Source: Streptosporangium sandarakinum
Lineage (GTDB): Bacteria > Actinomycetota > Actinomycetes > Streptosporangiales > Streptosporangiaceae
Reading direction: 5' to 3'
Length of the DNA: 64,000 nt
NCBI RefSeq assembly: GCF_013409935.1
Contig: NZ_JACCCO010000001.1
Location: 1,426,001-1,490,000 of the forward strand
Shown: positions 1 to 64,000 of the stretch, one piece after another
Layout: the number at the start of each line of letters is the position of its first letter
Position numbering within the stretch: position 1 is the first letter of the stretch
Made by a program: the position numbers and the translations under genes
Notes under the pieces: model-generated
What the model was told of the DNA's origin: nothing
Seen by the model: only the letters and a program-made list of their open reading frames with translations
Database searches by the model: none

Positions 1-105
1 GCCGTTGCCGTCCATCACGATCGCCACGTGCCGGGGCACCAGGTCGCGCGGAATGGGGGGCGGGACGGCTCCGGAGGGGTGCGGTGCCGGTGGGCGGACG
101 TTCAC
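1..105 (-). CDS. uppS: isoprenyl (undecaprenyl) diphosphate synthase, N-terminal part, cut by window edge
   Basis: The first 35 codons of a cis-prenyltransferase that makes the polyprenyl diphosphate carrier lipid for cell-wall synthesis. The visible part ends in HVAIVMDGNG, the invariant phosphate/Mg-binding start of the UppS fold (MDGNGR), preceded by a short Pro-rich tail. The GTG start at 105 overlaps the recO stop codon by 4 nt (GTGA), implying translational coupling. recO-uppS adjacency is usual in actinobacteria. The rest of the gene lies outside the window. Confidence 0.9.
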   Translation of the reverse strand, partial: MNVRPPAPHPSGAVPPPIPRDLVPRHVAIVMDGNG

Positions 106-839
106 GAGGCGGGCTCCCTTTCTACGTGTCGAAGAGAGCGTATTCCGTGTTCGAGGTGCCATTGGAGATACGCGGCCACCAGGCCGCTGCACTCGGCGCG
201 GTGGCGCCCCTCGGAGGCGTCCGCGGTCGCCCAGTCGCCCTTGAGCAGCGCGCTCATCAGGGCGATGGTCTCCCCCGCGGGTACGGCGGAACCGGCCGGG
301 CGGCACGCGCCGCACACCACTCCCCCGGCCACGATGGCGAACGCCCGCACCGCGGGGGCCTTGCACCGGGCGCACGCCTCCAGGGCCGGGGCGTAGCCGG
401 CGACGGCCAGCGAGCGCAGGAAGTAGGCGTCGAGCACCAGCCTGGGCTCGTGCCCGCCGGAGCCGAGCGTGCGCAGGCCGCCGACCAGCAGCAGGAACTG
501 GCGGAGCGCGGGCTCCTTCTCCCCCATGATCAGCCGGTCGGCGGTCTCCAGCATCGCGCTGCCCGCGGTGTAGCGGGGGTAGTCGTGGACGAGCGCCTCG
601 CCGTACGGGTGGATCGTCTCGGCCTGGGTGATCACATCGAGGGTGCGGCCGTTGTGCAGCTGGAGGTCGACGTGGGTGAACGGCTCCAGCCGGGCGCCGA
701 AGCGGGACATGGTGCGCCGGACGCCCTTGGCGACGCCGCGGATCTTGCCGGTGCGCCTGGTCAGCACGGTGACGATGCGGTCGGCCTCGCCCAGCTTGTG
801 GGTGCGCAGCACGATGCCCTCGTCACGGTACAGACTCAC
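102..839 (-). CDS. recO: DNA repair protein RecO
   Basis: A 245-residue recombination mediator that loads RecA at gaps together with RecR. The N-terminal OB-fold begins SLYRDEGIVLRTHKLGEAD, the typical RecO start with DEG(I/V)VLR. A four-cysteine zinc site is visible as CARC and CGAC about 17 residues apart near residues 150-175. The start is GTG at 839. Length is normal for the family. It overlaps uppS downstream by 4 nt. In many actinomycetes leuA lies directly upstream; here that neighbour is about 31 kb away, so accessory DNA separates the two. Confidence 0.93.
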   Translation of the reverse strand: MSLYRDEGIVLRTHKLGEADRIVTVLTRRTGKIRGVAKGVRRTMSRFGARLEPFTHVDLQLHNGRTLDVITQAETIHPYGEALVHDYPRYTAGSAMLETADRLIMGEKEPALRQFLLLVGGLRTLGSGGHEPRLVLDAYFLRSLAVAGYAPALEACARCKAPAVRAFAIVAGGVVCGACRPAGSAVPAGETIALMSALLKGDWATADASEGRHRAECSGLVAAYLQWHLEHGIRSLRHVEREPAS

Positions 840-1003
840 CGGATCAGTTTAGTGCGGTGACCGGGACGAAAGGCCGTTTTACCCGGTCCACCGGCACGGA
901 ACGATCACGAGTGCGCGTTGTTCACCCGAAACTAACTAAACTTTGGCTCTCGGCGAACCCCCCGCCTTGATGTTCCACCCCCGCCCCCGCACGAAAGGGT
1001 GCC

Positions 1004-2590
1004 ATGCCCCGCGTGGTCCTGCTGGGTTCATCGCCCGGCCACGATGACGTCCCCGGCCAGCCGGCGCCGCCCGCCGCGCTGACGCTGCCCGCGCTCCCCG
1101 GCTGCCCCACGGTGATCGGCAAGCTGCACGGACAGCTCGCCTCCCTCGACCCGGCGCCGGTGACGATCGCCCGCGTCGCCGACGCGCCGGCCTACCGCGG
1201 CTTCCCCGGCACGCTCGTCGAGACCGCGGATCTGGCCGGCGACCTGCGCGCCCTGGCCGACGCGGTCGAGGACAGCGAGGAGAACCTGCTGATCCTCCCG
1301 TCCAACTCGCTGATCCACGACGAGCTGATCTACCAGATCACCAAGTCGAAGCGCGGCGCGCTGGCGCTGATCGCCAAGGAGCCCCGCGAGGACCGCGAGG
1401 AGGACGAGAACGGCGACCTCATCGTCCCGGACATCCCGATCAGCGAGGCCGAGCCGGAGATCGGCGATCGGGTGTACGAGGGCCTGCCGGTCCGGCTGCG
1501 CGCCGCCAGGTCCCGGATCATCTCCGTCGGCTCGGCGTTCCACGCGGTGACCCGGCCCAACGCCATCGCGCTCGGCCCGCTGCACCTGCACCGCAAGCAC
1601 GCGCCCGCTCTGGCCGAGGCCGCCCGCGAGCTGGCGGACATGGCCCACCTGTTCGGCCCCGAGGACGACCTGGTCCAGCTCCTGGTCCTGGGCCTGGTAC
1701 GGCGGGGCGTCTCGGTCGGCATCCGAGGCCGCCGCGACCTGTTCTTCCGCCGGGTCACCTCGCCCGAGCAGGCCGACGAGGCCGTGGCCGAGATGGCGAC
1801 CTTCGACGAGGACCGCGCCCGGCTGAACAACGCGGTCAAGGGCGCCGACGGCTTCTTCACCACCTTCTTCGTCAGCACCTACTCGCGGTTCATCGCCCGC
1901 TGGGCGGCCCGGCGCGGGCTCACCCCGAACCAGGTCACGCTGATCTCGATCGCCCTGGGCGTGGCGTCGGCGGCGTGCTTCGCCACCGGCGCGCGGGCCG
2001 GGATGATCGCCGGCGGCATCCTGATCTACTTCGCGTTCGTGTTCGACTGCGTGGACGGCCAGGTCGCCCGGTACGCCCGCAAGTTCGGGGTGCTCGGGGC
2101 GTGGCTGGACGCCACCTTCGACCGCTTCAAGGAGTACGTGGTCTTCGCGGGCCTGGCGATCGGCGCGGCCGTGTCCGGTGTCGGCGACGTGTGGACGCTC
2201 GCGCTGGTGGCGCTGGCCCTGCAGTCCGCCAAGCACCTGCTGGACTTCTCCTTCGGCGCGGCCAACCGGCGCAAGCCGCCGTCGCCGCTGCCGTCGATGC
2301 CCCTGTCGATCAGCCCCGACACCGACCTGCGCCTGGCGCTGGAGCAGCGCCGGATCGCGCGCAGCGGCGGCATCCGCGGGCTGCTGAGGATGTGGAGCAA
2401 GGCCGGCCGGAACCGCGCCGTGTACTGGGCACGCAAGATGATCGTCTTCCCGATCGGTGAGCGCTTCGCGGCGATCGCGATCGTCAGCGCCCTCTTCGAC
2501 GCCAGGATCACCTTCATCACGCTGATCATCTGGGGCGGCATCGCCGCCACCTACACGCTCACCGGACGTCTGATGAGGTCGCTCGCATGA
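1004..2590 (+). CDS. CDP-alcohol phosphatidyltransferase family membrane protein
   Basis: A 528-residue two-part protein. The C-terminal part (about residues 295-528) carries the complete CDP-alcohol phosphotransferase signature DxxDGxxAR...GxxxDxxxD (DCVDGQVARYARKFG...WLDATFD, around residues 347-372) and several membrane segments, so it should join a CDP-activated head group to an alcohol in membrane lipid synthesis. The N-terminal 290 residues are soluble and resemble a degenerate nucleotidyltransferase-like region, as seen in related actinobacterial proteins. The acceptor is unknown. ATG 1004 follows a GAAAGG ribosome site. It overlaps the next gene by 4 nt (ATGA). Confidence 0.85.
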   Translation: MPRVVLLGSSPGHDDVPGQPAPPAALTLPALPGCPTVIGKLHGQLASLDPAPVTIARVADAPAYRGFPGTLVETADLAGDLRALADAVEDSEENLLILPSNSLIHDELIYQITKSKRGALALIAKEPREDREEDENGDLIVPDIPISEAEPEIGDRVYEGLPVRLRAARSRIISVGSAFHAVTRPNAIALGPLHLHRKHAPALAEAARELADMAHLFGPEDDLVQLLVLGLVRRGVSVGIRGRRDLFFRRVTSPEQADEAVAEMATFDEDRARLNNAVKGADGFFTTFFVSTYSRFIARWAARRGLTPNQVTLISIALGVASAACFATGARAGMIAGGILIYFAFVFDCVDGQVARYARKFGVLGAWLDATFDRFKEYVVFAGLAIGAAVSGVGDVWTLALVALALQSAKHLLDFSFGAANRRKPPSPLPSMPLSISPDTDLRLALEQRRIARSGGIRGLLRMWSKAGRNRAVYWARKMIVFPIGERFAAIAIVSALFDARITFITLIIWGGIAATYTLTGRLMRSLA

Positions 2591-3291
2591 TCACCCAACC
2601 GCAGACCACGCCCGTCCCGGACCCGTACGAGGAGCGGCTGCGCATCCAGACCGCCCGCCTGCTCGCCTACCGCGACGACGGCCCGCTGGTGACGGCGCTG
2701 CGCGGCAGGATCGGTCCCGGGCTGCCCGCGGTGCCCGCCGCGGTCGCCGCGCTCGTGCTGATCATCGCGATGGCGGCGGCCGGGATGCTCAAGGACGGCC
2801 CGGTCCTGCTGCTCCCGCCGGTGGTGATGCTCGTCCTCGTGCTGCCGACCGCGGCCCGCGACCACCTGGGCAGGATCGACTGGCTGCTGCCGCCGCTGAT
2901 CCGGGCCACCGAGTTCCTCACGATCATCCTGATCGGCCTGGCGGCGGACGCGCCCAAGTGGCTGATGTACGTGCTGCTGTACGTGATCGGCTACCACACC
3001 TACGACACGGTGTACCGCACCCGGCAGAGCATCTGGCCGCCCGACTGGGTGTTCCGGGCCGGCCTGGGCTGGGAGATCCGTCTGCTGCTGATCGGCGCCG
3101 GCGCGGCACTGGGCGTGCTGACCTGGGTGCTGGCCGCGCTGACCGTCTATCTCGGCGTGCTGTTCGCCGTGGAGAGCGTGACGAGCTGGGTGCGCCTCGA
3201 CAAGCAGTCGGCGATGCAGGCCAGCGCGAGCGACGACCTGGAGGCCTCCCCCGAGGAGGCGCAGGAGCAGGTGACGGGCGAGCCCGCCTGA
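2587..3291 (+). CDS. DUF5941-like membrane protein, partner of the CDP-alcohol transferase
   Basis: A 234-residue protein whose ATG overlaps the stop codon of the phosphatidyltransferase by 4 nt, so the two are co-translated. After a soluble N-terminal stretch (residues 1-45) there are about five hydrophobic segments (around 48-65, 75-95, 105-125, 160-180, 185-205) and an acidic tail. From memory, related actinobacterial proteins carry this region (DUF5941) fused behind a CDP-alcohol transferase; here it is a separate polypeptide. The family assignment is moderately sure and the biochemical role unknown. Confidence 0.7.
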   Translation: MITQPQTTPVPDPYEERLRIQTARLLAYRDDGPLVTALRGRIGPGLPAVPAAVAALVLIIAMAAAGMLKDGPVLLLPPVVMLVLVLPTAARDHLGRIDWLLPPLIRATEFLTIILIGLAADAPKWLMYVLLYVIGYHTYDTVYRTRQSIWPPDWVFRAGLGWEIRLLLIGAGAALGVLTWVLAALTVYLGVLFAVESVTSWVRLDKQSAMQASASDDLEASPEEAQEQVTGEPA

Positions 3292-3311
3292 TCCACCGCA
3301 CCGGTCCCGCG

Positions 3312-3361
3312 GAAGGGGCCGCGGTGATCCCCCGGGTCCGGGGGATCACCGCGGCCCCTTC
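3312..3361. terminator. perfect 22-bp hairpin between convergent genes
   Basis: The arms 3312-3333 and 3340-3361 are exact reverse complements with a 6-nt loop (GGGTCC). They sit just after the stop of the plus-strand operon and before the end of the minus-strand membrane gene, so the structure can end transcription from both sides. There is a short TTC rather than a U-run. Confidence 0.8.
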
Positions 3362-3394
3362 GCCGTCTCCGGGCCGGAGGCTCAGCCGGCCGCC

Positions 3395-4453
3395 TCAGCC
3401 GACCGCCGCCGCCCGGCCCGCCCTCCGGGCGGCCACGGCGAGCAGGAGGACCGAGCCGAGGGCCAGGACCGCCTGGCCCGCCAGGTTGACGGGGGTCGCG
3501 GTGCCCTTCAGCACCAGCAGGACGAAGCCTCCGCAGGCGTAGGTCGGCAGGGCGCCTCCGGCCGGCGCGAACCGGTGGCGCGCGTCCCAGCCCGGACGCC
3601 GCGACCAGCGGGTGATCACGACCGCCGCCACGACGGCGAGCGCGACACCGGCGGCGACGCCCGGCCAGGTCTCGGGTCGCATCCAGTACAGGCCCGACAG
3701 GAGCCACGCGACCGCGCCGACCGCCCAGGGGCCGGGTGCGCGGCGGCCGGACGCGCGGCCGGACGCCGGGCGGGGACGTCGTCCGACGGCGAACGCGGCT
3801 CCGGCCAGGACCGCGGCCACCGCGGCGGCCCCGGCGGTCTGCGCCGCCGTCGCCCGGAAGTGCTCCCCCTCGTACACGCCGTAACCGACGAGGACGGAGC
3901 CGAGCACGAACACGGCGCAGGCGACCGCCAGGCCGCGCCCACCGAGCCAGGGAGCCGTACCGCGGCGGGCCGCGAGGGTCTCGACGACGGCGACCGGCAC
4001 GCCGATGCTCCAGATCACGTGCCCGCCGACGAAGCTCAGCAACGAGGAGGCGGAGAGGCCCGGCGCCGGGAGGTACGTCTCCGTGCCGAAGTCGAGCCCC
4101 TCGAAGGACGGGTTGAACAGCGACTGGTCGATCACGCCGGCCTCAAGGACGCCGTAGGCCGCCGCGAGCAGCAGGATCGCGGGCCATCCGCGCCCGGCGC
4201 GCCGTACCGTCTCGCGGATGACGAGGGCGCCGCCGCCGTACATCGGCGCGAGGACGAGGAGGCCCCCGATGTCGGACGCGGGCACGTTGCCGAGGAGATA
4301 CTCGCCGACCAGCGGGGCCAGCAGGAACAGCCCGAACGCGGGCGCGAGACGCCGGGCCGCCCCGGACCGGCGCCCGGGGTCCGCGGACCGGCCGTCCACC
4401 GGGTCGGCGATCCCGCCGGCCCCCGGTTCCCGCGGGGCGCCCGCGGCCGTCAT
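3395..4453 (-). CDS. polytopic membrane protein of unknown function
   Basis: A 352-residue protein with about nine or ten hydrophobic segments (first at roughly residues 36-55, last at 320-345) linked by short Arg/Gly-rich loops. I do not recognise the family and see no catalytic motif. The conserved-looking loop FNPSFEGLDFGTETY after the third segment could be an extracytoplasmic site. Its ATG at 4453 overlaps the stop of the small upstream membrane gene (ATGA), so the two form an operon. That operon is divergent from the histidine kinase at 4860. Confidence 0.65.
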   Translation of the reverse strand: MTAAGAPREPGAGGIADPVDGRSADPGRRSGAARRLAPAFGLFLLAPLVGEYLLGNVPASDIGGLLVLAPMYGGGALVIRETVRRAGRGWPAILLLAAAYGVLEAGVIDQSLFNPSFEGLDFGTETYLPAPGLSASSLLSFVGGHVIWSIGVPVAVVETLAARRGTAPWLGGRGLAVACAVFVLGSVLVGYGVYEGEHFRATAAQTAGAAAVAAVLAGAAFAVGRRPRPASGRASGRRAPGPWAVGAVAWLLSGLYWMRPETWPGVAAGVALAVVAAVVITRWSRRPGWDARHRFAPAGGALPTYACGGFVLLVLKGTATPVNLAGQAVLALGSVLLLAVAARRAGRAAAVG

Positions 4454-4680
4454 GACGCCCCGATCCGGTCGGCGGCGACGAGCACGGCGGCGCCCAGGAC
4501 CGCCAGGCTCAGGTTCGCGTAGACCTCGTAGCCGGTCAGGAAGTCCAGGCGGGGGATGACGACGCGGTTGAAGAGATTGAGGAGCCCTCCCATGAACGGC
4601 TGGACGAACAGGCGGTCGATCGTCCCGCTGACGCCCTGGAGGACCATGACGAATCCGATGAACTGAACGGCTTTGCCCAT
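4450..4680 (-). CDS. small membrane protein, about 76 aa
   Basis: I chose ATG 4680 (MGKAVQFIGFVM) because the reading frame upstream is low-complexity Gly/Pro/Arg with no hydrophobic pattern. Two hydrophobic segments are visible (residues 4-22 and 52-70) around the loop FMGGLLNLFNRVVIPRLDF. The stop overlaps the start of the 352-aa membrane gene. Function is unknown. Its placement, back-to-back with a two-component pair, suggests it may be a regulated output, but this is only inference. Confidence 0.6.
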   Translation of the reverse strand: MGKAVQFIGFVMVLQGVSGTIDRLFVQPFMGGLLNLFNRVVIPRLDFLTGYEVYANLSLAVLGAAVLVAADRIGAS

Positions 4681-4845
4681 GGATCCGACGCTAGGGACCG
4701 GCGTCCCGGCGGAGATCGGCCGTCGGGATCCCCCGCTTCGACGAGCGTCGCCGTTCCCGGGCGCCGCCGCGGACGAAGGTAGGTGTCCGGTGCGACTTTG
4801 GTATCGCCCGCCGCCCGCGGCGGGCGGCGTCCCCTTTCCGGCTCC

Positions 4846-4859
4846 TAGGCTTTGGCGGG
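4846..4859 (+). promoter_or_regulatory. probable leaderless promoter (-10 TAGGCT) of the kinase gene
   Basis: TAGGCT at 4846-4851 lies 8 nt before ATG 4860. This is the spacing expected when transcription starts at or within a base or two of the start codon. The same hexamer with the same 8-nt gap precedes the YciI-like gene at 19760. Confidence 0.45.
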
Positions 4860-6116
4860 ATGAACGCATCCGCACCCGCCGCCGGCGTCCGGCGCAGCCG
4901 CCGTGACTGGGCCGTGGACTTCCTGCTGTTCCTGCTGGCGGTGCTCTTCGGGCTCGTGATGTCGGGGATGCGGCTGGAGGTCTACCCCCGGCCGGAGAAG
5001 TGGCTGTTCCACCTCGACCAGCTCACCGGCGCGCTGGGCTGCGCCGCGCTGTGGCTGCGCCGTCGCCGGCCGGTCGAGCTGGCCGTCGTGCTGACGGTCC
5101 TGTCGGCGTTCTCCGAGACGGTCGGCGGCGCGATGCTGGCCGTGCTGTTCACGGTCGCCGTGCACCGGCCACCGCGCACCACGTCGGCGGTCTTCGCGCT
5201 GAGCCTGGTGGCGGCGCTGGGTTTCGCGGTGTTGCGCCCCGAACCCGAGGACCCTCCGCTCCTGGTGTTCATGCTGGGCGTCTCGCTCCAGGGGGCCGCG
5301 GTGGGCTGGGGCCTGTTCGTCCACCACCGGCGCAGGCTCGCGGCGTCGCTGCACGACCGCGCCGCACGGGCCGAGACCGAGGCGGCGCTCCGCGCCGAGC
5401 AGGCCCAGCACCGGGTCCGCGAGGCGATCGCCCGGGAGATCCACGACGTCCTCGGGCACCGGCTGTCGCTGCTGAGCGTGCACGCCGGCGCGCTGGAGTA
5501 CAACCCCGGCGCCCCGCCCGAGGACGTCGCCCGGGCGGCCAAGGTGATCCGGGAGAGCGCCCACCAGGCGTTGCAGGACCTGCGCGAGGTGATCGGCGTG
5601 CTCCGGGCGCCGGTCGGCGAGCTGCCGCAGCCCACCCTCGCCGACGTCCGGGAGCTGGTCGCCGAGTCGAGCCGGGCGGGCATGGAGGTGACCTTCGGCG
5701 AGGATCTCGCCGGGACCGCCCCCGACCTGACGGGCCGCACCGCGTACCGGGTCGTCCAGGAGGCCCTGACCAACGCGCGCAAGCACGCGCCCGGCGCCCG
5801 GGTGACGGTCCGGCTCGCGGGGGCGCCGGGGGCGGGGCTGACCGTCGAGGTGCGCAACACCGCTCCACCTGAAGCACCCGGCGCCGCGCCGGACGCACCG
5901 GACGCCTCGGGGCCCGCGTCCGCCGAGCCCGCAGGGCCCACCGGACCGGCGGTGGCCGCGTACGGCGGGCCCGGCTCGTCCGTGCCCGGCGCGGGGCCGG
6001 GGCAGGGGCTGGCCGGGCTGGCCGAGCGCGTCGCCCTGGCGGGCGGCCGCCTGGAGCACGGGCCCGGCACCGCGGGCGACTGGCGGCTGACGGCCTGGCT
6101 ACCATGGCCGCCATGA
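4860..6116 (+). CDS. NarL-family sensor histidine kinase
   Basis: A 418-residue membrane sensor kinase. There are four to six N-terminal hydrophobic segments (residues 20-155), then a short helical linker, then the HisKA_3 dimerisation domain with the phosphorylatable His in EIHDVLGH (about residue 197) and a C-terminal HATPase domain with the N-box ALTNARKHAP. The glycine-rich ATP lid is unusual: a roughly 45-residue Ala/Pro/Gly stretch is inserted before GQGLAGLAERV. The extracellular sensor is minimal, so the signal is probably sensed in the membrane. The stop overlaps the response-regulator ATG by 4 nt. The kinase and regulator form a standard two-component pair. Confidence 0.9.
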   Translation: MNASAPAAGVRRSRRDWAVDFLLFLLAVLFGLVMSGMRLEVYPRPEKWLFHLDQLTGALGCAALWLRRRRPVELAVVLTVLSAFSETVGGAMLAVLFTVAVHRPPRTTSAVFALSLVAALGFAVLRPEPEDPPLLVFMLGVSLQGAAVGWGLFVHHRRRLAASLHDRAARAETEAALRAEQAQHRVREAIAREIHDVLGHRLSLLSVHAGALEYNPGAPPEDVARAAKVIRESAHQALQDLREVIGVLRAPVGELPQPTLADVRELVAESSRAGMEVTFGEDLAGTAPDLTGRTAYRVVQEALTNARKHAPGARVTVRLAGAPGAGLTVEVRNTAPPEAPGAAPDAPDASGPASAEPAGPTGPAVAAYGGPGSSVPGAGPGQGLAGLAERVALAGGRLEHGPGTAGDWRLTAWLPWPP

Positions 6117-6796
6117 CCGGCCCCGCCCCCACGCCGATCGGCGTGCTCATCGCCGATGACGATCCCCTGGTCCGCGCCGGTCTGGCGATGATGCTGGACG
6201 GCGCCCCCGACATCCGCGTGGTCGCCGAGGCGGGCGACGGCACGGAGGTCCTCCCCCTGGTCGCCCGGCACGCCCCCGACGTGGTCCTGATGGACATCAG
6301 GATGCCCGCGATGGACGGGCTGGCCGCCACCGAGAGGCTGCGCGCCCGCGGCGCCGCGCCGGAGGTCATCGTGCTGACCACCTTCGACGCCGACGAGCAC
6401 GTCCTGCGCGCCCTGCGCGCCGGGGCGGCCGGGTTCCTGCTCAAGGACACCCCGCCCGGTGAGATCGTGACCGCGATACGCCAGGTGGCGCGGGGGTATC
6501 CGGTGCTGTCGCCCTCGGTGACCCGGCGCCTCATCGACCGGGTGGCCGATCCCGCTCCCGACCTGCGGCGCGCCCGCGCCAGGGAGCGCCTGGCCGTGCT
6601 GAACGACCGTGAGCGGGAGGTCTCCGTCGCGGTCGGCCAGGGCCGGTCCAACGCCGAGATCGGGGCGGTGCTCTTCCTCAGCGTGCCCACGGTCAAGACG
6701 CACGTCTCCAGCGTCCTCGCCAAGCTCGGCCTCAACAACCGCGTCCAGATCGCGCTGCTGGTCCACGAGGCGGGGCTCCTCGACGACCACGGCTGA
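6113..6796 (+). CDS. NarL/LuxR-type response regulator
   Basis: A response regulator of about 227 residues. The receiver domain has the acidic pair DDD near the N-terminus, the phospho-acceptor Asp in VVLMDIRMP, Thr in VLTTFDADEHV and Lys in LLKDT. The C-terminal LuxR helix-turn-helix reads LNDREREV...SNAEIGAVLFLSVPTVKTHVSSVLAKLGL. Two in-frame ATGs exist (6104 and 6113); I prefer 6113 because it makes the ATGA overlap with the kinase. It is the cognate partner of the kinase; targets are unknown, with the divergent membrane operon a candidate. Confidence 0.92.
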   Translation: MTGPAPTPIGVLIADDDPLVRAGLAMMLDGAPDIRVVAEAGDGTEVLPLVARHAPDVVLMDIRMPAMDGLAATERLRARGAAPEVIVLTTFDADEHVLRALRAGAAGFLLKDTPPGEIVTAIRQVARGYPVLSPSVTRRLIDRVADPAPDLRRARARERLAVLNDREREVSVAVGQGRSNAEIGAVLFLSVPTVKTHVSSVLAKLGLNNRVQIALLVHEAGLLDDHG

Positions 6797-6834
6797 GACG
6801 GCCGCGGCGGAGGCGGTCGCGGCGGAGCGGTCGT

Positions 6835-6876
6835 GGTGCGACGGGCGCGGTGCGACGGGCGCGGTGCGACGGGCGC
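6835..6876. repeat. three exact tandem copies of a 14-bp unit
   Basis: GGTGCGACGGGCGC is repeated at 6835-6848, 6849-6862 and 6863-6876, in the non-coding gap between the response regulator and the Lrp gene. It is probably slippage-prone GC-rich spacer. Confidence 0.75.
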
Positions 6877-6927
6877 GGCGGGCCGTACGGTCCCGGCCGG
6901 GGGGCCGTGCCCGGGACGGCCGCGGGC

Positions 6928-6941
6928 GGGCCGTACGGCCC
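6928..6941. terminator. GGGCCGTACGGCCC palindrome downstream of the two-component genes
   Basis: This is a perfect 14-bp palindrome. A related sequence, GGGCCGTACGG, lies about 45 bp upstream, so the region can fold. It might terminate the kinase/regulator operon just ahead of the Lrp promoter, but it lacks a U-run. Confidence 0.35.
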
Positions 6942-6960
6942 GCTGTGTTAGAAAACAGCG
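6941..6960 (+). promoter_or_regulatory. operator-like dyad abutting the Lrp start codon
   Basis: CGCTGTGTTAGAAAACAGCG is an imperfect 20-bp dyad (CGCTGT...ACAGCG with inner TT/AA) ending at the base before GTG 6961. A TAGAAA -10-like hexamer lies inside it, 6 nt before the start, which suggests a leaderless transcript repressed by its own Lrp-type product. Confidence 0.5.
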
Positions 6961-7434
6961 GTGGAGTTGGACCGGCTTGACCGTGACATCATCGGGGCGC
7001 TCGTCGAGGACGCCCGCGCCACCTACGCGGAGATCGGGCAGCGGGTGGGCCTGTCGGCGTCGGCCGTGAAGCGCCGCGTCGACCGGCTGCGCGACCGGGG
7101 GGCGATCACCGGGTTCACCGCGCGGGTGGAGCCCGCGGCGCTCGGGTGGACCACCGAGGCGTACGTGGAGCTGTTCTGCGCGGGCAAGACCTCGCCGCCG
7201 GAGATCGGGGTGGCCGTTGCCCGCCATCCCGAGGTGGTCTCCGCCTGCACCATCACCGGCGAGGCCGACGCGCTGCTGCACATCAGGGCCACCGACGTCC
7301 GGCACGTGGAGCGGGTGATCGAGCGGATCGCGGCGGAGCCGTTCGTGGTGCGGACGAAGAGCTCCATCGTGCTCTCCCGGCTCATCGACACCCCGCTCAT
7401 CGTCACGCACAACGAATCCCCGTTCCCCCCGTGA
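6961..7434 (+). CDS. Lrp/AsnC family transcriptional regulator
   Basis: A 157-residue amino-acid-responsive regulator. The N-terminal winged helix-turn-helix begins ELDRLDRDIIGALVEDAR and includes YAEIGQRVGLSASAVKRRVDRL. The C-terminal ligand-binding RAM domain spans about residues 65-145. The start is GTG 6961, directly after the dyad described at 6941. It lies 150 bp upstream of and co-directional with the dimethylarginase-family and ornithine aminotransferase genes, so arginine or ornithine is a plausible effector (inference). The length is normal. Confidence 0.9.
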   Translation: MELDRLDRDIIGALVEDARATYAEIGQRVGLSASAVKRRVDRLRDRGAITGFTARVEPAALGWTTEAYVELFCAGKTSPPEIGVAVARHPEVVSACTITGEADALLHIRATDVRHVERVIERIAAEPFVVRTKSSIVLSRLIDTPLIVTHNESPFPP

Positions 7435-7474
7435 AACACGCAAGGAACCGGCGCGGACGCGCATGGTCGTGCTC

Positions 7475-7504
7475 TTGGCCCGCGTGAACCCGCGTTCCTA
7501 GGCT
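7475..7504 (+). promoter_or_regulatory. sigma-70-type promoter for the ddaH-rocD operon
   Basis: TTGGCC at 7475-7480 and TAGGCT at 7499-7504 are separated by 18 bp. Transcription would start near 7511, giving a leader of about 70 nt before ATG 7582. Confidence 0.5.
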
Positions 7505-7581
7505 GTAGCCGTTCTCACCGCGACGGTCTCAGCCGATGGCCGCCGCCGTTTCTCACCACGACGTCCTTTGCGGGGTTTCGC

Positions 7582-8376
7582 ATGTCCAAGCACTACCTCA
7601 TGTGCCGGCCCGACCATTTCGCGGTGGAGTACGCGATCAACCCGTGGATGCACCCGGAGGCGGGCGCCGACCGGGACCGGGCGATCCTGCAGTGGGAGAC
7701 CCTCCGGAAGGTCTACCTCGAACTCGGGCACGAGGTCAGCCTGATCGAGCCGATCGAGGGCCTGCCCGACATGGTGTTCGCGGCCAACGGCGCGCTGGTC
7801 GTCCGCGGCCGGGTGTACGGCGCGCGGTTCACCTACCCGCAGCGCGCCGCCGAGGGGCCCGCCTACCTGAACTGGTTCACCTCCAACGGCTACGAGCGGG
7901 TGTGCGAGCCGGCCTTCACCAACGAGGGCGAGGGCGACTTCCTCACGCTCGACGACGTGATCCTGGCCGGGACCGGTTTCCGCACCGACATCACCGCGCA
8001 CAAGGAGGCCCAGGAGTTCCTCGGCCTGCCGGTGGTGACGCTGCAGCTCGTGGACCCGCGCTTCTACCACCTGGACACCGCGCTTTTCCCGCTAAACGGA
8101 CATAACGTGGCATACTTCCCAGGGGCCTTCTCGGCGGGCAGCCAGGAGGTGCTCCGCACCATGTTCCCCGAGGCCGTCATCGCCACCGAGGACGACGCGA
8201 CCGTCCTGGGGCTCAACGCGGTCAGCGACGGGACCAACGTAGTGATCAATACGGAGGCGGCCGACCTCCAACTGGAGCTCAAGCGCCGCGGCTTCGAGGT
8301 CGTACCCGTCGACCTGTCGGAGCTGCGCAAGGCGGGCGGCGGACCCAAGTGCTGCACGCTGGAGATCCGGGGATGA
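7582..8376 (+). CDS. ddaH: dimethylarginine dimethylaminohydrolase / amidinotransferase-fold hydrolase
   Basis: A 264-residue enzyme of the guanidino-modifying (pentein) fold, expected to hydrolyse N-methylated arginine or arginine to citrulline. The catalytic set is visible: the acidic NEGEGDF motif near residue 114-120, the His in FYHLDTALF near 162, and the nucleophile Cys in GGPKCCTLEIR at the C-terminus (about 256-257). ATG 7582 begins MSKHYLMCRPDHF. It is followed 57 nt later by ornithine aminotransferase and preceded by an Lrp regulator, pointing to catabolism of arginine derivatives. The exact substrate (methylarginine or arginine) cannot be read from sequence. Confidence 0.85.
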   Translation: MSKHYLMCRPDHFAVEYAINPWMHPEAGADRDRAILQWETLRKVYLELGHEVSLIEPIEGLPDMVFAANGALVVRGRVYGARFTYPQRAAEGPAYLNWFTSNGYERVCEPAFTNEGEGDFLTLDDVILAGTGFRTDITAHKEAQEFLGLPVVTLQLVDPRFYHLDTALFPLNGHNVAYFPGAFSAGSQEVLRTMFPEAVIATEDDATVLGLNAVSDGTNVVINTEAADLQLELKRRGFEVVPVDLSELRKAGGGPKCCTLEIRG

Positions 8377-8433
8377 ACACAGGCAGGACGGCCTGACAGC
8401 AAGGAACCGCACCAGAGGAACGGCGAACATCGG

Positions 8434-9654
8434 ATGACCAGCACCAACGAGTTCATCGAACTCAGCGAGCGCCGCAGCGCGCACAACTACCACCCGCTCC
8501 CGATCGTGATCCACGAGGCGCAGGGCGCCTGGGTGACCGACGTGGAGGGCAAGCGGTTCCTGGACTGCCTGTCCGGCTACTCCTCGCTGAACTTCGGCCA
8601 CGGGAATCCGAAGATCATCGCAGCGGCCCAGGAGCAGCTGTCCAGGCTCACCCTCACCAGCCGCGCGTTCTTCCACGACCAGTTCGCCGCCTTCGCGGCC
8701 GGGCTGGGCGACCTCACCGGCAAGGACATGGTCCTGCCGATGAACACCGGCGCCGAGGCCGTGGAGACCGCGATCAAGGTGGCCCGCAAGTGGGGTTACG
8801 AGGTCAAGGGCGTGACGCAGGACCGGGCCAACATCATCGTGATGGAGGACAACTTCCACGGCCGCACCACCACGATCGTCGGTTTCTCCACCGACCCCGA
8901 CGCGCGCGGCGGTTTCGGCCCCTACACGCCGGGCTTCAGGATCGTGAAGTACGGCTCGGTCGAGGCGATCCGCGAGGCGATCGACGAGGACACCGTCGCC
9001 GTGCTGCTGGAGCCCATCCAGGGCGAGGCCGGCGTGCTGGTCCCGCCGGACGGCTACCTCACCCAGGTGCGGGAGCTGTGCACCGAGCGGAACATCCTGA
9101 TGATCGCCGACGAGATCCAGTCCGGCCTCGGCCGCACCGGCGACACCTTCGCCTGCGACCACGAGGGCGTCGTCCCGGACGTCTTCGTGCTGGGCAAGGC
9201 CCTGGGCGGCGGCGTCGTCCCCGTCTCGGCGATCGCCGCCGACGAGGACGTGCTCGGCGTGATCAGGCCGGGCCAGCACGGGTCCACCTTCGGCGGCAAC
9301 CCGCTGGCCTGCGCGGTGGCGAACGCCGTCATCGAGATGCTCGGCACCGGCGAGTACCAGGCGCGGGCCAGGGAGCTCGGCGCGGTCATGCACGAGCGGC
9401 TGCGGACGCTCATCGGCCACGGCGTGGTGGCCGTGCGCGGCCGCGGCCTGTGGGCGGGCGTGGACGTCGACCCGTCCGTGGCGACGGGCCGCGAGGTCTC
9501 CGAGGCGCTGATGAGCCGCGGCGTCCTCGCCAAGGACACCCACGGCTCGACCATCCGGCTCGCCCCGCCGATCGTCGTCTCCGAGGAGGACCTCCTCTGG
9601 GCCGTCGACCAGCTCGCCGACGCCATCAGGGAGCTGCGGGAGCGCACCGCCTGA
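8434..9654 (+). CDS. rocD: ornithine aminotransferase
   Basis: A 406-residue class III PLP aminotransferase converting ornithine plus 2-oxoglutarate to glutamate semialdehyde and glutamate. Landmarks are NYHPLPIVIHEAQGAWVTD at the N-terminus, MNTGAEAVETAIK, the PLP-contacting ADEIQSGLGRTG, and the Schiff-base Lys in VFVLGKALGGG (around residue 256). GTG/ATG choice is clear at 8434, with AGAGGAA upstream. It is the second gene of the ddaH-rocD unit, giving arginine derivative to citrulline/ornithine to glutamate. Confidence 0.93.
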   Translation: MTSTNEFIELSERRSAHNYHPLPIVIHEAQGAWVTDVEGKRFLDCLSGYSSLNFGHGNPKIIAAAQEQLSRLTLTSRAFFHDQFAAFAAGLGDLTGKDMVLPMNTGAEAVETAIKVARKWGYEVKGVTQDRANIIVMEDNFHGRTTTIVGFSTDPDARGGFGPYTPGFRIVKYGSVEAIREAIDEDTVAVLLEPIQGEAGVLVPPDGYLTQVRELCTERNILMIADEIQSGLGRTGDTFACDHEGVVPDVFVLGKALGGGVVPVSAIAADEDVLGVIRPGQHGSTFGGNPLACAVANAVIEMLGTGEYQARARELGAVMHERLRTLIGHGVVAVRGRGLWAGVDVDPSVATGREVSEALMSRGVLAKDTHGSTIRLAPPIVVSEEDLLWAVDQLADAIRELRERTA

Positions 9655-9677
9655 CGGGCGGGCGTGTTCCCTCCGCC

Positions 9678-9733
9678 GCCCCGGTACGGCCCGCGGTCCG
9701 CGCGGCCGTGCCGGGGCGGCGCCGTACCGGGGC
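9678..9733. terminator. inverted repeat between convergent rocD and phoD
   Basis: The 13-bp arms GCCCCGGTACGGC (9678-9690) and GCCGTACCGGGGC (9721-9733) are exact complements around a GC-rich loop of 30 nt that can fold further. It is placed just past the rocD stop. Confidence 0.5.
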
Positions 9734-9813
9734 CGCCCCGTGCTCCGGCGGCGCCCCGGCCGCACGCCGTGCCGCGGCGGCTCCGGGGCGGCGCCGTGTC
9801 AGGGCGGGCCGCG

Positions 9814-11367
9814 TCAGGGCAGCCGGACCGTGCTGACCTCGGAGATCTCGGTGGCCGCGGCGGTGTCCCAGCGGGCCGACGGCGGGTCGGTGTCCAGCGT
9901 CAGGGTGGCCACCGCGTTGGAGAACCACGGCCCGTGGGCGATCCGCCACTTCATGGACGGCTTGGGGATCCTCGCCAGACGCGCCAGCCAGCCGCCGATC
10001 AGCGTGGCGACGCCGAACTGGGCGACGATGTTGGCCAGGCGGAGCGTACGGCTCAGCGGGTTGCGGATCGGGGAGCAGACGAGCTGGTAGACCGGCAGCC
10101 CGTCGGCCTTGGCGACGTAGGAGTAGTGCACGTCACCGGACAGGATGATCACCGGCTTGTCCGTCCGCGCCAGCAGCCGGGCCATGTCCTCGAATGAGCG
10201 GCGGAAGGCCGCCCAGTGCTCCAGGTCGACGTACTGGCGCAGCCGCTCCGACCAGCGCGCCACCCTGGGGCCCCAGCCGCCCTGGGCCAGCTTCTCGTTC
10301 CAGTTCTGGATGTGGTGGATCCCGGCGGGCAGCAGGAACGGCACCGACGTGCCGATCAGGAAGCGCTTCACGCCCTCCCGCCGGAGCTGCTCGGTGAACC
10401 ACTCCCACTCCACCGGGTCGATCATGCGCCGGTCCCCCGGGTCGAGCTGGCGGGCGCACCGGGAGTCGAGCATGATCAGGCGGGTGTCGCCGAGGTCGCG
10501 GGCGTAGCTCCACCGGTTGTCGGTCGGGGCGGCGTCGGAGTGCTCGGCGAACGCGTCGAGGATCTCCGCCCCGTCGCCCTCGGTCTTGCACAACCTGGTC
10601 AGCACGTCGTCGGAGGCGCGCTCCTCGGGCGACATGTTGCCCAGGTGCTGGTAGACCCAGTAGGCGCCGAGCCCGGAGATCACCCGGCGCGGCCACCACG
10701 GCACCCGGGCCATCTGCTCGCGCCAGGTGGCGGAGGTGTTCCAGTCGTCGCGCAGGTCGTGGTCATCGAAGATCATCGCGGTGGGCACCGTGGACAGGAG
10801 CCAGCGGATCTCGGGGTCGGTCCACGCCTGGCGGTACAGCTCGGCGTACTCCTCGAAGTCGGCGATCTCCCCGACCGGCTCGCCGTCCCGGCGGTTCTTG
10901 ATGAACTCCAGCATCTCGCTGGACGGCTCGTCGGCGTAGACCTGGTCGCCGAGCAGCAGGAGCAGGTCGGGCCAGTCCTCCTCGGGCGCCCCCATCATCG
11001 TGCAACCGTAGGCGCGCAGCACGTCCACGCCGTGGGAGATGGTGTGCAGCGTGTCGTGCGGGACGCTGGTGCGGCACGAGCCGAACATCACCCGGCGGGG
11101 GCCGCCCGGCCCGAGGAGGCGGATGCGGCTGGGCGGATGGTCGGGCAGCGGCCAGACGACCTGCCCGTCGAGGCGGACCTCGTAGGTCCCCTCATGGGCG
11201 ACGTCGACGATCGCGTAGTGGTGGCCGTGCACGGTGAACGTCGCCGCCCGCGACCGCGTCCCGCCGACCTCGACGGTCACCTCGCAGGGTTCGCTGGTCT
11301 CCACCCACACCGACGCATCGGTCTCGTCCACGTAGCGCAGCATCGGACCGACGACAAGTTCCGGCAC
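9814..11367 (-). CDS. PhoD-like metallophosphatase (alkaline phosphatase D family)
   Basis: A 517-residue protein with a small N-terminal beta domain (residues 1-95) and a metallophosphatase domain. Metal-ligand motifs in order are FGSC, LLGDQVYAD (about 140), IFDDHDLRDDWN (about 205) and ILSGDVHYSYVA (about 415). No signal peptide or Tat RR motif is visible, so unlike classical secreted PhoD it is probably cytoplasmic. It should cleave phosphoesters or phosphodiesters; the substrate is unknown. The start is GTG 11367. Its 5' region contains the palindromic structure at 11393-11518. Confidence 0.88.
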   Translation of the reverse strand: MPELVVGPMLRYVDETDASVWVETSEPCEVTVEVGGTRSRAATFTVHGHHYAIVDVAHEGTYEVRLDGQVVWPLPDHPPSRIRLLGPGGPRRVMFGSCRTSVPHDTLHTISHGVDVLRAYGCTMMGAPEEDWPDLLLLLGDQVYADEPSSEMLEFIKNRRDGEPVGEIADFEEYAELYRQAWTDPEIRWLLSTVPTAMIFDDHDLRDDWNTSATWREQMARVPWWPRRVISGLGAYWVYQHLGNMSPEERASDDVLTRLCKTEGDGAEILDAFAEHSDAAPTDNRWSYARDLGDTRLIMLDSRCARQLDPGDRRMIDPVEWEWFTEQLRREGVKRFLIGTSVPFLLPAGIHHIQNWNEKLAQGGWGPRVARWSERLRQYVDLEHWAAFRRSFEDMARLLARTDKPVIILSGDVHYSYVAKADGLPVYQLVCSPIRNPLSRTLRLANIVAQFGVATLIGGWLARLARIPKPSMKWRIAHGPWFSNAVATLTLDTDPPSARWDTAAATEISEVSTVRLP

Positions 11368-11392
11368 CTCAGACCCCTCAAACAGTACAGAA

Positions 11393-11518
11393 CGGCAGGC
11401 TTCTACGGAGAAGCCTGCCGGATCGGCGCGTTCCCCTCGTCCGGTTCGCCTGATCTGATCGGTGGCAACGGATCAGGCCCGCAAGCAGGGGAACGCACAA
11501 AAAACGTTCATACGAACG
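11393..11518. other. dense nested inverted repeats between phoD and gdhA
   Basis: Three structures are packed in 126 nt. The first is a 12-bp perfect hairpin (11393-11404 with 11409-11420, loop ACGG). The second is a 10-bp outer stem GCGTTCCCCT/AGGGGAACGC (11428-11437 with 11487-11496) enclosing an 8-bp stem GCCTGATC/GATCAGGC (11448-11455 with 11471-11478). The third is a short CGTTC/GAACG hairpin (11505-11518) beside an A-run. It lies in the 5' region of both divergent genes. It could be a leader RNA, a REP/MITE-like palindrome, or stacked operators; the sequence alone does not decide. Confidence 0.7.
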
Positions 11519-11624
11519 CAACATGCCCTGCTTGGCGAGCAAAAAACCCGTTACTAATGTGATCGTCACCAACAGTTCCGGGCGGGGCAACGGCGCCCCG
11601 CCCGCCCTACGGAGGCTGTCCTTC

Positions 11625-12908
<1,284 letters not shown>

Positions 12909-12921
12909 GCCGCCCCCGGGG

Positions 12922-13242
12922 TCAGGGACCGGTCCGCCCGGCGCGGGCGGGCCGGTCCTCCTCTTCCAGCGCGCCGACCAGACCCTCCAGGTCGCGCATG
13001 AGCCGCTCGGTGCGCTCGGTGCCGTAGGCCGCCTCGATCAGCCGGTGGTGGTCGGTCACCCCGCCCTCCACCCGGCCGAGCAGCTCGGCGCCCCGGTCGG
13101 CGAGGAAGACCGCGACCCGGCGGTCGGCCGGGTCGTGGCCGCGGTAGACGAGTGAGCGGTCGATGAGCCTGTCGATGGCCTGAGCCTCAGCGAGCGCTAC
13201 GTCCGCCGGTTCGGCCCCGACGCGCCGCTGCTCAACGGGCAC
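12922..13242 (-). pseudogene. truncated MarR-family regulator (C-terminal half only)
   Basis: From AIDRLIDRSLVYRGHDPADRR to the end this matches the recognition-helix end, wing and C-terminal dimer helix of MarR proteins. Everything upstream (dimer helix 1, most of the DNA-binding domain) is missing and replaced by unrelated sequence after about 13200. It has no plausible start. A decayed tnpB element begins about 200 bp away, suggesting that insertion or rearrangement removed the front of the gene. Confidence 0.75.
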
Positions 13243-13440
13243 GGCCAGGGGTGCTACCGAAATGCGGGCCAGTGCTCTGACCTTCCCGCTCTTGCCGCTC
13301 GGTTCACCAGGTGCAGGGCACCGGGACGGCGAAGGGCCGGCCGCGTGTGCTCGCCGAGGTGGCGGGCTGCGTGGGCGCGGTCGCCGATGTGCTCACGGAT
13401 CGCCCGGATCCCCTACGCCCGGTCATGGCCGGATGGCACG

Positions 13441-14635
13441 ATGATGGCCGTGCGGCTGCGTTACCGGTACCGGCTCTATCCGGACGCCGCCCAGCGCCAG
13501 GCGCTGGCCAAGGCGTTCGGGTGCGCCCGCGTGGTGTTCGACGACGGGCTGCGCGCACGCCAGGCGACATATGAGGCGGGCCTGCCGTACGTCTCCGACG
13601 GGGAGTTGTCGAAGCGGGTCATCACCGAGGCGAAGCAGACGCCCGAACGCGCTTGGCTGTGTGAGTGGTGCTCCAGCAGGCTCTGGCCGACCTGAACGCC
13701 GCCTACCGCGCCTTCTTCGCCTTCGTCGCCGGGAGGCGCAAGGGGCCGAAGGTGGCCGAGTCCCGGTTCCGGTCGAAGAAGGACAGGCGGCAGGCGGTTC
13801 GCTTCACCAAGAACGCCCGGTTCTCGATCACGGCGGGCGGGAAACTCCGTCTGCCGAAGATCGGTGACGTGCCGGTGCGCTGGTCTCGACCCTGCCGTCG
13901 GACCCCTCGTCAGTGACGGTGATCAAGGACGCGGCCGGGCGGTACTTCGCCTCGTTCGTGGTCGAAACCACCAGCGAGCCGTTGCCGGAAACGGCGGCCG
14001 AGGTGGGCATCGACCTGGGATTGATGCATTTCGCGGTGCTGTCGGACGGCCGGACGATCGGCAACCCCCGGTTCCTGCGCCGGGCGGCGAAGAAGCTCCG
14101 TAAAGCACACAAGGCCCTCAGCCGCACGGCGAAGGGGTCGGCGAACAGGAAGAAGGCCGTCGTGAAGGTCGCCCGGGCGCATGCCAGGGTGGCCGACGCG
14201 CGGCGGGACCACCACCACAAGCCGTCCACGGCGATCATCCGCGATGACCAAGCGGTGTACGTCGAGGACCTGGCGGTGAACGGTCTCGCACGCACACGGC
14301 TGGCCAAGAGCGTGCACGACGCCGGATGGTCGGCGTTCGTGGGCATGCTGGAGTACAAGGCCGCCCGGTACGGCCGCACCTTCGCGAAGATCGACCGCTG
14401 GTTTCCCTCGTCGAAGCTCTGCTCGGCGTGCGGGGCCGTCGCCGCTTCGATGCCGCTTTCCGTCCGGTCATGGACCTGCCCATGCGGGGCGGCCTATGAC
14501 CGGGACGTCAACGCGGCGATCAACATCCTGGCCGCCGGACGGGCGGACAGGCGAAACGCCTGTGGAGACCCGGTAAGACCACCGCTCGCGGTGGCGCGGG
14601 TCGACGAAGCAGGAAGCCACAGAGGTGCCGCGTGA
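13441..14635 (+). pseudogene. frameshifted tnpB (IS200/IS605-type RNA-guided nuclease gene)
   Basis: Three consecutive frames together encode one TnpB. Frame 1 begins at ATG 13441 (RYRYRLYPDAAQRQALAKAFG) and ends near 13665. The second frame covers ALADLNAAYRAFFAFVAGRRKGPKV to about 13890. The third, from 13913, carries RuvC motifs GIDLGLMHFAV, VEDLAVNGLAR and YDRDVNAAINIL and a CSACG...CPCG zinc finger. The first break looks like loss of 3n+1 bases (about 10) after the tgtgag at 13657; the second is a one-base loss in a C-run near 13888. The catalytic residues survive but the reading frame does not, so this copy cannot make full-length protein without frameshifting. Confidence 0.88.
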
Positions 14636-14683
14636 CGCGGCACGGGCTGAATCCCCGGGCCTTCAGGCCGGGGAGCGCGTCAA
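13441..14683 (+). mobile_element. decayed TnpB-only IS200/IS605-type element
   Basis: The right end is recognisable: an imperfect hairpin at 14653-14673 (CCCCGG...CCGGGG, loop TTCA) followed by a terminal ...GTCAA at 14679-14683, the usual end of this group. No tnpA is present. The left end is not resolved and lies somewhere between 13250 and 13441. The flanks are two unrelated broken genes (marR fragment and permease fragment), so rearrangement has occurred since insertion. Confidence 0.75.
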
Positions 14684-14790
14684 GAGGCGGTGCTGATGCT
14701 GGCCGCGCTCGCGGGCCGGACCGCTGGCCGTGCTCGTGATGGCCGACGGCGCCTCCGTCGTCATCGCGTGTGGGCAGCTGACCCTGCTGA

Positions 14791-15165
14791 GTCGGGGGTG
14801 CAGCGGCGGTGTCGCTGGTCGTCGGCCTGTACCTGACCACCCGCCCGGACAACGGCATCCCGCTGATCAGCGGGCTGGTCAACTTCGGCGCGCTGGTCGC
14901 CTTCCTCGCGCTGCACGTGTCGGTGGTCGTCCACTACGTCGTACGGCGGCGCAGCCGCGACCTGTGGCGGCACCTGTTCGCCCCGATCATCGGCTTCGTG
15001 ATCCTGGCTTACGTCGTGATCAACGCCAGCTTCGAGGCCAAGGCGCTGGGACTGTCCTGGATCGCCCTCGGTGTCGTGCTGCTGGCCGTCTCCTACGCCA
15101 TGGGCCGCCACCCCAGGTTGTCCGGCATGCACGACGACATGCCGGAGCCCTGGGTGAAGAAGTGA
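14791..15165 (+). pseudogene. APC-family amino-acid permease, C-terminal fragment
   Basis: About 124 codons matching the last three membrane helices of an APC permease: GLYLTTRPDNGIPLISGLVNFGALVAFL, LHVSVVVHYVVRRRSRDLWRH and FVILAYVVINASFEAK. A stop at 14788-14790 closes the frame upstream and the first eight or nine helices are absent. Residues EAVLMLAALAG in another frame at 14684-14716 may be the preceding helix after indels. It lies between the dead tnpB element and the acetamidase gene, which it may once have served as an amide uptake partner. Confidence 0.75.
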
Positions 15166-15252
15166 GCCCCGCCCGCCCCTCATCCCGCCCTTCGTCCCGT
15201 CCCCCGCGCCGCCCGGCGCCGGAGCCCGTCGCGGGCGGGCGGGAGGCGCGCG

Positions 15253-16263
15253 GTGAACGTCGTCTCCTACCGGCCCGAACTCTCCGAGCTGAGCTACACC
15301 TTCGGCGGGCGGCCCGCCGTACGGCGGATCCAGCCCGGCACCATCGTCGAGATGTACACCGAGGACTGCTTCGCCGGGCGGGTACGCTCCGTCGACGACC
15401 TGCCCTCGCGCGTCTGCGACTTCCCCTACCTGAACCCGGTCACCGGCCCCTTCCACGTGGAGGGCGCCGAGCCCGGCGACACGCTCGCCCTGCACTTCGT
15501 CTCCATCGAACCGGCCAGGGACTGGGCGGTGTCGGCCACCTTCCCGCACTTCGGCGCGCTCACGCCCACCCACACGACGGCGATGCTCGCCCCGACGCTG
15601 CCGGAGGTCGTCTGGCGCTACGACATCGACGCCGAGGCGGGCGTGGCCCGCTACCACGCGCGCAACGGCGACTTCACGGTCGAGCTGCCGCTGGATCCGA
15701 TGCACGGCACGGTCGGCGTGGCGCCCGCCGCGTCCGAGACGCGGATGACGATCACCCCGGACACGCACGGCGGCAACATGGACACCCCCGAACTGCGGGC
15801 CGGGGTCACGGTCTACCTGAACGTGAACGTCGAGGGCGGCCTCTTCGGGGTCGGCGACGGCCACGCCCGGCAGGGGCACGGCGAGGTCTGCGGCACCGCC
15901 GTCGAGGCGGCGATGAACACCGTCGTCGCGGTAGAGCTGATCAAGGGGGTGGCCACCCCGTGGCCGCGCCTGGAGGACGACACCCACCTGATGTCGACCG
16001 GCTCGGCCCGCCCGCTGGAGGACGCCTACCGGATCAGCCAGCACGACCTGGGCACCTGGGCCTCGGAGGTCACCGGCCTGGACGCCCTGGACGCCTACCA
16101 GCTCGTCAGCCAGATCGGCGAGGCGCCGGTCGGCAACGTCTGCGACACCAACTACACGATGGTCGCCAAGATCCCCAAGACGTACCTCGGGGGCCCGGCC
16201 GTCTACGAGTCGGCCCACGAGCGGCTGCGCGCCCTCGGCCGTATCTACCTGGAACAGCGCTGA
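15253..16263 (+). CDS. acetamidase/formamidase family amidohydrolase
   Basis: A 336-residue FmdA_AmdA-family hydrolase that releases ammonia from short-chain amides. Visible family marks are PGTIVEMYTEDCF near residue 30-42, GPFHVEGAEPGDTLAL, HGGNMDTPEL (metal-site region about residue 174-183), GDGHARQGHGEVCGTAVE (about 200-217) and the C-terminal NVCDTNYTMVAKIPK. GTG 15253 is the start; the ribosome site is weak. The upstream permease is broken, so the enzyme may now act on internal substrate or depend on another transporter. Confidence 0.88.
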   Translation: MNVVSYRPELSELSYTFGGRPAVRRIQPGTIVEMYTEDCFAGRVRSVDDLPSRVCDFPYLNPVTGPFHVEGAEPGDTLALHFVSIEPARDWAVSATFPHFGALTPTHTTAMLAPTLPEVVWRYDIDAEAGVARYHARNGDFTVELPLDPMHGTVGVAPAASETRMTITPDTHGGNMDTPELRAGVTVYLNVNVEGGLFGVGDGHARQGHGEVCGTAVEAAMNTVVAVELIKGVATPWPRLEDDTHLMSTGSARPLEDAYRISQHDLGTWASEVTGLDALDAYQLVSQIGEAPVGNVCDTNYTMVAKIPKTYLGGPAVYESAHERLRALGRIYLEQR

Positions 16264-16362
16264 CGCTCCCCGTCCTCCCGACCGGGGGCGGGTCCGGCGT
16301 CTCCCCCCGCCGCGGCGTCCGCCCCCACCGCCGTCCGGGCCGTACTGCGGCGCGGCCCGGAC

Positions 16363-16416
16363 GGCTCAGACGGCCCCGATGGCCGGAACGGCTCAGACGG
16401 CCCCGATGGCCGGAAC
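16363..16416. repeat. two exact 27-bp direct repeats
   Basis: Units 16363-16389 and 16390-16416 are identical, followed by degenerate partial copies to about 16480. They lie in the spacer between convergent acetamidase and oxidoreductase genes. Confidence 0.8.
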
Positions 16417-16484
16417 GGCTCGGATGGCCCGGACCGCCCGGACCGCTCTGACCGCTCTGAACGACCCGGACGGTCCGGACGACC

Positions 16485-17393
16485 CTAGAGCGCGTCGGTC
16501 GCCGGGTGGATCGCCGCCCGCACGATGTCCTCGCAGATCGCGTGGGTGGCCAGGGCGTCGCCGGCGTCGACGACGGTGCCGGAGCGGACCGCGTCGAGGA
16601 ACTCCCGGCAGACCTCCGCGATGCCGCGCTGCTCGCCGACCGAGACCCAGTCGCCGCGCCGGGTCAGCGTCTCCTCATCGGCGTAGTCGATCACGTCGGC
16701 CAGGTTGACCACCCGGCGCTTGACGCCCCCGCCCATGACCTCCACGGTCTCCTCGGACGCGCCGCTCGTCCTGCTCATGATCCCGAACGTGGTGAAGCCG
16801 TCGCCGGACAACTCCAGCGTCACGTGCTCCAGCAGGCCGTCGGCGACCCGGGTGCGGATCCGGGTGTGCTCGACCGGGCCGGGCGCCAGGAACCTGAGCG
16901 TGTCCACCACGTGGACGAAGTCGTCGAAGACCGCGGTGCGCGGGTCCTCGGCGAGGTTCCTGCGGTTCTTCTGCATGACCACCAGGTCGCGGGGCAGGTC
17001 GCGCAGCTTCTTGTAGGACGGCGCCCGGCGGCGGTTGAAGCCGACCAGCAGCGACCGCCGCATGTCGCGGGCCAGCCGTACCAGGCGCTCGGACTCGGCG
17101 TAGGTGTAGGCGATCGGCTTGTCGAGGTAGACGTGGACGCCCGCCCGGAGCAGCGGCTCGACGACCTTGACGTGCGCGGCGGTCGCGGCGTGCACGAAGG
17201 CCGCCTCGACCCCGGCCTCGATCACCTCGTCCACCGAGGTGGAGCGTGACGCTATCCGGTAGGCGTCGCCCAGACGGTCGAGGGTGTCGCGGTTACGGGT
17301 GCTGAGGTGGATGTCGAGGCCGGGCAGTGCGGACAGTACGGGCAGGTACGCCTTCTCCGCGATGTCCCCCAGGCCGATCATGGCGATCTGCAT
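16485..17393 (-). CDS. Gfo/Idh/MocA family oxidoreductase
   Basis: A 302-residue NAD(P)-dependent dehydrogenase. The N-terminal Rossmann fold is MIGLGDIAEKAYLP and the family motif (usually EKP) appears as LDKPIAYTYAE near residues 92-102. The catalytic-His region is FDDFVHVVDTLRFLAPG. The substrate is unknown, commonly a sugar or polyol. It is the last gene of the YrdB-epimerase-oxidoreductase unit (16-nt gap to the gene before), which lies divergent from a TetR regulator with three operator palindromes. Confidence 0.85.
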   Translation of the reverse strand: MQIAMIGLGDIAEKAYLPVLSALPGLDIHLSTRNRDTLDRLGDAYRIASRSTSVDEVIEAGVEAAFVHAATAAHVKVVEPLLRAGVHVYLDKPIAYTYAESERLVRLARDMRRSLLVGFNRRRAPSYKKLRDLPRDLVVMQKNRRNLAEDPRTAVFDDFVHVVDTLRFLAPGPVEHTRIRTRVADGLLEHVTLELSGDGFTTFGIMSRTSGASEETVEVMGGGVKRRVVNLADVIDYADEETLTRRGDWVSVGEQRGIAEVCREFLDAVRSGTVVDAGDALATHAICEDIVRAAIHPATDAL

Positions 17394-17409
17394 GCTCAGA
17401 GCGTACGGC

Positions 17410-18354
17410 CTACGCCGCCGCCGCGAGACGGTTCCGCCACCATGCGATCGTCGAGGTCAGCGCCTCGTCGAGCGGGGTGGGCGACATGCCGAAGGTCGTC
17501 TGGAAATCGGTGGAGTCGAGGATGAAGGGCCGGGTGAACTGGTACCGCAGCTCCTCCAGTTCGCCGAGCATGGGTGAGAAGGCGCCCGCGGTGCGGACCA
17601 GCCAGTGCGGCATCGCCCTGACGCCGGGGTTGCGGACCCCGGCCAGCGCGCACAGCCGGTCGGCGACCCGCGCGGCGGACAGCGGCGCGTCGGTGGGGAT
17701 GTGCCAGGCGCGTCCCCAGATCCGGTCGTCCCCGGCCGCCGCCACCAGGGCCCGCGCCACGTCGGGGGTGTAGGTCCAGCTGTGCGGCTGCTCGGGGTCG
17801 CCGACGAAGCGGACGACCCTGCCCGAGAGCAGCCGGGGGACGAACCTCTCGCCCAGGTGCGCCTGGTCCAGCGAGCCGGGGCCGAAGTAGTCGGAGGCCC
17901 GCAGCTCGGTCACCCTGACCCGGCCGGCCTCGTGGGCGGCGAGGGCGTCGCGCCACAGGCGCACCCGGACGGCGCCCTTGGCGCTGGGCGGGGTGAGCGG
18001 GTCGCTCTCGCGCATCGGCCGGTCGGGGGCGGCGTAGCCGTACAGGCAGCCGAGGATGACGTATCCGGCGCCGGAGGTCTCGGCGGCGCCCAGCATGGAG
18101 GCGGCCATCCCGGGCCATGTCTCGGCCCAGCGGTGGTAGGGCGGGTTGACGCAGTTGAACAGGGTGGCGGCGCCCCGGGTGAGGGCCGCCATCCGGTCGC
18201 GGTCGGCCACGTCCGCGGCGACCCGGCGGACGCCCGGCAGTTCGGGGCCGGAGCCGGACCGGCTGACGAGGACGACCTCGTCGCCCCGCTCCGCCAGCAG
18301 CCGGGCCACCTGCGAGCCGACCTGCCCGGCTCCCGCGACGACGTGCTTGCCCAT
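17410..18354 (-). CDS. NAD-dependent epimerase/dehydratase family protein
   Basis: A 314-residue extended-SDR-like protein: GAGQVGSQVARLLAERGDEV at the N-terminus for dinucleotide binding, then CLYGYAAPDRPMRES and RASDYFGPGS in the active-site region. ATG 18354 is preferred over the longer frame because AAGGAG lies 8 nt upstream. The classic YxxxK is not clear, so catalytic chemistry is uncertain. It is probably co-transcribed with the YrdB-like and Gfo/Idh genes. Confidence 0.8.
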   Translation of the reverse strand: MGKHVVAGAGQVGSQVARLLAERGDEVVLVSRSGSGPELPGVRRVAADVADRDRMAALTRGAATLFNCVNPPYHRWAETWPGMAASMLGAAETSGAGYVILGCLYGYAAPDRPMRESDPLTPPSAKGAVRVRLWRDALAAHEAGRVRVTELRASDYFGPGSLDQAHLGERFVPRLLSGRVVRFVGDPEQPHSWTYTPDVARALVAAAGDDRIWGRAWHIPTDAPLSAARVADRLCALAGVRNPGVRAMPHWLVRTAGAFSPMLGELEELRYQFTRPFILDSTDFQTTFGMSPTPLDEALTSTIAWWRNRLAAAA

Positions 18355-18366
18355 GGTCGTTCTCCT

Positions 18367-18437
18367 TCTCACTGATCTCTCACTGGCCTTCATCGGTTCT
18401 CACCGGCTCTCACTGGTTCTCGCCGGTTCTCACTGGT
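18367..18437. repeat. array of tandem 10-bp repeats, consensus TCTCACYGGT
   Basis: Six in-register decamers run from 18378 to 18437, with a seventh partial copy just before. They lie between the end of the YrdB-like gene and the epimerase ribosome site. The period matches one helical turn of DNA. Confidence 0.8.
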
Positions 18438-18780
18438 TCCACAGCAGCCGCAGCGCGGCGTTGACGAGGTAGACGGCGGCGAGCAGCGCGCCCACACCGG
18501 GACGGCCGGCCGCCACCAGGGCCACGGCGCCGCCACCGAACCAGACGACCTCCAGGGCGACCCGGGCGAGCCCGGTGGCCGGGATCGGCGCGTTGGCGCC
18601 GCCGCCCGCGCCGAAGACCGCCCAGACCACGGCGAACGCCACCGGGGCGCCCAGCCCGAGGAGCAGCCGCATCGGCCAGTTCGAGCCGGCGGTGAAGCCC
18701 CAGACCCCCGCCGCGACGAGGACGCCCAGCTCCAGCAGGAACATGACGAGGAGGTTCGCGCCTTTGGCGAGGTTCAGCAT
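18430..18780 (-). CDS. YrdB-family (DUF2568) small membrane protein
   Basis: A 116-residue protein with four hydrophobic segments: ANLLVMFLLELGVLVAAGVWGF, then LLLGLGAPVAFAVVWAVFGA, then a helix around VALEVVWFGGGAVALVAAG and a final one at LLAAVYLVNAALRLLW. ATG 18780 is chosen because GGAG sits 8 nt upstream; the longer frame runs into the operator region. The family is widespread in Firmicutes and actinobacteria with no known function. It is the first gene of the TetR-linked operon. Confidence 0.8.
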   Translation of the reverse strand: MLNLAKGANLLVMFLLELGVLVAAGVWGFTAGSNWPMRLLLGLGAPVAFAVVWAVFGAGGGANAPIPATGLARVALEVVWFGGGAVALVAAGRPGVGALLAAVYLVNAALRLLWNQ

Positions 18781-18812
18781 GGGGGGCTCCGATGAGGTTG
18801 ACGCTTCGTTGC

Positions 18813-18861
18813 GAGAGCAATGCTCTCTTAAAAGAGCAATGCTCGTCAAGAGCAGTGCTCT
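18813..18861. promoter_or_regulatory. three TetR-type operator palindromes in tandem
   Basis: GAGAGCAATGCTCTC (18813-18827), GAGCAATGCTC (18834-18844) and AGAGCAGTGCTCT (18849-18861) share the half-site AGAGCA. They lie between the divergent YrdB operon and the TetR gene. The rightmost copy overlaps the expected -35 region of a TATCGT -10 at 18883, so autorepression is likely. Confidence 0.8.
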
Positions 18862-18895
18862 CTTTTATTTTCGCCGCTCTGATATCGTCCTGGCC

Positions 18896-19594
18896 ATGAG
18901 CTCAAGCCGAACAGCACGGGAACGGGTCAGAGCCGAGCTGACCAGGGAGATCGCCGACATCGCGCGCCGGCAGCTCGCCACCGAGGGGGCCACGGGGCTC
19001 TCACTGCGGGCCGTCGCCCGGGAGATGGGCATGGTCTCCTCGGCGATCTACCGCTACTTCCCCTCCAGGGACGACCTGCTCACGACCCTCATCATCGACG
19101 GCTACAACGCCCTCGGCGAGGCCGTGGAGAACGCCGACGCGGCCACGCCCCACGAGGACCACACCGGCCGGTGGCTGGCGGTCTGCCACGCCGTACGGGA
19201 CTGGGCGCTGGCCCACCCGCACGAGTACGCCCTGCTGTACGGCTCGCCCGTGCCCGGCTACCAGGCGCCGCAGGACACCGTCGCCGCGGCCGTGCGCGAC
19301 ACCGTCGTCTACGGCCGCATCGTCTCCGACGCCTACCACGCCGGGGCGCTGAACCCGCCGGACGTCGCCCCTCCCCCGTCGGCGGCGTTCGCCGAGGACG
19401 CCGCCCGGGTACGGGAGATCATCTCGGACATCCCCGACGACGTGGTCGCCCGCGCCCTGGTCGCCTGGACCGGCCTGTTCGGCTGGGTCAGCTTCGAGCT
19501 GTTCGGCCAGTTCAACGGCGCGATCCTCAACCGCGACCCGGCCTTCGACCACGCCATGCGCTCCCACGCCGCCTACCTCGGCCTGCCGCTCTGA
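18896..19594 (+). CDS. TetR-family transcriptional repressor
   Basis: A 232-residue regulator. The N-terminal helix-turn-helix is LSLRAVAREMGMVSSAIYRYFPSRDDLL (about residues 39-66), followed by a ligand-binding domain with WTGLFGWVSFELFGQF typical of the WHG-type C-terminal domain. ATG 18896 lies 7 nt after a TATCGT -10-like box and has no ribosome site, consistent with leaderless translation. It presumably binds the three palindromes just upstream and controls itself and the divergent YrdB-epimerase-oxidoreductase genes. Confidence 0.92.
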   Translation: MSSSRTARERVRAELTREIADIARRQLATEGATGLSLRAVAREMGMVSSAIYRYFPSRDDLLTTLIIDGYNALGEAVENADAATPHEDHTGRWLAVCHAVRDWALAHPHEYALLYGSPVPGYQAPQDTVAAAVRDTVVYGRIVSDAYHAGALNPPDVAPPPSAAFAEDAARVREIISDIPDDVVARALVAWTGLFGWVSFELFGQFNGAILNRDPAFDHAMRSHAAYLGLPL

Positions 19595-19691
19595 CCCCGT
19601 CGTGGTGCGGCTCCCGGCCGGGCCCGGGAGCCGCACCAGTGGGCAGGGGGCGGTCCGCCGATCACGGAGTCGCCGGGCAGGGTGTCCCGGT

Positions 19692-19738
19692 CGAAGGAGT
19701 TCCGCCGCCGTTCCCCGCCGAAGGAGCTCCGCCGCCGT
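19692..19738. repeat. 20-bp direct repeat upstream of the YciI-like gene
   Basis: CGAAGGAGTTCCGCCGCCGT (19692-19711) recurs with one mismatch at 19719-19738, spacing 27 bp. It lies just upstream of the TAGGCT box at 19746. Confidence 0.7.
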
Positions 19739-19759
19739 GATCGTCTAGGCTGGGCGGCC

Positions 19760-20314
19760 GTGGAGTATTTCGTGTACGGCCGCGACCGCCCCGGCATGTT
19801 CGGGCTCAAGGTGCGCCTGAGCGAGGACCACTGGTCCTTCATGGACGGGTACGCCGAGCGGCTGGTCGCCCGCGGCCCCACGATGACCGGCCACGATGAT
19901 GAGGCCGAGCCGACGGGCAGCCTGCACATCGTCGATCTTCCGGACACCGAAGCCGCCCGCACGTTCGCCTACGAGGAGCCGTACCACCGGGCCGGCATCT
20001 TCGAGTCGGTGCAGCTGTGCCGCTTCCGCAACGTCCTGGGCCGCACCATGTGGGAATTCACCGAGGCCGTGGACGGCTACGGACGATTCCTGGTGATCGC
20101 CATGGGCGGGTCCGCCCCCGCGCCGGCCACGTCGAAACACCTGATCGTGTACGGCGAACTGCTCTCCCTCAACGGTGAGACACGCCTCGGCCGGGCGGCC
20201 CTGGTGGAGGCGCCGGACCGCGAGGCCGCCGCAGCGCTGCTGCCGTCCAGCGGTGACGACCGTACGGAGGTCCACCCCTGGCGCTTCGGCGGCAGACCCG
20301 CCCAGGGCCCCTAG
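19760..20314 (+). CDS. YciI-like (dimeric alpha-beta barrel) protein
   Basis: A 184-residue protein from GTG 19760 (MEYFVYGRDRPGM). The first 90 residues match YciI-type ferredoxin-fold proteins (SFMDGYAERLVARGPTM, SLHIVDLPDTEAARTFAYEEPY). A second half repeats the pattern more weakly (HLIVYGELLSLNGE, EAPDREAAAALLP). The start is set by TAGGCT 8 nt upstream, suggesting a leaderless mRNA. The stop TAG is part of a CTAG where an IS5-family end begins, so the original stop and its context were reused rather than broken. Function is unknown. Confidence 0.75.
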   Translation: MEYFVYGRDRPGMFGLKVRLSEDHWSFMDGYAERLVARGPTMTGHDDEAEPTGSLHIVDLPDTEAARTFAYEEPYHRAGIFESVQLCRFRNVLGRTMWEFTEAVDGYGRFLVIAMGGSAPAPATSKHLIVYGELLSLNGETRLGRAALVEAPDREAAAALLPSSGDDRTEVHPWRFGGRPAQGP

Positions 20315-20545
20315 GCCGTGTTTCATAAGGCGCTGAGCCACTGGTTGATCGCAGCGATGACGACGACGGCTTCGTAGCGTACGGCGAGCTTGTCGTAACG
20401 GGTTGCCATGCCGCGGCCGCCTTTGAGCAGGTTGATGCCGCATTCCATGGCGTGGCGCAGCCGGTAGAGCGCGGGGTCGAAGGCGAGTGAGCGGCCTCCC
20501 TCCGACCCCTCTTGGCCGACCGCCGCCGTCGAGTCATCGTTCATG
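20314..20545 (-). mobile_element. IS5-family remnant, C-terminal transposase end
   Basis: The frame ending at 20323 reads FDPALYRLRHAMECGINLLK and ATRYDKLAVRYEAVVVIAAINQWL, the last about 60 residues of an IS5-family DDE transposase including the catalytic Glu region (here MECGIN). The upstream two thirds are gone. The terminal inverted-repeat sequence GGCCGTGTTTCATAA runs from 20314 and is preceded by CTA, giving the CTAG target seen for the intact element at 22514. Confidence 0.82.
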
Positions 20546-20618
20546 GTGCCGCGGCTCGGCCCCGGCCTCGCCCGCACTCAGCTCCACTGACGACCGTTCC
20601 GATCCTCCTCCGGCGCCG

Positions 20619-21206
20619 TCACCGGGAGTCGGTTGCGGAGCGCATCCCGTCGATGCCGAAGGCCAACAGGCGCTCGCCCTGTGCGGGCGATGTCTGTTCC
20701 CCGACCCAGGAGACCGAGTTGATCAGGGCGTAAAGGTCTGAGGCGGTGACATCGGCGCGCATGCTTCCGGCGGCCTGCGCACGGTTGAGGAGCTGTTCGC
20801 CGGCGGTGAGCACCGCTTGGCAGGCGGCATGCAGGTGCGAGCTCTCGTCCTCGATGCTGCGCATCAGCGAGGTCACCAGCCCCCGATAGACCGTGGTGTG
20901 CGCCATGGCCGCGCGCGCCCAGATGAGCAACGCCTCGTCCGCGGACGGGTGATCGAGGAGATCGCGGGCCTTGTCGGACAACGCTTGCATGCGGTCGCGC
21001 AGCAACGCCTCCAGCAGCGCCTGCCTGGTGGGGAAATGGCTGTAAAGGGTTCCGTTCGCCACGCCGGCGCGCCGGGCGATCTCCTCCAGCGAGGCTTCAA
21101 CGCCATGTTCAGCGAAGATCGTGGCCGCTTCAGCCAGCAACCGTTCGTAGTTGCGGCGCGCGTCAGCGCGCATCCTGCGCCGCGGCGCAGGATCGACGGT
21201 CGTCAT
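20619..21206 (-). CDS. TetR-family transcriptional repressor
   Basis: A 195-residue regulator with helix-turn-helix ASLEEIARRAGVANGTLYSHFPTRQALLEAL (about residues 36-66). ATG 21206 is preferred to the longer frame because GGGAG lies about 7 nt upstream. It is divergent from the NmrA-type oxidoreductase, with a perfect TTGAGAC/GTCTCAA palindrome between them. That arrangement is typical for a repressor of an adjacent NAD(P)-binding reductase. Confidence 0.92.
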   Translation of the reverse strand: MTTVDPAPRRRMRADARRNYERLLAEAATIFAEHGVEASLEEIARRAGVANGTLYSHFPTRQALLEALLRDRMQALSDKARDLLDHPSADEALLIWARAAMAHTTVYRGLVTSLMRSIEDESSHLHAACQAVLTAGEQLLNRAQAAGSMRADVTASDLYALINSVSWVGEQTSPAQGERLLAFGIDGMRSATDSR

Positions 21207-21227
21207 AAGCGCTCCCGGATTGCCAAG

Positions 21228-21265
21228 TTGAGACTGTCTCAATATATTTCTTGAGACAGCCTCAG
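21228..21265. promoter_or_regulatory. TetR operator pair, TTGAGAC half-sites
   Basis: TTGAGACTGTCTCAA (21228-21242) is a perfect palindrome around a central T. TTGAGACAGCCTCAG (21251-21265) is a second, imperfect copy 23 bp on. Both lie between the divergent TetR and NmrA-type genes. Confidence 0.82.
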
Positions 21266-21292
21266 TTTACTACCTCGCGAAAGGCCCCTTCG

Positions 21293-22198
21293 GTGAACAC
21301 TGCCGGCAACCCCATCCTCGTGACCGGTGCGACCGGACGCCAAGGCGGTGCCACCGCCGCCCGTCTCCTGGCCGCAGGCCGGCCGGTACGTGCCCTCGTC
21401 CGCGACCCGGACTCCCCAGCCGCCCGGACGCTGAGAGCCCAAGGCGCCGAGCTGCACACCGGGAACCTCGACGATCCCGGCTCGCTCGCGGCGGCCGCCG
21501 CCGGCGTCCACGGCATCTTCGCGGTCACGCCTGACGACGATGACGTCGAACGCGAGATCCGCCGCGGCCGTGATCTCGCCGACGTCGCGGCGGCAGCCGG
21601 CGTCTCCCACTTCGTGTTCGCCTCGGTCGGCGGGGCCGACCGGGGCACCGGCATCCCCTACTGGGAGAGCAAATGGCAGATCGAGCAGCACATACGCGCG
21701 CTCGGCCTGCCCGCGACGATCCTGCGTCCGGTCCGCTTCATGGAGAACCACACCATTCCCGGCCTGCCTCTCGGCGGCATCGTCGACGGAGAGCTCAGGC
21801 ACCTGTTCGACCCGGAGACACCGGTGCAGCTCATCGCCGCCACCGACATCGGCGCCCTGGCCTGCCTCGCCTTCACTCGCCCGCAGGAGTACCTCGGACA
21901 GGCGATCGAGATCGCCGGCGACGAACTGACCCCCAACCGGACGGTGGAACTCATCAGCCGCAGCCTCGGACGCGAGATCACCTACCGGCAGGTCTCCATC
22001 GACGGCACCGGACTGGGCCCGGAGACGCAGCGCGCCTTCACGGACGAGCGCGGTCTGTGGCGAGCCGACATCGCGGCGCTGCGCGAACGCCACCCCGGCC
22101 TGCTGGACTTCCAGACCTGGCTCGAGCACGGCGGAACCGAACAGATCCGAGCCCTGTTCCAGGACTCACCAGGCCGTGTTTCGAAAGATCATGCGTGA
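21293..22198 (+). CDS. NmrA-family NAD(P)-binding protein
   Basis: A 301-residue SDR-like protein with dinucleotide motif LVTGATGRQGGATAARLLAAG, GVSHFVFASVGGAD in the active-site strand and RFMENHTIPGLPLGG. GTG 21293 is chosen, with AAAGG about 9 nt upstream. The last eight residues (GRVSKDHA) are encoded by sequence that looks like an IS end (GGCCGTGTTTCGAAAG from 22172), so the native C-terminus was probably slightly different. It is likely induced when the divergent TetR releases the TTGAGAC operators; the substrate is unknown. Confidence 0.85.
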   Translation: MNTAGNPILVTGATGRQGGATAARLLAAGRPVRALVRDPDSPAARTLRAQGAELHTGNLDDPGSLAAAAAGVHGIFAVTPDDDDVEREIRRGRDLADVAAAAGVSHFVFASVGGADRGTGIPYWESKWQIEQHIRALGLPATILRPVRFMENHTIPGLPLGGIVDGELRHLFDPETPVQLIAATDIGALACLAFTRPQEYLGQAIEIAGDELTPNRTVELISRSLGREITYRQVSIDGTGLGPETQRAFTDERGLWRADIAALRERHPGLLDFQTWLEHGGTEQIRALFQDSPGRVSKDHA

Positions 22199-22277
22199 GG
22201 CGTATCAGTGATCGTTGAACGAAGAGGTCTCCGGTAGTCGGTTCAACTACCAAGAAGAATGAAATACCGGAGACCTC
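22172..22277. mobile_element. probable left-end remnant of another IS
   Basis: GGCCGTGTTTCGAAAG at 22172 resembles the IS end at 20314 (GGCCGTGTTTCATAA). It is followed by a 13-bp inverted repeat GAGGTCTCCGGTA/TACCGGAGACCTC (22224-22236 with 22265-22277). No transposase frame is recognisable. The stretch 22199-22513 otherwise holds no gene that I can support. Confidence 0.45.
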
Positions 22278-22331
22278 GCGGCCAGCGTGGTGGTGACGAG
22301 GGAGACCGCCGGCCCCTTTCGCGGAGACATG

Positions 22332-22372
22332 AAAAAGCCCCCGACGAGGGTGGGACGGGTCTCGTCGGGGGC
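22332..22372 (-). terminator. Rho-independent terminator on the minus strand
   Basis: The 12-bp perfect stem GCCCCCGACGAG/CTCGTCGGGGGC (22337-22348 with 22361-22372) is followed on the minus strand by five U. The only minus-strand gene that could use it is the HATPase gene at 23450-23920, from which it is now separated by the IS at 22514-23450. Confidence 0.75.
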
Positions 22373-22513
22373 GGGTCCGGCCGGCCACGGGGGAAGGCTC
22401 GGGCCGGACGTCCGGTGGCGGCCTCGCCTCTCACCCCTCCACGAAAAGGCGCGGCCGCCCGGCTTCCCGATCGGCGGGTACGCGATCGATCGGGAAATCT
22501 CGTCCGTCTCCTA

Positions 22514-23450
22514 AGGCGTGTCTGATAAATGATCTCGGTGGTGCGGTTAGATGATTCCTCGTGGTGCGACGAGGTGAGCTGACTGACAAGGCCTGGCAGC
22601 GGATCGAGCCCCTGCTGCCCGCCAAGGATGGCAGGGGACGGCCCTGGCGGGATCACCGCGCGGTCATCAACGGGATCTTGTGGAGGTTGCGGACCGGAGC
22701 GCCCTGGCGCGACGTACCGGAGCGCTACGGTCCCTGGCAGACCTGCTACGAGCGGTTCAAACGCTGGGAGGAAGACGGCACCTGGACCCGCCTGCTGGAG
22801 GAGATGCAGGTCAAAGACGACTCCCTCGGTGCGGTGGAGCTGGTCGTCAGCGTCGACTCCACCATCGCCCGAGCCCACCAGCACGCTGCCGGCGCCCGAA
22901 AAAGGGGGACGGCGGAGGGACGATCGACGCGAAAGCCTCCCAAAGACGACAAGCCCTCGGCCGATCCCGGGGCGGGCTGACCACCAAGCTCCATCTGATC
23001 ACCGAAGCCCGTGGCCTGCCGCTTGCCCTGCACCTGACCGGCGGCAACATCAACGACTGCACCGCCTTCGAAGCGGTGATGGGCACCTTCCGGCTGCGCC
23101 GTCGCATCGGCCGTCCCCGTACCCGGCCGGACCGGCTGGTGGCGGATAAGGGCTACTCCTTTCGGAAGATCCGCCTGCATCTGCGGCGGCGCGGCATCGG
23201 CGCGGTCATCCCTGAGCGGTCCGATCAGATCGCCGCCCGCAAGCGCAAGGGCAGCCGCGGAGGCCGCCCGCCCGCCTTCGATGCCGCGGCCTACAAGGGG
23301 CGTAACGTGGTGGAGCGGTGCTTTGCCAAGCTCAAGCAGTGGCGAGCCGTCGCCACCCGCTACGACAAGCTCGCCGGCCGCTACCTCGCGGGCGTCACCA
23401 TCGCTTCCCTGCTGCTCTGGCTCCGCCACGCCGAATTATCAGACACGCCT
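22514..23450 (+). mobile_element. complete IS5-family (IS427-type) insertion sequence, 937 bp
   Basis: The terminal inverted repeats AGGCGTGTCTGATAA (22514-22528) and TTATCAGACACGCCT (23436-23450) match over all 15 bases. TA is duplicated at both ends (22512-22513 and 23451-23452), so the original target was C-TA-G. Two overlapping transposase frames linked by a -1 shift, and the TA duplication, are characteristic of the IS427 group. The right target half supplies the transposase stop codon. Confidence 0.92.
22561..22980 (+). CDS. IS5-family transposase, first frame (OrfA)
   Basis: A 139-codon frame starting GTG 22561, carrying the N-terminal transposase region (LTDKAWQRIEPLLP, RDHRAVINGILWRLRTGAPWRDVP) and the first catalytic Asp in VVSVDSTIARAHQHAAGA. 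Beyond about residue 113 the frame is out of register. At 22899-22908 the sequence A5G5 allows a -1 shift into the second frame, so the active enzyme should be an OrfA-OrfB fusion. The short frame alone lacks the other catalytic residues. Confidence 0.85.
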   Translation: MVRRGELTDKAWQRIEPLLPAKDGRGRPWRDHRAVINGILWRLRTGAPWRDVPERYGPWQTCYERFKRWEEDGTWTRLLEEMQVKDDSLGAVELVVSVDSTIARAHQHAAGARKRGTAEGRSTRKPPKDDKPSADPGAG

Positions 23451-23453
23451 TAG
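22894..23453 (+). CDS. IS5-family transposase, second frame (OrfB), reached by -1 frameshift
   Basis: This frame has no start of its own. It continues from KKGDGGGTIDAKAS after the A5G5 slip site and carries the second Asp in DRLVADKGYSF and the Glu in GRNVVERCFAKLKQWRAVATRYDKL, completing the DDE triad. The stop TAG (23451-23453) lies outside the element: TA comes from the target duplication and G from the CTAG target. The product would be a transposase of about 297 residues, normal for IS427-type elements. Confidence 0.85.
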
Positions 23454-23920
23454 CCGGATCGCCCGGAGGTCGGCTCGGAGACGGACAGGTTCTTCGGATC
23501 CTCCGAGTGGGGTACGGCCCGGATGGCGCACCAGACCGTACGGCCCAGGCCGGGGCCGAGCTCGCGCGCACCCCACTCCAGGGAGAGCTCGCGGATGATC
23601 AGTAGTCCTCGACCGTCCTCCGCGTACGGCTCCCTGCGGACGTGGGGACCGGAGAACAGCGACCCCGGGTCGTTGACCTCGATGTAGACGACCTCCCCGG
23701 TGGCGCTGAGGGTGAGGCCGATGAAATCACCGGGGCCCGAGTCGGAATGCCGGATCGCGTTGGTCACCAGCTCCGACGCCGCGAGCACGACGTCGTCGAC
23801 CGCCGGATGATCGTCACCGAGCCATCCGCGTACCTCGGAACGGGCACGTGAGACGGACTCGTGGACGCCCGGCAGACCGGTCCGGCCGAGAACCTTCGGT
23901 TCCGTGCTCGGTGCTTTCAT
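23450..23920 (-). CDS. HATPase-domain regulator (anti-sigma-like, AbaA-type)
   Basis: A 156-residue GHKL ATP-binding protein related to SpoIIAB/RsbW-like kinases. The N-box is VLAASELVTNAIRHSDSG, the G1 region is IEVNDPGSLF and the G2 region DGRGLLIIRELSLEWGA. It is divergent from an XRE/DUF5753 gene followed by a DUF397 gene, a trio often found together in sporulating actinomycetes as regulators of development or antibiotic production. The stop codon is TAA made of the TA target duplication plus the first base of the IS; before insertion it would have been TAG. The protein sequence is therefore intact. Confidence 0.88.
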   Translation of the reverse strand: MKAPSTEPKVLGRTGLPGVHESVSRARSEVRGWLGDDHPAVDDVVLAASELVTNAIRHSDSGPGDFIGLTLSATGEVVYIEVNDPGSLFSGPHVRREPYAEDGRGLLIIRELSLEWGARELGPGLGRTVWCAIRAVPHSEDPKNLSVSEPTSGRSG

Positions 23921-24065
23921 GACTTCACCCCCTTGAAGGGTTTCTCCTCGTTCAGCCTTATGAGCATCTCGAATCTCAGCTACATTCGGTAGCCGATTGA
24001 CTCCTTAGAGTCATGAACAGTTGCGCCGGAAGGCCGGTTGAAGCCGCCGTCCCCCGGGAGGCAAC

Positions 24066-24893
24066 ATGCCGAAAGAGATGGAGCTCTGCCCCGCCGACTC
24101 GCCGACCGCCCTATTCGGTTTCGAGCTGCGCCGGCATCGCAAGGCTCGTGGATGGTCGCAGATCAAGCTGTCGAAGGCGGTGCCGTACTCGGTCGGCACG
24201 ATCAGCATGATCGAGACCGCGAAGCGGTCACCGTCCGAGGAGTTCGCGCGCTACTGCGACGAGGCCCTGGAGGCGGAGGGCGCCCTGATGCGGCTCTGGC
24301 CGATGGTCAGCCACGCCGCGGCCCCGCCGTGGTTCCGGCCATGGCTCGACGTGGAGGCCACTGCGGAGGCGATCCGTACCTGGGAGCCGCTGATCGTCCC
24401 TGGGCTACTCCAGACCGAGGACTACGCCAGAGCCATTCTGAGTGGCGAAATCGGTGTGACACCCGAACAGGTCGAGCAGCAGGTGACCGCGCGAATGGAG
24501 CGCCAATCCATCCTCAAACGCTCCAAGCCTCCCTTGTTCTGGGTGGTCATCGACGAAGCAGTCCTCCACCGGCCCATCGGAAGCCCTGCCGTTATGACGG
24601 CGCAGATCTCCTATCTGGTCGAAGCCGCCCAGACACCTCGGACCACCGTTCAGGTGCTGCCACTCAACGCCTACTCCACGACCGGCCTGGCCGGAGGGTT
24701 CGCCATCGCGCAGACCCAGGGGGTGTTCGATACGGCATACGCCGAATCAGCCGGCGTGATGAGCCGGGTAACGGATCGCCCGGAAGATGTGAGCGTTCTA
24801 GCATACAGATACGAAGGAATCCGCTCCCAAGCACTACCTCAGCGCGATTCTCTAGAGTTGATCAAGGAGACGCTGCAACGATGGACGAGCTGA
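24066..24893 (+). CDS. XRE-family regulator with DUF5753 domain (WhiJ-like)
   Basis: A 275-residue regulator. The N-terminal helix-turn-helix is LRRHRKARGWSQIKLSKAVPYSVGTISMIE (about residues 20-50). The rest is the DUF5753 ligand domain with WEPLIVPGLLQTEDYARAIL, ERQSILKR and TVQVLPL. ATG 24066 follows GGGAGG by 6 nt. It overlaps the DUF397 gene by 13 nt and is divergent from the HATPase gene. In the known WhiJ/BldB-type clusters the XRE and DUF397 proteins act as a pair, sometimes toxin-antitoxin-like; that role here is inference. Confidence 0.9.
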   Translation: MPKEMELCPADSPTALFGFELRRHRKARGWSQIKLSKAVPYSVGTISMIETAKRSPSEEFARYCDEALEAEGALMRLWPMVSHAAAPPWFRPWLDVEATAEAIRTWEPLIVPGLLQTEDYARAILSGEIGVTPEQVEQQVTARMERQSILKRSKPPLFWVVIDEAVLHRPIGSPAVMTAQISYLVEAAQTPRTTVQVLPLNAYSTTGLAGGFAIAQTQGVFDTAYAESAGVMSRVTDRPEDVSVLAYRYEGIRSQALPQRDSLELIKETLQRWTS

Positions 24894-25093
24894 CCGGAGA
24901 ACTCAATGGCGCCGTCTGGCGCAAGTCCAGCCTGTCGGGGCCTGACGGCGGAAACTGCGTGGAGGTGGCGAAGCTGTCCGGGGACCGCAGGGGCGTCCGC
25001 GACAGCAAGAACCTGTCCGGTCCCGCACTGGTTCTCACCCCCGGCGCATGGGCTGATTTCCTCGCGACGCTGAAGAACGGCGAATTCGACTAG
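24881..25093 (+). CDS. DUF397 small protein
   Basis: A 70-residue protein with the family pattern AVWRKSSLSGPDGGNCVEVAKL and VRDSKNLSGPALVLTPGAWADFL. ATG 24881 is preceded by AAGGAGA inside the end of the XRE gene, with which it overlaps by 13 nt. DUF397 proteins accompany DUF5753 regulators throughout actinobacteria and probably bind them; no enzymatic function is known. Confidence 0.92.
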   Translation: MDELTGELNGAVWRKSSLSGPDGGNCVEVAKLSGDRRGVRDSKNLSGPALVLTPGAWADFLATLKNGEFD

Positions 25094-25212
25094 TCGCCGA
25101 ATGCGAACACCGGAAAGGCGCCCGGCTCCGTGAGGCCATTTCATCTTGACGACACAGGTCGTAGGGCCGCTGCGGATCCCGGGCCGGAAAGCTGCTGCCG
25201 TATCGTGCCTGG

Positions 25213-25608
25213 CTACAGAGCGATGAGGCCGGCATGTGCCGGCTGAAACCCGCAGGCCCCGAAGTAGAAGTCCTTCAGGTCATCGTCGAAGTCGACGTGG
25301 AGCCATTCACACTTGGCCGCGCGGGCCTCTCTGACGGCGACGGCGATGAGTTCGGTCCCGACACCGCGCCGCCGGACTCTTTCCGTCACGAGGGTGTCGA
25401 GGATGAAGGCGTGGACGGCACCGTCCCATGCCACATTGACAAAGCCGACGAGCTCCCCGTTCTCCGTGGCGCAGACCCACCCGAGGCTGTGCCGGTTGAC
25501 CTGAGCCCACCAGTCATCCTTCAGAGGCGCATGACCGAAGCCCTCCGCGTGCAGTGCGTTGATCGCCGTATTGTCGAAGTGGCCCCGCCACTCGTATGCA
25601 ACCGTCAC
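25213..25608 (-). CDS. GNAT-family N-acetyltransferase
   Basis: A 131-residue acyl-CoA-dependent transferase. The acetyl-CoA pyrophosphate loop is VRRRGVGTELI (about residues 77-88), preceded by the beta-strand HAFILDTLVTE and followed by LKDFYFGACGF near the end. Its full GNAT core is short but complete. The substrate is unknown. GC content in this gene and in the next two spacers looks lower than in the neighbours. Confidence 0.85.
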   Translation of the reverse strand: MTVAYEWRGHFDNTAINALHAEGFGHAPLKDDWWAQVNRHSLGWVCATENGELVGFVNVAWDGAVHAFILDTLVTERVRRRGVGTELIAVAVREARAAKCEWLHVDFDDDLKDFYFGACGFQPAHAGLIAL

Positions 25609-25802
25609 GGAATGATCGTAGGAAGAGGCTCACGCCGTCGGCAACGAGTTTCCAGCGGCCCCCTCTCAACCCGGTAGCGCAGGTCGCGGGCTCGTTGCTC
25701 TTCGCGCAGGCCGGCTGGTCAAAGCCATCCTCATCCTTCAAATGCGCGAGGCAAGACGAAAACGTTCCGTACCCGAGACCCGGCCGATTCCGTATCGGGC
25801 CC

Positions 25803-26024
25803 TCATTCTCTGGAACGGGCGAACAGTTCGAGATGGGAGCAGCGGATACAGCGGAACGCCTCGATGATCCAGCGCGTCTTTCCCATACGCTTGGCATTGC
25901 CGAGCGGACCGCGCTCCAGGGAACCTGCGATCCAGCGACCGTATCCCCGTGAGTACTCGCCGGCATCCTCGACGAATCCCGGCTCCAGGTCCGTACCGTC
26001 ACATTGAGTACAGCGCATGTTCAT
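25803..26024 (-). CDS. small zinc-ribbon protein, 73 aa
   Basis: Two CxxC knuckles, CTQCDG at residues 5-8 and CIRCSH near 59-62, flank a middle containing YSRGYGRWIAG and GPLGNAKRMGKTRW. This is the layout of small conserved zinc-ribbon proteins (DUF6487-like). No ligand or partner is evident. It lies between a GNAT gene and the multicopper oxidase operon, on the opposite strand to the latter. Confidence 0.65.
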   Translation of the reverse strand: MNMRCTQCDGTDLEPGFVEDAGEYSRGYGRWIAGSLERGPLGNAKRMGKTRWIIEAFRCIRCSHLELFARSRE

Positions 26025-26276
26025 GGTTCCCAGTCTCCCGCCGATTGCCGGAACACCTTGAACCGTACTGCCCAGGGCCTTGGTGAGGTTCCTTCCGGGA
26101 CCGCGGCCCGGCTACGGCGGGCACCGCGGGCGGCGTACACCACGGGGTGATCCGTACCGCCCCGAGAGTAGGCCGTTCGCCTCCGACCGGCGGACGACGA
26201 AACGGAGCGCGTCGGACACCATCGCCAGTGACCGTCCGATGACGGGCGGAGGTGATGGACAGGAAGGAGTGAAACC

Positions 26277-26738
26277 GTGCGCAAGCTCTACGTCGCGCTG
26301 GCCGGCCTGCTGCTGGCCTCCGTGGTCGTGCAGTTCTACTTCGCGGCGGTCGGCGCGTTCGACAGGCCGATGGAGGAGGGCTCGTTCGCGCTGCACGACA
26401 CGTTCGGCATGATGGTCATCCCGGTCCTGTCGCTGCTGGCCACCGTGGCCGCGGCGCTGGCCAAGGCACCCGGGCGGCTGATCGGGCTCACCCTGCTGCC
26501 GCTGGGCCTGGTGGTCGTCCAGGCGCTGATCGTGGTCCTGGGCAGGGCGCTGAACGACGACACCGGCTACACCACCACCGCGAGCCTGGCCGTCCTCGGC
26601 CTGCACGCGATCAACGGCCTGGCCGTCATGGGTTCGGCCGGCCTGGTCCTGCGGCGGGCCAGGGCGCTGGCCGCGGCCCCGGCCGGAGCCGCGTCCGGCG
26701 GAACGGCACCGGGAGAGCCCGCGGCGCGCGCGTCATGA
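26277..26738 (+). CDS. four-helix membrane protein (DUF6220-like), operon partner of the multicopper oxidase
   Basis: A 153-residue protein with hydrophobic segments at about 5-25, 42-65, 73-95 and 105-128 and a short Ala/Gly-rich tail. His residues sit near helix ends (LHDTFGMMV, LGLHAINGLAV), an arrangement that could bind haem or a metal. GTG 26277 follows AAGGAGTGAAACC. It overlaps the multicopper oxidase ATG by 4 nt, so the two are translated together. The function is probably electron transfer to or assembly of the oxidase (inference). Confidence 0.7.
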   Translation: MRKLYVALAGLLLASVVVQFYFAAVGAFDRPMEEGSFALHDTFGMMVIPVLSLLATVAAALAKAPGRLIGLTLLPLGLVVVQALIVVLGRALNDDTGYTTTASLAVLGLHAINGLAVMGSAGLVLRRARALAAAPAGAASGGTAPGEPAARAS

Positions 26739-28966
26739 GCGTCGGCACCCTCATCACGTTCGACCTGCTGGTCGCGGTCCTGACCGCCGCGACGTGGCTG
26801 GGGGCGGGCGCGGCGGCGGCCGCCCGGCGGTCCGGGATCGCGCTGGCCCTGTTCGTCGCGGCGGCCGTCCTGTCGGTGGCCCGCGCCGCCACCGCCGCCG
26901 TGCTGGCCGGCGCGGGCTGGTGGTTCGTCCAGGAGAAGGTCACCCTCACGCTCCCGCTGCTCGCCGCCGCCGGGGGCGTCGCGGCGGCGGTGGCGGGACC
27001 GCGCCTGGTCAGGGCGGCCCGCGGCGGCCGGGCGGACCTGGCGGGGCGGCCCGCCGTCGTCGTCCCGCTGTTGAGCGCCGGCTACGCGGCCGTGGCCGGG
27101 CCGGTGTACGCGCTGCTGCTCGGCTACCCGGCGACCTGGAGCGCCGGGCTGGTCACGGTGGCCCTGGTCGGGGCGGCGGTGCTCCTCACCTGGCGGATCG
27201 TCTCGGCGCCCCGGTCCCTGCCGGTGAGCGCCGCCAGGGCCGCCGTCGCGGCGGCCCTGGCGGCGGGGCTCGCCGGGACGGGGCTGGCGTTCGCCCCCGC
27301 CCCGGAGACCGACGCGGGCGGCGGCCCGCCGACCCGCCACCTGGCCGCCGGGCACCCGGCGGACGGCCGTACGGCGAGCACGACCGGAGCCCACACCGCC
27401 GATGAGCCCGCGACCGGCACGGGCGCGGGCTCGGGGGCAGAGCACGCACCGGAGGCGCACGGGAGCGGCGGGAGCGCCACGGCAGAGCACGCGGCGGGTA
27501 CGGACACCACGGGAGAGCACGCACCGGAGGTCCACGAGGCCGGGGCGGGAGGCGTCCGGTCGATGACCTCGCTGCGCGGACCCTCCGAACCCGCGCCGGG
27601 CGGCACGACGCGCCGGTTCGCGCTGACCGCCCGCACCGCCACCGTCACGCTGTCCTCCGGGCGCCGCGTGGCGGCGTGGACCTTCGACGGCAAGGTGCCG
27701 GGCCCGCCGATCACCGCCGTCGAAGGCGACCTGGTCGAGGTACGGCTGCGCAACGCCGACGTCACGTCGGGCGTGACGATCCACTGGCACGGCTACGACG
27801 TGCCCGCCGGCGAGGACGGCGTCCCGGGCCTGACCCAGGACGCCGTACGGCCCGGCCAGGAGTTCACCTACCGGTTCCTGGCGAATCAGGTGGGGACCTA
27901 CTGGTACCACACGCACGAGGTCTCCGACATCGGCGTCCGGAAGGGTCTGTACGGCATGCTGGTGGTCACCCGCCGGGCCGGCGGACCGGCCGATCAGGTC
28001 TCCGGGTCCGGCTCGGGTCCGGCGTCCGACGGGGAGACCGGGCGGACACGGGACGGCGGAGCCGGGACCGGCGGGCCGGCCGCGTCCGCGCCGGGCCTGG
28101 ACCTCACCCTGCCGGTGCACACCTTCGGGGGCGTGACGGTGCTCGGCGACCACGACCGGGCGATCGAACGGTCCGCCGCCCCCGGCACCCCCGTACGGCT
28201 GCGCCTGGTCAACACCGACAACACGCCGCACCGGTTCACCCTGGCGGGCACGCCGTACCGGCTGGTGGCCGTGGACGGGCAGGACCTGAACGGCCCCGGC
28301 GAGCTGGGCCGGGTCGGGCTGCGGCTGCCCGCGGGAGGCCGCTACGACCTCGCGTTCACCATGCCCGCGGCGCGGACGGTGCTGCTCGCGGTGGACGACC
28401 GTACGGAGGGTCTGCGGCTGTCACCGCAAGAAGGCGCCGGGTCCGCGGGCGTCGCGGGGAGCGCCGGGGACGGCGCGGGCTGGCCGGAGCTCGACATCAC
28501 CCGGTACGGGACCCCGGCCGGCACGCCGTTCGGCCCCGGCAGCCGCTTCGACCGGCGGTTCACCCTCGTGCTCGACCGCGGCCTGACGTTCTCCGGCGGC
28601 CGGCCGCTGTACGCGCACACGGTCAACGGCCGCGCGTTCCCGTCCATCCCCACCCAGGTCGTCAGGGACGGCGAGCTCATCCGTTTCACCGTCGTCAACC
28701 GGAGCCGCGACACCCACCCCTGGCACCTGCACGGTCACCGGGTGCTGGTGCTCTCCCGCGACGGGCGGGCGACGAGCGGCAGCCCGCTCTGGCTGGACAC
28801 CTTCGACGTGCGCCCCGGCGAGGTGTGGGAGGTCGCCTTCCGCGCCGCCAACCCGGGTCTGTGGATGAACCACTGCCACAACCTCGCCCACGCCGACCAG
28901 GGGATGGTGCTGCACCTGAACTACGAGGACGTGACCACCCCGTTCCACGGCGCCCACGGAGGCTGA
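26735..28966 (+). CDS. multicopper oxidase with N-terminal membrane domain
   Basis: A 743-residue protein. Residues 1-190 hold about five hydrophobic segments, then a 90-residue Thr/Gly/His-rich linker, then a three-cupredoxin laccase-type oxidase (about 285-743). All four copper motifs are present: HWHGYD (about 350), WYHTHE (about 389), HPWHLHGH (about 660) and HCHNLAHADQGM (about 712) with a Met axial ligand at the type 1 site. It should oxidise substrates outside the membrane and reduce O2 to water. The fused membrane anchor and the overlapping four-helix gene suggest a membrane redox unit rather than a free laccase. Confidence 0.88.
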   Translation: MSVGTLITFDLLVAVLTAATWLGAGAAAAARRSGIALALFVAAAVLSVARAATAAVLAGAGWWFVQEKVTLTLPLLAAAGGVAAAVAGPRLVRAARGGRADLAGRPAVVVPLLSAGYAAVAGPVYALLLGYPATWSAGLVTVALVGAAVLLTWRIVSAPRSLPVSAARAAVAAALAAGLAGTGLAFAPAPETDAGGGPPTRHLAAGHPADGRTASTTGAHTADEPATGTGAGSGAEHAPEAHGSGGSATAEHAAGTDTTGEHAPEVHEAGAGGVRSMTSLRGPSEPAPGGTTRRFALTARTATVTLSSGRRVAAWTFDGKVPGPPITAVEGDLVEVRLRNADVTSGVTIHWHGYDVPAGEDGVPGLTQDAVRPGQEFTYRFLANQVGTYWYHTHEVSDIGVRKGLYGMLVVTRRAGGPADQVSGSGSGPASDGETGRTRDGGAGTGGPAASAPGLDLTLPVHTFGGVTVLGDHDRAIERSAAPGTPVRLRLVNTDNTPHRFTLAGTPYRLVAVDGQDLNGPGELGRVGLRLPAGGRYDLAFTMPAARTVLLAVDDRTEGLRLSPQEGAGSAGVAGSAGDGAGWPELDITRYGTPAGTPFGPGSRFDRRFTLVLDRGLTFSGGRPLYAHTVNGRAFPSIPTQVVRDGELIRFTVVNRSRDTHPWHLHGHRVLVLSRDGRATSGSPLWLDTFDVRPGEVWEVAFRAANPGLWMNHCHNLAHADQGMVLHLNYEDVTTPFHGAHGG

Positions 28967-29050
28967 GGGCCCCTCACCCGGCGCGGGCCCGCCGCGCCCC
29001 GGACATGATGCGGCGGGCCCGTCGATCCCGGAGTTCCGAGGTCGGCGGAA

Positions 29051-29128
29051 CCGTCCACGCCCCGGACACGCCACGCCCCGGGCACGGAGCCGTCCACGCC
29101 CCGGGCCCGCCACGCCCCGGACACGGCG
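29051..29128. repeat. two 39-bp direct repeats
   Basis: Units at 29051-29089 and 29090-29128 share CCGTCCACGCCCCGG...CCACGCCCCGG with few differences, and each is itself built of CCACGCCCCGG sub-repeats. They lie between the convergent oxidase and membrane-protein genes. Confidence 0.75.
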
Positions 29129-29138
29129 CGGCGGGCCG

Positions 29139-29690
29139 TCAGTTGGCGAGGAGCCTGCGCAGCACTCCCTGGAACACCTGTCCCGGCCTCTGCTGCTCGC
29201 CGTGCAGGGCGTTCAGGACGAGGAGCCCGCCGGTGAGCGCGGGGATCACCCACTGCACGACGCGCAGCCGCTTCTGGGCGCCGGCGACGTCCGGCGGGGT
29301 CTCGGCGCAGGGTTCGACGCCCGACTCCGCGGGGACGTCACCGGCCTGCTCGATCTTCGCGCCGAGCATCCTGCTGCAGCCGGTCACCGCCAGCGCCGCG
29401 CCGCTGAGCACCGTCTTGCCGATGGTGTTCCCCGCCACGCCCTTCTGCGTCGCGACGCGGCCCTTGTTCGCCGCCAGCAGGCCGACGGAGCCGGCGAGGT
29501 ACATGGCGATGCCCGCGGCGTTGACCGGGGTCCACTTGCTCCAGCCGACGTTCGCCACCCGGGTCCGTTCGCGCCTGTCGCTGACCGCTCCGGACGCGCC
29601 GTTCAGGCCGACGGCGCCCATCAGCGAGCCGCCGAACCACATGGCCAGTCCCAGGTCGTGCATGGAGCGCACGACGGTGTCGCGTTGCAT
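29139..29690 (-). CDS. conserved membrane protein, unknown function
   Basis: A 183-residue protein starting at ATG 29690 (MQRDTVVRSMHDLGLAMWFGG); the 21 residues upstream in the longer frame are not membrane-like. Four hydrophobic segments are visible at about 10-30, 52-72, 84-106 and 150-170. MHDLGLAMWFGGSLMGA in the first helix resembles copper-resistance-type or heme-transport membrane proteins but is too short to assign. It is convergent with the multicopper oxidase gene. Confidence 0.6.
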   Translation of the reverse strand: MQRDTVVRSMHDLGLAMWFGGSLMGAVGLNGASGAVSDRRERTRVANVGWSKWTPVNAAGIAMYLAGSVGLLAANKGRVATQKGVAGNTIGKTVLSGAALAVTGCSRMLGAKIEQAGDVPAESGVEPCAETPPDVAGAQKRLRVVQWVIPALTGGLLVLNALHGEQQRPGQVFQGVLRRLLAN

Positions 29691-29901
29691 GCCTTTACCC
29701 CCCGTCCAAGGTGACGGACCACCGACCTCCGGCAGATGGCGCCACGCCGTCACCGCGATGGGGGTTCACTACCCCGCTTCGGGTATGCGGTCGGCGCGCA
29801 TCGCGCGATGTCCCGGGCAAGGTTGAACCGGAACCGGAACCGACCAGGGCCGGGGCGGGGCCGGGGCCGTGGTCGGGCCGGGCTCGACGCGGGGCTTCCC
29901 T

Positions 29902-30528
29902 TCAGGCGAGGCGCGCCCCGACCTGGAGGTTTCCGCGCAGCGCCTTGGAGTAGGGGCAGTGCTCGTGGGCCCGCCGGACGAGGCGGCCGGCGAGGTCCCG
30001 GTCCACGCCCGGCAGGCTGACCACCACCTCGACGCCGATCGCGTAGTCGTCGTGCTTCCCGCGCTTGCGCAGCTCGACGGCCGTCTCGACGATGCAGTCC
30101 GCGGTGCTCACCCCTTCCCGGCCGGCGACCAGCGCGAGGGAGTTGTGGAAGCAGGTGGCGTACGCCGCCGCCAGAAGCTGCTCGGGGTTGGGCGCGCCGC
30201 CGGGCCCGCCGAGCTCCCGGGGGGCCTTCACCGGGAGGTCGAGCACCCCGTCCTCGGTCGTCACCCGCCCCGCGCCGTCCGTGGAGAAGGCTCGGGCCGT
30301 GTAGAGGGTGACGTAGCCATCGCCACCCTCGTCCGGGGGTCCGCCGACGCCGCTCCGCGGTCCGCCGGCGTCGGCCGCGGCCCGGGGTCCGCCGACGCGG
30401 ATCTCGGCCTCGACGCCGGGTCCCGAGTAGTCGGAGGCGTCGGCCGTCGGCCGGTCGGAGACCGCCGACCTGCTCGGCGCGGCGGCCTCGTTGGGCATTC
30501 CCTGTCCGAATCGCACGTCATCGTTCAT
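29902..30528 (-). CDS. ohr: Ohr/OsmC-family peroxiredoxin with a long N-terminal extension
   Basis: The core (about residues 70-208) matches organic hydroperoxide resistance proteins: catalytic Cys in AATCFHNSL (written ATCFHNSL here) and the second Cys in HEHCPYSKALRGN, both needed for thiol reduction of lipid hydroperoxides. The first 70 residues are Gly/Ala/Asp-rich and partly repetitive (VGGP motifs), absent from normal 140-residue Ohr. This insert breaks the usual N-terminal TLYTA strand region, which resumes at YVTLYTARAF. No MarR-type ohrR is adjacent. Confidence 0.85.
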   Translation of the reverse strand: MNDDVRFGQGMPNEAAAPSRSAVSDRPTADASDYSGPGVEAEIRVGGPRAAADAGGPRSGVGGPPDEGGDGYVTLYTARAFSTDGAGRVTTEDGVLDLPVKAPRELGGPGGAPNPEQLLAAAYATCFHNSLALVAGREGVSTADCIVETAVELRKRGKHDDYAIGVEVVVSLPGVDRDLAGRLVRRAHEHCPYSKALRGNLQVGARLA

Positions 30529-31055
30529 GGTCGTCCCCCGATCCCCCGATCCCCGCGCTCGGTACGGCCGGGCACCCCGTCGGAGGGGCCCGCCGTACCA
30601 CGCGGGGCCATGACCTGCGCGAACTACTCGAAATGGTGCTTATCTACCCTCCACGCCAGGACCGACACGGGGCGCGGCCCGGCCCCGGAGGAGGTCCGGG
30701 CAAGGTGGAAGCCGATCGACGGCGAAGGGCAGGGTGAGGCGAGGCCGGCCCCGTGGAGAACCCGGTCGGGGCCGCAGCCGATCCCCGAAGGCGAGCCGGA
30801 AGCCGACCCGCGAGGACAACCGGTCGAGCCGGCGGGAGACCGTTTCGGGAGAAGTTCGCCGGCCGTTGTCCGGATCTTCAGGCCGCCGTTCCCGGCCCCG
30901 CCATCGACCCGTCCAGGATCTCTGCCGGGACTCGGGAACCGGCACCGAATCGGCCGTGCAATGCACTATCCGGTGACGTACCGTCCTCAGAAGACCGTCC
31001 CGTTCGAGAAATACGACGGAGAAGGCTGATTCCGTCGCTCTGTGAGGAGTGATCC
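30529..31055. other. 527-bp spacer between divergent ohr and phospholipase D-like genes
   Basis: No coding frame here looks real: the long frames on both strands are GC-skew shadows. The only supported sites are the GAGGAG ribosome site just before ATG 31056 and divergent promoter space for both genes. I see no strong inverted repeat or RNA motif. Confidence 0.5.
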
Positions 31056-32303
31056 ATGCCGAGAAGGTTCCTGTCCGCACTGGCCGCGGCGGCCGCCATG
31101 GCCACCACGACGATCATCGGAGGCGGCGTGGCCGCGGCGAGCGGCACGACCACGGCGAACGACGCGACTCCGGCGAGCGGTACGGCCGCGGCGAGCGGCG
31201 GTACCTGCGCGACCGCGCCGAACACCCCCGTCACCACCGACGCCGTCTTCAGCGAGCCCGTCGGGGGCGACCCGGCCGCCATCGTGCGCAGGCTCTGCGG
31301 CCTGATCCACCAGACCCCCGCCGGGGCGCGGATCCAGGTCGCGCACTTCGTCATGTCCGGTACGGCCGGCACGGAGTTCGCCGACGAGCTCGCCAGGGCC
31401 CACCGGCGCGGCGTCGAGGTGCGGGTGATCCTGGACGGCGACAAGCGCGGCGCCACCGTGGCGTCGCGACTGGCGGCCGAGCTGGGCACGGACACCTCGG
31501 CCGGATCGTGGGTGCACGTCTGCACCGGCCCGATGTCGGGCGGCACGGCGGCCTGCATCGGGGACAAGGGCCAGCACAACAAGTTCTACACGTTCTCCCG
31601 GACGGGCGGGGCCTCGAACGTGGTCGTGCAGTCGTCGGCCAACCTCACCGACCTGAACTCCACGACGTACTGGAACAACGCCGTCGTCCTGACCGGGAAC
31701 CGGCGGCTGTACCAGGCGTACGACGGCTACTTCGCCGACCTCGCGGCGGAGCGGAAGAACCTCGACTACTACCGCGTCGTCACCACCGGCGCGGCCGGCG
31801 GCTCGGTGCGGGCCCACTTCTTCCCACGGGCGGGCACGGACGCCTCCACCGACCCCGTCGCCGAGTACCTCGACAAGGTCTCCTGCGAGGGCCGCACGAA
31901 GATCCGCGTCGGGATGTCGGAGTGGGACACCTACCGCGTCGCGATCCCCGAGCGGCTCCGCGACCTGGCCGCCCAGGGCTGCTCGGTGCAGATCGTCTAC
32001 GGGATCATGGACGACGAGGTGAAGCGGCTCCTGCTGGCCGAGCCCCGCGTCGAGCTGCGCGCCCTCGGCGACGGGAACGCGCTGCCCGGCCGCATCCACT
32101 CCAAGTACCTGCTCGTCGAGGGCTCCTACGACGGGGACCGGAACGCCCACTGGGTCTTCACCGGCAGCCACAACTACAACGAGACGTCGCTGCGCCGCAA
32201 CGACGAGACCATGCTGCGGCTCAACGACAAGGCCGTCTACCAGCGCTACGTCGCCAACTTCGAGAAGGCCCGCGCCGCCGCCGTACCGGTGTCCGCGGCC
32301 TGA
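31056..32303 (+). CDS. secreted phospholipase D-like protein
   Basis: A 415-residue protein with a signal peptide (basic start MPRRF, hydrophobic core, cut near residue 28-32) and a Ser/Thr/Ala-rich linker. It has two PLD half-sites: HNKFYTF around residue 173 and HSKYLLVEG around residue 348. The Asp of the HxK(x)4D motif is absent in the first half and replaced by Glu in the second. The fold is likely intact with altered or restricted phosphodiesterase activity. Similar secreted proteins occur in actinomycetes. GAGGAG 8 nt before ATG fixes the start. Confidence 0.8.
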   Translation: MPRRFLSALAAAAAMATTTIIGGGVAAASGTTTANDATPASGTAAASGGTCATAPNTPVTTDAVFSEPVGGDPAAIVRRLCGLIHQTPAGARIQVAHFVMSGTAGTEFADELARAHRRGVEVRVILDGDKRGATVASRLAAELGTDTSAGSWVHVCTGPMSGGTAACIGDKGQHNKFYTFSRTGGASNVVVQSSANLTDLNSTTYWNNAVVLTGNRRLYQAYDGYFADLAAERKNLDYYRVVTTGAAGGSVRAHFFPRAGTDASTDPVAEYLDKVSCEGRTKIRVGMSEWDTYRVAIPERLRDLAAQGCSVQIVYGIMDDEVKRLLLAEPRVELRALGDGNALPGRIHSKYLLVEGSYDGDRNAHWVFTGSHNYNETSLRRNDETMLRLNDKAVYQRYVANFEKARAAAVPVSAA

Positions 32304-32424
32304 GCCGACCCTCCGGTGCGATCCCGCCGGGCGTTCGCCGGCGCGGCGCCCGCCGCGGGACGCCCTCTCGCCCGCCGGCCGCACGTGAGAGGGACCGGAG
32401 CACGCCGTACGGCCGGCGCCCCGG

Positions 32425-32462
32425 GGTCCCGGCCGGGCGGATGAGCCCGCCCGGCCGGGACC
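32425..32462. terminator. 16-bp perfect hairpin between convergent PLD-like and leuA genes
   Basis: GGTCCCGGCCGGGCGG (32425-32440) pairs exactly with 32447-32462 across the loop ATGAGC, just after the leuA stop. It can serve both strands. Confidence 0.75.
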
Positions 32463-32468
32463 GGGCCC

Positions 32469-34300
<1,832 letters not shown>

Positions 34301-34487
34301 GTCTAGCACGTTAGCAGACTGTCCCAAATCCACGCCCGAAGATCTCAGAAACCGAGACGCGCCAGGTCGCAGGGGGTGTGATACGGAGCCGCCGACCGCG
34401 GGGACTCCCGCCCGGCCCGGCACGCCGTCCGGGGCGGAGCCCTGCCGGCCGGGTTAGAGTGACGCTATCGCGGAATCAGGGGAGACC

Positions 34488-34733
34488 ATGAAGGACACCG
34501 ACATTCTCGCCCATATCCACGACCTCATCGAAGAGGAGCACGACCTGCGCCGGCGACTGGCCTCCGGCGGGATCTCCTCCTACGAGGAGAACAACCGGAT
34601 CCGGCAGGTCGAGGAGGCCCTCGACCAGGCGTGGGACCTGCTGCGGCAGCGCCGGGCACGCCGGGACGCCGGGGAGGACCCCGACACGGCGGCGCCCCGC
34701 CCGGTCGGCGAGGTCGAAGGCTACCGCCAGTAG
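34488..34733 (+). CDS. DUF2630 family protein
   Basis: An 81-residue, mostly helical acidic/basic protein: DILAHIHDLIEEEHDLRRRL, NNRIRQVEEALDQAWDLLRQRRARRD. ATG 34488 follows GGGGAGA. The family is widespread in actinobacteria, usually near leuA, and has no known function; the pattern suggests a two-helix hairpin or coiled coil. TAGAGT at about 34457 is a plausible -10. Confidence 0.85.
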   Translation: MKDTDILAHIHDLIEEEHDLRRRLASGGISSYEENNRIRQVEEALDQAWDLLRQRRARRDAGEDPDTAAPRPVGEVEGYRQ

Positions 34734-34736
34734 GAG

Positions 34737-34764
34737 CCGGTAGGCCCAGATAGGGGCCTACCGG
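34737..34764 (+). terminator. 11-bp hairpin after the DUF2630 gene
   Basis: CCGGTAGGCCC (34737-34747) pairs exactly with GGGCCTACCGG (34754-34764) across AGATAG, starting three bases after the stop codon. Confidence 0.75.
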
Positions 34765-34837
34765 GGCCGGCAGGGTCCGCCGCCCGGCCGTCCCGGCGCC
34801 CGCCGGCCGGCACGGTCCGCGCGGTTAGACTGCGGCC

Positions 34838-34897
34838 ATGCCCCGAACCCTCACGTCGCCGCTGCGACGAGCCGTCGGCGTGGCCGCGGGCGTGCCC
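34838..34897 (+). pseudogene. possible truncated gene start (about 20 codons) behind a leaderless promoter
   Basis: TAGACT at 34826-34831 lies 6 nt before ATG 34838, matching the leaderless pattern seen elsewhere in the window. The frame MPRTLTSPLRRAVGVAAG then runs directly into the antisense of the serine hydrolase tail at about 34900. This looks like a gene cut short by rearrangement, but the evidence is only the start-site pattern. Confidence 0.3.
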
Positions 34898-34899
34898 GG

Positions 34900-35205
34900 T
34901 CATTCCGCGCGGAGGGGGGTGCGCATCTTCTCGATGGTCCGCGGGGAGATGCGCCCGTCCCGCTGTGCGATCAGCCACTGGGCCATGTCGTTCGCGGTGG
35001 TGAGGACGCCGCCGGAGCCGTTGCCGAACCCGGGGATGTACAGGTGGCCGCGTGCGCCGGGCGGCAGGTCCCGGCCGCTGTCGATCGTCCGGCTGTGGCG
35101 CATGCCGAGCGGGGGGAACATCTGCGCGTCGAGGTACTCGGCGAACGGCCGGCCGCTCACCCCTCAACGAGCCGCGTGGCGACTTGGTAATTGGTGTTGT
35201 GGTAG
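34900..35205 (-). pseudogene. serine hydrolase (beta-lactamase fold), C-terminal fragment
   Basis: After the element, the frame resumes YHNTNYQVATRLVEG, then a one-base loss in a G-run (near 35160) shifts to SGRPFAEYLDAQMFPPLGMRHSRT and GGVLTTANDMAQWLIAQRDG, typical of class C-type serine hydrolases. YHN corresponds to the usual YxN catalytic motif. The frame ends at RTPLRAE. Together with 36502-37053 it reconstructs one gene split by a TnpB element and further damaged by the frameshift. Confidence 0.85.
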
Positions 35206-36499
35206 GCCAGCTACTCGGACGTGAACGCCCGGGCTTGCAGCTCATCGTCCTGGTGGAGGTCAGGCGTCAGGCCGCGTTCGGCTGGTTGACGGCAGCCCGG
35301 CCCGCTTCGCCGCGTGCGGCGATGTTGCGGGCCGCGTTGACGTCGGCGTGCTCAGCGAAGCCGCACGACGTACAGGAGAAGGTTTCCTGGTCCGGCCGGT
35401 TGCGTCGATCGGTGTGACCACAGGCCGAACACCCTTGGGAGGTGTAGGCGGGGTCGACATGCGTCACGACGACGCCGCTCCGGCGGGCCTTGTAGGCGAT
35501 GAACGCGCCCAGCTGGTGAAATGCCCACGAGTGCAGTGTGATCCGCTGGGGCTTGCGGAGCCGTACCCGGTCGCGGATGCCCTGGAGGTCTTCCAGGGCG
35601 ATGCCGCGCCCGGTGCGTGCAGCCTCGGTCACGATGCGCTTGGAGATGACGTGGTTGACGTCGCGGGCGAACCGGGATTCCTTGCGACGGCGCTTTTTCA
35701 GCAGCCGCTTGGCGGACGTGGTCCGTTTGGCCTGCAGGCGGCGACGGAGCCGGCGGTTGCGGCGGCGGACGGCGTTGAGGTGCACGCCGGTGTGGCGTTC
35801 GCCGTCGCTGGTGGTGGCGATGTTGGCGATACCGAGGTCCACGCCGAGGAAAGCGTCCGGTTCGGTGACGTCGACGTCGGGGACGTCGCAGGTGGCGATG
35901 AGCAGCCACAGGCCGTCGCGGTGGATGAGGTCGGATTCGCCCCTGCGGTAGGCGGCCAGCGCGCGGGCCTGGTCGTCGGAGCAGCCGAACCGGACGCCTT
36001 TCATCCGGCCGCCGGTGGTCCAGATGCTCACGGTGCGCTCTTCAACTTGCCAGGACAGGCAGCGGTCGTCGAACGGCTGCGCCGCGTCGGTGCGGAAGGC
36101 GATCGGTTCGGTCAGGGGCTTGCGCAGCTTCGCCCTCGCCTGCGCCTTCACCGTCGTATAGGCGTCGGCGACCTTCTTGATGACATGCTGGGCGGGTTGG
36201 GCCGACAAGCCCATGGCCTTCAGCCGACCGTAGGTGTGCCTGCGCAGGTCGTAGTTGCGGAACGTCTTCGTCTCCCACGCGATGCCGGAGACGAGGCCGG
36301 CGGCCTCGTTGCACAGGAGCAACGTGTCCGCCAGCGCCGCCTCCTGGGCGGGCGTGGGGAACAGCCGGACCTGCACAACGAACTTCACGTTGCGAAGCGT
36401 AGCCTTTACACTCCGAAGCGTAGTGGCGATTCGTCAAATGCGCGGCGCCTATGCGATTCCCCCCGAGTCTGAAGGCCCGAGGCTCCTCGCAAGCGCCTA
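35206..36499 (-). mobile_element. TnpB-only IS200/IS605-type element, about 1294 bp, inside the serine hydrolase gene
   Basis: Both junctions can be inferred. Removing 35206-36499 rejoins GTC TTC AG with C TAC CAC as VFSYHNTNY, restoring a serine codon and the YxN motif with no target duplication, as expected for this family. A hairpin at 35216-35231 (CGGACG/CGCCCG, loop TGAA) lies 10 nt inside the right end. No tnpA is present, so movement needs help in trans. Confidence 0.82.
35267..36388 (-). CDS. tnpB: intact TnpB RNA-guided endonuclease
   Basis: A 373-residue protein with an intact frame. N-terminal VQVRLFPTPAQEAALADTLL is the usual start. RuvC residues are in GVDLGIANIATTSDG (Asp, near 185), ALEDLQGIRDRVRLRK (Glu, near 270) and HADVNAARNIAARG (Asp, near 351). 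The zinc finger is CSACGHTDRRNRPDQ...CTSCG. TnpB enzymes use an RNA from the right end of their element (omega RNA) to cut DNA next to a short target motif. The 3' part of this gene plus 35206-35266 would be the scaffold here. No tnpA and no host gene are co-transcribed. Confidence 0.92.
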   Translation of the reverse strand: MKFVVQVRLFPTPAQEAALADTLLLCNEAAGLVSGIAWETKTFRNYDLRRHTYGRLKAMGLSAQPAQHVIKKVADAYTTVKAQARAKLRKPLTEPIAFRTDAAQPFDDRCLSWQVEERTVSIWTTGGRMKGVRFGCSDDQARALAAYRRGESDLIHRDGLWLLIATCDVPDVDVTEPDAFLGVDLGIANIATTSDGERHTGVHLNAVRRRNRRLRRRLQAKRTTSAKRLLKKRRRKESRFARDVNHVISKRIVTEAARTGRGIALEDLQGIRDRVRLRKPQRITLHSWAFHQLGAFIAYKARRSGVVVTHVDPAYTSQGCSACGHTDRRNRPDQETFSCTSCGFAEHADVNAARNIAARGEAGRAAVNQPNAA

Positions 36500-36501
36500 C
36501 T

Positions 36502-37053
36502 GAAGACGGTTCCCGGTTCCGCGGCGAGCCTCGCCGTCCTGAGCCGGGCCACCGCGCCCTTCAGCGTGGTGGGCTGGGGCAGGCTCCGCTCGCGGAAGGC
36601 CGAGTCCGCCATGCCCGACGTCTGGTGGAGCAGCTGCCGTACGGTGATCTTCGCCGCCCGGGGGTCGGCCATCGTGAACTCGGGCAGGTGGCGGCGGACC
36701 GGGTCGTCGAGCCCGATCCTGCCCGCCTCCACCAGCCGCATCACGGCCAGGGCGGTGAAGGACTTGCTGACCGAGGCGAAGGGCATGGGGGTGTCCGCCG
36801 TCACCGGTTCGCCCGCGGCGGTCACGCCGTACCCCGAGGCGTGGACGACCTCCGTTCCCCTGGTGACCACCACGGCCACCCCGGGCAGCCCCGTCTCCTC
36901 GCGGTAGTCCGCGACGAACGCGGCGATCGCCGCGGGGGTGACGCCGCCGGGCGGGGCGGCTTCGGGCGGGGTCCCCGGCAGGGCCCCGGGCAGGGCGGCT
37001 CCGGCCGCGGGAAGCACGGCCATGCAGATCGCGATGAGAGTTCTCAGAAACAC
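36502..37053 (-). pseudogene. serine hydrolase (beta-lactamase fold), N-terminal fragment
   Basis: 184 codons from GTG 37053: a signal peptide (FLRTLIAICMAVLPAAGAAL), then GLPGVAVVVTRG and the SxxK nucleophile in FASVSKSFTAL (Ser near residue 95), up to EPGTVF, where the TnpB element begins. The catalytic Ser and Lys lie here and the YxN lies in the other fragment, so no active enzyme can be made from this locus. Confidence 0.88.
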
Positions 37054-37227
37054 CCGCCGGACGCTAGCCGCCCGTTCCGGCCCGGGACCATTGCGAAAAA
37101 CCTCCCTTTTCGCGGTGGGAAACCGTCGTACGGCGGGCCGCCGGTCGCCGACGGGCCCATCAGGACGGCCGGAACGCCGCCGTGCGCCGCCCCGGACGAC
37201 GGCGGGCGGGCAGGGCCGGAGACCCGC

Positions 37228-38298
37228 TCAGTCGGCGGAGCGGCCCTGGCAGCGCGGGTCGGCCGGCGTCTGCAGCGGAGCCGGGGCCAGCCACGACAGC
37301 ACGTTCTTCTCGACGTACCAGCCGTGCAGGTTCACCCAGGTCACGGGTGCCTCGTCGGGATCGGGGCAGAGCACCTTCGACTCCAGCCGGTCGCCGCGGA
37401 CGAAGTTCACCTGACCGTCGCGTCCCAGCACGGTCACCATCTGGTCGTCGCTGGTGACCAGGTAGCCCACGAGCACCCGCGGCGCGTCCCGTTCCCCGTC
37501 CGCCGTCATCTGGAACGCCGTCAGCGGCAGGATCGGCGCCTTCATCACCACCACGCCCACCAGGAACGGCGTGAAGACCGCCACGACGACGGCGAGCCCG
37601 TGGGTGAGCAGCCGGGCGAGCACCCTCGGCACCGGACCGGTCAGCAGGCCCGCGATCCCCGGCGGCAGGAGGAGCAGGATCGAGGTCGTCACGTCCCGCG
37701 CGGCGACCGCCTGGCCGATGGCGGGCCACAGCGCGGCGTAGACGAGCACGGCGGCCACCGCGGGCAGGACGTAGCAGACGGCCACCCGCAGCGTCCTCCT
37801 GCCGGGGAAGCGGTCGCGCACCGTCAGCCCGGCGGTGGCCAGCGCCAGCATCTCCAGCGTCGGCAGGAACCGCAGTTCCCAGGAGACCAGGCCCACCACC
37901 ACCGCCAGCACCACCACCCAGCCGGGCAGGCGCTCGGCGGCGCGCAGCAACCAGGAGGAGCGGTCCGCGCCGGTCCAGCCCCGCGTGCTGATCCAGTACA
38001 GGGCGCCGAGCATCCGCCCGCTCAGGACGAGAGCCGGCAGGATCCACACGGTCGTCAGCAGCACGGCGGTGAGCAGGCCCAGCGGGCTGACGTTCTGCAC
38101 CAGCAGCAGCAGGGTCTGGGTGTCCTGGCGGCTGGCGTACCACAGCCGCATGGTGAGCAGGAGCAGCGGGAAGGCCGGGAGCAGCGCGAGCAGCCACTCC
38201 TGGTTCCTGGGCTGCTCTCTGGACGTGCGCTTGGTCCGCCCGATGCCGCTCAACGGGTCGGGCACTCCTGGACGGGAAGCGTCCGCTCCCACGGCCAT
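37228..38298 (-). CDS. polytopic membrane protein linked to a solute-binding protein
   Basis: A 356-residue protein from ATG 38298 (GGAGG 7 nt upstream; the longer frame is low-complexity). About eight hydrophobic segments occupy residues 30-245, then a soluble extracytoplasmic-looking C-terminal domain (DDQMVTVLGRDGQVNF, CPDPDEAPVTWVNLHGWYVEKNVLSWL). It overlaps the upstream solute-binding protein gene by 49 nt. I do not recognise a transporter motif, and no ABC ATPase or permease is adjacent, so this is more likely a receptor-like or accessory membrane protein than a transporter. Confidence 0.65.
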   Translation of the reverse strand: MAVGADASRPGVPDPLSGIGRTKRTSREQPRNQEWLLALLPAFPLLLLTMRLWYASRQDTQTLLLLVQNVSPLGLLTAVLLTTVWILPALVLSGRMLGALYWISTRGWTGADRSSWLLRAAERLPGWVVVLAVVVGLVSWELRFLPTLEMLALATAGLTVRDRFPGRRTLRVAVCYVLPAVAAVLVYAALWPAIGQAVAARDVTTSILLLLPPGIAGLLTGPVPRVLARLLTHGLAVVVAVFTPFLVGVVVMKAPILPLTAFQMTADGERDAPRVLVGYLVTSDDQMVTVLGRDGQVNFVRGDRLESKVLCPDPDEAPVTWVNLHGWYVEKNVLSWLAPAPLQTPADPRCQGRSAD

Positions 38299-39398
38299 CG
38301 GCGTACCTCCGGGGGCAGCGCGCAGGGCTGTTCGGCCTGCGCCACGTTCACCCCGGGGTTGGCCGCCAGCAGCGGGCCGATGTACGTCCGGTACGCCTGC
38401 TCCCACCGCTGGTCCTGGGGGTCGGCGTAGGAGCGGTAGAGCGAGAGGTCGACCAGCGTGCGCAGGGCGGCGTTGGGGCCGGCGTTGACCGCCCACATCT
38501 CCGTCTTCTCCAGCGCGATGTCATGGTGGCGCAGCCTGCCGCCGGACTCGGCGACGAACCCGGCCAGGAGCGCCGCGTCGGTGGTCACCGCGTCGAACTC
38601 CTTCTTCTTGAGACCTTCGACGCAGTCGCTGATGAGGTTCCGGGCGGTGACGGTGGCCCTGGTCGCCCGCTCCAGTTCGATCTCGGAGGTCGAGGTGCCC
38701 AGCGTGCAGACCTTCCTGCCCTCCAGCTGCCCCAGCGAGGTGATCTTCCCGGGATAGTCGGGCCGGGTCACCACGGACTGCTCGGTGTAGAGGTAGGGCG
38801 TGCTGAAGCCGACCGCCGGGTCCTGCCGCCGCTCGGGCGTCATGCTGAAGGTGGCGACCACCAGGTCAACCTTGACGAACCGGCCCTGCTCGTCCTGGGC
38901 CTGCATGCGCGCCCTGTCCTCGGTCTCGATGGACAGGAAGTCGACCTTGTCCGGCGAGAAGCCCAGGTCGGCGGCGATCATGTAGGCGATCTGGATGTCG
39001 AACCCGGTGAAGACGCGCCTGCCCGTCTTCTCCTGGAGCGCGATGCCGGGGGTGTCGGACTTCACGCCGATCCGGAGCCGGTCCTTGTTGAACAGCCCGG
39101 CCCGCTCCCGCAGTTCCGCCTCGGTGGGCGGCCCCTTCGTCACCAGGATGGACGCGCCGACCACGATCGCGGCCAGGACCAGGGCGATCCAGGCGGCGAT
39201 CCGGAAGCGGCGGAACCTCTTGACCGGCTGCGGCTCCGGCTGCGGGAACGGGTCGGGCACGGGATCGGCCGGGGGGTGCGGCGGCTCGTCGGCCCGCGGG
39301 TCGGGCGTGCCGGCCGACGAGCCGGGACGCCACCGCTTCCCGGCGAACAGACCGGCCTTCCCGGACGGCGCCGTCACGTCCTCATGCTCTTCGGTCAT
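38250..39398 (-). CDS. membrane-anchored solute-binding protein (SBP family 3)
   Basis: A 382-residue protein: cytoplasmic Pro-rich N-terminus (1-60), one membrane segment (WIALVLAAIVVGASILV, about 70-87), then a periplasmic-binding-protein domain of the amino-acid type (LRIGVKSDTPGIALQEK, FTGFDIQIAYMIAADLGF, RKVCTLGTSTSEIELE, DAVTTDAALLAGF). Instead of a lipoprotein signal it has an uncleaved anchor and an intracellular tail. Coupled with the next membrane gene and without an ABC transporter, it may sense rather than import its ligand. The ligand is probably an amino acid (inference). Confidence 0.82.
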   Translation of the reverse strand: MTEEHEDVTAPSGKAGLFAGKRWRPGSSAGTPDPRADEPPHPPADPVPDPFPQPEPQPVKRFRRFRIAAWIALVLAAIVVGASILVTKGPPTEAELRERAGLFNKDRLRIGVKSDTPGIALQEKTGRRVFTGFDIQIAYMIAADLGFSPDKVDFLSIETEDRARMQAQDEQGRFVKVDLVVATFSMTPERRQDPAVGFSTPYLYTEQSVVTRPDYPGKITSLGQLEGRKVCTLGTSTSEIELERATRATVTARNLISDCVEGLKKKEFDAVTTDAALLAGFVAESGGRLRHHDIALEKTEMWAVNAGPNAALRTLVDLSLYRSYADPQDQRWEQAYRTYIGPLLAANPGVNVAQAEQPCALPPEVRRWPWERTLPVQECPTR

Positions 39399-39545
39399 AA
39401 CCCCACGGACCCCCTGCTCGTTAGGCAGGCTATGACGTGGCTCCGGCCGCGAGGAGGTCCTTCATCAAGACGAGATCAAACCGCTTCCCCGCCGCGGTGA
39501 CCGGAATACCCCCTAAGATCCAGTACCGAATGTCAGGAACGGGGG

Positions 39546-41489
39546 ATGATGGATCTCATCATTGGGCCGTACCGCGTGGCCGGCAGGCTGGGGCAGGACG
39601 CCGCCGGTGAGGCCTTCCTCGCCCACGACCCCGCCGGCCGGCAGGTCGTGGTCAAGGTCCTCGACCCGGCCCTGACCGCCGATCCCGGCGTCCGGTGGCG
39701 GTTCCAGCAGGAGACGGGCGCCGCGTCCCGGGTCGCCCCGCGCTGCGTCGTCCCGCTGGTCTCGGCGGGGTTCGACGGTGACCGCGCCTACGTCGTCACC
39801 GAGCACGTCGAAGGCCCCTCCCTGCGCGAGCGGGTCGAGGGTCAGGGCCCGCTGACCGGGCCGGGCCTCGGCTCACTGGCGGTGTCCACCGCCGTCGCCC
39901 TGCAGGCGATCCACGCCGCGGGCGTCGCACACGGGCGGCTGACGCCGTCCGACATCCTGATGAGCCCGCTCGGGCCGAGGGTCGGCGGTTTCGGTCTCTC
40001 CTTCCTTCCCCGCCACGACGCCCCCGGCGGCGGTACGCCGCCCGAACGGGTGCGCGGCGAAGCGGCCACCGCGGCTTCGGACGTGTTCTCCTGGGGCGCG
40101 GCCGTCCTGTACGCGGCGACGGGACGCGAGCCGTACGGCCATGCCGGGCGCGAGCCGCACGGTGATGCCGGCGACCCCGAGGAGACCGCGCGGGTCGTCC
40201 GCCCCGGGCCCGACCTGACCGGCCTGACCGGCCCGCTGCGCGACCTCGTGGCGAGCGCCCTCGCCGAGGATCCCGGCCGCCGCCCGGACGTGCGCGACAT
40301 CGTCCGCGCCCTGACCGGCGTCAGCGACCCGGCCGCCGCGTCGGCCCCGCCCAGGCCGCCCGCCGCGGGGGCCGCGCCGGTCCCGCCGACCGGCGGCCAG
40401 GTGACCGCCCCGCCCGTCATCGGTCAGGAACCGGTCGTCCCGTCGCCCGCCGCGGCCGGGGCCCCCGCCGGGGCCCTCGCCGAACCGCCCGCCGCGGGGG
40501 CCGCGCCGGTTCCGCCGACCGCCGTTCCGGAGCCGGTCTCCCCGTCCGTTCCAGGTCCGGGAGCCGCTCCGCCCGTTCCCGGTCCCGGAGCCGCCCGGCC
40601 GCCGGTCGCGGCGACTCCGGGTCAGGCCCCGCCGCCCGCCGTACCGGCCGTCTCCGGGTATCCGGGCGCGGCCCGCCGTACCGACGCGGCGGCGGTCCCC
40701 GACACGGCGCGGCAGGTCAGGCGGCATCTCATCCCCGCTGCGGCGGGTCTGGTCCTCGCCGGGGTCATCGCCGGGGCCGCCTGGCTCCTGCCCCGGGACC
40801 CGGCGCCCGGCGACGTCGCGTCGCGGGCCCTGCCCACCGCCCCGGCGAGCGTCGGGCCCGCCCCCGTGACGGCGTCGCCCACATCGTCGCCCCCGCCCTC
40901 GCCGGCGCCCGTGAGGCGCACCGCCCGGCCCACCACCGAGCGCGCCCTGCCGTTCCAGGACGACTTCGGCGGCGCCGGCGGCTGGAGCAGCACGGCGGCG
41001 GGGAACGCCGGGAAGCACCGGCCGGACCACGGTGCCTACCGGCTCACCGTCCGGGCCGGTGCGAGCCTCCCGGTCACCGCCCCCGTCACCGCCTCGCTGC
41101 GGAACACCGTCATCACCGTGAAGGGGCGCCTGATCTCCGGCAAGGGAGACTTCGGGGTGTTCTGCCGCGGCCGGAAGGCGACGGACGAGCGCTACGAGTT
41201 CGCGCTCACCGGCGACGGCGGCGCCTCGATCACCCGGAGCGGCGAGACGCCGTCGGCGGTGCGGCGTGTCCCGGGGCTGCGTCCCGGCCGGCTCACCGTC
41301 CTGCAGGCGGTCTGCCGCGGCGGCGCGACGGGGACCACGCTGAGCCTGCGGGTCAACGGCAAGGAGGTCATCTCCCGGGTGGACCGGGCCCGGCCGCTGA
41401 CCGCCGGTTCCATCGGGGTCTTCGCCCGGGGCCGGCGCGGCGGTTCCGGGCTGGACGTCGCATTCAACTCCTTCGAGGCCCGTCCCTGA
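39546..41489 (+). CDS. Ser/Thr kinase-like receptor lacking catalytic motifs (pseudokinase)
   Basis: A 647-residue protein. Residues 5-260 have the PknB-type kinase fold: nucleotide loop GRLGQDAAGEAFLA, lysine in VVVKVLD, and EHVEGPSLRE. The catalytic HRDxxxxN is replaced by AHGRLTPSDIL and the metal-binding DFG by GGFGLS, so phosphotransfer is unlikely. A Pro/Ala/Val linker (265-390), one membrane helix (about 393-414) and an extracellular domain (about 470-647) beginning FQDDFGGAGGWSS resemble a LamG/DUF1080-type jelly roll. ATG 39546 or 39549; GGGGG precedes. It is divergent from the solute-binding protein gene. Confidence 0.85.
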   Translation: MMDLIIGPYRVAGRLGQDAAGEAFLAHDPAGRQVVVKVLDPALTADPGVRWRFQQETGAASRVAPRCVVPLVSAGFDGDRAYVVTEHVEGPSLRERVEGQGPLTGPGLGSLAVSTAVALQAIHAAGVAHGRLTPSDILMSPLGPRVGGFGLSFLPRHDAPGGGTPPERVRGEAATAASDVFSWGAAVLYAATGREPYGHAGREPHGDAGDPEETARVVRPGPDLTGLTGPLRDLVASALAEDPGRRPDVRDIVRALTGVSDPAAASAPPRPPAAGAAPVPPTGGQVTAPPVIGQEPVVPSPAAAGAPAGALAEPPAAGAAPVPPTAVPEPVSPSVPGPGAAPPVPGPGAARPPVAATPGQAPPPAVPAVSGYPGAARRTDAAAVPDTARQVRRHLIPAAAGLVLAGVIAGAAWLLPRDPAPGDVASRALPTAPASVGPAPVTASPTSSPPPSPAPVRRTARPTTERALPFQDDFGGAGGWSSTAAGNAGKHRPDHGAYRLTVRAGASLPVTAPVTASLRNTVITVKGRLISGKGDFGVFCRGRKATDERYEFALTGDGGASITRSGETPSAVRRVPGLRPGRLTVLQAVCRGGATGTTLSLRVNGKEVISRVDRARPLTAGSIGVFARGRRGGSGLDVAFNSFEARP

Positions 41490-41505
41490 GTCCTCCGGAC
41501 GGGCC
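41477..41505. terminator. 9-bp inverted repeat between convergent pseudokinase and era
   Basis: GGCCCGTCC (41477-41485) pairs with GGACGGGCC (41497-41505). The left arm overlaps the last codons of the kinase gene. Confidence 0.4.
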
Positions 41506-41521
41506 CGCCGTGCCGGCGCCG

Positions 41522-42442
41522 TCAGTCGTAGAAGCCCAGCCGGCGCAGCTGCTTGGGGTCGCGCTGCCAGTCCTTGGCGACGCTGATGCGCAGGTCGAGA
41601 TACACCCGGGTGCCGAGCAGCGCCTCGATGTGGCCGCGGGCCCGGCTGCCGACCTCCTTGAGGCGGCTGCCCTTGTGCCCGATCACGATGGCCTTCTGCG
41701 AGGGCCGCTCGACGAACATGTGGGCGTAGATGTCGAGCAGGTCGTCGCGGCCCTCGCGGGGCACCATCTCGTCGACGACGACCGCGATGGAGTGCGGCAG
41801 CTCGTCGCGGACGCCCTCCAGGGCCGCCTCCCGGATCAGCTCGCCCACCAGCACCTGCTCGGGCTCGTCGGTGAGCTGCCCGCCCTCGTACAGCGGCGGG
41901 CTGGCCGGGAGCCTGCCGACCAGCACGTCGCGCAGCACGTCGAGCCGCTCCCCGCTCTCCGCCGAGACCGGGACGATCTCCTCGAACTCGGCGAGCTGCG
42001 ACACGGCCAGCAGCTGCGCGGCGATCTGCTCGCGGGTCGCCAGGTCGCACTTGGTGACGACGGCGACGACCGGGGTCTTCTTGACGGCGGCGAGCTTCTC
42101 GGCGATGAACCGGTCGCCCTTGCCGATGGGCTCGTTGGCCGGCACGCAGAAGCCGATCACGTCCACCTCGGTGAGCGTGGACAGCACCAGGCTGTCGAGC
42201 CGCTCGCCCAGGAGGGTCCGGGGACGGTGCAGGCCGGGGGTGTCGACGATGATGAGCTGGGCGTCCGGGCGGTGCACGATGCCCCGGATGACGCGGCGGG
42301 TCGTCTGCGGCTTGGAGGAGGTGATGGCCACCTTCGTCCCGACCAACGCGTTCATCAGCGTTGATTTGCCGACGTTGGGCCGTCCGACGAAACAGGCGAA
42401 ACCGGCGTGGAAATCAGCGGCTGGAGAACTCACGTCACCCAT
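41522..42442 (-). CDS. era: GTPase Era
   Basis: A 306-residue ribosome-assembly GTPase. G1 is GRPNVGKST (about residue 20-28), G3 DTPGLH, G4 reads TKCD in place of the common NKxD, and the C-terminal KH domain has AIVIGHKGSRLKEVG and YLDLRISVAKDW. ATG 42442 gives the normal length; the longer frame upstream crosses the neighbouring gene. The gap to the preceding gene is 17 nt, so it is co-transcribed with the deaminase-like gene. Confidence 0.95.
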   Translation of the reverse strand: MGDVSSPAADFHAGFACFVGRPNVGKSTLMNALVGTKVAITSSKPQTTRRVIRGIVHRPDAQLIIVDTPGLHRPRTLLGERLDSLVLSTLTEVDVIGFCVPANEPIGKGDRFIAEKLAAVKKTPVVAVVTKCDLATREQIAAQLLAVSQLAEFEEIVPVSAESGERLDVLRDVLVGRLPASPPLYEGGQLTDEPEQVLVGELIREAALEGVRDELPHSIAVVVDEMVPREGRDDLLDIYAHMFVERPSQKAIVIGHKGSRLKEVGSRARGHIEALLGTRVYLDLRISVAKDWQRDPKQLRRLGFYD

Positions 42443-42459
42443 TGTCCCCGATCGTCGGC

Positions 42460-42792
42460 TCAGCTCTGACGCGGTGTCCCGTCCGGGCCGGCCACCAGCA
42501 GCCGTTCGCCGCCCATGTCGCGCACGGCTCGCTCGTCCGCCGGGGAGGGGCCCTCGCCCGCGGTGACCAGCGCCGCGGCCTCCAGGGACTCCGCGCCGCT
42601 GGAGACGGCCATGGCCACGGCGACCTGCAGCGCCGACAGCGTCAGCGAGGGCAGCGTCACGTTGGTCGCCACGTAGGTCCGGCCCGTCTCGTCGCGCACC
42701 GCGGCCCCCTCGGCGGTGCCGTTGCGGGCACGGGCGGAACGGGCCAGCACGATGATCTTGTTGTCCTCGGGGTCGAGGTTCGCGTCGCTCAC
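42460..42792 (-). CDS. cytidine deaminase-like protein without zinc ligands
   Basis: A 110-residue protein in the position where actinomycetes often carry a cytidine-deaminase-like gene upstream of era. The fold pattern is visible (IIVLARSARARNGTAEGAAVRDETGRTYVATNV, LSALQVAVAMAVSSGAESLEAAALV). The zinc-binding (H/C)AE is replaced by the SALQ region, the PCxxC motif is gone, and there is no Cys at all. It should be catalytically dead and may have a structural or regulatory role. It is co-transcribed with era. Confidence 0.75.
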   Translation of the reverse strand: MSDANLDPEDNKIIVLARSARARNGTAEGAAVRDETGRTYVATNVTLPSLTLSALQVAVAMAVSSGAESLEAAALVTAGEGPSPADERAVRDMGGERLLVAGPDGTPRQS

Positions 42793-42817
42793 GGCACAAG
42801 GGTATTCAGCCGCCGGA

Positions 42818-43489
42818 TCAGGCGGAGAGGCGGCCGACCACGATCCGGGCGAGCCGCCGGGTGCTCTCCTCGTCGATCCCGGCCATCCCGCTGTGTACCA
42901 GCGAGACGACGGTGTTGCCGACGCGGGCGAAGACCACGTGCAGCTCGTACGGGTAGCCGTTCAGCCGGCCGCGCAGCCTCCCGGCCCGCACGTCGCCGGG
43001 CACGTCCACCTCCAGGGGGGAGACCCGCAGCGAGGTGCCGCGGCCGGCGAGGGGGCCGGCCGCCACCGGGCAGCCGTCCAGGGCGTCGGAGATCTCGGCG
43101 AAGCGGAGGGCGGCGCCGGCGCCGGTGTAGGACACCAGGGCGACCCCGGCCAGCTCGCCCACGTCGTCGCCCTGGTAGGTCACGGTGACCCGGGGCTCAG
43201 TGGTACGGCGCGGCGAGCCGCCCCCGGCCATGTTCAGGACGGTCCGGCACTCGGGGTTCTCCGCGCGGAACGGGGGCCGCCAGCCGTCCCGCGGCCGGGC
43301 CGAGAACCCCTCCGGCATGTCCTCCTGGAGCGGCAGCAGGCCGCGCAGCCGCGCCTGCTCCGCCCTGGCGTCCGCCCGGGTGTATCGCGCCGGCCCGGTG
43401 CCGCACGCGATCGGGGCCACCGCCAGCAGCCCGCAGACCGCGACCGCGGCGGCGGCCCGGATCCCCGGGGTCCGAGTCCTCCGCCCCAT
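42818..43489 (-). CDS. putative secreted/lipid-anchored protein, unknown family
   Basis: A 223-residue protein from ATG 43489 with a signal sequence (TPGIRAAAAVAVCGLLAVAPIAC). The C near residue 29 is a weak lipobox (PIAC). The mature part contains LLPLQEDMPEGFSARPRDGW and GRLNGYPYELHVVFARVGNTVVSLVHSG, a pattern of actinobacterial sensor-type lipoproteins (PknH sensor-like). It lies between the hemolysin-family operon, ended by the hairpin at 43634-43666, and the deaminase-like/era unit. Confidence 0.6.
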   Translation of the reverse strand: MGRRTRTPGIRAAAAVAVCGLLAVAPIACGTGPARYTRADARAEQARLRGLLPLQEDMPEGFSARPRDGWRPPFRAENPECRTVLNMAGGGSPRRTTEPRVTVTYQGDDVGELAGVALVSYTGAGAALRFAEISDALDGCPVAAGPLAGRGTSLRVSPLEVDVPGDVRAGRLRGRLNGYPYELHVVFARVGNTVVSLVHSGMAGIDEESTRRLARIVVGRLSA

Positions 43490-43633
43490 GTCCGTTCCCC
43501 CGATGTCGGGCGCGGGCCCCCGCCCCCGCCGATCCGCTTCCTTCCCCCTTGGCAAAAGCGGCAATCATCGGCAAACACCCAGGACCCCGCCAACCCGCCT
43601 CACACGCCTCCGGTACGGCGACGCGGGCCGTCC

Positions 43634-43666
43634 CCGGCCGGGGCCGGAATCCCCGGCCCCGGCCGG
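43634..43666 (-). terminator. 14-bp perfect hairpin after the hlyC gene
   Basis: The arms 43634-43647 and 43653-43666 (CCGGCCGGGGCCGG/CCGGCCCCGGCCGG, loop AATCC) lie 14 nt past the stop of the hemolysin-family gene, probably ending the phoH-ybeY-hlyC transcript. Confidence 0.7.
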
Positions 43667-43679
43667 ATTACCGGGCCCC

Positions 43680-44999
43680 TCAGGCCCTGCTCTGGTCGTG
43701 CTCCGGGGCGGTCTCGGCCGGGTCGGCCTCCTCCTCCGGGGGGACCCGCCGGACGAGGACCGTGCCGATCCGGTTGCGCCGCCCGGCGAGGCTCTCGGCC
43801 GTCAGGCTGAGGCCGTTCACGACGGCCTCGGAGCCGGCGATCGGCACCCGGCCCAGCGCGTGGGCCAGCAGTCCTCCGACGGTCTCGACGTCGTCGACCT
43901 CCAGCTCGGCGTCGAACAGGTCCTCCAGGTCCCCCACGGGGAGCCGGGCGGTCACCCGGACCGAACCGTCCTGCAGCGGCTCGACGCGCGGGGCCTCCTG
44001 GTCGTACTCGTCGGTGATCTCCCCGACGATCTCCTCCAGGATGTCCTCGATCGTCACCAGGCCGGCGGTCCCGCCGTACTCGTCGATCACGATGGCCTGG
44101 TGGATGCGGCGGGCCTGCATCTCCCGCAGGAGCTGGTCGATCGGCTTGCTCTCGGGGACGTAGGCGGCCGGACGCATGATCGTCTCGACCTGCTCGGCGC
44201 GGCCCGCCTCGCCCGCCTCCTGCACCCGGCGCACGATGTCCCTGAGATAGGCGATACCGATGACGTCGTCCTCGTTCTCGCCGACCACCGGGATGCGGGA
44301 GAAGCCGCTGCGCAGCGCGAGCGACAGGCCCTGGTGCAGGGTCTTGCCGCGCTCGATGAACACCATGTCGGTGCGGGGCACCATGACCTCGCGGACGATG
44401 GTGTCGCCGAGCTCGAAGACCGAATGGATCATCTCCCGCTCGTCCGGCTCGATGACCCTGCGCTCCTCGGCCAGGTCGACCAGGTCGCGCAGCTCGGCCT
44501 CGGAGGTGAACGGCCCCTCCCGGAAGCCCTTGCCGGGCGTCAGGGCGTTGCCCAGCAGGATGAGCAGCTTGGGCAGCGGGCCGAAGATCCGGGTGAGGCC
44601 GTACACCGGGGAGGCGCTGGCCAGCGCGACCGGCTCGGCATGCTGGCGGCCCAGCGTGCGCGGGGAGACGCCGACGATGACGTAGCTGACGACGATCATG
44701 ATCGCCGCGGCGGCGGTGTACGCCCAGCCCTGGTCGCCGAGCCAGTCGATGCACAGCAGCGTGACGATCACCGTGGCGATCATCTCGCAGCTCAGCCGGA
44801 TCAGGAGCAGCAGGTTGAGGTAGCGGGGCGGGTCGGCGACGATCTCCTGCAGCCGCGCGGAGCCCCGGCGCCCCTCGCGGGCGAACTCCTCGGCCCGGAC
44901 CCGCGAGATGCGCGTCAGCGCCGTCTCCGCGCTGGCTATCAGGCCGGCGACCACGACCAGGACGACCGCCGAGAACAACCACCCATTGGCACCGTTCAC
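43680..44999 (-). CDS. hemolysin/CNNM-family protein with CBS and CorC_HlyC domains
   Basis: A 439-residue membrane protein. The DUF21 (CNNM) domain has three to four helices (about 5-165), then a CBS pair ([43 protein letters not shown]) and the C-terminal CorC_HlyC domain ([22 protein letters not shown]). The fold is associated with divalent-cation efflux or metal homeostasis. GTG 44999 overlaps the ybeY stop (GTGA). It is the third gene of the phoH-ybeY-hlyC operon, a standard actinobacterial order. Confidence 0.92.
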
Positions 45000-45478
45000 C
45001 GCTGGGCGCGCACCTCCCGCCACGATTCGAGCAGTTCGGCCTGGAGGCCGAACATCTCCTTGTGCTCCTCCGGCTCGGCATGGTCGTAGCCGAGCAGGTG
45101 GAGGATGCCGTGGGTGCACAGCAGCTCCAGCTCGGCCTCGGTGCCGTGTCCCGCCTCGGCCCCCTGCCTGGCGGCGACCTGCGGGCACAGCACCACGTCA
45201 CCGAGGAGGGCCGGGTCGGCGGGGGCGTCGCCCTCCTGCCGGGCGCCGCTGCCGCCACCGGGCCGCAGCTCGTCCATCGGGAAGGACAGCACGTCTGTCG
45301 GGCCGGGCTCCCCCATCCACTGCTCGTGCAGAACCGCCATGGCCTCTTCGTCGACGATGAGGATCGACAGCTCGGCGAGCGGGTTGATGTCCATCCGCTC
45401 CAGCACGTGGCCGGCCAGCGAGACGAGGAGGCCCTCGTCGACCTCGACGCCGGACTCGTTGTTGACCTCGATGCTCAC
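44996..45478 (-). CDS. ybeY: endoribonuclease YbeY
   Basis: A 160-residue single-strand RNase for 16S rRNA 3' maturation and ribosome quality control. The zinc motif [11 protein letters not shown] is complete (about residue 124-134), with [33 protein letters not shown] before it. A short Gly/Ala/Asp-rich insertion ([16 protein letters not shown]) interrupts the usual loop. The start at 45478 follows closely on phoH. Confidence 0.95.
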
Positions 45479-45497
45479 CGGTCGTTCTCCACTACTT

Positions 45498-46559
45498 TCA
45501 CGATCTTCCTCGGGGACGCTTGGCCACGCCCTTGATCGGCTGCGGCGCGCTCTGCCGCTGCGACTCGTCGTAGCGGCCGTAGGCGTCGACGATGTCGCTC
45601 ACCAGCCTGTGCCGGACCACGTCGGCGCTGGTCAGCCTGCTGAAATGGATGTCGGGGATACCGTCGAGGATGTCCTGCACCACCCGCAGGCCGCTCTGGG
45701 TGCCGCCCGGCAGGTCGACCTGGGTGACGTCACCGGTGACGACGATCTTGGAGTTGAAGCCCAGGCGGGTCAGGAACATCTTCATCTGCTCTGGCGAGGT
45801 GTTCTGCGCCTCGTCCAGGATGATGTAGGCGTCGTTGAGCGTACGGCCGCGCATGTAGGCCAGCGGGGCGACCTCGATCGTGCCGGCCGCCATCAGCCGG
45901 GGGATCGACTCGGGGTCGAGCATGTCGTGCAGCGCGTCGTACAGCGGGCGCAGGTAGGGGTCGATCTTCTCGTACAGGGTGCCGGGCAGGAAGCCCAGCC
46001 GCTCCCCCGCCTCGACCGCCGGACGGGTGAGGATGATCCGGTTGACCTTCTTCTCCTGCAGGGCCCGCACGGCCTTGGCCATCGCGAGGTAGGTCTTGCC
46101 GGTGCCCGCCGGGCCGATGCCGAAGACGATGGTGTGCCTGTCGATCGCGTCGACGTACCGCTTCTGGTTCACCGTCTTCGGGCGGATGGTCCGGCCCCTG
46201 GAGGAGATGATGTCGAGGGAGAGCACCTCCGCGGGGCGCTCGGAGGTCATCCGCAGCATCGCGATGCTGCGCTCCACAGCGTCCGCCGTGAGCTCGGCGC
46301 CGCCGCGGACGAGCTCGGTGAGCTCCTCGAAGAGGCGCACGACGGTGCCGCTCTCCTCCGGGCTGCCGGTGATGGTGATCTCGTTGCCCCGGACGTGGAT
46401 GTCGGCCCGGAAGGCTCCCTCGATGACCCGCAACAGCTCGTCACCCGAGCCCAGCAGGCTGACCATCGAGTGCTCGTCCGGAATCACCACCTTCGCCTGG
46501 GTGCGCCCGGGGGTCTTCGACCGCGGCGACGTTCTGTTGGAATCGTTTGTCTCGGACAT
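45498..46559 (-). CDS. PhoH-family ATPase
   Basis: A 353-residue protein with a KH-like N-terminal region and the PhoH ATPase core: Walker [12 protein letters not shown] (about residue 148-158), Walker B IILDEAQN, and [13 protein letters not shown]. It is the predicted RNA helicase/ATPase partner of YbeY, and the gene order phoH-ybeY supports this. The N-terminal tail is Ser/Thr/Arg-rich. ATG 46559 opens the operon. Confidence 0.94.
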
Positions 46560-46651
46560 AGGCGGGCCTTTCGGCCTGTTCGCCTCCAGATATCGGAGTG
46601 TGACTTCTACGCCATGGTATCCGCGATGGACCCCGTGACGCCTCCCGGTTG

Positions 46652-47005
46652 TCAGCCGGGCGGCCAGTTCAGGCCGCGCCCGCCGAGCACGTGTCCGTGC
46701 ACGTGGAAGACGGTCTGACCGGCGCCGGGGCCGGTGTTGAAGACCAGCCGGTAGCCGGACTCGACGATCCCCTCCTGCTCGGCGACCTCGTGGGCCGCCC
46801 TGATCACCTCGTCGGTGAGCCCGTCGTCGGCGGCGGCCAGGGCCGCGGCGGTGGGGTAGTGGTCCTTCGGCACCACCAGAACGTGGGTCGGCGCCTGCGG
46901 ATTGACGTCACGGAAGGCCAGCGTGCGGTCGGTCTCGTGAACGATCCGCGCGGGGATCTCCTTGGCCACGATCCTGCAGAACAGGCAGTCGGCTTCACTC
47001 ACCAT
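46652..47005 (-). CDS. HIT-family hydrolase (HINT-like)
   Basis: A 117-residue histidine-triad nucleotide phosphoramidase-type protein. CLFCRIVAKEIPARIV at the N-terminus and HVHGHVLGGRGLNWPPG (HxHxH triad) at the C-terminus are complete. It normally hydrolyses adenosine phosphoramidates or AMP-lysine adducts. It is divergent from the ECF sigma gene. Confidence 0.95.
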   Translation of the reverse strand: MVSEADCLFCRIVAKEIPARIVHETDRTLAFRDVNPQAPTHVLVVPKDHYPTAAALAAADDGLTDEVIRAAHEVAEQEGIVESGYRLVFNTGPGAGQTVFHVHGHVLGGRGLNWPPG

Positions 47006-47162
47006 GCGGGCACCCTATCCGGTCCGGGCGTTGCCAATCGGTGATGGTCCATCCCCGGCGCGGAAAGATCCACACGGATATGGTGGATGTGCGAAACTTC
47101 AACAACTACAGACCATTGCGATTCGCACGACATGGCCGCCGGGCCGAGGACACGACTGGGTC

Positions 47163-47768
47163 ATGCCCCCTAATGAACCGGAAGAGCGTAAACCCTCTGG
47201 GAAGGCCGAGCGTCCCACTGATGTGACCACCGAGACCCTCCTGGCCGACAGGTCGCTCGGGGCGGTGCCCGTCGGCTGGGACGCCGACATGGCCGTGACC
47301 GCGCTCTACAGCGCGCACTATCGGTCGCTCGTGCGTCTCGCTGTTCTGCTCGTCCGCGATGTGGCAACCGCGGAGGAGGTCGTGCAGGACGCGTTCGTCG
47401 CCATCCACGGCGCCTGGCGCCGTTTGCGCGACACCGACAAGGCACTCGCCTACCTGCGCCAATCGGTCGTCAACCGATCTCGTTCGGTGCTGCGGCACCG
47501 GGCGGTCGTGGAGAAGTACGCCCCCAAGGGCATGCCGGACGCGCCGAGCGCCGAGAACGGCGCGATCGGCGAGTTCGAGCGCTCCGCCGTCATCGAGGCG
47601 CTGCGCGCCCTGCCCGCCCGGCAGCGCGAGGCACTGGTCCTGCGCTATTACGGCGACCTGTCCGAGGCACAGATCGCCGACGCGATGGGAATCAGCAAAG
47701 GCGCGGTCAAGAGCCACACGGCTCGCGGCATGGCCGCCCTACGAACCACACTGGAGCAACTGTCATGA
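47163..47768 (+). CDS. ECF RNA polymerase sigma factor
   Basis: A 201-residue sigma factor of the SigE-like subgroup. Region 2 is LYSAHYRSLVRLAVLLVRDVATAEEVVQDAFVAIHGAWRRL and region 4 LPARQREALVLRYYGDLSEAQIADAMGISKGAVKSHTARGMAAL. ATG 47163 is the first in-frame Met in keeping with family length. It overlaps the next gene by 4 nt (ATGA), typical of a sigma/anti-sigma pair, and is divergent from the HIT gene. Confidence 0.92.
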   Translation: MPPNEPEERKPSGKAERPTDVTTETLLADRSLGAVPVGWDADMAVTALYSAHYRSLVRLAVLLVRDVATAEEVVQDAFVAIHGAWRRLRDTDKALAYLRQSVVNRSRSVLRHRAVVEKYAPKGMPDAPSAENGAIGEFERSAVIEALRALPARQREALVLRYYGDLSEAQIADAMGISKGAVKSHTARGMAALRTTLEQLS

Positions 47769-48418
47769 CCGAGTCCCCCGATGAGTACGGCGAGCTGCTG
47801 CGCCGTGCCCTCAACGCGGAGGCGAACTCGGTCGTTCCCTCCCCCGACGGACTGGAGATCATCCGGGCCCGGATCGAGCGTCGCGGGCTCCGCGGACTCC
47901 GCGGGCTGGTGTGGTGGCGCGCCGGCGCCTCCGTCGCTGGAGCGGTCCTTGTCGCGGCGACCGTCGTGATGATGGTCCCCCAGCTGCGCGAGCAGGTGAT
48001 CCAGGAGGTCTACAGCGGCGAGGTGAACTTCACCCAGTCCACCGCGCCCGACATGTCGGCCACCTCGCGCCCGCCGGCGAACAACGACAACCGGGTCCCG
48101 GTCGTCCCCAGGACGTCCAGCGCCCCGCCCCCGCCGGAGCCGACCGAGCGTTCCAGGAGCACGGCGCCGAGCGTGAAGGCGACCCCCACGCCCAAGGCGA
48201 CCCCCACGCCGGAGCCCACCCCGTCGGACGGCTGCCCCACGACGCCCGCGGACGACACGGCGCCCGGCGACGTCTCCGAGGAGTGCCCGGCCACGCCGAC
48301 CGCGGAGCCCGAGCCCACCGGCCAGTCCGAGAGCCCGTGCCCGCCGTCCGGCTGCCCCCAGCCGGACGAGCAGCCTCCCACGCCGAGCGAGGGCGCGCCC
48401 ACCCCGGTGAGCCACTGA
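47765..48418 (+). CDS. single-pass membrane protein co-translated with the sigma factor (putative anti-sigma)
   Basis: A 217-residue protein. A cytoplasmic N-terminal part (1-55) is followed by one hydrophobic helix (WWRAGASVAGAVLVAATVVMMV, about residue 50-70), then a long extracellular Pro/Thr/Ser/Glu-rich region with four cysteines. No zinc-binding HxxxCxxC anti-sigma motif is present. The ATGA overlap with the ECF gene suggests it regulates the sigma factor, but direct evidence is only positional. Confidence 0.65.
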   Translation: MTESPDEYGELLRRALNAEANSVVPSPDGLEIIRARIERRGLRGLRGLVWWRAGASVAGAVLVAATVVMMVPQLREQVIQEVYSGEVNFTQSTAPDMSATSRPPANNDNRVPVVPRTSSAPPPPEPTERSRSTAPSVKATPTPKATPTPEPTPSDGCPTTPADDTAPGDVSEECPATPTAEPEPTGQSESPCPPSGCPQPDEQPPTPSEGAPTPVSH

Positions 48419-48441
48419 CCGGCGGCGATCCGCCGCCGGTC
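48417..48441. terminator. 10-bp hairpin between convergent genes
   Basis: GACCGGCGGC (48417-48426) and GCCGCCGGTC (48432-48441), loop GATCC. The left arm begins at the stop codon of the putative anti-sigma gene and the structure ends at the rsmE stop region. Confidence 0.6.
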
Positions 48442-48443
48442 GC

Positions 48444-49175
48444 CTACCAGCGGCCGGTGCGCGCCTGGAGCACCGCCACGGCCGCGACCCCGGCCGTCGA
48501 GGTGCGCAGCACCGTCGGCCCGAGCAGCGCCGGCGCGGCCCCGGCGGCGCGGAAGGCGGCGATCTCCTCCTCGGAGACCCCGCCCTCGGGGCCGACGACC
48601 ACCACGATGTCCCCGTCGGCCGGCAGCGGAAGGCCGGACAGCGGCGAAGCGGCCTCCTCGTGCAGCACGACGCCCAGCGCCGCCGCCGACAGCAGGGCGG
48701 CGACCTCGGCGGTCCTCGCCAGGTCGGTCACCTCGGGCAGGTGGAAGCGGCGCGACTGCTTGGCCGCCTCCCGCGCCGTGGACCGCCAGCGGGCCAGCGA
48801 CCTGGCCGCCCGCTCCCCCTTCCACTGGGTGACGCAGCGGGCCGCGGCCCAGGGCACGATCACGTCCACCCCGGCCTCGGTCATCATCTCCACGGCCAGC
48901 TCGCCCCGGTCGCCCTTGGGCAGGCCCTGGACGACGACCAGGCGGGGACGCGGCGCGGGCACCTCGTAGCGGCGCAGCACCCGCACCCGCAGGGAGTCCT
49001 TGCCGGCGTCGTCCACCACGCACTCGGCCACGGCGCCCGCGCCGTCGGTCAGGTCGAGCCGCTCCCCGGCGCGCAGCCGCCGTACGGCGGCCGCGTGCCG
49101 GCCCTCAGGACCGGCGAGCGTGAACCCCTCCCGGCTCAGGTCGGCCGGGTCGGCCAGGAAGACCGGCGCCGTCAT
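48444..49175 (-). CDS. rsmE: 16S rRNA (uracil-1498-N3)-methyltransferase
   Basis: A 243-residue SPOUT (trefoil-knot) methyltransferase with a PUA-like N-terminal region and the knot motif VVVGPEGGVSEEEIAAFRAAG, followed by LGPTVLRTSTAGVAAV. SAM-binding GPEGG is complete. It is 57 nt downstream of dnaJ, as in other actinobacteria. Confidence 0.95.
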   Translation of the reverse strand: MTAPVFLADPADLSREGFTLAGPEGRHAAAVRRLRAGERLDLTDGAGAVAECVVDDAGKDSLRVRVLRRYEVPAPRPRLVVVQGLPKGDRGELAVEMMTEAGVDVIVPWAAARCVTQWKGERAARSLARWRSTAREAAKQSRRFHLPEVTDLARTAEVAALLSAAALGVVLHEEAASPLSGLPLPADGDIVVVVGPEGGVSEEEIAAFRAAGAAPALLGPTVLRTSTAGVAAVAVLQARTGRW

Positions 49176-49232
49176 GCGGCGGCGGGGACGCCGCGGCGGG
49201 CCCGGGACGCGCCGCCCGCGCCCCGCCGAGGG

Positions 49233-50375
49233 TCAGCGGCCATTGAAGGCGTCCCGCAGGCGGGAGAAGAAGCCCTGCTGGCCCGGGGCGAACTTGCCGG
49301 GCGGGCGCTCCTCGCCGCGCAGCCTGGCCAGCTCGCGCAGCAGCTCCTCCTGGGCGGGGTCGAGCTTGGCGGGGGTCTCGACGTTGACGTGGACCAGCAG
49401 GTCGCCGCGGCCGGTCTCGTTGAGCCGCTGGACGCCGCGGCCGTAGAGCGGGATCGTCTGACCGGACTGGGTGCCGGGCCGGATGTCCAGCTCCTCGGCG
49501 CCGTCGAGGGTCTCCATGACCAGGATGGTGCCGAGCGCGGCGGCGGTCATCGGGATCTGCACGGTGCAGTGCAGGTCGTCGCCTCGCCGCTCGAAGACAT
49601 CGTGCGGGCGCTCGACGATCTCCAGGAACAGGTCGCCGGGCGGGCCGCCGCCGGGGCCGACCTCGCCCTCGCCGGCGAGCTGGATATGGGTGCCGTCCTC
49701 CACGCCCGCGGGGATGCGGACCTTGATGGTCCGCCGGGTGCGGACCCGGCCGTCGCCGGAGCACTCCTGGCAGGGGTTGCGGATGATCGAGCCGAAGCCG
49801 CCGCACTGGGGGCAGGGCCGGGACGTCATGACCTGGCCGAGGAAGGACCTGGTGACCTGGGAGACCTCGCCGCGGCCGTGGCACATGTCGCAGGTGTCGG
49901 GGTGGGTGCCGGGCGCGGCGCCCGCACCCGAGCAGACCTCGCAGAGCACGGCGGTGTCGACGACCAGCTCACGGGTGGTGCCGAAGGCCGCCTCGCGCAG
50001 GTCCAGCTCCACCCGGATGGTGGCGTTGCGGCCCCGGCGGGCGCGCGAGCGCGGCCCGCGACCGCCGCCGCCGGCCGCCGCGCCGAAGAAGGCGTCCATG
50101 ATGTCGCTGAACGGGAAACCCGCGCCGAAGCCCCCGGCGCCCGCGCCCCCGCCGGGAGCGAACGGGTCGGCACCCATGTCGTACATCTGCCGCTTGCTGG
50201 GATCGGACAGGACCTCGTAGGCCTGCGTGATCTCCTTGAACCTCTCCTGCGTCTCAGGATCGGGGTTCACGTCGGGGTGCAGCTCGCGCGCCAGCCTGCG
50301 GTAGGCCTTCTTGATCTCCTCCGCACTGGCGTCACGGCGTACCCCGAGGGTGCCGTAGTAGTCGCTCTTAGCCAC
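49233..50375 (-). CDS. dnaJ: chaperone DnaJ (second actinobacterial copy type)
   Basis: A 380-residue Hsp40. The J domain has HPDVNPD (residues about 33-39), then a Gly/Phe region, then four zinc repeats ([32 protein letters not shown]) and the substrate-binding C-terminal domain. It follows hrcA by 12 nt on the same strand and is therefore in the CIRCE-controlled operon. Confidence 0.95.
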
Positions 50376-50387
50376 TTAGTTGACCTC

Positions 50388-51401
50388 TTAGGATGCAGCC
50401 AGGATCTGGCTGACGTAGCGTGCCACCGCGCGCACCGCGCCCATCGTGACCGGGTAGTCCATTCGCGTCGGGCCCAGCACGCCGAGCCTGGCCAGTTGCT
50501 TGTCCCCCGAACCGTACCCGGCGACGACGATGGACGTGCCCTGGAGACCGGTGTAGGGGTTCTCCGAGCCGATCCGCACCGTCAGCGCCGACAGGTCCGA
50601 GGTTTCTCCGAGCAGGCGCATCAGCACGACCTGCTCCTCCAGGGCCTCCAGCACGTCGCGGAGGCCGACGCTGAGGTCGGCTCCCGCGAGGTTGGCCGCC
50701 CCGGCGAAGACGATCTTCTCATCATGCCGCTCGACCAGCGACTCCAGCAGCACCGACAGGATCGTGGCGGCGAGCGGGCGGTCCTCGGCCGGGAGCCGCG
50801 AGGGCAGGTCGGCCACCCTGTCGGGGACCTCGGTCAGCCCGCAGCCGTCGAGGGAGGCGTTGAGGGTCGCGCGCAGGTGCGCGACGCGGGTCTCGTCGAC
50901 CACCTCGGGCAGCTCGACGACGCGCTGCTCGACCCGGCCGGTGTTGGTGATGAGGACGAACATCAGCCGGCGCTCGCTCAGCGGGACCAGCTCGACGTGC
51001 CGGACCGTGGAGTGCGTCAGCGTGGGGTACTGCACCACGGCGACCTGGCGGGTGAGCTGCGCCAGCAGCCGCACCGTGCGGGTCACGACGTCGTCGATGT
51101 CCACCGCGCCGGCGAGGAAGCTCTCGATCGCTCTCCGCTCCGCGCCCGACAACGGCTTGACCTGGGAGAGCCGGTCGACGAACAGCCGGTAGCCCTTGTC
51201 GGTGGGCACCCGCCCCGCGCTGGTGTGCGGCTGGGCGATGTATCCCTGCTCCTCCAGCACCGCCATGTCGTTGCGGATGGTGGCGGGCGAGACGCCGAGG
51301 TTGTGCCGCTCGGCGAGCGCCTTCGACCCCACCGGCTCGTTGGTGGACACGTAGTCCTCGACGATGGCCCGAAGCACCGCAAGCCTGCGGTCATCGACCA
51401 A
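50388..51401 (-). CDS. hrcA: heat-inducible transcription repressor HrcA
   Basis: A 337-residue repressor of the dnaJ operon. The DNA-binding domain is [17 protein letters not shown]...[36 protein letters not shown] chose TTG 51401 because AAGGAGG lies 6 nt upstream; the alternative GTG 51410 directly abuts the Shine-Dalgarno and is less plausible. It binds the CIRCE element at 51435. Confidence 0.93.
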
Positions 51402-51434
51402 CGTGCTCACCTCCTTGCCCTGCGCCGAACCGGG

Positions 51435-51461
51435 AACGCGGAGTCTGGCACTCTGTGTTCC
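51435..51461. promoter_or_regulatory. CIRCE element (HrcA operator)
   Basis: CTGGCACTC-N9-GAGTGCCAA matches the consensus TTAGCACTC-N9-GAGTGCTAA at most positions. It is located 34 bp upstream of the hrcA start on its 5' side. Confidence 0.92.
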
Positions 51462-51561
51462 CGAGTGCCAAGTGTACGGCTCTTGCCGACGGGGTGCGAT
51501 AAGGCGACGGCCCTTTGCTAGCGTCCCCTTGATCGGCGAGGTGCGAGGAGGTGCGGCCGGC

Positions 51562-52377
51562 GTGTACGAGCGCGACGTGCTGGCGGGTGACTGGCGGCGT
51601 CCGGGCAGGGGGACGATCCCGCAGGTCCCCGCCGAGATCGACCTGGTCGTGGAGGACGCCGACGGCGGCTTCTGCGGCGCCGTGGTGGCCTGCGACAAGG
51701 AGGCCGTCACCCTGGAGGACCGTTTCGGGCGGCGGCGCGTGTTCCCGCTGGAGCCGGCCGCGTTCCTGCTGGAGGGCCGGGTCGTGACCCTGGTACGGCC
51801 GGCCGCCGCGCCCCGCGCCCCGCGGCGCAGCGCCTCCGGCTCCGTCGCCGTGGAGGGCCTGCGCGCCCGGGTGGCCAGGGAGAGCCGGATCTACGTCGAG
51901 GGCGTGCACGACGCCGCGCTGGTGGAGAAGGTCTGGGGCCACGACCTGCGCGTCGAGGGCGTGGTGGTGGAGTACCTCGAAGGGGTGGATCACCTGCCGG
52001 AGATCGTCGAGGAGTTCGGGCCGGGCCCGGAGCGCCGCCTGGGCGTGCTGGTCGACCACCTGGTCGCCGGATCCAAGGAGAGCCGGATCGCCGACCGGGT
52101 GGCCTCGCCGTACGTGCTGGTCGTCGGGCACCCGTTCGTGGACGTCTGGCAGGCGGTCAAGCCGTCGGTGCTGGGCATCGGCGCCTGGCCGCGGGTGCCG
52201 CGCGGCGTGCCGTGGAAGGAGGGGGTCATCGCCGCCCTGGGCTGGGACCTCGCCCCGGCCGACGCCTGGCGGCGCATCCTCGGCTCGGTCACCACCTACG
52301 CCGACCTGGAGCCGGAGCTCCTCGGCCCGGTCGAGCGGCTCATCGACTTCGTGACCGTCCCGCAGGAGGACGGCTGA
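51562..52377 (+). CDS. DUF3097 family protein
   Basis: A 271-residue protein from GTG 51562 ([17 protein letters not shown]), with GAGGAG 11 nt upstream. The family patterns are [60 protein letters not shown] and [19 protein letters not shown] is reminiscent of a TOPRIM-type acidic motif. It is found throughout actinobacteria beside hrcA; biochemical role unknown. Confidence 0.85.
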
Positions 52378-52395
52378 GACCGGTGGCCGGCGCGG

Positions 52396-53607
52396 TCAGG
52401 TGAGGTCGCGGACCAGGGCGTCGGCCAGCAGCCGGCCGCGCAGCGTCAGCACCGCCCGGCCCGCCTTGAACGGCTCGACCTCCAGCAGCCCGTCGGCCAG
52501 TGCCCGGGCGACCACCGGCGGCCGCTCGATCTCCGCCAGGGGGAAGCCCTGGGCGAGCCGCAGCTCCAGCATCAGCCGCTCGACCGTCCGGTCCTCGGCC
52601 GACAGCACCTCGCGGGCGTGGGCGGGCGAGACGCCCTCGGCCAGGCGGCGGGCGTAGGCGGCCGGGTGCTTGACGTTCCACCAGCGGGTGCCGCCCACGT
52701 GGCTGTGCGCGCCGGGACCGACGCCCCACCAGTCGCCGCCCGTCCAGTAGAGGAGGTTGTGCCGGCAGCGCGCGGCCTCCGAGGTCGCCCAGTTGGACAC
52801 CTCGTACCAGCCGAAGCCCGCCTCGGCGAGCATGGCGTCGGCGATGAGGTAGCGGTCGGCGGCCACGTCGTCGTCGGGCATCGGCAGCTCGCCGCGCCTG
52901 ATCCTGGCCGCCAGGCGGGTGCCGTCCTCCACGATCAGCGAGTAGGCCGACACGTGGTCGGGCCCCGCCTCGATCGCCGCGGCCAGCGAGTCCCGCCAGT
53001 CGTCGTCGCTCTCGCCGGGCGTGCCGTAGATCAGGTCGAGGTTGACGTGGCCGAACCCGGCCTCCCTGGCCTCTCGTACGGCGTGCGCCGCCCGGCCCGG
53101 GGTGTGGCGGCGCTCCAGCACCCGCAGCACGTGCTCGCGGGCGCTCTGCATGCCGAAGCTCACCCGGGTGAACCCTCCATCGCGCAGCCCGGCGAGGTAG
53201 GCCGGGTCCACCGACTCGGGGTTGGCCTCGGTGGTCACCTCGGCGCCGGGGGCGAGCCCGAACTCCTCGTCGATCGCGCCGAGGATGCGGACCAGGTCGG
53301 CCGCGGGCAGCAGGGTGGGGGTGCCGCCTCCGAAGAACACCGTCTCGACCGGCAGGTCCGCGTCGCCGAGGACGGCCCGCGCCCGCCGCACCTCCGCGAC
53401 GGCGGTCGCGGCGTAGTCGGCGTGCGAGGCGCCGGGCCCCAGCTCGGAGGCGGTGTAGGTGTTGAAGTCGCAGTAGCCGCAGCGGGTCACGCAGAACGGC
53501 ACGTGGACGTAGAAGCCGAACGGCCGCTCACCGAGCCCGCGCAGCGCGCTGCCGGGGAGCCGGCCGGAGGCCGGTACGGGGTCGCCGTCGGGAAGTGTGG
53601 ATGGCAC
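52396..53607 (-). CDS. hemW: radical SAM heme chaperone HemW
   Basis: A 403-residue member of the coproporphyrinogen-oxidase-like family. The radical SAM cluster motif is CVTRCGYCDFNTY (about residue 38-50), followed by ETVFFGGGTPTLLPAADL and EANPESV. It probably inserts haem into respiratory enzymes rather than oxidising coproporphyrinogen, because the adjacent lepA-hemW-hrcA order fits HemW. It is convergent with the DUF3097 gene. Confidence 0.92.
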   Translation of the reverse strand: MPSTLPDGDPVPASGRLPGSALRGLGERPFGFYVHVPFCVTRCGYCDFNTYTASELGPGASHADYAATAVAEVRRARAVLGDADLPVETVFFGGGTPTLLPAADLVRILGAIDEEFGLAPGAEVTTEANPESVDPAYLAGLRDGGFTRVSFGMQSAREHVLRVLERRHTPGRAAHAVREAREAGFGHVNLDLIYGTPGESDDDWRDSLAAAIEAGPDHVSAYSLIVEDGTRLAARIRRGELPMPDDDVAADRYLIADAMLAEAGFGWYEVSNWATSEAARCRHNLLYWTGGDWWGVGPGAHSHVGGTRWWNVKHPAAYARRLAEGVSPAHAREVLSAEDRTVERLMLELRLAQGFPLAEIERPPVVARALADGLLEVEPFKAGRAVLTLRGRLLADALVRDLT

Positions 53608-53732
53608 GGGTCAAGTCTGCCGCCCCGGGACGGATGCCCGGTACCGCGCCCCCACCGCCCGGGCGGCCTCGTCGTACGCGCCGATCGCCGGGACCCCGCC
53701 CGCCGCTCCCCCGGCGGCGGGCGGCGGAGACC

Positions 53733-55613
53733 CTACTTCTTGGTCTTTTCGGAGGAGGACTCGGTGGACAGCGCGGCGACGAAGGCCTCCTGGGGGACCT
53801 CCACCCTGCCGACCATCTTCATCCGCTTCTTGCCTTCCTTCTGCTTCTCCAGCAGCTTGCGCTTACGGGAGATGTCGCCGCCGTAGCACTTGGCGAGGAC
53901 GTCCTTGCGGATGGCCCGGATGTTCTCGCGGGCGATGACCCGGGCGCCGATCGCGGCCTGGATCGGCACCTCGAACTGCTGCCTCGGGATGAGCTCACGC
54001 AGCTTCTTGGCCATCTCCACGCCGTAGCCGTACGCCTTGTCCTTGTGGACGATGGCGCTGAAGGCGTCGACGGCCTCGCCCTGGAGCAGGATGTCGACCT
54101 TCACCAGCTCGGCCTCCTGCTCGCCGTGCGGCTCGTAGTCGAGCGAGGCGTAGCCGCGGGTGCGGGACTTGAGCTGGTCGAAGAAGTCGAAGATGATCTC
54201 GCCGAGCGGCATGGTGTAGCGGATCTCGACGCGGTCCTCGGACAGGTAGTCCATGCCCTGCAGGGCGCCCCGGCGATTCTGGCAGAGCTCCATGATGGCG
54301 CCGATGAACTCCGACGGGACCAGCACGGTCGCCTTCGTCACCGGCTCGAAGACCTTGTCCACCTTGCCGGTGGGGAACTCCGAGGGGTTGGTGACGTCGA
54401 CCTCCTTGCCGTCCTCCATGATCACCCGGTAGACCACGTTGGGCGCGGTGGAGATGAGCGAGAGGTTGAACTCCCGCTCCAGGCGCTCACGGACGATCTC
54501 CATGTGGAGCAGGCCGAGGAAGCCGCAGCGGAAGCCGAAGCCCAGGGCGGCGGAGGTCTCCGGCTCGTAGACCAGGGCGGCGTCGTTGAGCTGGAGCTTG
54601 TCCAGGGCCTCGCGCAGCTCGGGGTAGTCGTCGCCGTCGATCGGGTACAGGCCGGAGAAGACCATCGGCTTGGGATGCTCGTAGCCGCCGAGCGGCTCGG
54701 TGGCGCCCTGGGCGGCCGACGTCACCGTGTCGCCGACCCGCGACTGGCGGACGTCCTTCACGCCGGTGATGAGGTAGCCCACCTCGCCGACGCCCAGGCC
54801 CTTCTCCGCGATCTTCGGCTCCGGCGAGATGACGCCGATCTCCAGCGTCTCGTGCGAGACGCCGGTGGACATCATCTGGATGCGCTCGCGCTTGCCCAGG
54901 TGGCCGTCCATGACGCGGACGTAGGTGACCACGCCGCGGTAGGTGTCGTAGACCGAGTCGAAGATCAGCGCGCGGGCGGCGGCGTCGGCGTCGCCGACCG
55001 GGGCCGGCACCTGCCGGACCACGTGGTCCAGCAGTTCCCGGACGCCCTCGCCGGTCTTGCCGGAGACCTTCAGCACGTCCTCCGGCTCGCAGCCGATGAG
55101 GTGGGCCAGCTCGGCGGCGTACTTCTCCGGCTGGGCGGCGGGCAGGTCGATCTTGTTGAGCACCGGGATGATCGTCAGGTCGGCGTTCATCGCCAGGTAG
55201 AGGTTGGCCAGCGTCTGCGCCTCGATGCCCTGCGCCGCGTCGACCAGCAGGATCGCGCCCTCGCACGCCTGCAGCGACCGGGAGACCTCGTAGGTGAAGT
55301 CGACGTGCCCCGGAGTGTCGATCATGTTGAGGACGTAGTCGGTCTCGCCGGCCTTCCACGGCAGCCGGACCGCCTGCGACTTGATGGTGATGCCGCGCTC
55401 GCGCTCGATGTCCATCCGGTCGAGGTACTGGGCGCGCATGGAGCGGTCGTCGACCACGCCGGTGATCTGCAGCATGCGGTCGGCAAGGGTGGACTTGCCG
55501 TGGTCGATGTGCGCGATGATGCAGAAATTGCGGATCACCGCGGGATCGGTCTGGCCAGGCTGAATGCGCACCGGTGTCCGTTTCGCAGTATTGACGAGAT
55601 CTACGGCTGGCAT
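53733..55613 (-). CDS. lepA: elongation factor 4 (LepA)
   Basis: A 626-residue translational GTPase that back-translocates stalled ribosomes. The GTPase motifs are [28 protein letters not shown] and VLNKIDLP. The C-terminal domain ends [42 protein letters not shown] 55613 is preceded by GGAAG and gives the family length; the longer frame crosses the neighbouring gene and is not coding. Confidence 0.96.
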
Positions 55614-55643
55614 CCCAGCCGTCTTCCATGGTGACATGTCCGG

Positions 55644-56642
55644 GTGATTGCCCGGACCAGAGCACGGCGCGGCCTGCGGTTTCTCGCGGTGGTGGCGGCC
55701 GTCCTCCTTGTGCTCCCGGGGGTGGCCGCGGCCACCCTCACCCTGCAGTTTACCGGGACCCCGGCGTCCTGGGCGAAGACGAGCGGCCACGACGCCCTGT
55801 GGCTGGGCCACGCCTGGGTGGACGGCCGCAAGAGCGCGGCGGACCTCAAACGCCTGGCCGACCGGCTGCGCCGGACCGGGATCCGGGACGTGTACGTCCA
55901 CACCGGGCCGTTCAACGCCGACGGCTCGCTGCCCGACCGGAGTCCCGGGGCGCGCGACTTCGTGAAGCGGTGGCACGCCGAGCTGCCGGACGTGCGGGTG
56001 TCGGCGTGGCTCGGGCAGAAGGTGGACGGCTTCCTGGACCTCGACGACCGGGCCGTCCGGGACCGGGTCGTGGAGAGCGCCCGCTCGGTCATGGCGCTGG
56101 GCTTCGACGGCGTCCACTACAACTTCGAGCCGGTCGGCGACGGCGACGCCGACTTCCTGGACCTGCTGGAGCGCACCCGCCCGGTCCTCGGCGGCGGCCC
56201 ACTGTCCACCTCCACCCCGCAGATCGAGCCGTTCCCGCTGACCCGGCCGGTGGTGCGGGGCGTCATCGGCCACGACAAGTACTGGTCGCCGGACTACTTC
56301 CGCCAGGTCGCGGCCCGCGTCGACCAGGTCGCGATCATGACCTACGACTCCTTCCTCCCCTCCGAGCTGCTCTACGGCGGCCACGTCGTACGGCAGGCCG
56401 TCTTCGCCCTGGACCTCGTGCCCCCGGACAAGACGCTGCTCATCGGCGCGCCCGCCTACCACGACCACGCCATGTCGTGGTCCGACGGGGCCGAGAGCGT
56501 CGCGACGGCGGCGCGGGGCGCGCGGCTGGCGCTGACCGCCCACGGCGAGCGCCGCGAGCGGTTCGGGCTGGCGCTGTACGTGGACTTCGCCACCACGGAA
56601 CAGGACTGGGAGGAATACCGGCGGTTCTGGTTCCGGCCCTGA
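55644..56642 (+). CDS. secreted GH18-like (TIM-barrel) protein
   Basis: A 332-residue protein with a signal peptide ([23 protein letters not shown]). A glycosidase-like barrel follows: [31 protein letters not shown], and [14 protein letters not shown] around residues 151-164. The GH18 catalytic motif DGxDxDxE is read here as DGVHYNFE, keeping the Glu but replacing two Asp with His and Asn. [12 protein letters not shown] (a GH18 YD-type motif) is present. It is probably a polysaccharide-binding or weakly hydrolytic protein. It starts GTG 55644, close to and divergent from lepA. Confidence 0.7.
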
Positions 56643-56690
56643 TGAAAGAAGGGTAAGCTTGTCGGGCATCCTTCTGACCCGGCTGTCGAT

Positions 56691-56720
56691 TTGAGCGATC
56701 GTCCGGTCCGTTGGTAGCCT
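56691..56720 (+). promoter_or_regulatory. sigma-70-type promoter for rpsT
   Basis: TTGAGC (56691-56696) and TAGCCT (56715-56720), 18-bp spacer, about 70 bp before the rpsT start. Confidence 0.5.
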
Positions 56721-56790
56721 GTTCAACTGCGTGTGGCGCGCCCTCTCTGCCCGCGCGCCCCACTCCGACAACTTTCACCGAGGCTTCTTC

Positions 56791-57063
56791 GTGGCGAACA
56801 TCAAGTCCCAGATCAAGCGCAACCGGCAGAACGAGAAGGCCCGGCTGCGTAACAAGGCTGTCAAGTCGTCCCTGAAGACGGCGATCCGCAAGTTCCGCGA
56901 GGCCGCCGAGCAGGGCAATGTCGACGAGGCCATCGTGCTGCAGCGCGCCGCCTCCCGCCAGCTGGACAAGGCCGCCAGCAAGGGCGTCATCCACAAGAAC
57001 CAGGCTGCCAACCGCAAGTCGGCGATCGCCCAGCGCGTCGCCGCCCTGTCGGCCGCCAAGTAA
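56791..57063 (+). CDS. rpsT: 30S ribosomal protein S20
   Basis: A 90-residue basic protein from GTG 56791 ([20 protein letters not shown]) with the family patterns [10 protein letters not shown] and [19 protein letters not shown]. The longer frame upstream is not conserved. It is transcribed against holA, with a terminator between. Confidence 0.96.
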
Positions 57064-57075
57064 TCCCGGTTCTTT

Positions 57076-57117
57076 CGGAGCGCCGCGTCCCTTCGGGGCC
57101 GCGGTGCTCCGGCTTTT
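57076..57117 (+). terminator. rpsT terminator hairpin
   Basis: CGGAGC...GCTCCG outer stem (57076-57081 with 57106-57111) enclosing CCGCG/CGCGG, then TTTT within GGCTTTTCC, directly after the rpsT stop. Confidence 0.65.
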
Positions 57118-57256
57118 CCGGCCCACCTCGCATCCCGCCCCGCCCGCCTCCGGGCCGCTGGCCGCCCACCGCGTCCGCCGCGTACCGTGAGCGGGCCGGG
57201 GCGGCCGTTCGTACGCCCCGGTCCCGTGCCGGCGCCGGCCGGGGCGGCCGGGTCCC

Positions 57257-57297
57257 GTTCCGTGGATCGTCCCGCCTGCGGCGGGGATCCACGGAAC
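57257..57297 (-). terminator. long hairpin after holA
   Basis: GTTCCGTGGATC/GATCCACGGAAC (57257-57268 with 57286-57297) encloses CCCGCC/GGCGGG (loop TGC), nearly 18 bp in total with a two-base bulge, ending 5 nt before the holA stop codon. Confidence 0.75.
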
Positions 57298-57302
57298 AGA
57301 AC

Positions 57303-58274
57303 CTACCGACCGGTACGGCTGGCGACGACGGTCTGGATCATGTGCTCCAGCGCGTAGGCCGGGTCGGCGCCGCCGCCCTTGACCTGGGCGTCGGCCGCGG
57401 CGACGGCCTGCAGGGCGCGGGCGATGCCCTCGGGGCCCCAGCCGTTCAGCTGCTTCCTGGTCCGGTCGATCTTCCACGGCGGCATGCCGAGGTGGCTCGC
57501 GAGCTGCCCGCCCCGCAGGTTGCGCGGGGCGCCGCCCACCTTGGCCAGCGAGCGCAGGCTCCCCGCGAGCGCGCTGACCAGCAGGACCGGGGCCGTGCCG
57601 GTGGCCAGCGCCCAGCGGAGCTGCTCCAGCGCGTCCCCCAGCCGGCCCTCCACGGCCGAGTCGGCCACGGTGAACCCGCTGACCTCCGCCTGCCCCCGGT
57701 GGTAGCGGGCGACGGCGGCCTCGTCGATGGTCTTGCCGGGGGTGTCGAAGGCGAGCTGGTTGCAGGCCGCAGCCAGCTCCCGCAGGTCATTGCCGACCGC
57801 GTCGAGCAGCGCGGCCGCCGCGTCCGCGCCGATGGACCGCCCTGCCCGCTTCATCTCGGCCCTGATGAACGCCAGCCGCTCGGCCGGCTTGGTCAGCTTC
57901 GTGACGGTGACCACGTGGGCGCCGGCCTTCTTGACGCCGTCGGCCAGCGCCTTGCCCTTGGCCCCGCCGGCGTGCGCGAGCACCAGCACGGTGTCCTCGG
58001 CCGGGTGGGCGGTGTAGGAGACGATCTCGGTGACGACGTCCTTGACGAGGTCCTGGGCGGAGCGGATCACCACCACGGTCCCGCCGCCGAACAGCGACGG
58101 CGAGGACAGCCGGGTCAGCTCCCCCGGCTCGACCTTCGACCCGACCAGGTCGTGGACCTCCGCGCCGGAGTCGGCGGCACGGCACGCCGCGATCACCTCG
58201 CCCACCGCGCGATCGGCCAGCAACTCCTCGTCGCCGACCACCAGTGTCACCCGTGCCGGGTCGTTCGCCGCCAT
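57303..58274 (-). CDS. holA: DNA polymerase III delta subunit
   Basis: A 323-residue clamp-loader subunit: VTLVVGDEELLADRAV, SPSLFGGGTVVVIRSAQDL, AVGNDLRELAAACNQLAF and PPWKIDRTRKQLNGWG. ATG 58274 is preferred; ATG 58286 would add four residues and is equally possible. The much longer frame upstream is the antisense of comEC and is not real. Confidence 0.9.
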   Translation of the reverse strand: MAANDPARVTLVVGDEELLADRAVGEVIAACRAADSGAEVHDLVGSKVEPGELTRLSSPSLFGGGTVVVIRSAQDLVKDVVTEIVSYTAHPAEDTVLVLAHAGGAKGKALADGVKKAGAHVVTVTKLTKPAERLAFIRAEMKRAGRSIGADAAAALLDAVGNDLRELAAACNQLAFDTPGKTIDEAAVARYHRGQAEVSGFTVADSAVEGRLGDALEQLRWALATGTAPVLLVSALAGSLRSLAKVGGAPRNLRGGQLASHLGMPPWKIDRTRKQLNGWGPEGIARALQAVAAADAQVKGGGADPAYALEHMIQTVVASRTGR

Positions 58275-58376
58275 GCCCAGCAGCATGCCACGTGCGGGTG
58301 ACCGAATCGCAATCAGCAAGCCGTTCGCGACCCGGACGCGGTCGTCCTCGGGCACGCTGTGGAGCAGCCGAAGGAG

Positions 58377-58413
58377 TTGACATCCTCCCCACGGCTGAAG
58401 CCCGGGGTCTCCA
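58377..58413 (-). mobile_element. solitary right end of an IS200/IS605-type (TnpB) element
   Basis: On the minus strand the sequence ends in GGGGAGGATGTCAA after a CCCCGGGCTTCAGCCGTGGGG-like hairpin, which is the textbook right end of this group. No transposase remains beside it: the element body has been lost, leaving an approximately 37-bp scar between holA and the small zinc-ribbon ORF. Confidence 0.7.
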
Positions 58414-58429
58414 CGCTCAAGGAGTTTCG

Positions 58430-58642
58430 ATGAACCCCATGATGCGCTCCGCCGTCTGCCGTAACACCTGCCCGCGCTGCGGGTCGCCCCTTGACGAGGG
58501 GCCCGTCGTGTACCGCTGCGCGTGCTGCGGCCGTTCGGTCTACGCCGCCGACGTGAACACCGAGTTCCGCCGCCCGGCCCCGGCCTCTGCCTCGGCCCTG
58601 GCTCCGCCCCCCGCTCTGGCCCCGGCCCCGGCTCTGACCTGA
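58430..58642 (+). CDS. small zinc-ribbon protein, 70 aa
   Basis: ATG 58430 follows AAGGAG by 5 nt, a strong ribosome site. The product has CPRCG and CACCG knuckles 15 residues apart (about 15-33) and a Pro/Ala tail. I do not recognise a named family. Its promoter would have to lie in or near the solitary IS right end described at 58377. Confidence 0.55.
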   Translation: MNPMMRSAVCRNTCPRCGSPLDEGPVVYRCACCGRSVYAADVNTEFRRPAPASASALAPPPALAPAPALT

Positions 58643-58681
58643 GCCGGGGCCGGAAGGCGCCCGGCGGAATCCGGCGGGGCC

Positions 58682-61108
58682 TTACGGCGGTGGACCGCGC
58701 CCCCTGACGACGATCGCCAGGCCGTCCTTCCCGGCCACCACGGCGAGGTCTCCTGACAGGTCGGTGCGGTAGACCCGCACGCCCAGGTGACCGAGCCGGG
58801 CCAGGGTCGCGGGGGCGGGGTGACCGTAGTCGTTGCCCGCCCCGACGCTGATCAGCGCGGCCCGGGCACCGGTGGCCGCGAGGAACCCGGGGTCGCCCCT
58901 GGCGGACCCGTGGTGGGGGACCTTGAGGACGTCGGCCCTGGGCAGGCCCCGCCGCAGCAGCTCCGCCTGGGCCTCCGTCTCGGCGTCCCCGCTGAGCAGC
59001 GCCGACCCCGCCGCCCAGCTCACGTGGACCACGACGCTGGCGTTGTTCACGGCCGTCTCCTCCCCTCCGCCGGCGGCGGGCGCGCCCTCCGGCGGGCCGA
59101 TGACCGTGAGCCGGGAGGGGCCGAAGGTCCAGCTCACGCCCGGCCGCGCCGCCCACTCGGGAATCCGCCGGCGGGCGAGGTCGCCGCTCAGCCGGAGCCG
59201 CCCGGGCCCGGATCCCCCGTGCGGGGTGACGACCACCGCTCCCACCTCGCGCCCCCGGAGGACCCCGTCCAGGCCGCCGATGTGGTCGAGGTGCGGATGG
59301 GTGAGGATGACCAGCGGCACCTGGCGGATCCCCATGGCGCGCAGGCACCGGTCGGTGGACACCGGATCGGGCCCGGCGTCGACCACCACGGCCCGCCCGG
59401 GGCCGGCGGCCACCAGGAGGGCGTCTCCCTGGCCGACGTCGCAGGCGACCAGCAGCCAGCGTTCGGGCGGCCAGCGGGACACGGCCGGCCCGGCCACGGC
59501 CACCGCGACGGCCGCGCCGGCCGCCAGGGCGAGGACGACCAGGCGCGGCCGCCGGTGACGCAGCACCAGGACGGCGGCGGGCACGGTGACGGCCAGCGCC
59601 ACCAGACCGGGCACGCCGCCCGGCCACGGGATCACCGCCAGCGGGAGCCCGGCGGCCCGCCCGGCCACCGCGATGATCCACCCGGTGGCCAGCCCCGCAG
59701 GGCGGACCAGCAGCCGGGCGAGATCCATCTGCACGGGGGCGACCAGCGCGGCGAGGAACCCGATCAGCGTGGCGGGCGCGACGGCGGGCCCGGCGAGGAG
59801 GTTCGCCGGGATCGCCACCGGTTCGAGCTGCCCGGCCATCAGGACCAGCACGGGGGTGACGGCGGCCTGCGCCGCCGCGGGCACGGCGACCGCCTCCGCC
59901 GCCCAGCGGGGCAGCCGGGTGGCGAGGCGGTCGCGCCAGCGCGGTGCGAGGAGCAGGATGCCGCCCGTGGCGCAGACCGACAGCGCGAAGCCGTAGGAGC
60001 GGGCGAGGACGGGGTCGAAGAGGATCAGCCCGAGGACCGTCGCCGACAGGGCCGCCACCCCGTCGCGGGACCGGCCGGTGCCCAGCGCCACCACCGCGAC
60101 GAGGCCCATGACGAGGGCGCGCAGCACGCTGGGCGACGGCCGGGCCACCACGGCGAAGGAGAGCATGGCCACCGCCGCGAGCACCGCCCTGGCCGGCAGG
60201 GGGAGCCCCGCGACACGGGCCAGGGCGATCGCCGCTCCGGCCACGATCGCCAGGTTGGCTCCGGAGACCGCGGTGAGGTGGCTGAGCCCGGCGGCTTTGA
60301 AGTCGGCCGTGACCTGCCGGTCCATCCCGGAGACGTCACCGGCCACCAGTCCGGGCAGCAGACCGCGCTCGTCGGGCGGCAGCACCGCGGCGGCCTCCCG
60401 CAGGCCGGAGCGGAGCGCCCCGGCCACCCGCTGCTCCCAGGAGGGCGCGCCCAGGACCCGCAGCGGCCCGCGCACGAGCACCACGGCGGCGAGCAGCTCG
60501 GCGGAGTCCGCGTGGACGAACCGGCCACGGACGGCGACCCGCTGGCTGGGCAGCAGCGGCCGCCACTCCCCGCCCGTGGTGAGCAGCATCACCGGGGCGC
60601 GCAACGCCACCCTGCCGCGCGCCGTCTCGACCGACTCGACCCTCGCGGGCACCGCGAAGCTCTCCCCGCGGTAGGGGCCCGCGCGCCGGGGCAGCTCCCG
60701 GGGGTCTCCCGTCAGCACCGCCTCGATCCCCGTCGGGGCTCCGCTCCTGACGAGCTCGGCCACCGGGCCCGTGCCGACGGCGTGGACCCGGAACGCCACC
60801 GTCCCGGCGACCGCGGCGACGCAGCCCAGCACCGCGAGGGCCGTGTTCCGCCAGGCGGGGTGCGCTCTCAGCACGCGCGCGCCCGCGGCCGTAACGAGAG
60901 CAGCCGCGGCGGCGAGCACGGCGGTGACGGCGCCCGCCGGGGCCGGGCAGCCCAGAAGGACGAGGGCGGTCGCCCACGAGGCGAGTGCGGGCAGGGCGAG
61001 CCGCGGAGTCCGGTCGAGGATCCGCGCCACACCCTCCGCCCGGTCCCTCCCGTCGGGGGTCCGCGCCACACCCCGCATCCGGTCCCTCCGGCCGAGAAAC
61101 CGCGTCAC
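58682..61108 (-). CDS. comEC: ComEC/Rec2-family DNA uptake protein with metallo-beta-lactamase domain
   Basis: An 808-residue protein. The membrane competence domain (about 160-500) has GLVAGDVSGMDRQVTADFKAAGLSHLTAVSGANLA. The C-terminal MBL domain (about 530-800) has LVACDVGQGDALLV, LTHPHLDHIGGLDG, VPHHGS and other metal ligands. The N-terminal 35 residues derive from a tandem DNA repeat (GVARTPDGRDRAEGVARILDRTP), so the true start may be further in. GTG 61108 overlaps comEA by 4 nt. Homologues move single-stranded DNA across the membrane; competence in this organism is unproven. Confidence 0.93.
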   Translation of the reverse strand: MTRFLGRRDRMRGVARTPDGRDRAEGVARILDRTPRLALPALASWATALVLLGCPAPAGAVTAVLAAAAALVTAAGARVLRAHPAWRNTALAVLGCVAAVAGTVAFRVHAVGTGPVAELVRSGAPTGIEAVLTGDPRELPRRAGPYRGESFAVPARVESVETARGRVALRAPVMLLTTGGEWRPLLPSQRVAVRGRFVHADSAELLAAVVLVRGPLRVLGAPSWEQRVAGALRSGLREAAAVLPPDERGLLPGLVAGDVSGMDRQVTADFKAAGLSHLTAVSGANLAIVAGAAIALARVAGLPLPARAVLAAVAMLSFAVVARPSPSVLRALVMGLVAVVALGTGRSRDGVAALSATVLGLILFDPVLARSYGFALSVCATGGILLLAPRWRDRLATRLPRWAAEAVAVPAAAQAAVTPVLVLMAGQLEPVAIPANLLAGPAVAPATLIGFLAALVAPVQMDLARLLVRPAGLATGWIIAVAGRAAGLPLAVIPWPGGVPGLVALAVTVPAAVLVLRHRRPRLVVLALAAGAAVAVAVAGPAVSRWPPERWLLVACDVGQGDALLVAAGPGRAVVVDAGPDPVSTDRCLRAMGIRQVPLVILTHPHLDHIGGLDGVLRGREVGAVVVTPHGGSGPGRLRLSGDLARRRIPEWAARPGVSWTFGPSRLTVIGPPEGAPAAGGGEETAVNNASVVVHVSWAAGSALLSGDAETEAQAELLRRGLPRADVLKVPHHGSARGDPGFLAATGARAALISVGAGNDYGHPAPATLARLGHLGVRVYRTDLSGDLAVVAGKDGLAIVVRGRGPPP

Positions 61109-61110
61109 AC
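61012..61110. repeat. three imperfect copies of a roughly 40-bp unit at the start of comEC
   Basis: The motif TCCGCGCCACACCC...CGGTCCCTCC recurs near 61020, 61062 and (degenerate, CCGCGTCACACCC) 61098. It encodes the repeated VAR-type residues at the ComEC N-terminus and overlaps the comEA stop. Confidence 0.6.
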
Positions 61111-62127
61111 CCGTACCCTGTCCTTCATCTCGGCGTACTTCCGGTCGCCGATGCCACTGACCTCGCGGAGTTGCTCCACGGCGCGGAACCCGCCGTGCCC
61201 GTCGCGGTATTCGACGATGCGGCGGGCCAGCACCTCGCCGACGCCCGGCAGCTGTTCGAGCTGTTGCGGGGTGGCGGTGTTGAGGTCGATGACGGCCTCC
61301 GCGGGATCGGCCCCGGCCGGCGGCGCGGCGGCGGGTCCCGGTGCGCCGACGTCGATCTGCTCGCCGTCGACGAGTCTGCGGGCGAGGTTGAGGTGGCCGG
61401 TGCCGGCCCCCCGGCGGACGCCCCCGGCGGCCCGGACCGCGTCGGTGACCCGGGAACCCACGGGCAGGGTGATCACACCCGGACGACGGACCTTGCCGGT
61501 GACGTGGACCACGACCTCGGGGACGGCTCCGGGGGGCCGGCCGGCTCCCGCGGCACCCGGCCCCGGCGGCTCCGGGCCCTGCCGCGCGAGGTCAGGCGAT
61601 GCGGAGGGAGGCGGGGGCGCCGGAGCCGCGAGCGGAGCGCCGGAGACGGGGACGGGCGGGGTGAGCGGTTCGGGCCGGGGCTGGGACCGCCAGGCGTAGA
61701 GACCGCCCGCGACGGCCGCGGCCAGGGCGACGAGGAGGAGCAGGCGCAGGCCGGGGCCGCTCGGTGCGAGCGCGGGGGCCTGCGCGGCGATGGCCGTGCG
61801 GAGGGCCTCGAAGGAGGTGGGGACGGAAGGGGGGACGGGTGCGGAACGCGGGCGCGCGGCGGGACCGCCGGGCGGAGGAGCACCCGGCGAGGACGGATCG
61901 TCCGCGAGCGGAGACAGGCCGCCGGACCGGAGCGGGCCTCCAGTTCGGAGCGGACCGGCGGGCGGCGCGAACGGGCCGCCCGGCGGGAGCGAGCTGGCGG
62001 GCGGCGTGAACGGGTCGCCCGGCCGGAACGGGCCGGGTGAGGGCGGGCCGGTGGGGACGGGCGCTGTCAGCGCCCGCAGCCGCGACTCGGCCCGGAACCG
62101 CTCGGTGTCGTGGTCGGTGATCCGCAC
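61105..62127 (-). CDS. comEA: ComEA-like helix-hairpin-helix protein
   Basis: A 340-residue DNA-binding competence protein. There is a long Pro/Gly/Ser-rich N-terminal tail, one membrane helix (about 125-145), an SLBB domain (VVVHVTGKVRRPGVITLPVGSRVTDAV) and a C-terminal HhH pair (DLNTATPQQLEQLPGVGEVLARRIVEYRDGHGGF, VSGIGDRKYAEM). It is the first gene of the comEA-comEC unit. The N-terminal tail is far longer than in typical ComEA (about 200 aa). Confidence 0.92.
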   Translation of the reverse strand: MRITDHDTERFRAESRLRALTAPVPTGPPSPGPFRPGDPFTPPASSLPPGGPFAPPAGPLRTGGPLRSGGLSPLADDPSSPGAPPPGGPAARPRSAPVPPSVPTSFEALRTAIAAQAPALAPSGPGLRLLLLVALAAAVAGGLYAWRSQPRPEPLTPPVPVSGAPLAAPAPPPPSASPDLARQGPEPPGPGAAGAGRPPGAVPEVVVHVTGKVRRPGVITLPVGSRVTDAVRAAGGVRRGAGTGHLNLARRLVDGEQIDVGAPGPAAAPPAGADPAEAVIDLNTATPQQLEQLPGVGEVLARRIVEYRDGHGGFRAVEQLREVSGIGDRKYAEMKDRVRV

Positions 62128-62302
62128 ATCCGGGACGCTACGGCGGCCTCGCCGACCGCATCCGGGCCGAATCCCGTTCTGGGGACAACCCGCCCTCCCG
62201 GGACGGCCTGTGGAAAAGCCCCGCCCGGTTCCGCCCGGTCCCGGCGCCGCGGGGAGACGCGGGCTCCCAAGGCCCTACGCCGGAGGAAGCCGGGTAAGGG
62301 GT

Positions 62303-63151
62303 TCAGCAGTGCGGGGAGACCGTCAGGCCCAGCATGCCGGGGCCCACGTGGGCGCCGATCACCGCGCCGACCTCCACCACGGTCACCGAGGCGAGTCCGG
62401 GGACGCGCTGGGGCAGCCGCGCGGCCATGGCGCCGGCACGGTCCTCCGCGGCGAGGTGCTGGACGGCGATGTCCACCGGACCGCTCCCCGCGGCCTGGAC
62501 GGCGAGGTCCTCCAGGCGGGCGATGGCCCGGGAGGCGGTGCGGACCTTCTCCAGGGGGACGATCACGCCGTCGGCGATGTGCAACAGCGGCTTGGTCCGC
62601 AGTGCGGAGCCGAGCAGCGTGGCCGCCGCGCCGATCCGGCCTCCCCTGCGCAGGTGTTCGAGGGTGTCGACGTAGAAGAAGCTGCGGGTCGCCTTCATGC
62701 GGCGGCGGGCGGCGTCGGCCACCTCGGTACGGGTGGCGCCCCGCGCGGCGGCCTCGGCGGCGGCGAGGACAGGGAAGCCGAGGCCCATGGCGATCGACTC
62801 GCTGTCGACGACCTCGACGGGCACCAGCGAGTCCTCGGCCCCGGCGCGGGCCGCCTCGACCGTGCCGGACATCTCCCCCGACAGGTGGATGGAGACGATC
62901 CCGGCCGCGCCCCGCGCTGCGGCGGCCTCGTAGGCGTCCGCGAAGCGCTGGGGCGCGGGCCTGGAGGTCGTCACCGGAGCCCACTCGCCGAGCGCGTCGC
63001 TCATCCCCGCGCCGTCGATCTGGGCCACGTCGTCGAGCCCTCTGCCGCCGACGACGACCTGCAGCGGCACCACGGTGATCCCCAGGCGGGAGACGGCCTC
63101 CTCGGGGAGGTAGGCGGTGGAGTCGGTGACGACGGCGACCGATGGCGGCAT
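62303..63151 (-). CDS. DegV-family fatty-acid-binding protein
   Basis: A 282-residue protein: SVAVVTDSTAYLPEE at the N-terminus, VTTSRPAPQRFADAYEAAAARG, IHLSGEMSGTVEAA, and the lipid-binding FYVDTLEHLRRGGRIGAA. It binds fatty acyl chains; in bacteria it pairs with FakA-type kinases, none of which is visible here. It is upstream of comEA on the same strand, with 175 nt between. Confidence 0.93.
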   Translation of the reverse strand: MPPSVAVVTDSTAYLPEEAVSRLGITVVPLQVVVGGRGLDDVAQIDGAGMSDALGEWAPVTTSRPAPQRFADAYEAAAARGAAGIVSIHLSGEMSGTVEAARAGAEDSLVPVEVVDSESIAMGLGFPVLAAAEAAARGATRTEVADAARRRMKATRSFFYVDTLEHLRRGGRIGAAATLLGSALRTKPLLHIADGVIVPLEKVRTASRAIARLEDLAVQAAGSGPVDIAVQHLAAEDRAGAMAARLPQRVPGLASVTVVEVGAVIGAHVGPGMLGLTVSPHC

Positions 63152-63370
63152 ATGCCGAGATTACCCGGCGGGACCGGCCGGATGCGGGGCGCCGTCGCCG
63201 GACCCGGCGGGCGGCGTCCCGGTGACCGGCCCGGCCCGATCACGGGATCGCCGGGCCACCCCGCTCACCGGGCCACCCGGGTGACCGCCTCGATCACCGG
63301 ATCGCCGGATCGCCTTGATCGCTGGAGCGGCCCGTCCACCGGACCACCCCGATCGCCGGAGCGGCCCGTT

Positions 63371-63404
63371 CACCGGACCTGGACGGTCACCGGACCTGGA
63401 CGGT
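63371..63404. repeat. two exact 17-bp tandem repeats
   Basis: CACCGGACCTGGACGGT at 63371-63387 and 63388-63404, directly before the hutI stop. The 200 bp to the left are rich in related GATCGCCGGAGCGGCCC copies with no gene. Confidence 0.75.
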
Positions 63405-64000
63405 CACTGGACCGGGACGCCGCCGCGCCACACGCGGCGGGGCTTGAGGCCGAAGGCCCAGGCGAAGGCGCCCTCGTGGTCGGCGTCCCACTGGACGATG
63501 TCGGCCAGCCGTCCGGGGGCCAGGACGCCCCGGTCGGGGGCGCCCAGGACGGTGGCTCCGCCGAGGGTGGCCGCGCGGAGCGCGTCGCCGACGCTCATGC
63601 CGAAGGCCGCCACGGCGAGGCTGATGACCAGGGACATCGAGGTGATGCCGCAGTGGCCGGGGTTGTGGTCGCTGCCGAGCGCGACCGTGACGCCCTGGCC
63701 CAGCATCCGGCGCACCGGGGGCAGGCTGCCGTGCTGGAGGGCGGTACCCGGGCAGACCACGGCGGGAACGCCGTACCTGGCCATCAGCGCGATGTCGTCG
63801 TCGGAGGTGTGGTGGAGCAGGTCGGCCGACGCGCAGCCCATCTCCGCGGCGAGCTGAACGGCGCCGCGGCGACTGTGGACACCGGCGTGGATGCGGGGCA
63901 GCAGGCCGACGTTGCGGCCGGAGGCGAGCACCCAGCGGGCCTCGTCGGTGGTGAAGTGGCCCTCGTCGCAGTAGACGTCGACGCTGTCGGCCCCGGCCGC
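63404..64000 (-). CDS. hutI: imidazolonepropionase-like amidohydrolase, C-terminal part, cut by window edge
   Basis: 199 codons run to the edge. VDVYCDEGHFTTDEARWVLASG, HAGVHSRRGAVQLAAEMGCASADLLHH, LPPVRRMLGQGVTVALGSDHNPGHC and DRGVLAPGRLADIVQWDADH match HutI, with the SDxNPG motif (metal/catalytic Asp) clear. It hydrolyses imidazolone propionate to formiminoglutamate in histidine degradation. The start lies outside. Confidence 0.85.
   Translation of the reverse strand, partial: AAGADSVDVYCDEGHFTTDEARWVLASGRNVGLLPRIHAGVHSRRGAVQLAAEMGCASADLLHHTSDDDIALMARYGVPAVVCPGTALQHGSLPPVRRMLGQGVTVALGSDHNPGHCGITSMSLVISLAVAAFGMSVGDALRAATLGGATVLGAPDRGVLAPGRLADIVQWDADHEGAFAWAFGLKPRRVWRGGVPVQ

Follow-up and report, generated by a model that had tools for sequence, protein, structure and literature searches.

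Does an insertion sequence that targets CTAG settle on stop codons without harming the genes that end there? The question is raised by a 64,000-nucleotide stretch of Streptosporangium sandarakinum DNA (the window), where an intact element abuts the end of a HATPase gene; the original prediction, made from the sequence, answered it with a general yes. The features at this junction are:

22511..22513, no strand: left target, C and the first TA copy (sequence; empty CTAG site in sister genome G309)
22514..23450, plus strand: intact IS5-family (IS427-group) insertion sequence, as judged from terminal repeats, TA duplication, absence from the sister-genome site and five near-identical copies
22514..22528, plus strand: left terminal inverted repeat AGGCGTGTCTGATAA (repeat comparison)
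22561..22980, plus strand: orfA, the DUF4096 N-terminal part of an IS5-type transposase, 139 aa (Pfam PF13340, 1.7e-32)
22680..23453, plus strand: orfB frame (-1 to orfA), DDE transposase domain with a target-supplied stop (Pfam PF01609, 2.4e-19)
22899..22908, plus strand: A5G5 run within the orfA/orfB overlap, candidate -1 frameshift site (sequence)
23436..23450, minus strand: right terminal inverted repeat, whose outermost position (23450, an A when read on the minus strand) completes the HATPase TAA (sequence, repeat comparison)
23451..23453, no strand: right target, second TA plus G, forming TAG, the orfB stop (sequence)
23450..23920, minus strand: HATPase_c_2 gene, stop formerly TAG (in CTAG), now TAA (Pfam 1.7e-12; pre-insertion TAG in G309)

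The element is 937 bp long, and its 15-bp terminal repeats, AGGCGTGTCTGATAA and TTATCAGACACGCCT, are perfect (15/15), the inverted repeat growing to 18/18 once the palindromic target is counted in. It sits in the predicted C|TA|G context: position 22511 holds the target C, 22512-22513 and 23451-23452 the two copies of TA, and 23453 the G. The orfB frame closes on the second TA plus G, confirming that the transposase takes its stop from the target. Both domains of an IS5-type DDE transposase were matched (DUF4096 and DDE_Tnp_1), the length falls inside the 0.8-1.0 kb range of the IS427 group with its short terminal inverted repeats, and the 2-bp TA duplication lies within YTAR/CTAG in all five copies of the genome as well as at the empty site. 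The 2-bp duplication and two-ORF layout point to the IS427 group. Reading of the sequence finds ORF registers and an A5G5 run compatible with two overlapping ORFs fused by a -1 frameshift; the run is a likely slippage site, and orfA and orfB would be joined through it.

The pre-insertion state of the HATPase site is directly visible in G309, where the HATPase is 98% identical and the flanks 97% and 89%. There the site is the uninterrupted CCTCCTAGCCGG, the HATPase stop is TAG, and the protein has the same C-terminus as in the window, ...SGRSG; in the window the gene now ends GGC TAA, the final A being the outermost base of the element. Because this natural empty site exists, an artefact of target-site assignment in the window is ruled out. 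HATPase homologues do differ in their C-terminal tails, and one could imagine that the insertion cut off such a tail and that TAA follows by chance, but the IS-free sister has the same protein end with its TAG in CTAG, which refutes this reading and leaves it virtually no credence. The element landed exactly on the HATPase stop codon, rebuilt the stop and left the protein unaltered, as predicted.

A second junction in the window is less clear:

19763..20314, plus strand: YciI-domain gene with TAG stop at 20312-20314, adjoining an IS remnant (Pfam PF03795, 6.6e-15)
20315..20499, minus strand: one-ended remnant of a related element, C-terminal transposase part plus right end (68% match at 20353-20499; also in G309)

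The match to the intact element is weak (68%, query 746-892, minus strand), and because the remnant shows one end only, a duplication at the YciI site cannot be read. The predicted junction is present, CTA|GGCCGTGTTTCATAAGG abutting the TAG stop, which may predate the insertion. The G309 counterpart reads CTA|AGTTCTG with a TAA stop. Of two more distant relatives, G306 has a longer YciI tail and G301 a shorter one.

The genome carries five full-length copies, four identical (the window copy included) and one with a single mismatch, and TA is duplicated in CTAG in all five. One lies at a stop, one in a CRISPR-like array and three inside called genes, two of these Pfam-supported (a sigma factor and a WD40 protein) and the third a weaker 48-codon ORF.

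We then assembled a sample of 111 clean-ended related insertions, of which 88 lie in CTAG; some of the loci were hand-chosen from among the matches listed. From a first set of 80 loci we excluded, ahead of any joining of sequences, 8 belonging to Streptomyces that are plant pathogens or presumed to be (L051, L077, L079, L080, L085, L086, L093, L096) and 6 more without any inverted repeat. A set of 215 candidates, for which clean ends required YTAR and R..Y ends, lost 119 (106 without clean TA..TA ends, 7 duplicates, 4 with short flanks, 2 with N runs), and L252 was additionally removed by hand for a mis-picked end. The second replication used 12 of 24 loci (4 duplicates, 8 without clean ends), and a plasmid set of 12 regions, taken from 60 among the matches listed (3012 matching), gave 4 insertions with clean ends, all intergenic. 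One genome contributed 18 of the 88 targets (4 stop, 5 intergenic, 9 genic). A class-wide pattern search matched in 8 of 394 genomes. Genes were called with our own codon-usage caller, targets and flank background in identical joined sequences.

CTAG is rare and enriched at stops, as predicted. The window holds 12 against 71 expected from dinucleotide shuffles, and 400 kb of random regions hold 107 against 1121 expected from base composition, a roughly tenfold depletion. Stops were called 341 times in the 400 kb, under 1% of positions, and yet 14-17% of background CTAGs are stop codons (79/565 in flanks; 18 stop, 49 intergenic and 39 genic among 106 in random regions). Against this background 28 of the 88 CTAG targets (32%) are stop codons, 35 are intergenic and 25 genic, and in 3 of the 88 a single CTAG serves as the stop of two convergent genes. 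Among non-genic sites the odds ratio for stops is 2.7, with p 0.0017 when flank CTAGs are the reference and p 0.05 when random regions are.

This excess might come from the gene caller, or from comparing IS-rich flanks with ordinary DNA: gene calls depend on codon usage, genes near insertion sequences may be decayed, and the excess is weaker against random regions (p 0.03; 0.05 at a stricter gene score). We regard such an artefact as improbable, since the excess over flanks survives the stricter score (19/73 against 67/565, p 0.003), random regions show similar background shares, targets and flank background were called in the same sequences, and Pfam supports some of the genes that end at double-stop sites as well as the window HATPase.

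The targets also share a wider motif, S-N-N-CTAG-N-N-S, which was found in the same data that show the stop excess and occurs in 73 of the 88 (57/70 outside the most sampled genome, 16/18 within it), though in only three of the five S. sandarakinum copies. It marks 51/61 targets against 154/348 background sites in the discovery set and 22/27 against 54/101 in later sets (p 0.009). The later sets thereby bear the motif out, but they hold 8 stops among 27 targets and are too small to separate it from a stop effect. Conditional logistic analysis gave an odds ratio of 6.1 (3.2-11.7) per G/C at ±3, a preference that would be read by the transposase or through DNA shape. Background CTAGs fit the motif in 60% of cases at stops, 49% in genes and 39% in intergenic DNA (random regions: 11/18, 23/39 and 16/49). 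Codon wobble at -3 does not explain the better fit of stops: among 81 background stop CTAGs, G/C stands 60 times at -3, within the gene, and equally 60 times at +3, outside it. The better fit may reflect generally high GC around the ends of genes.

Matching each insertion to the CTAGs in its own flanks (conditional logistic model; 85 strata, 449 background sites) gave a stop odds ratio of 2.05 (1.08-3.91) without ±3, and no measurable depletion of genic insertions relative to genic CTAGs (1.13, 0.62-2.05). With G/C at ±3 the stop ratio was 1.30 (0.63-2.69) and the genic ratio 1.00 (0.53-1.89); with local GC added, the stop ratio was 1.15 (0.53-2.47). A motif-weighted simulation expected 23.9 stops against 26 seen (p 0.29), the unweighted one 19.0 (p 0.02). 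A pooled unmatched model kept a stop ratio of 1.99 with ±3 (and genic), falling to 1.67 when the terms were ±3, GC and a T at -1 (log SE ~0.30).

These results bear on whether the elements are truly stop-codon-safe, with copies concentrated on stops beyond the DNA motif either by the transposase complex, responding to how gene ends are transcribed or translated, or by selection against disrupted genes. The raw excess over flank and random-region CTAGs and the non-genic comparison favour this, as does a residual within SNNCTAGNNS sites (stops in 20/61 targets against 58/307, p 0.025; non-genic only, p 0.07). The excess nevertheless loses significance once ±3 is matched or the motif is weighted, genic insertions are not depleted, the first replication set alone has 3/12 stops (p 0.39) and the plasmid set 0/4, and three of the five recent S. 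sandarakinum copies lie inside called genes. We therefore consider such safe-site behaviour unlikely, and the strong claim that insertion or retention is favoured at stops beyond the CTAG motif is equally doubtful; were it true, such elements would carry built-in silence. A modest true preference for stops may act besides target composition.

We conclude that another account is probable, in which an IS5/IS427-group DDE transposon owes its stop landings to target composition and stop-preserving terminal purines. The element targets the TA within C|TA|G and duplicates it, with a preference among CTAGs for the wider motif, and the terminal purine at each end turns the duplicated TA into TAA or TAG. 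The terminal base, read inwards, is a purine at both ends; among 97 elements chosen by flanking TA alone, whatever their end bases or the bases further out, 92 have R..Y ends, 91 lie in YTAR and 72 of these in CTAG. Inspected by eye, the exceptions resemble inner TA pairs picked in error. Because CTAG is palindromic and TA plus a purine is always TAA or TAG, insertion leaves a gene that ends in a target CTAG, whichever its strand, with its last sense codon and a stop, and a CTAG shared by two convergent genes splits into two intact stops. The 27 stop cases besides the window probably arose by the same route. In these GC-rich genomes stops are over-represented among the surviving CTAGs, and stop CTAGs fit the wider motif more often than others, so that CTAG rarity, stop share and motif together would make about a third of insertions neutral at stops without stop-codon recognition or measurable gene avoidance.

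The original prediction was thus half right, and is partly supported. CTAG targeting, TA duplication and preservation of the stop by the terminal base hold; insertions also hit stops more often than the share of stops among CTAGs. That the elements settle on stops is not supported, 60 of the 88 targets lying elsewhere and the excess losing significance after matching at ±3; nor is the claim that genes go unharmed, genic insertions being about as frequent as expected from genic CTAGs. The comparison it proposed, of copies' targets with the CTAG stop share, went largely against it, most copies lying outside stops much as CTAG occurrence would have it. The TA duplication held in every S. sandarakinum copy.

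Nor is CTAG the target of every IS5 relative: a Kibdelosporangium genome also carries a sister family whose duplication is TNA, usually within CTNAG. Among 20 copies of that family, 18 yielded their ends and 17 had identical 3-bp flanks, with 3/18 insertions at stops, against 19/392 in the background, and 12 inside genes. Two further subgroups resemble TNA duplicators, judged from their ends. A motif scan located the DDE frame in 63 of the 111 elements (28 ending on the target, 34 inside the element, 1 beyond; 48 had no resolved frame).

IS870 of Agrobacterium vitis, reportedly described by Fournier et al. in J. Bacteriol. in 1993, is said to take the stop of its transposase frame from a CTAG target. 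The window element, whose orfB ends on TA plus a target base, would resemble it in this; the present analysis centres instead on the stop of the host gene and on how often insertions fall on stops. IS5 of E. coli likewise targets Py-T-A-Pu, most often CTAG (15/24 there), where CTAG is under-represented, but duplicates the tetranucleotide and not 2 bp, according to passages of PMC5493358. IS427-group elements of Paracoccus (0.83-0.87 kb) share with ours mostly 2-bp duplications, where tabulated, and overlapping ORFs with a frameshift motif, in different hosts (PMC3281130, in part); the terms CTAG and stop codon are absent from that paper's main text. ISLxc2 and ISLxx4 also have a transposase stop within the host site, NCTAGN, but belong to the IS481 family and duplicate NCTAGN; effects on host genes are not discussed in the excerpted text of PMC2516522, and excerpts of PMC5009743, PMC3189936 and PMC2229807 add nothing on host stops. 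CTAG targeting and target-supplied transposase stops are already known, whereas a measured share of insertions at stop codons, or the wider motif, was not found in open PubMed Central papers. To these systems the present element adds a worked, quantified case, in which the frequency of silent insertion is set by a target of four bases together with a single-base feature of the element's ends: about a third of sampled CTAG insertions leave the protein intact, though stops occupy so few positions, which suggests that silent insertion at stops requires no special targeting, and SNNCTAGNNS stands as a testable prediction for IS5-family transposases.

The window carries an intact IS5-family element (IS427 group) beside a HATPase gene (23450-23920, minus strand), with these features:

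22514-23450, insertion sequence (IS), 937 bp, with perfect 15-bp ends
Within the IS, orfA, DUF4096 type
Within the IS, orfB, DDE domain, in the -1 frame relative to orfA
22899-22908, A5G5 run in the overlap of the orfA and orfB frames

TA flanks the element on both sides, bounded by an outer C at the left end and an outer G at the right. The HATPase gene, read on the minus strand, has GGC-TAA as its final codons, the outermost IS base supplying the last A, and on the plus strand orfB ends in CCT-TAG, taking its TAG from the target as originally predicted. The pre-insertion state is visible in a sister genome, G309, which aligns with the window at 21010-22513 (97%) and 23446-25123 (89%) with no IS in between; its uninterrupted site is CCTCCTAGCCGG. 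The G309 HATPase is 98% identical to that of the window and its gene has a TAG stop and the same C-terminus, bearing out the prediction that insertion turned the TAG of a CTAG into TAA and left the protein unchanged. Searches of G309 with the IS left-end pattern, and with the window IS at E 1e-150, gave no match. Because the five copies in the window's own genome are near-identical (at most one base apart) and none was matched in G309, the window IS looks recent in its own lineage. At window 24066-25093 the HATPase gene also adjoins a regulator-like ORF, judged by eye and presumably an XRE-type regulator, and a small ORF whose own end is also CTAG; such HATPase, regulator and small-ORF trios are often met in actinobacteria.

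The predicted targeting of CTAG with TA duplication held at all five own-genome copies and extended to a wider sample, drawn from 80 loci from genome contigs, family copies, a second replication set and PF13340 hits (places hand-chosen among the matches listed for 34 further genomes), and confined to elements with clean ends. In 97 of these elements, excluding the second replication and plasmid sets, picks were made by TA on both sides, leaving outer and end bases free. Targets were CTAG in 72, TTAG in 8, CTAA in 7, TTAA in 4 and other in 6 (GTAC 5, ATAT 1; by eye these resemble mis-picked inner TA pairs); terminal bases were G..C in 85, A..T in 7 and other in 5, likewise mis-pick-like. A YTAR target with CTAG strongly preferred, and an inward-read purine at each end, are thus properties of the sample. 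In 400 kb of random regions CTAG occurs 107 times where base composition predicts 1121, a roughly tenfold depletion, and C precedes TAG in 18 of 59 TAG stops there. Two Streptomyces relatives (L057, the same place as L182, and L340) have a common altered left end, CTATAGCCGGTCTGATAATTG, without the usual left border, and are possibly one inactive lineage that spread. A Kibdelosporangium genome holds a second high-copy IS family with ends GAGGGCATCTGATC, which duplicates TNA, with CTNAG at 15 of 18 located copies and 12 of the 18 within called genes.

The original prediction held that such elements settle on stop codons. We called genes with our own codon-usage caller on joined empty sites, and required YTAR and R..Y ends, which gave a final set of 111 elements, 88 of them in CTAG; these are surviving rather than new insertions, and the choice of clean ends favours intact elements.

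CTAG insertions by position relative to called genes (stop, intergenic, genic)
All 88: 28, 35, 25
Discovery set: 20, 21, 20
First replication set: 3, 6, 2
Second replication set: 5, 4, 3
Plasmid set: 0, 4, 0
Single most-sampled genome (18 of 88): 4, 5, 9
The remaining 70: 24, 30, 16

Background CTAGs were stops in 79/565 cases in element flanks and 18/106 in random regions of six host genomes. The unmatched excess at stops was clear against flanks (23/73 insertions, one later dropped as a mis-picked end; p 0.0005), weaker against random regions (p 0.03) and not significant in the first replication set alone (3/12, p 0.39); matched to each insertion's own flanks it was about twofold. At 3 of the 88 sites two convergent called genes overlapped at the CTAG and shared it as their stop. 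The pairs were a response regulator with a gene lacking any Pfam match, an O-methyltransferase with another such gene, and a phosphoribosyltransferase-domain gene with a second called gene; in each pair both proteins were kept, each gene with a separate TAG. The DDE frame could be identified in 63 of the 111 elements, and 28 of these 63 use the target stop.

A position-by-position comparison with background CTAGs picked out a single strong feature of the targets, namely G or C three positions out from CTAG to left and right alike. This motif, SNNCTAGNNS, occurred in 51/61 discovery targets versus 154/348 CTAGs of their flanks, in 22/27 later-set targets versus 54/101 (p 0.009), and in 3/5 own-genome copies. 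Among background CTAGs it was met by 60% of stop, 49% of genic and 39% of intergenic sites; the wobble position of the codon before the stop was considered as the cause of the motif-rich stops and dropped, since G/C occurs equally often at +3 outside the gene (60/81) and at -3 inside (60/81). With a third-base G/C term the matched stop effect fell to 1.30 (0.63-2.69) and was no longer significant. Because the unmatched model retained a stop effect of 1.67 to 1.99, and stops made up 20/61 targets versus 58/307 background sites among motif sites (p 0.025), there may be a modest true preference for stops beyond the motif.

The further claim that insertion does no harm to genes was not supported. 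Genic insertion was neither favoured nor avoided in the same matched model with third-base term, at 1.00 (0.53-1.89), and three of the five own-genome copies lie inside called genes. One of these genes encodes a protein with Sigma70 region 2, another a large WD40-repeat protein, and the third is a lower-scoring 48-codon ORF; the window copy is the only one at a stop codon. The fifth lies where a repeat meets a spacer in a CRISPR-like array with a period of 61 bp:

L190 (own genome, contig C4 1-15700, of a 151-kb contig), 7687-8623, IS copy in CRISPR-like array

The array is long, with repeats like GGACCATCCCCGCGGGTGCGGGGCCGAC; the target CTAG straddles the border, one base of it closing a repeat and the others opening a spacer, and a duplicated block of about three repeat-spacer units, noted by eye, adjoins the IS.

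A remnant of a related element, offered as a second stop-codon case, starts at 20315 and does adjoin the TAG of the YciI-like gene (19763-20314, plus strand). It is present in G309 too, where its first bases differ and the stop is TAA. Because a single end is seen and the YciI protein tail varies among relatives, the remnant is compatible with insertion at a stop codon without proving it. The end of an NmrA-like gene (window 22171-22198) falls within AGGCCGTGTTTCGAAAG, which resembles the remnant start at 20313 (88% over 17 bases), and the last residues of that protein may be IS-derived.

In IS870, too, the target reportedly supplies the transposase stop. In the chiefly open-access literature we found no paper that measured what fraction of insertions falls on host stop codons, nor did we meet the SNNCTAGNNS context there, though the context itself was not specifically sought. 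The CTAG target and the rarity of CTAG are already in print in one source, where the target printed for IS5 agrees with our YTAR target and CTAG preference (PMC5493358), as is, in another, a transposase stop supplied by the target (PMC2516522).
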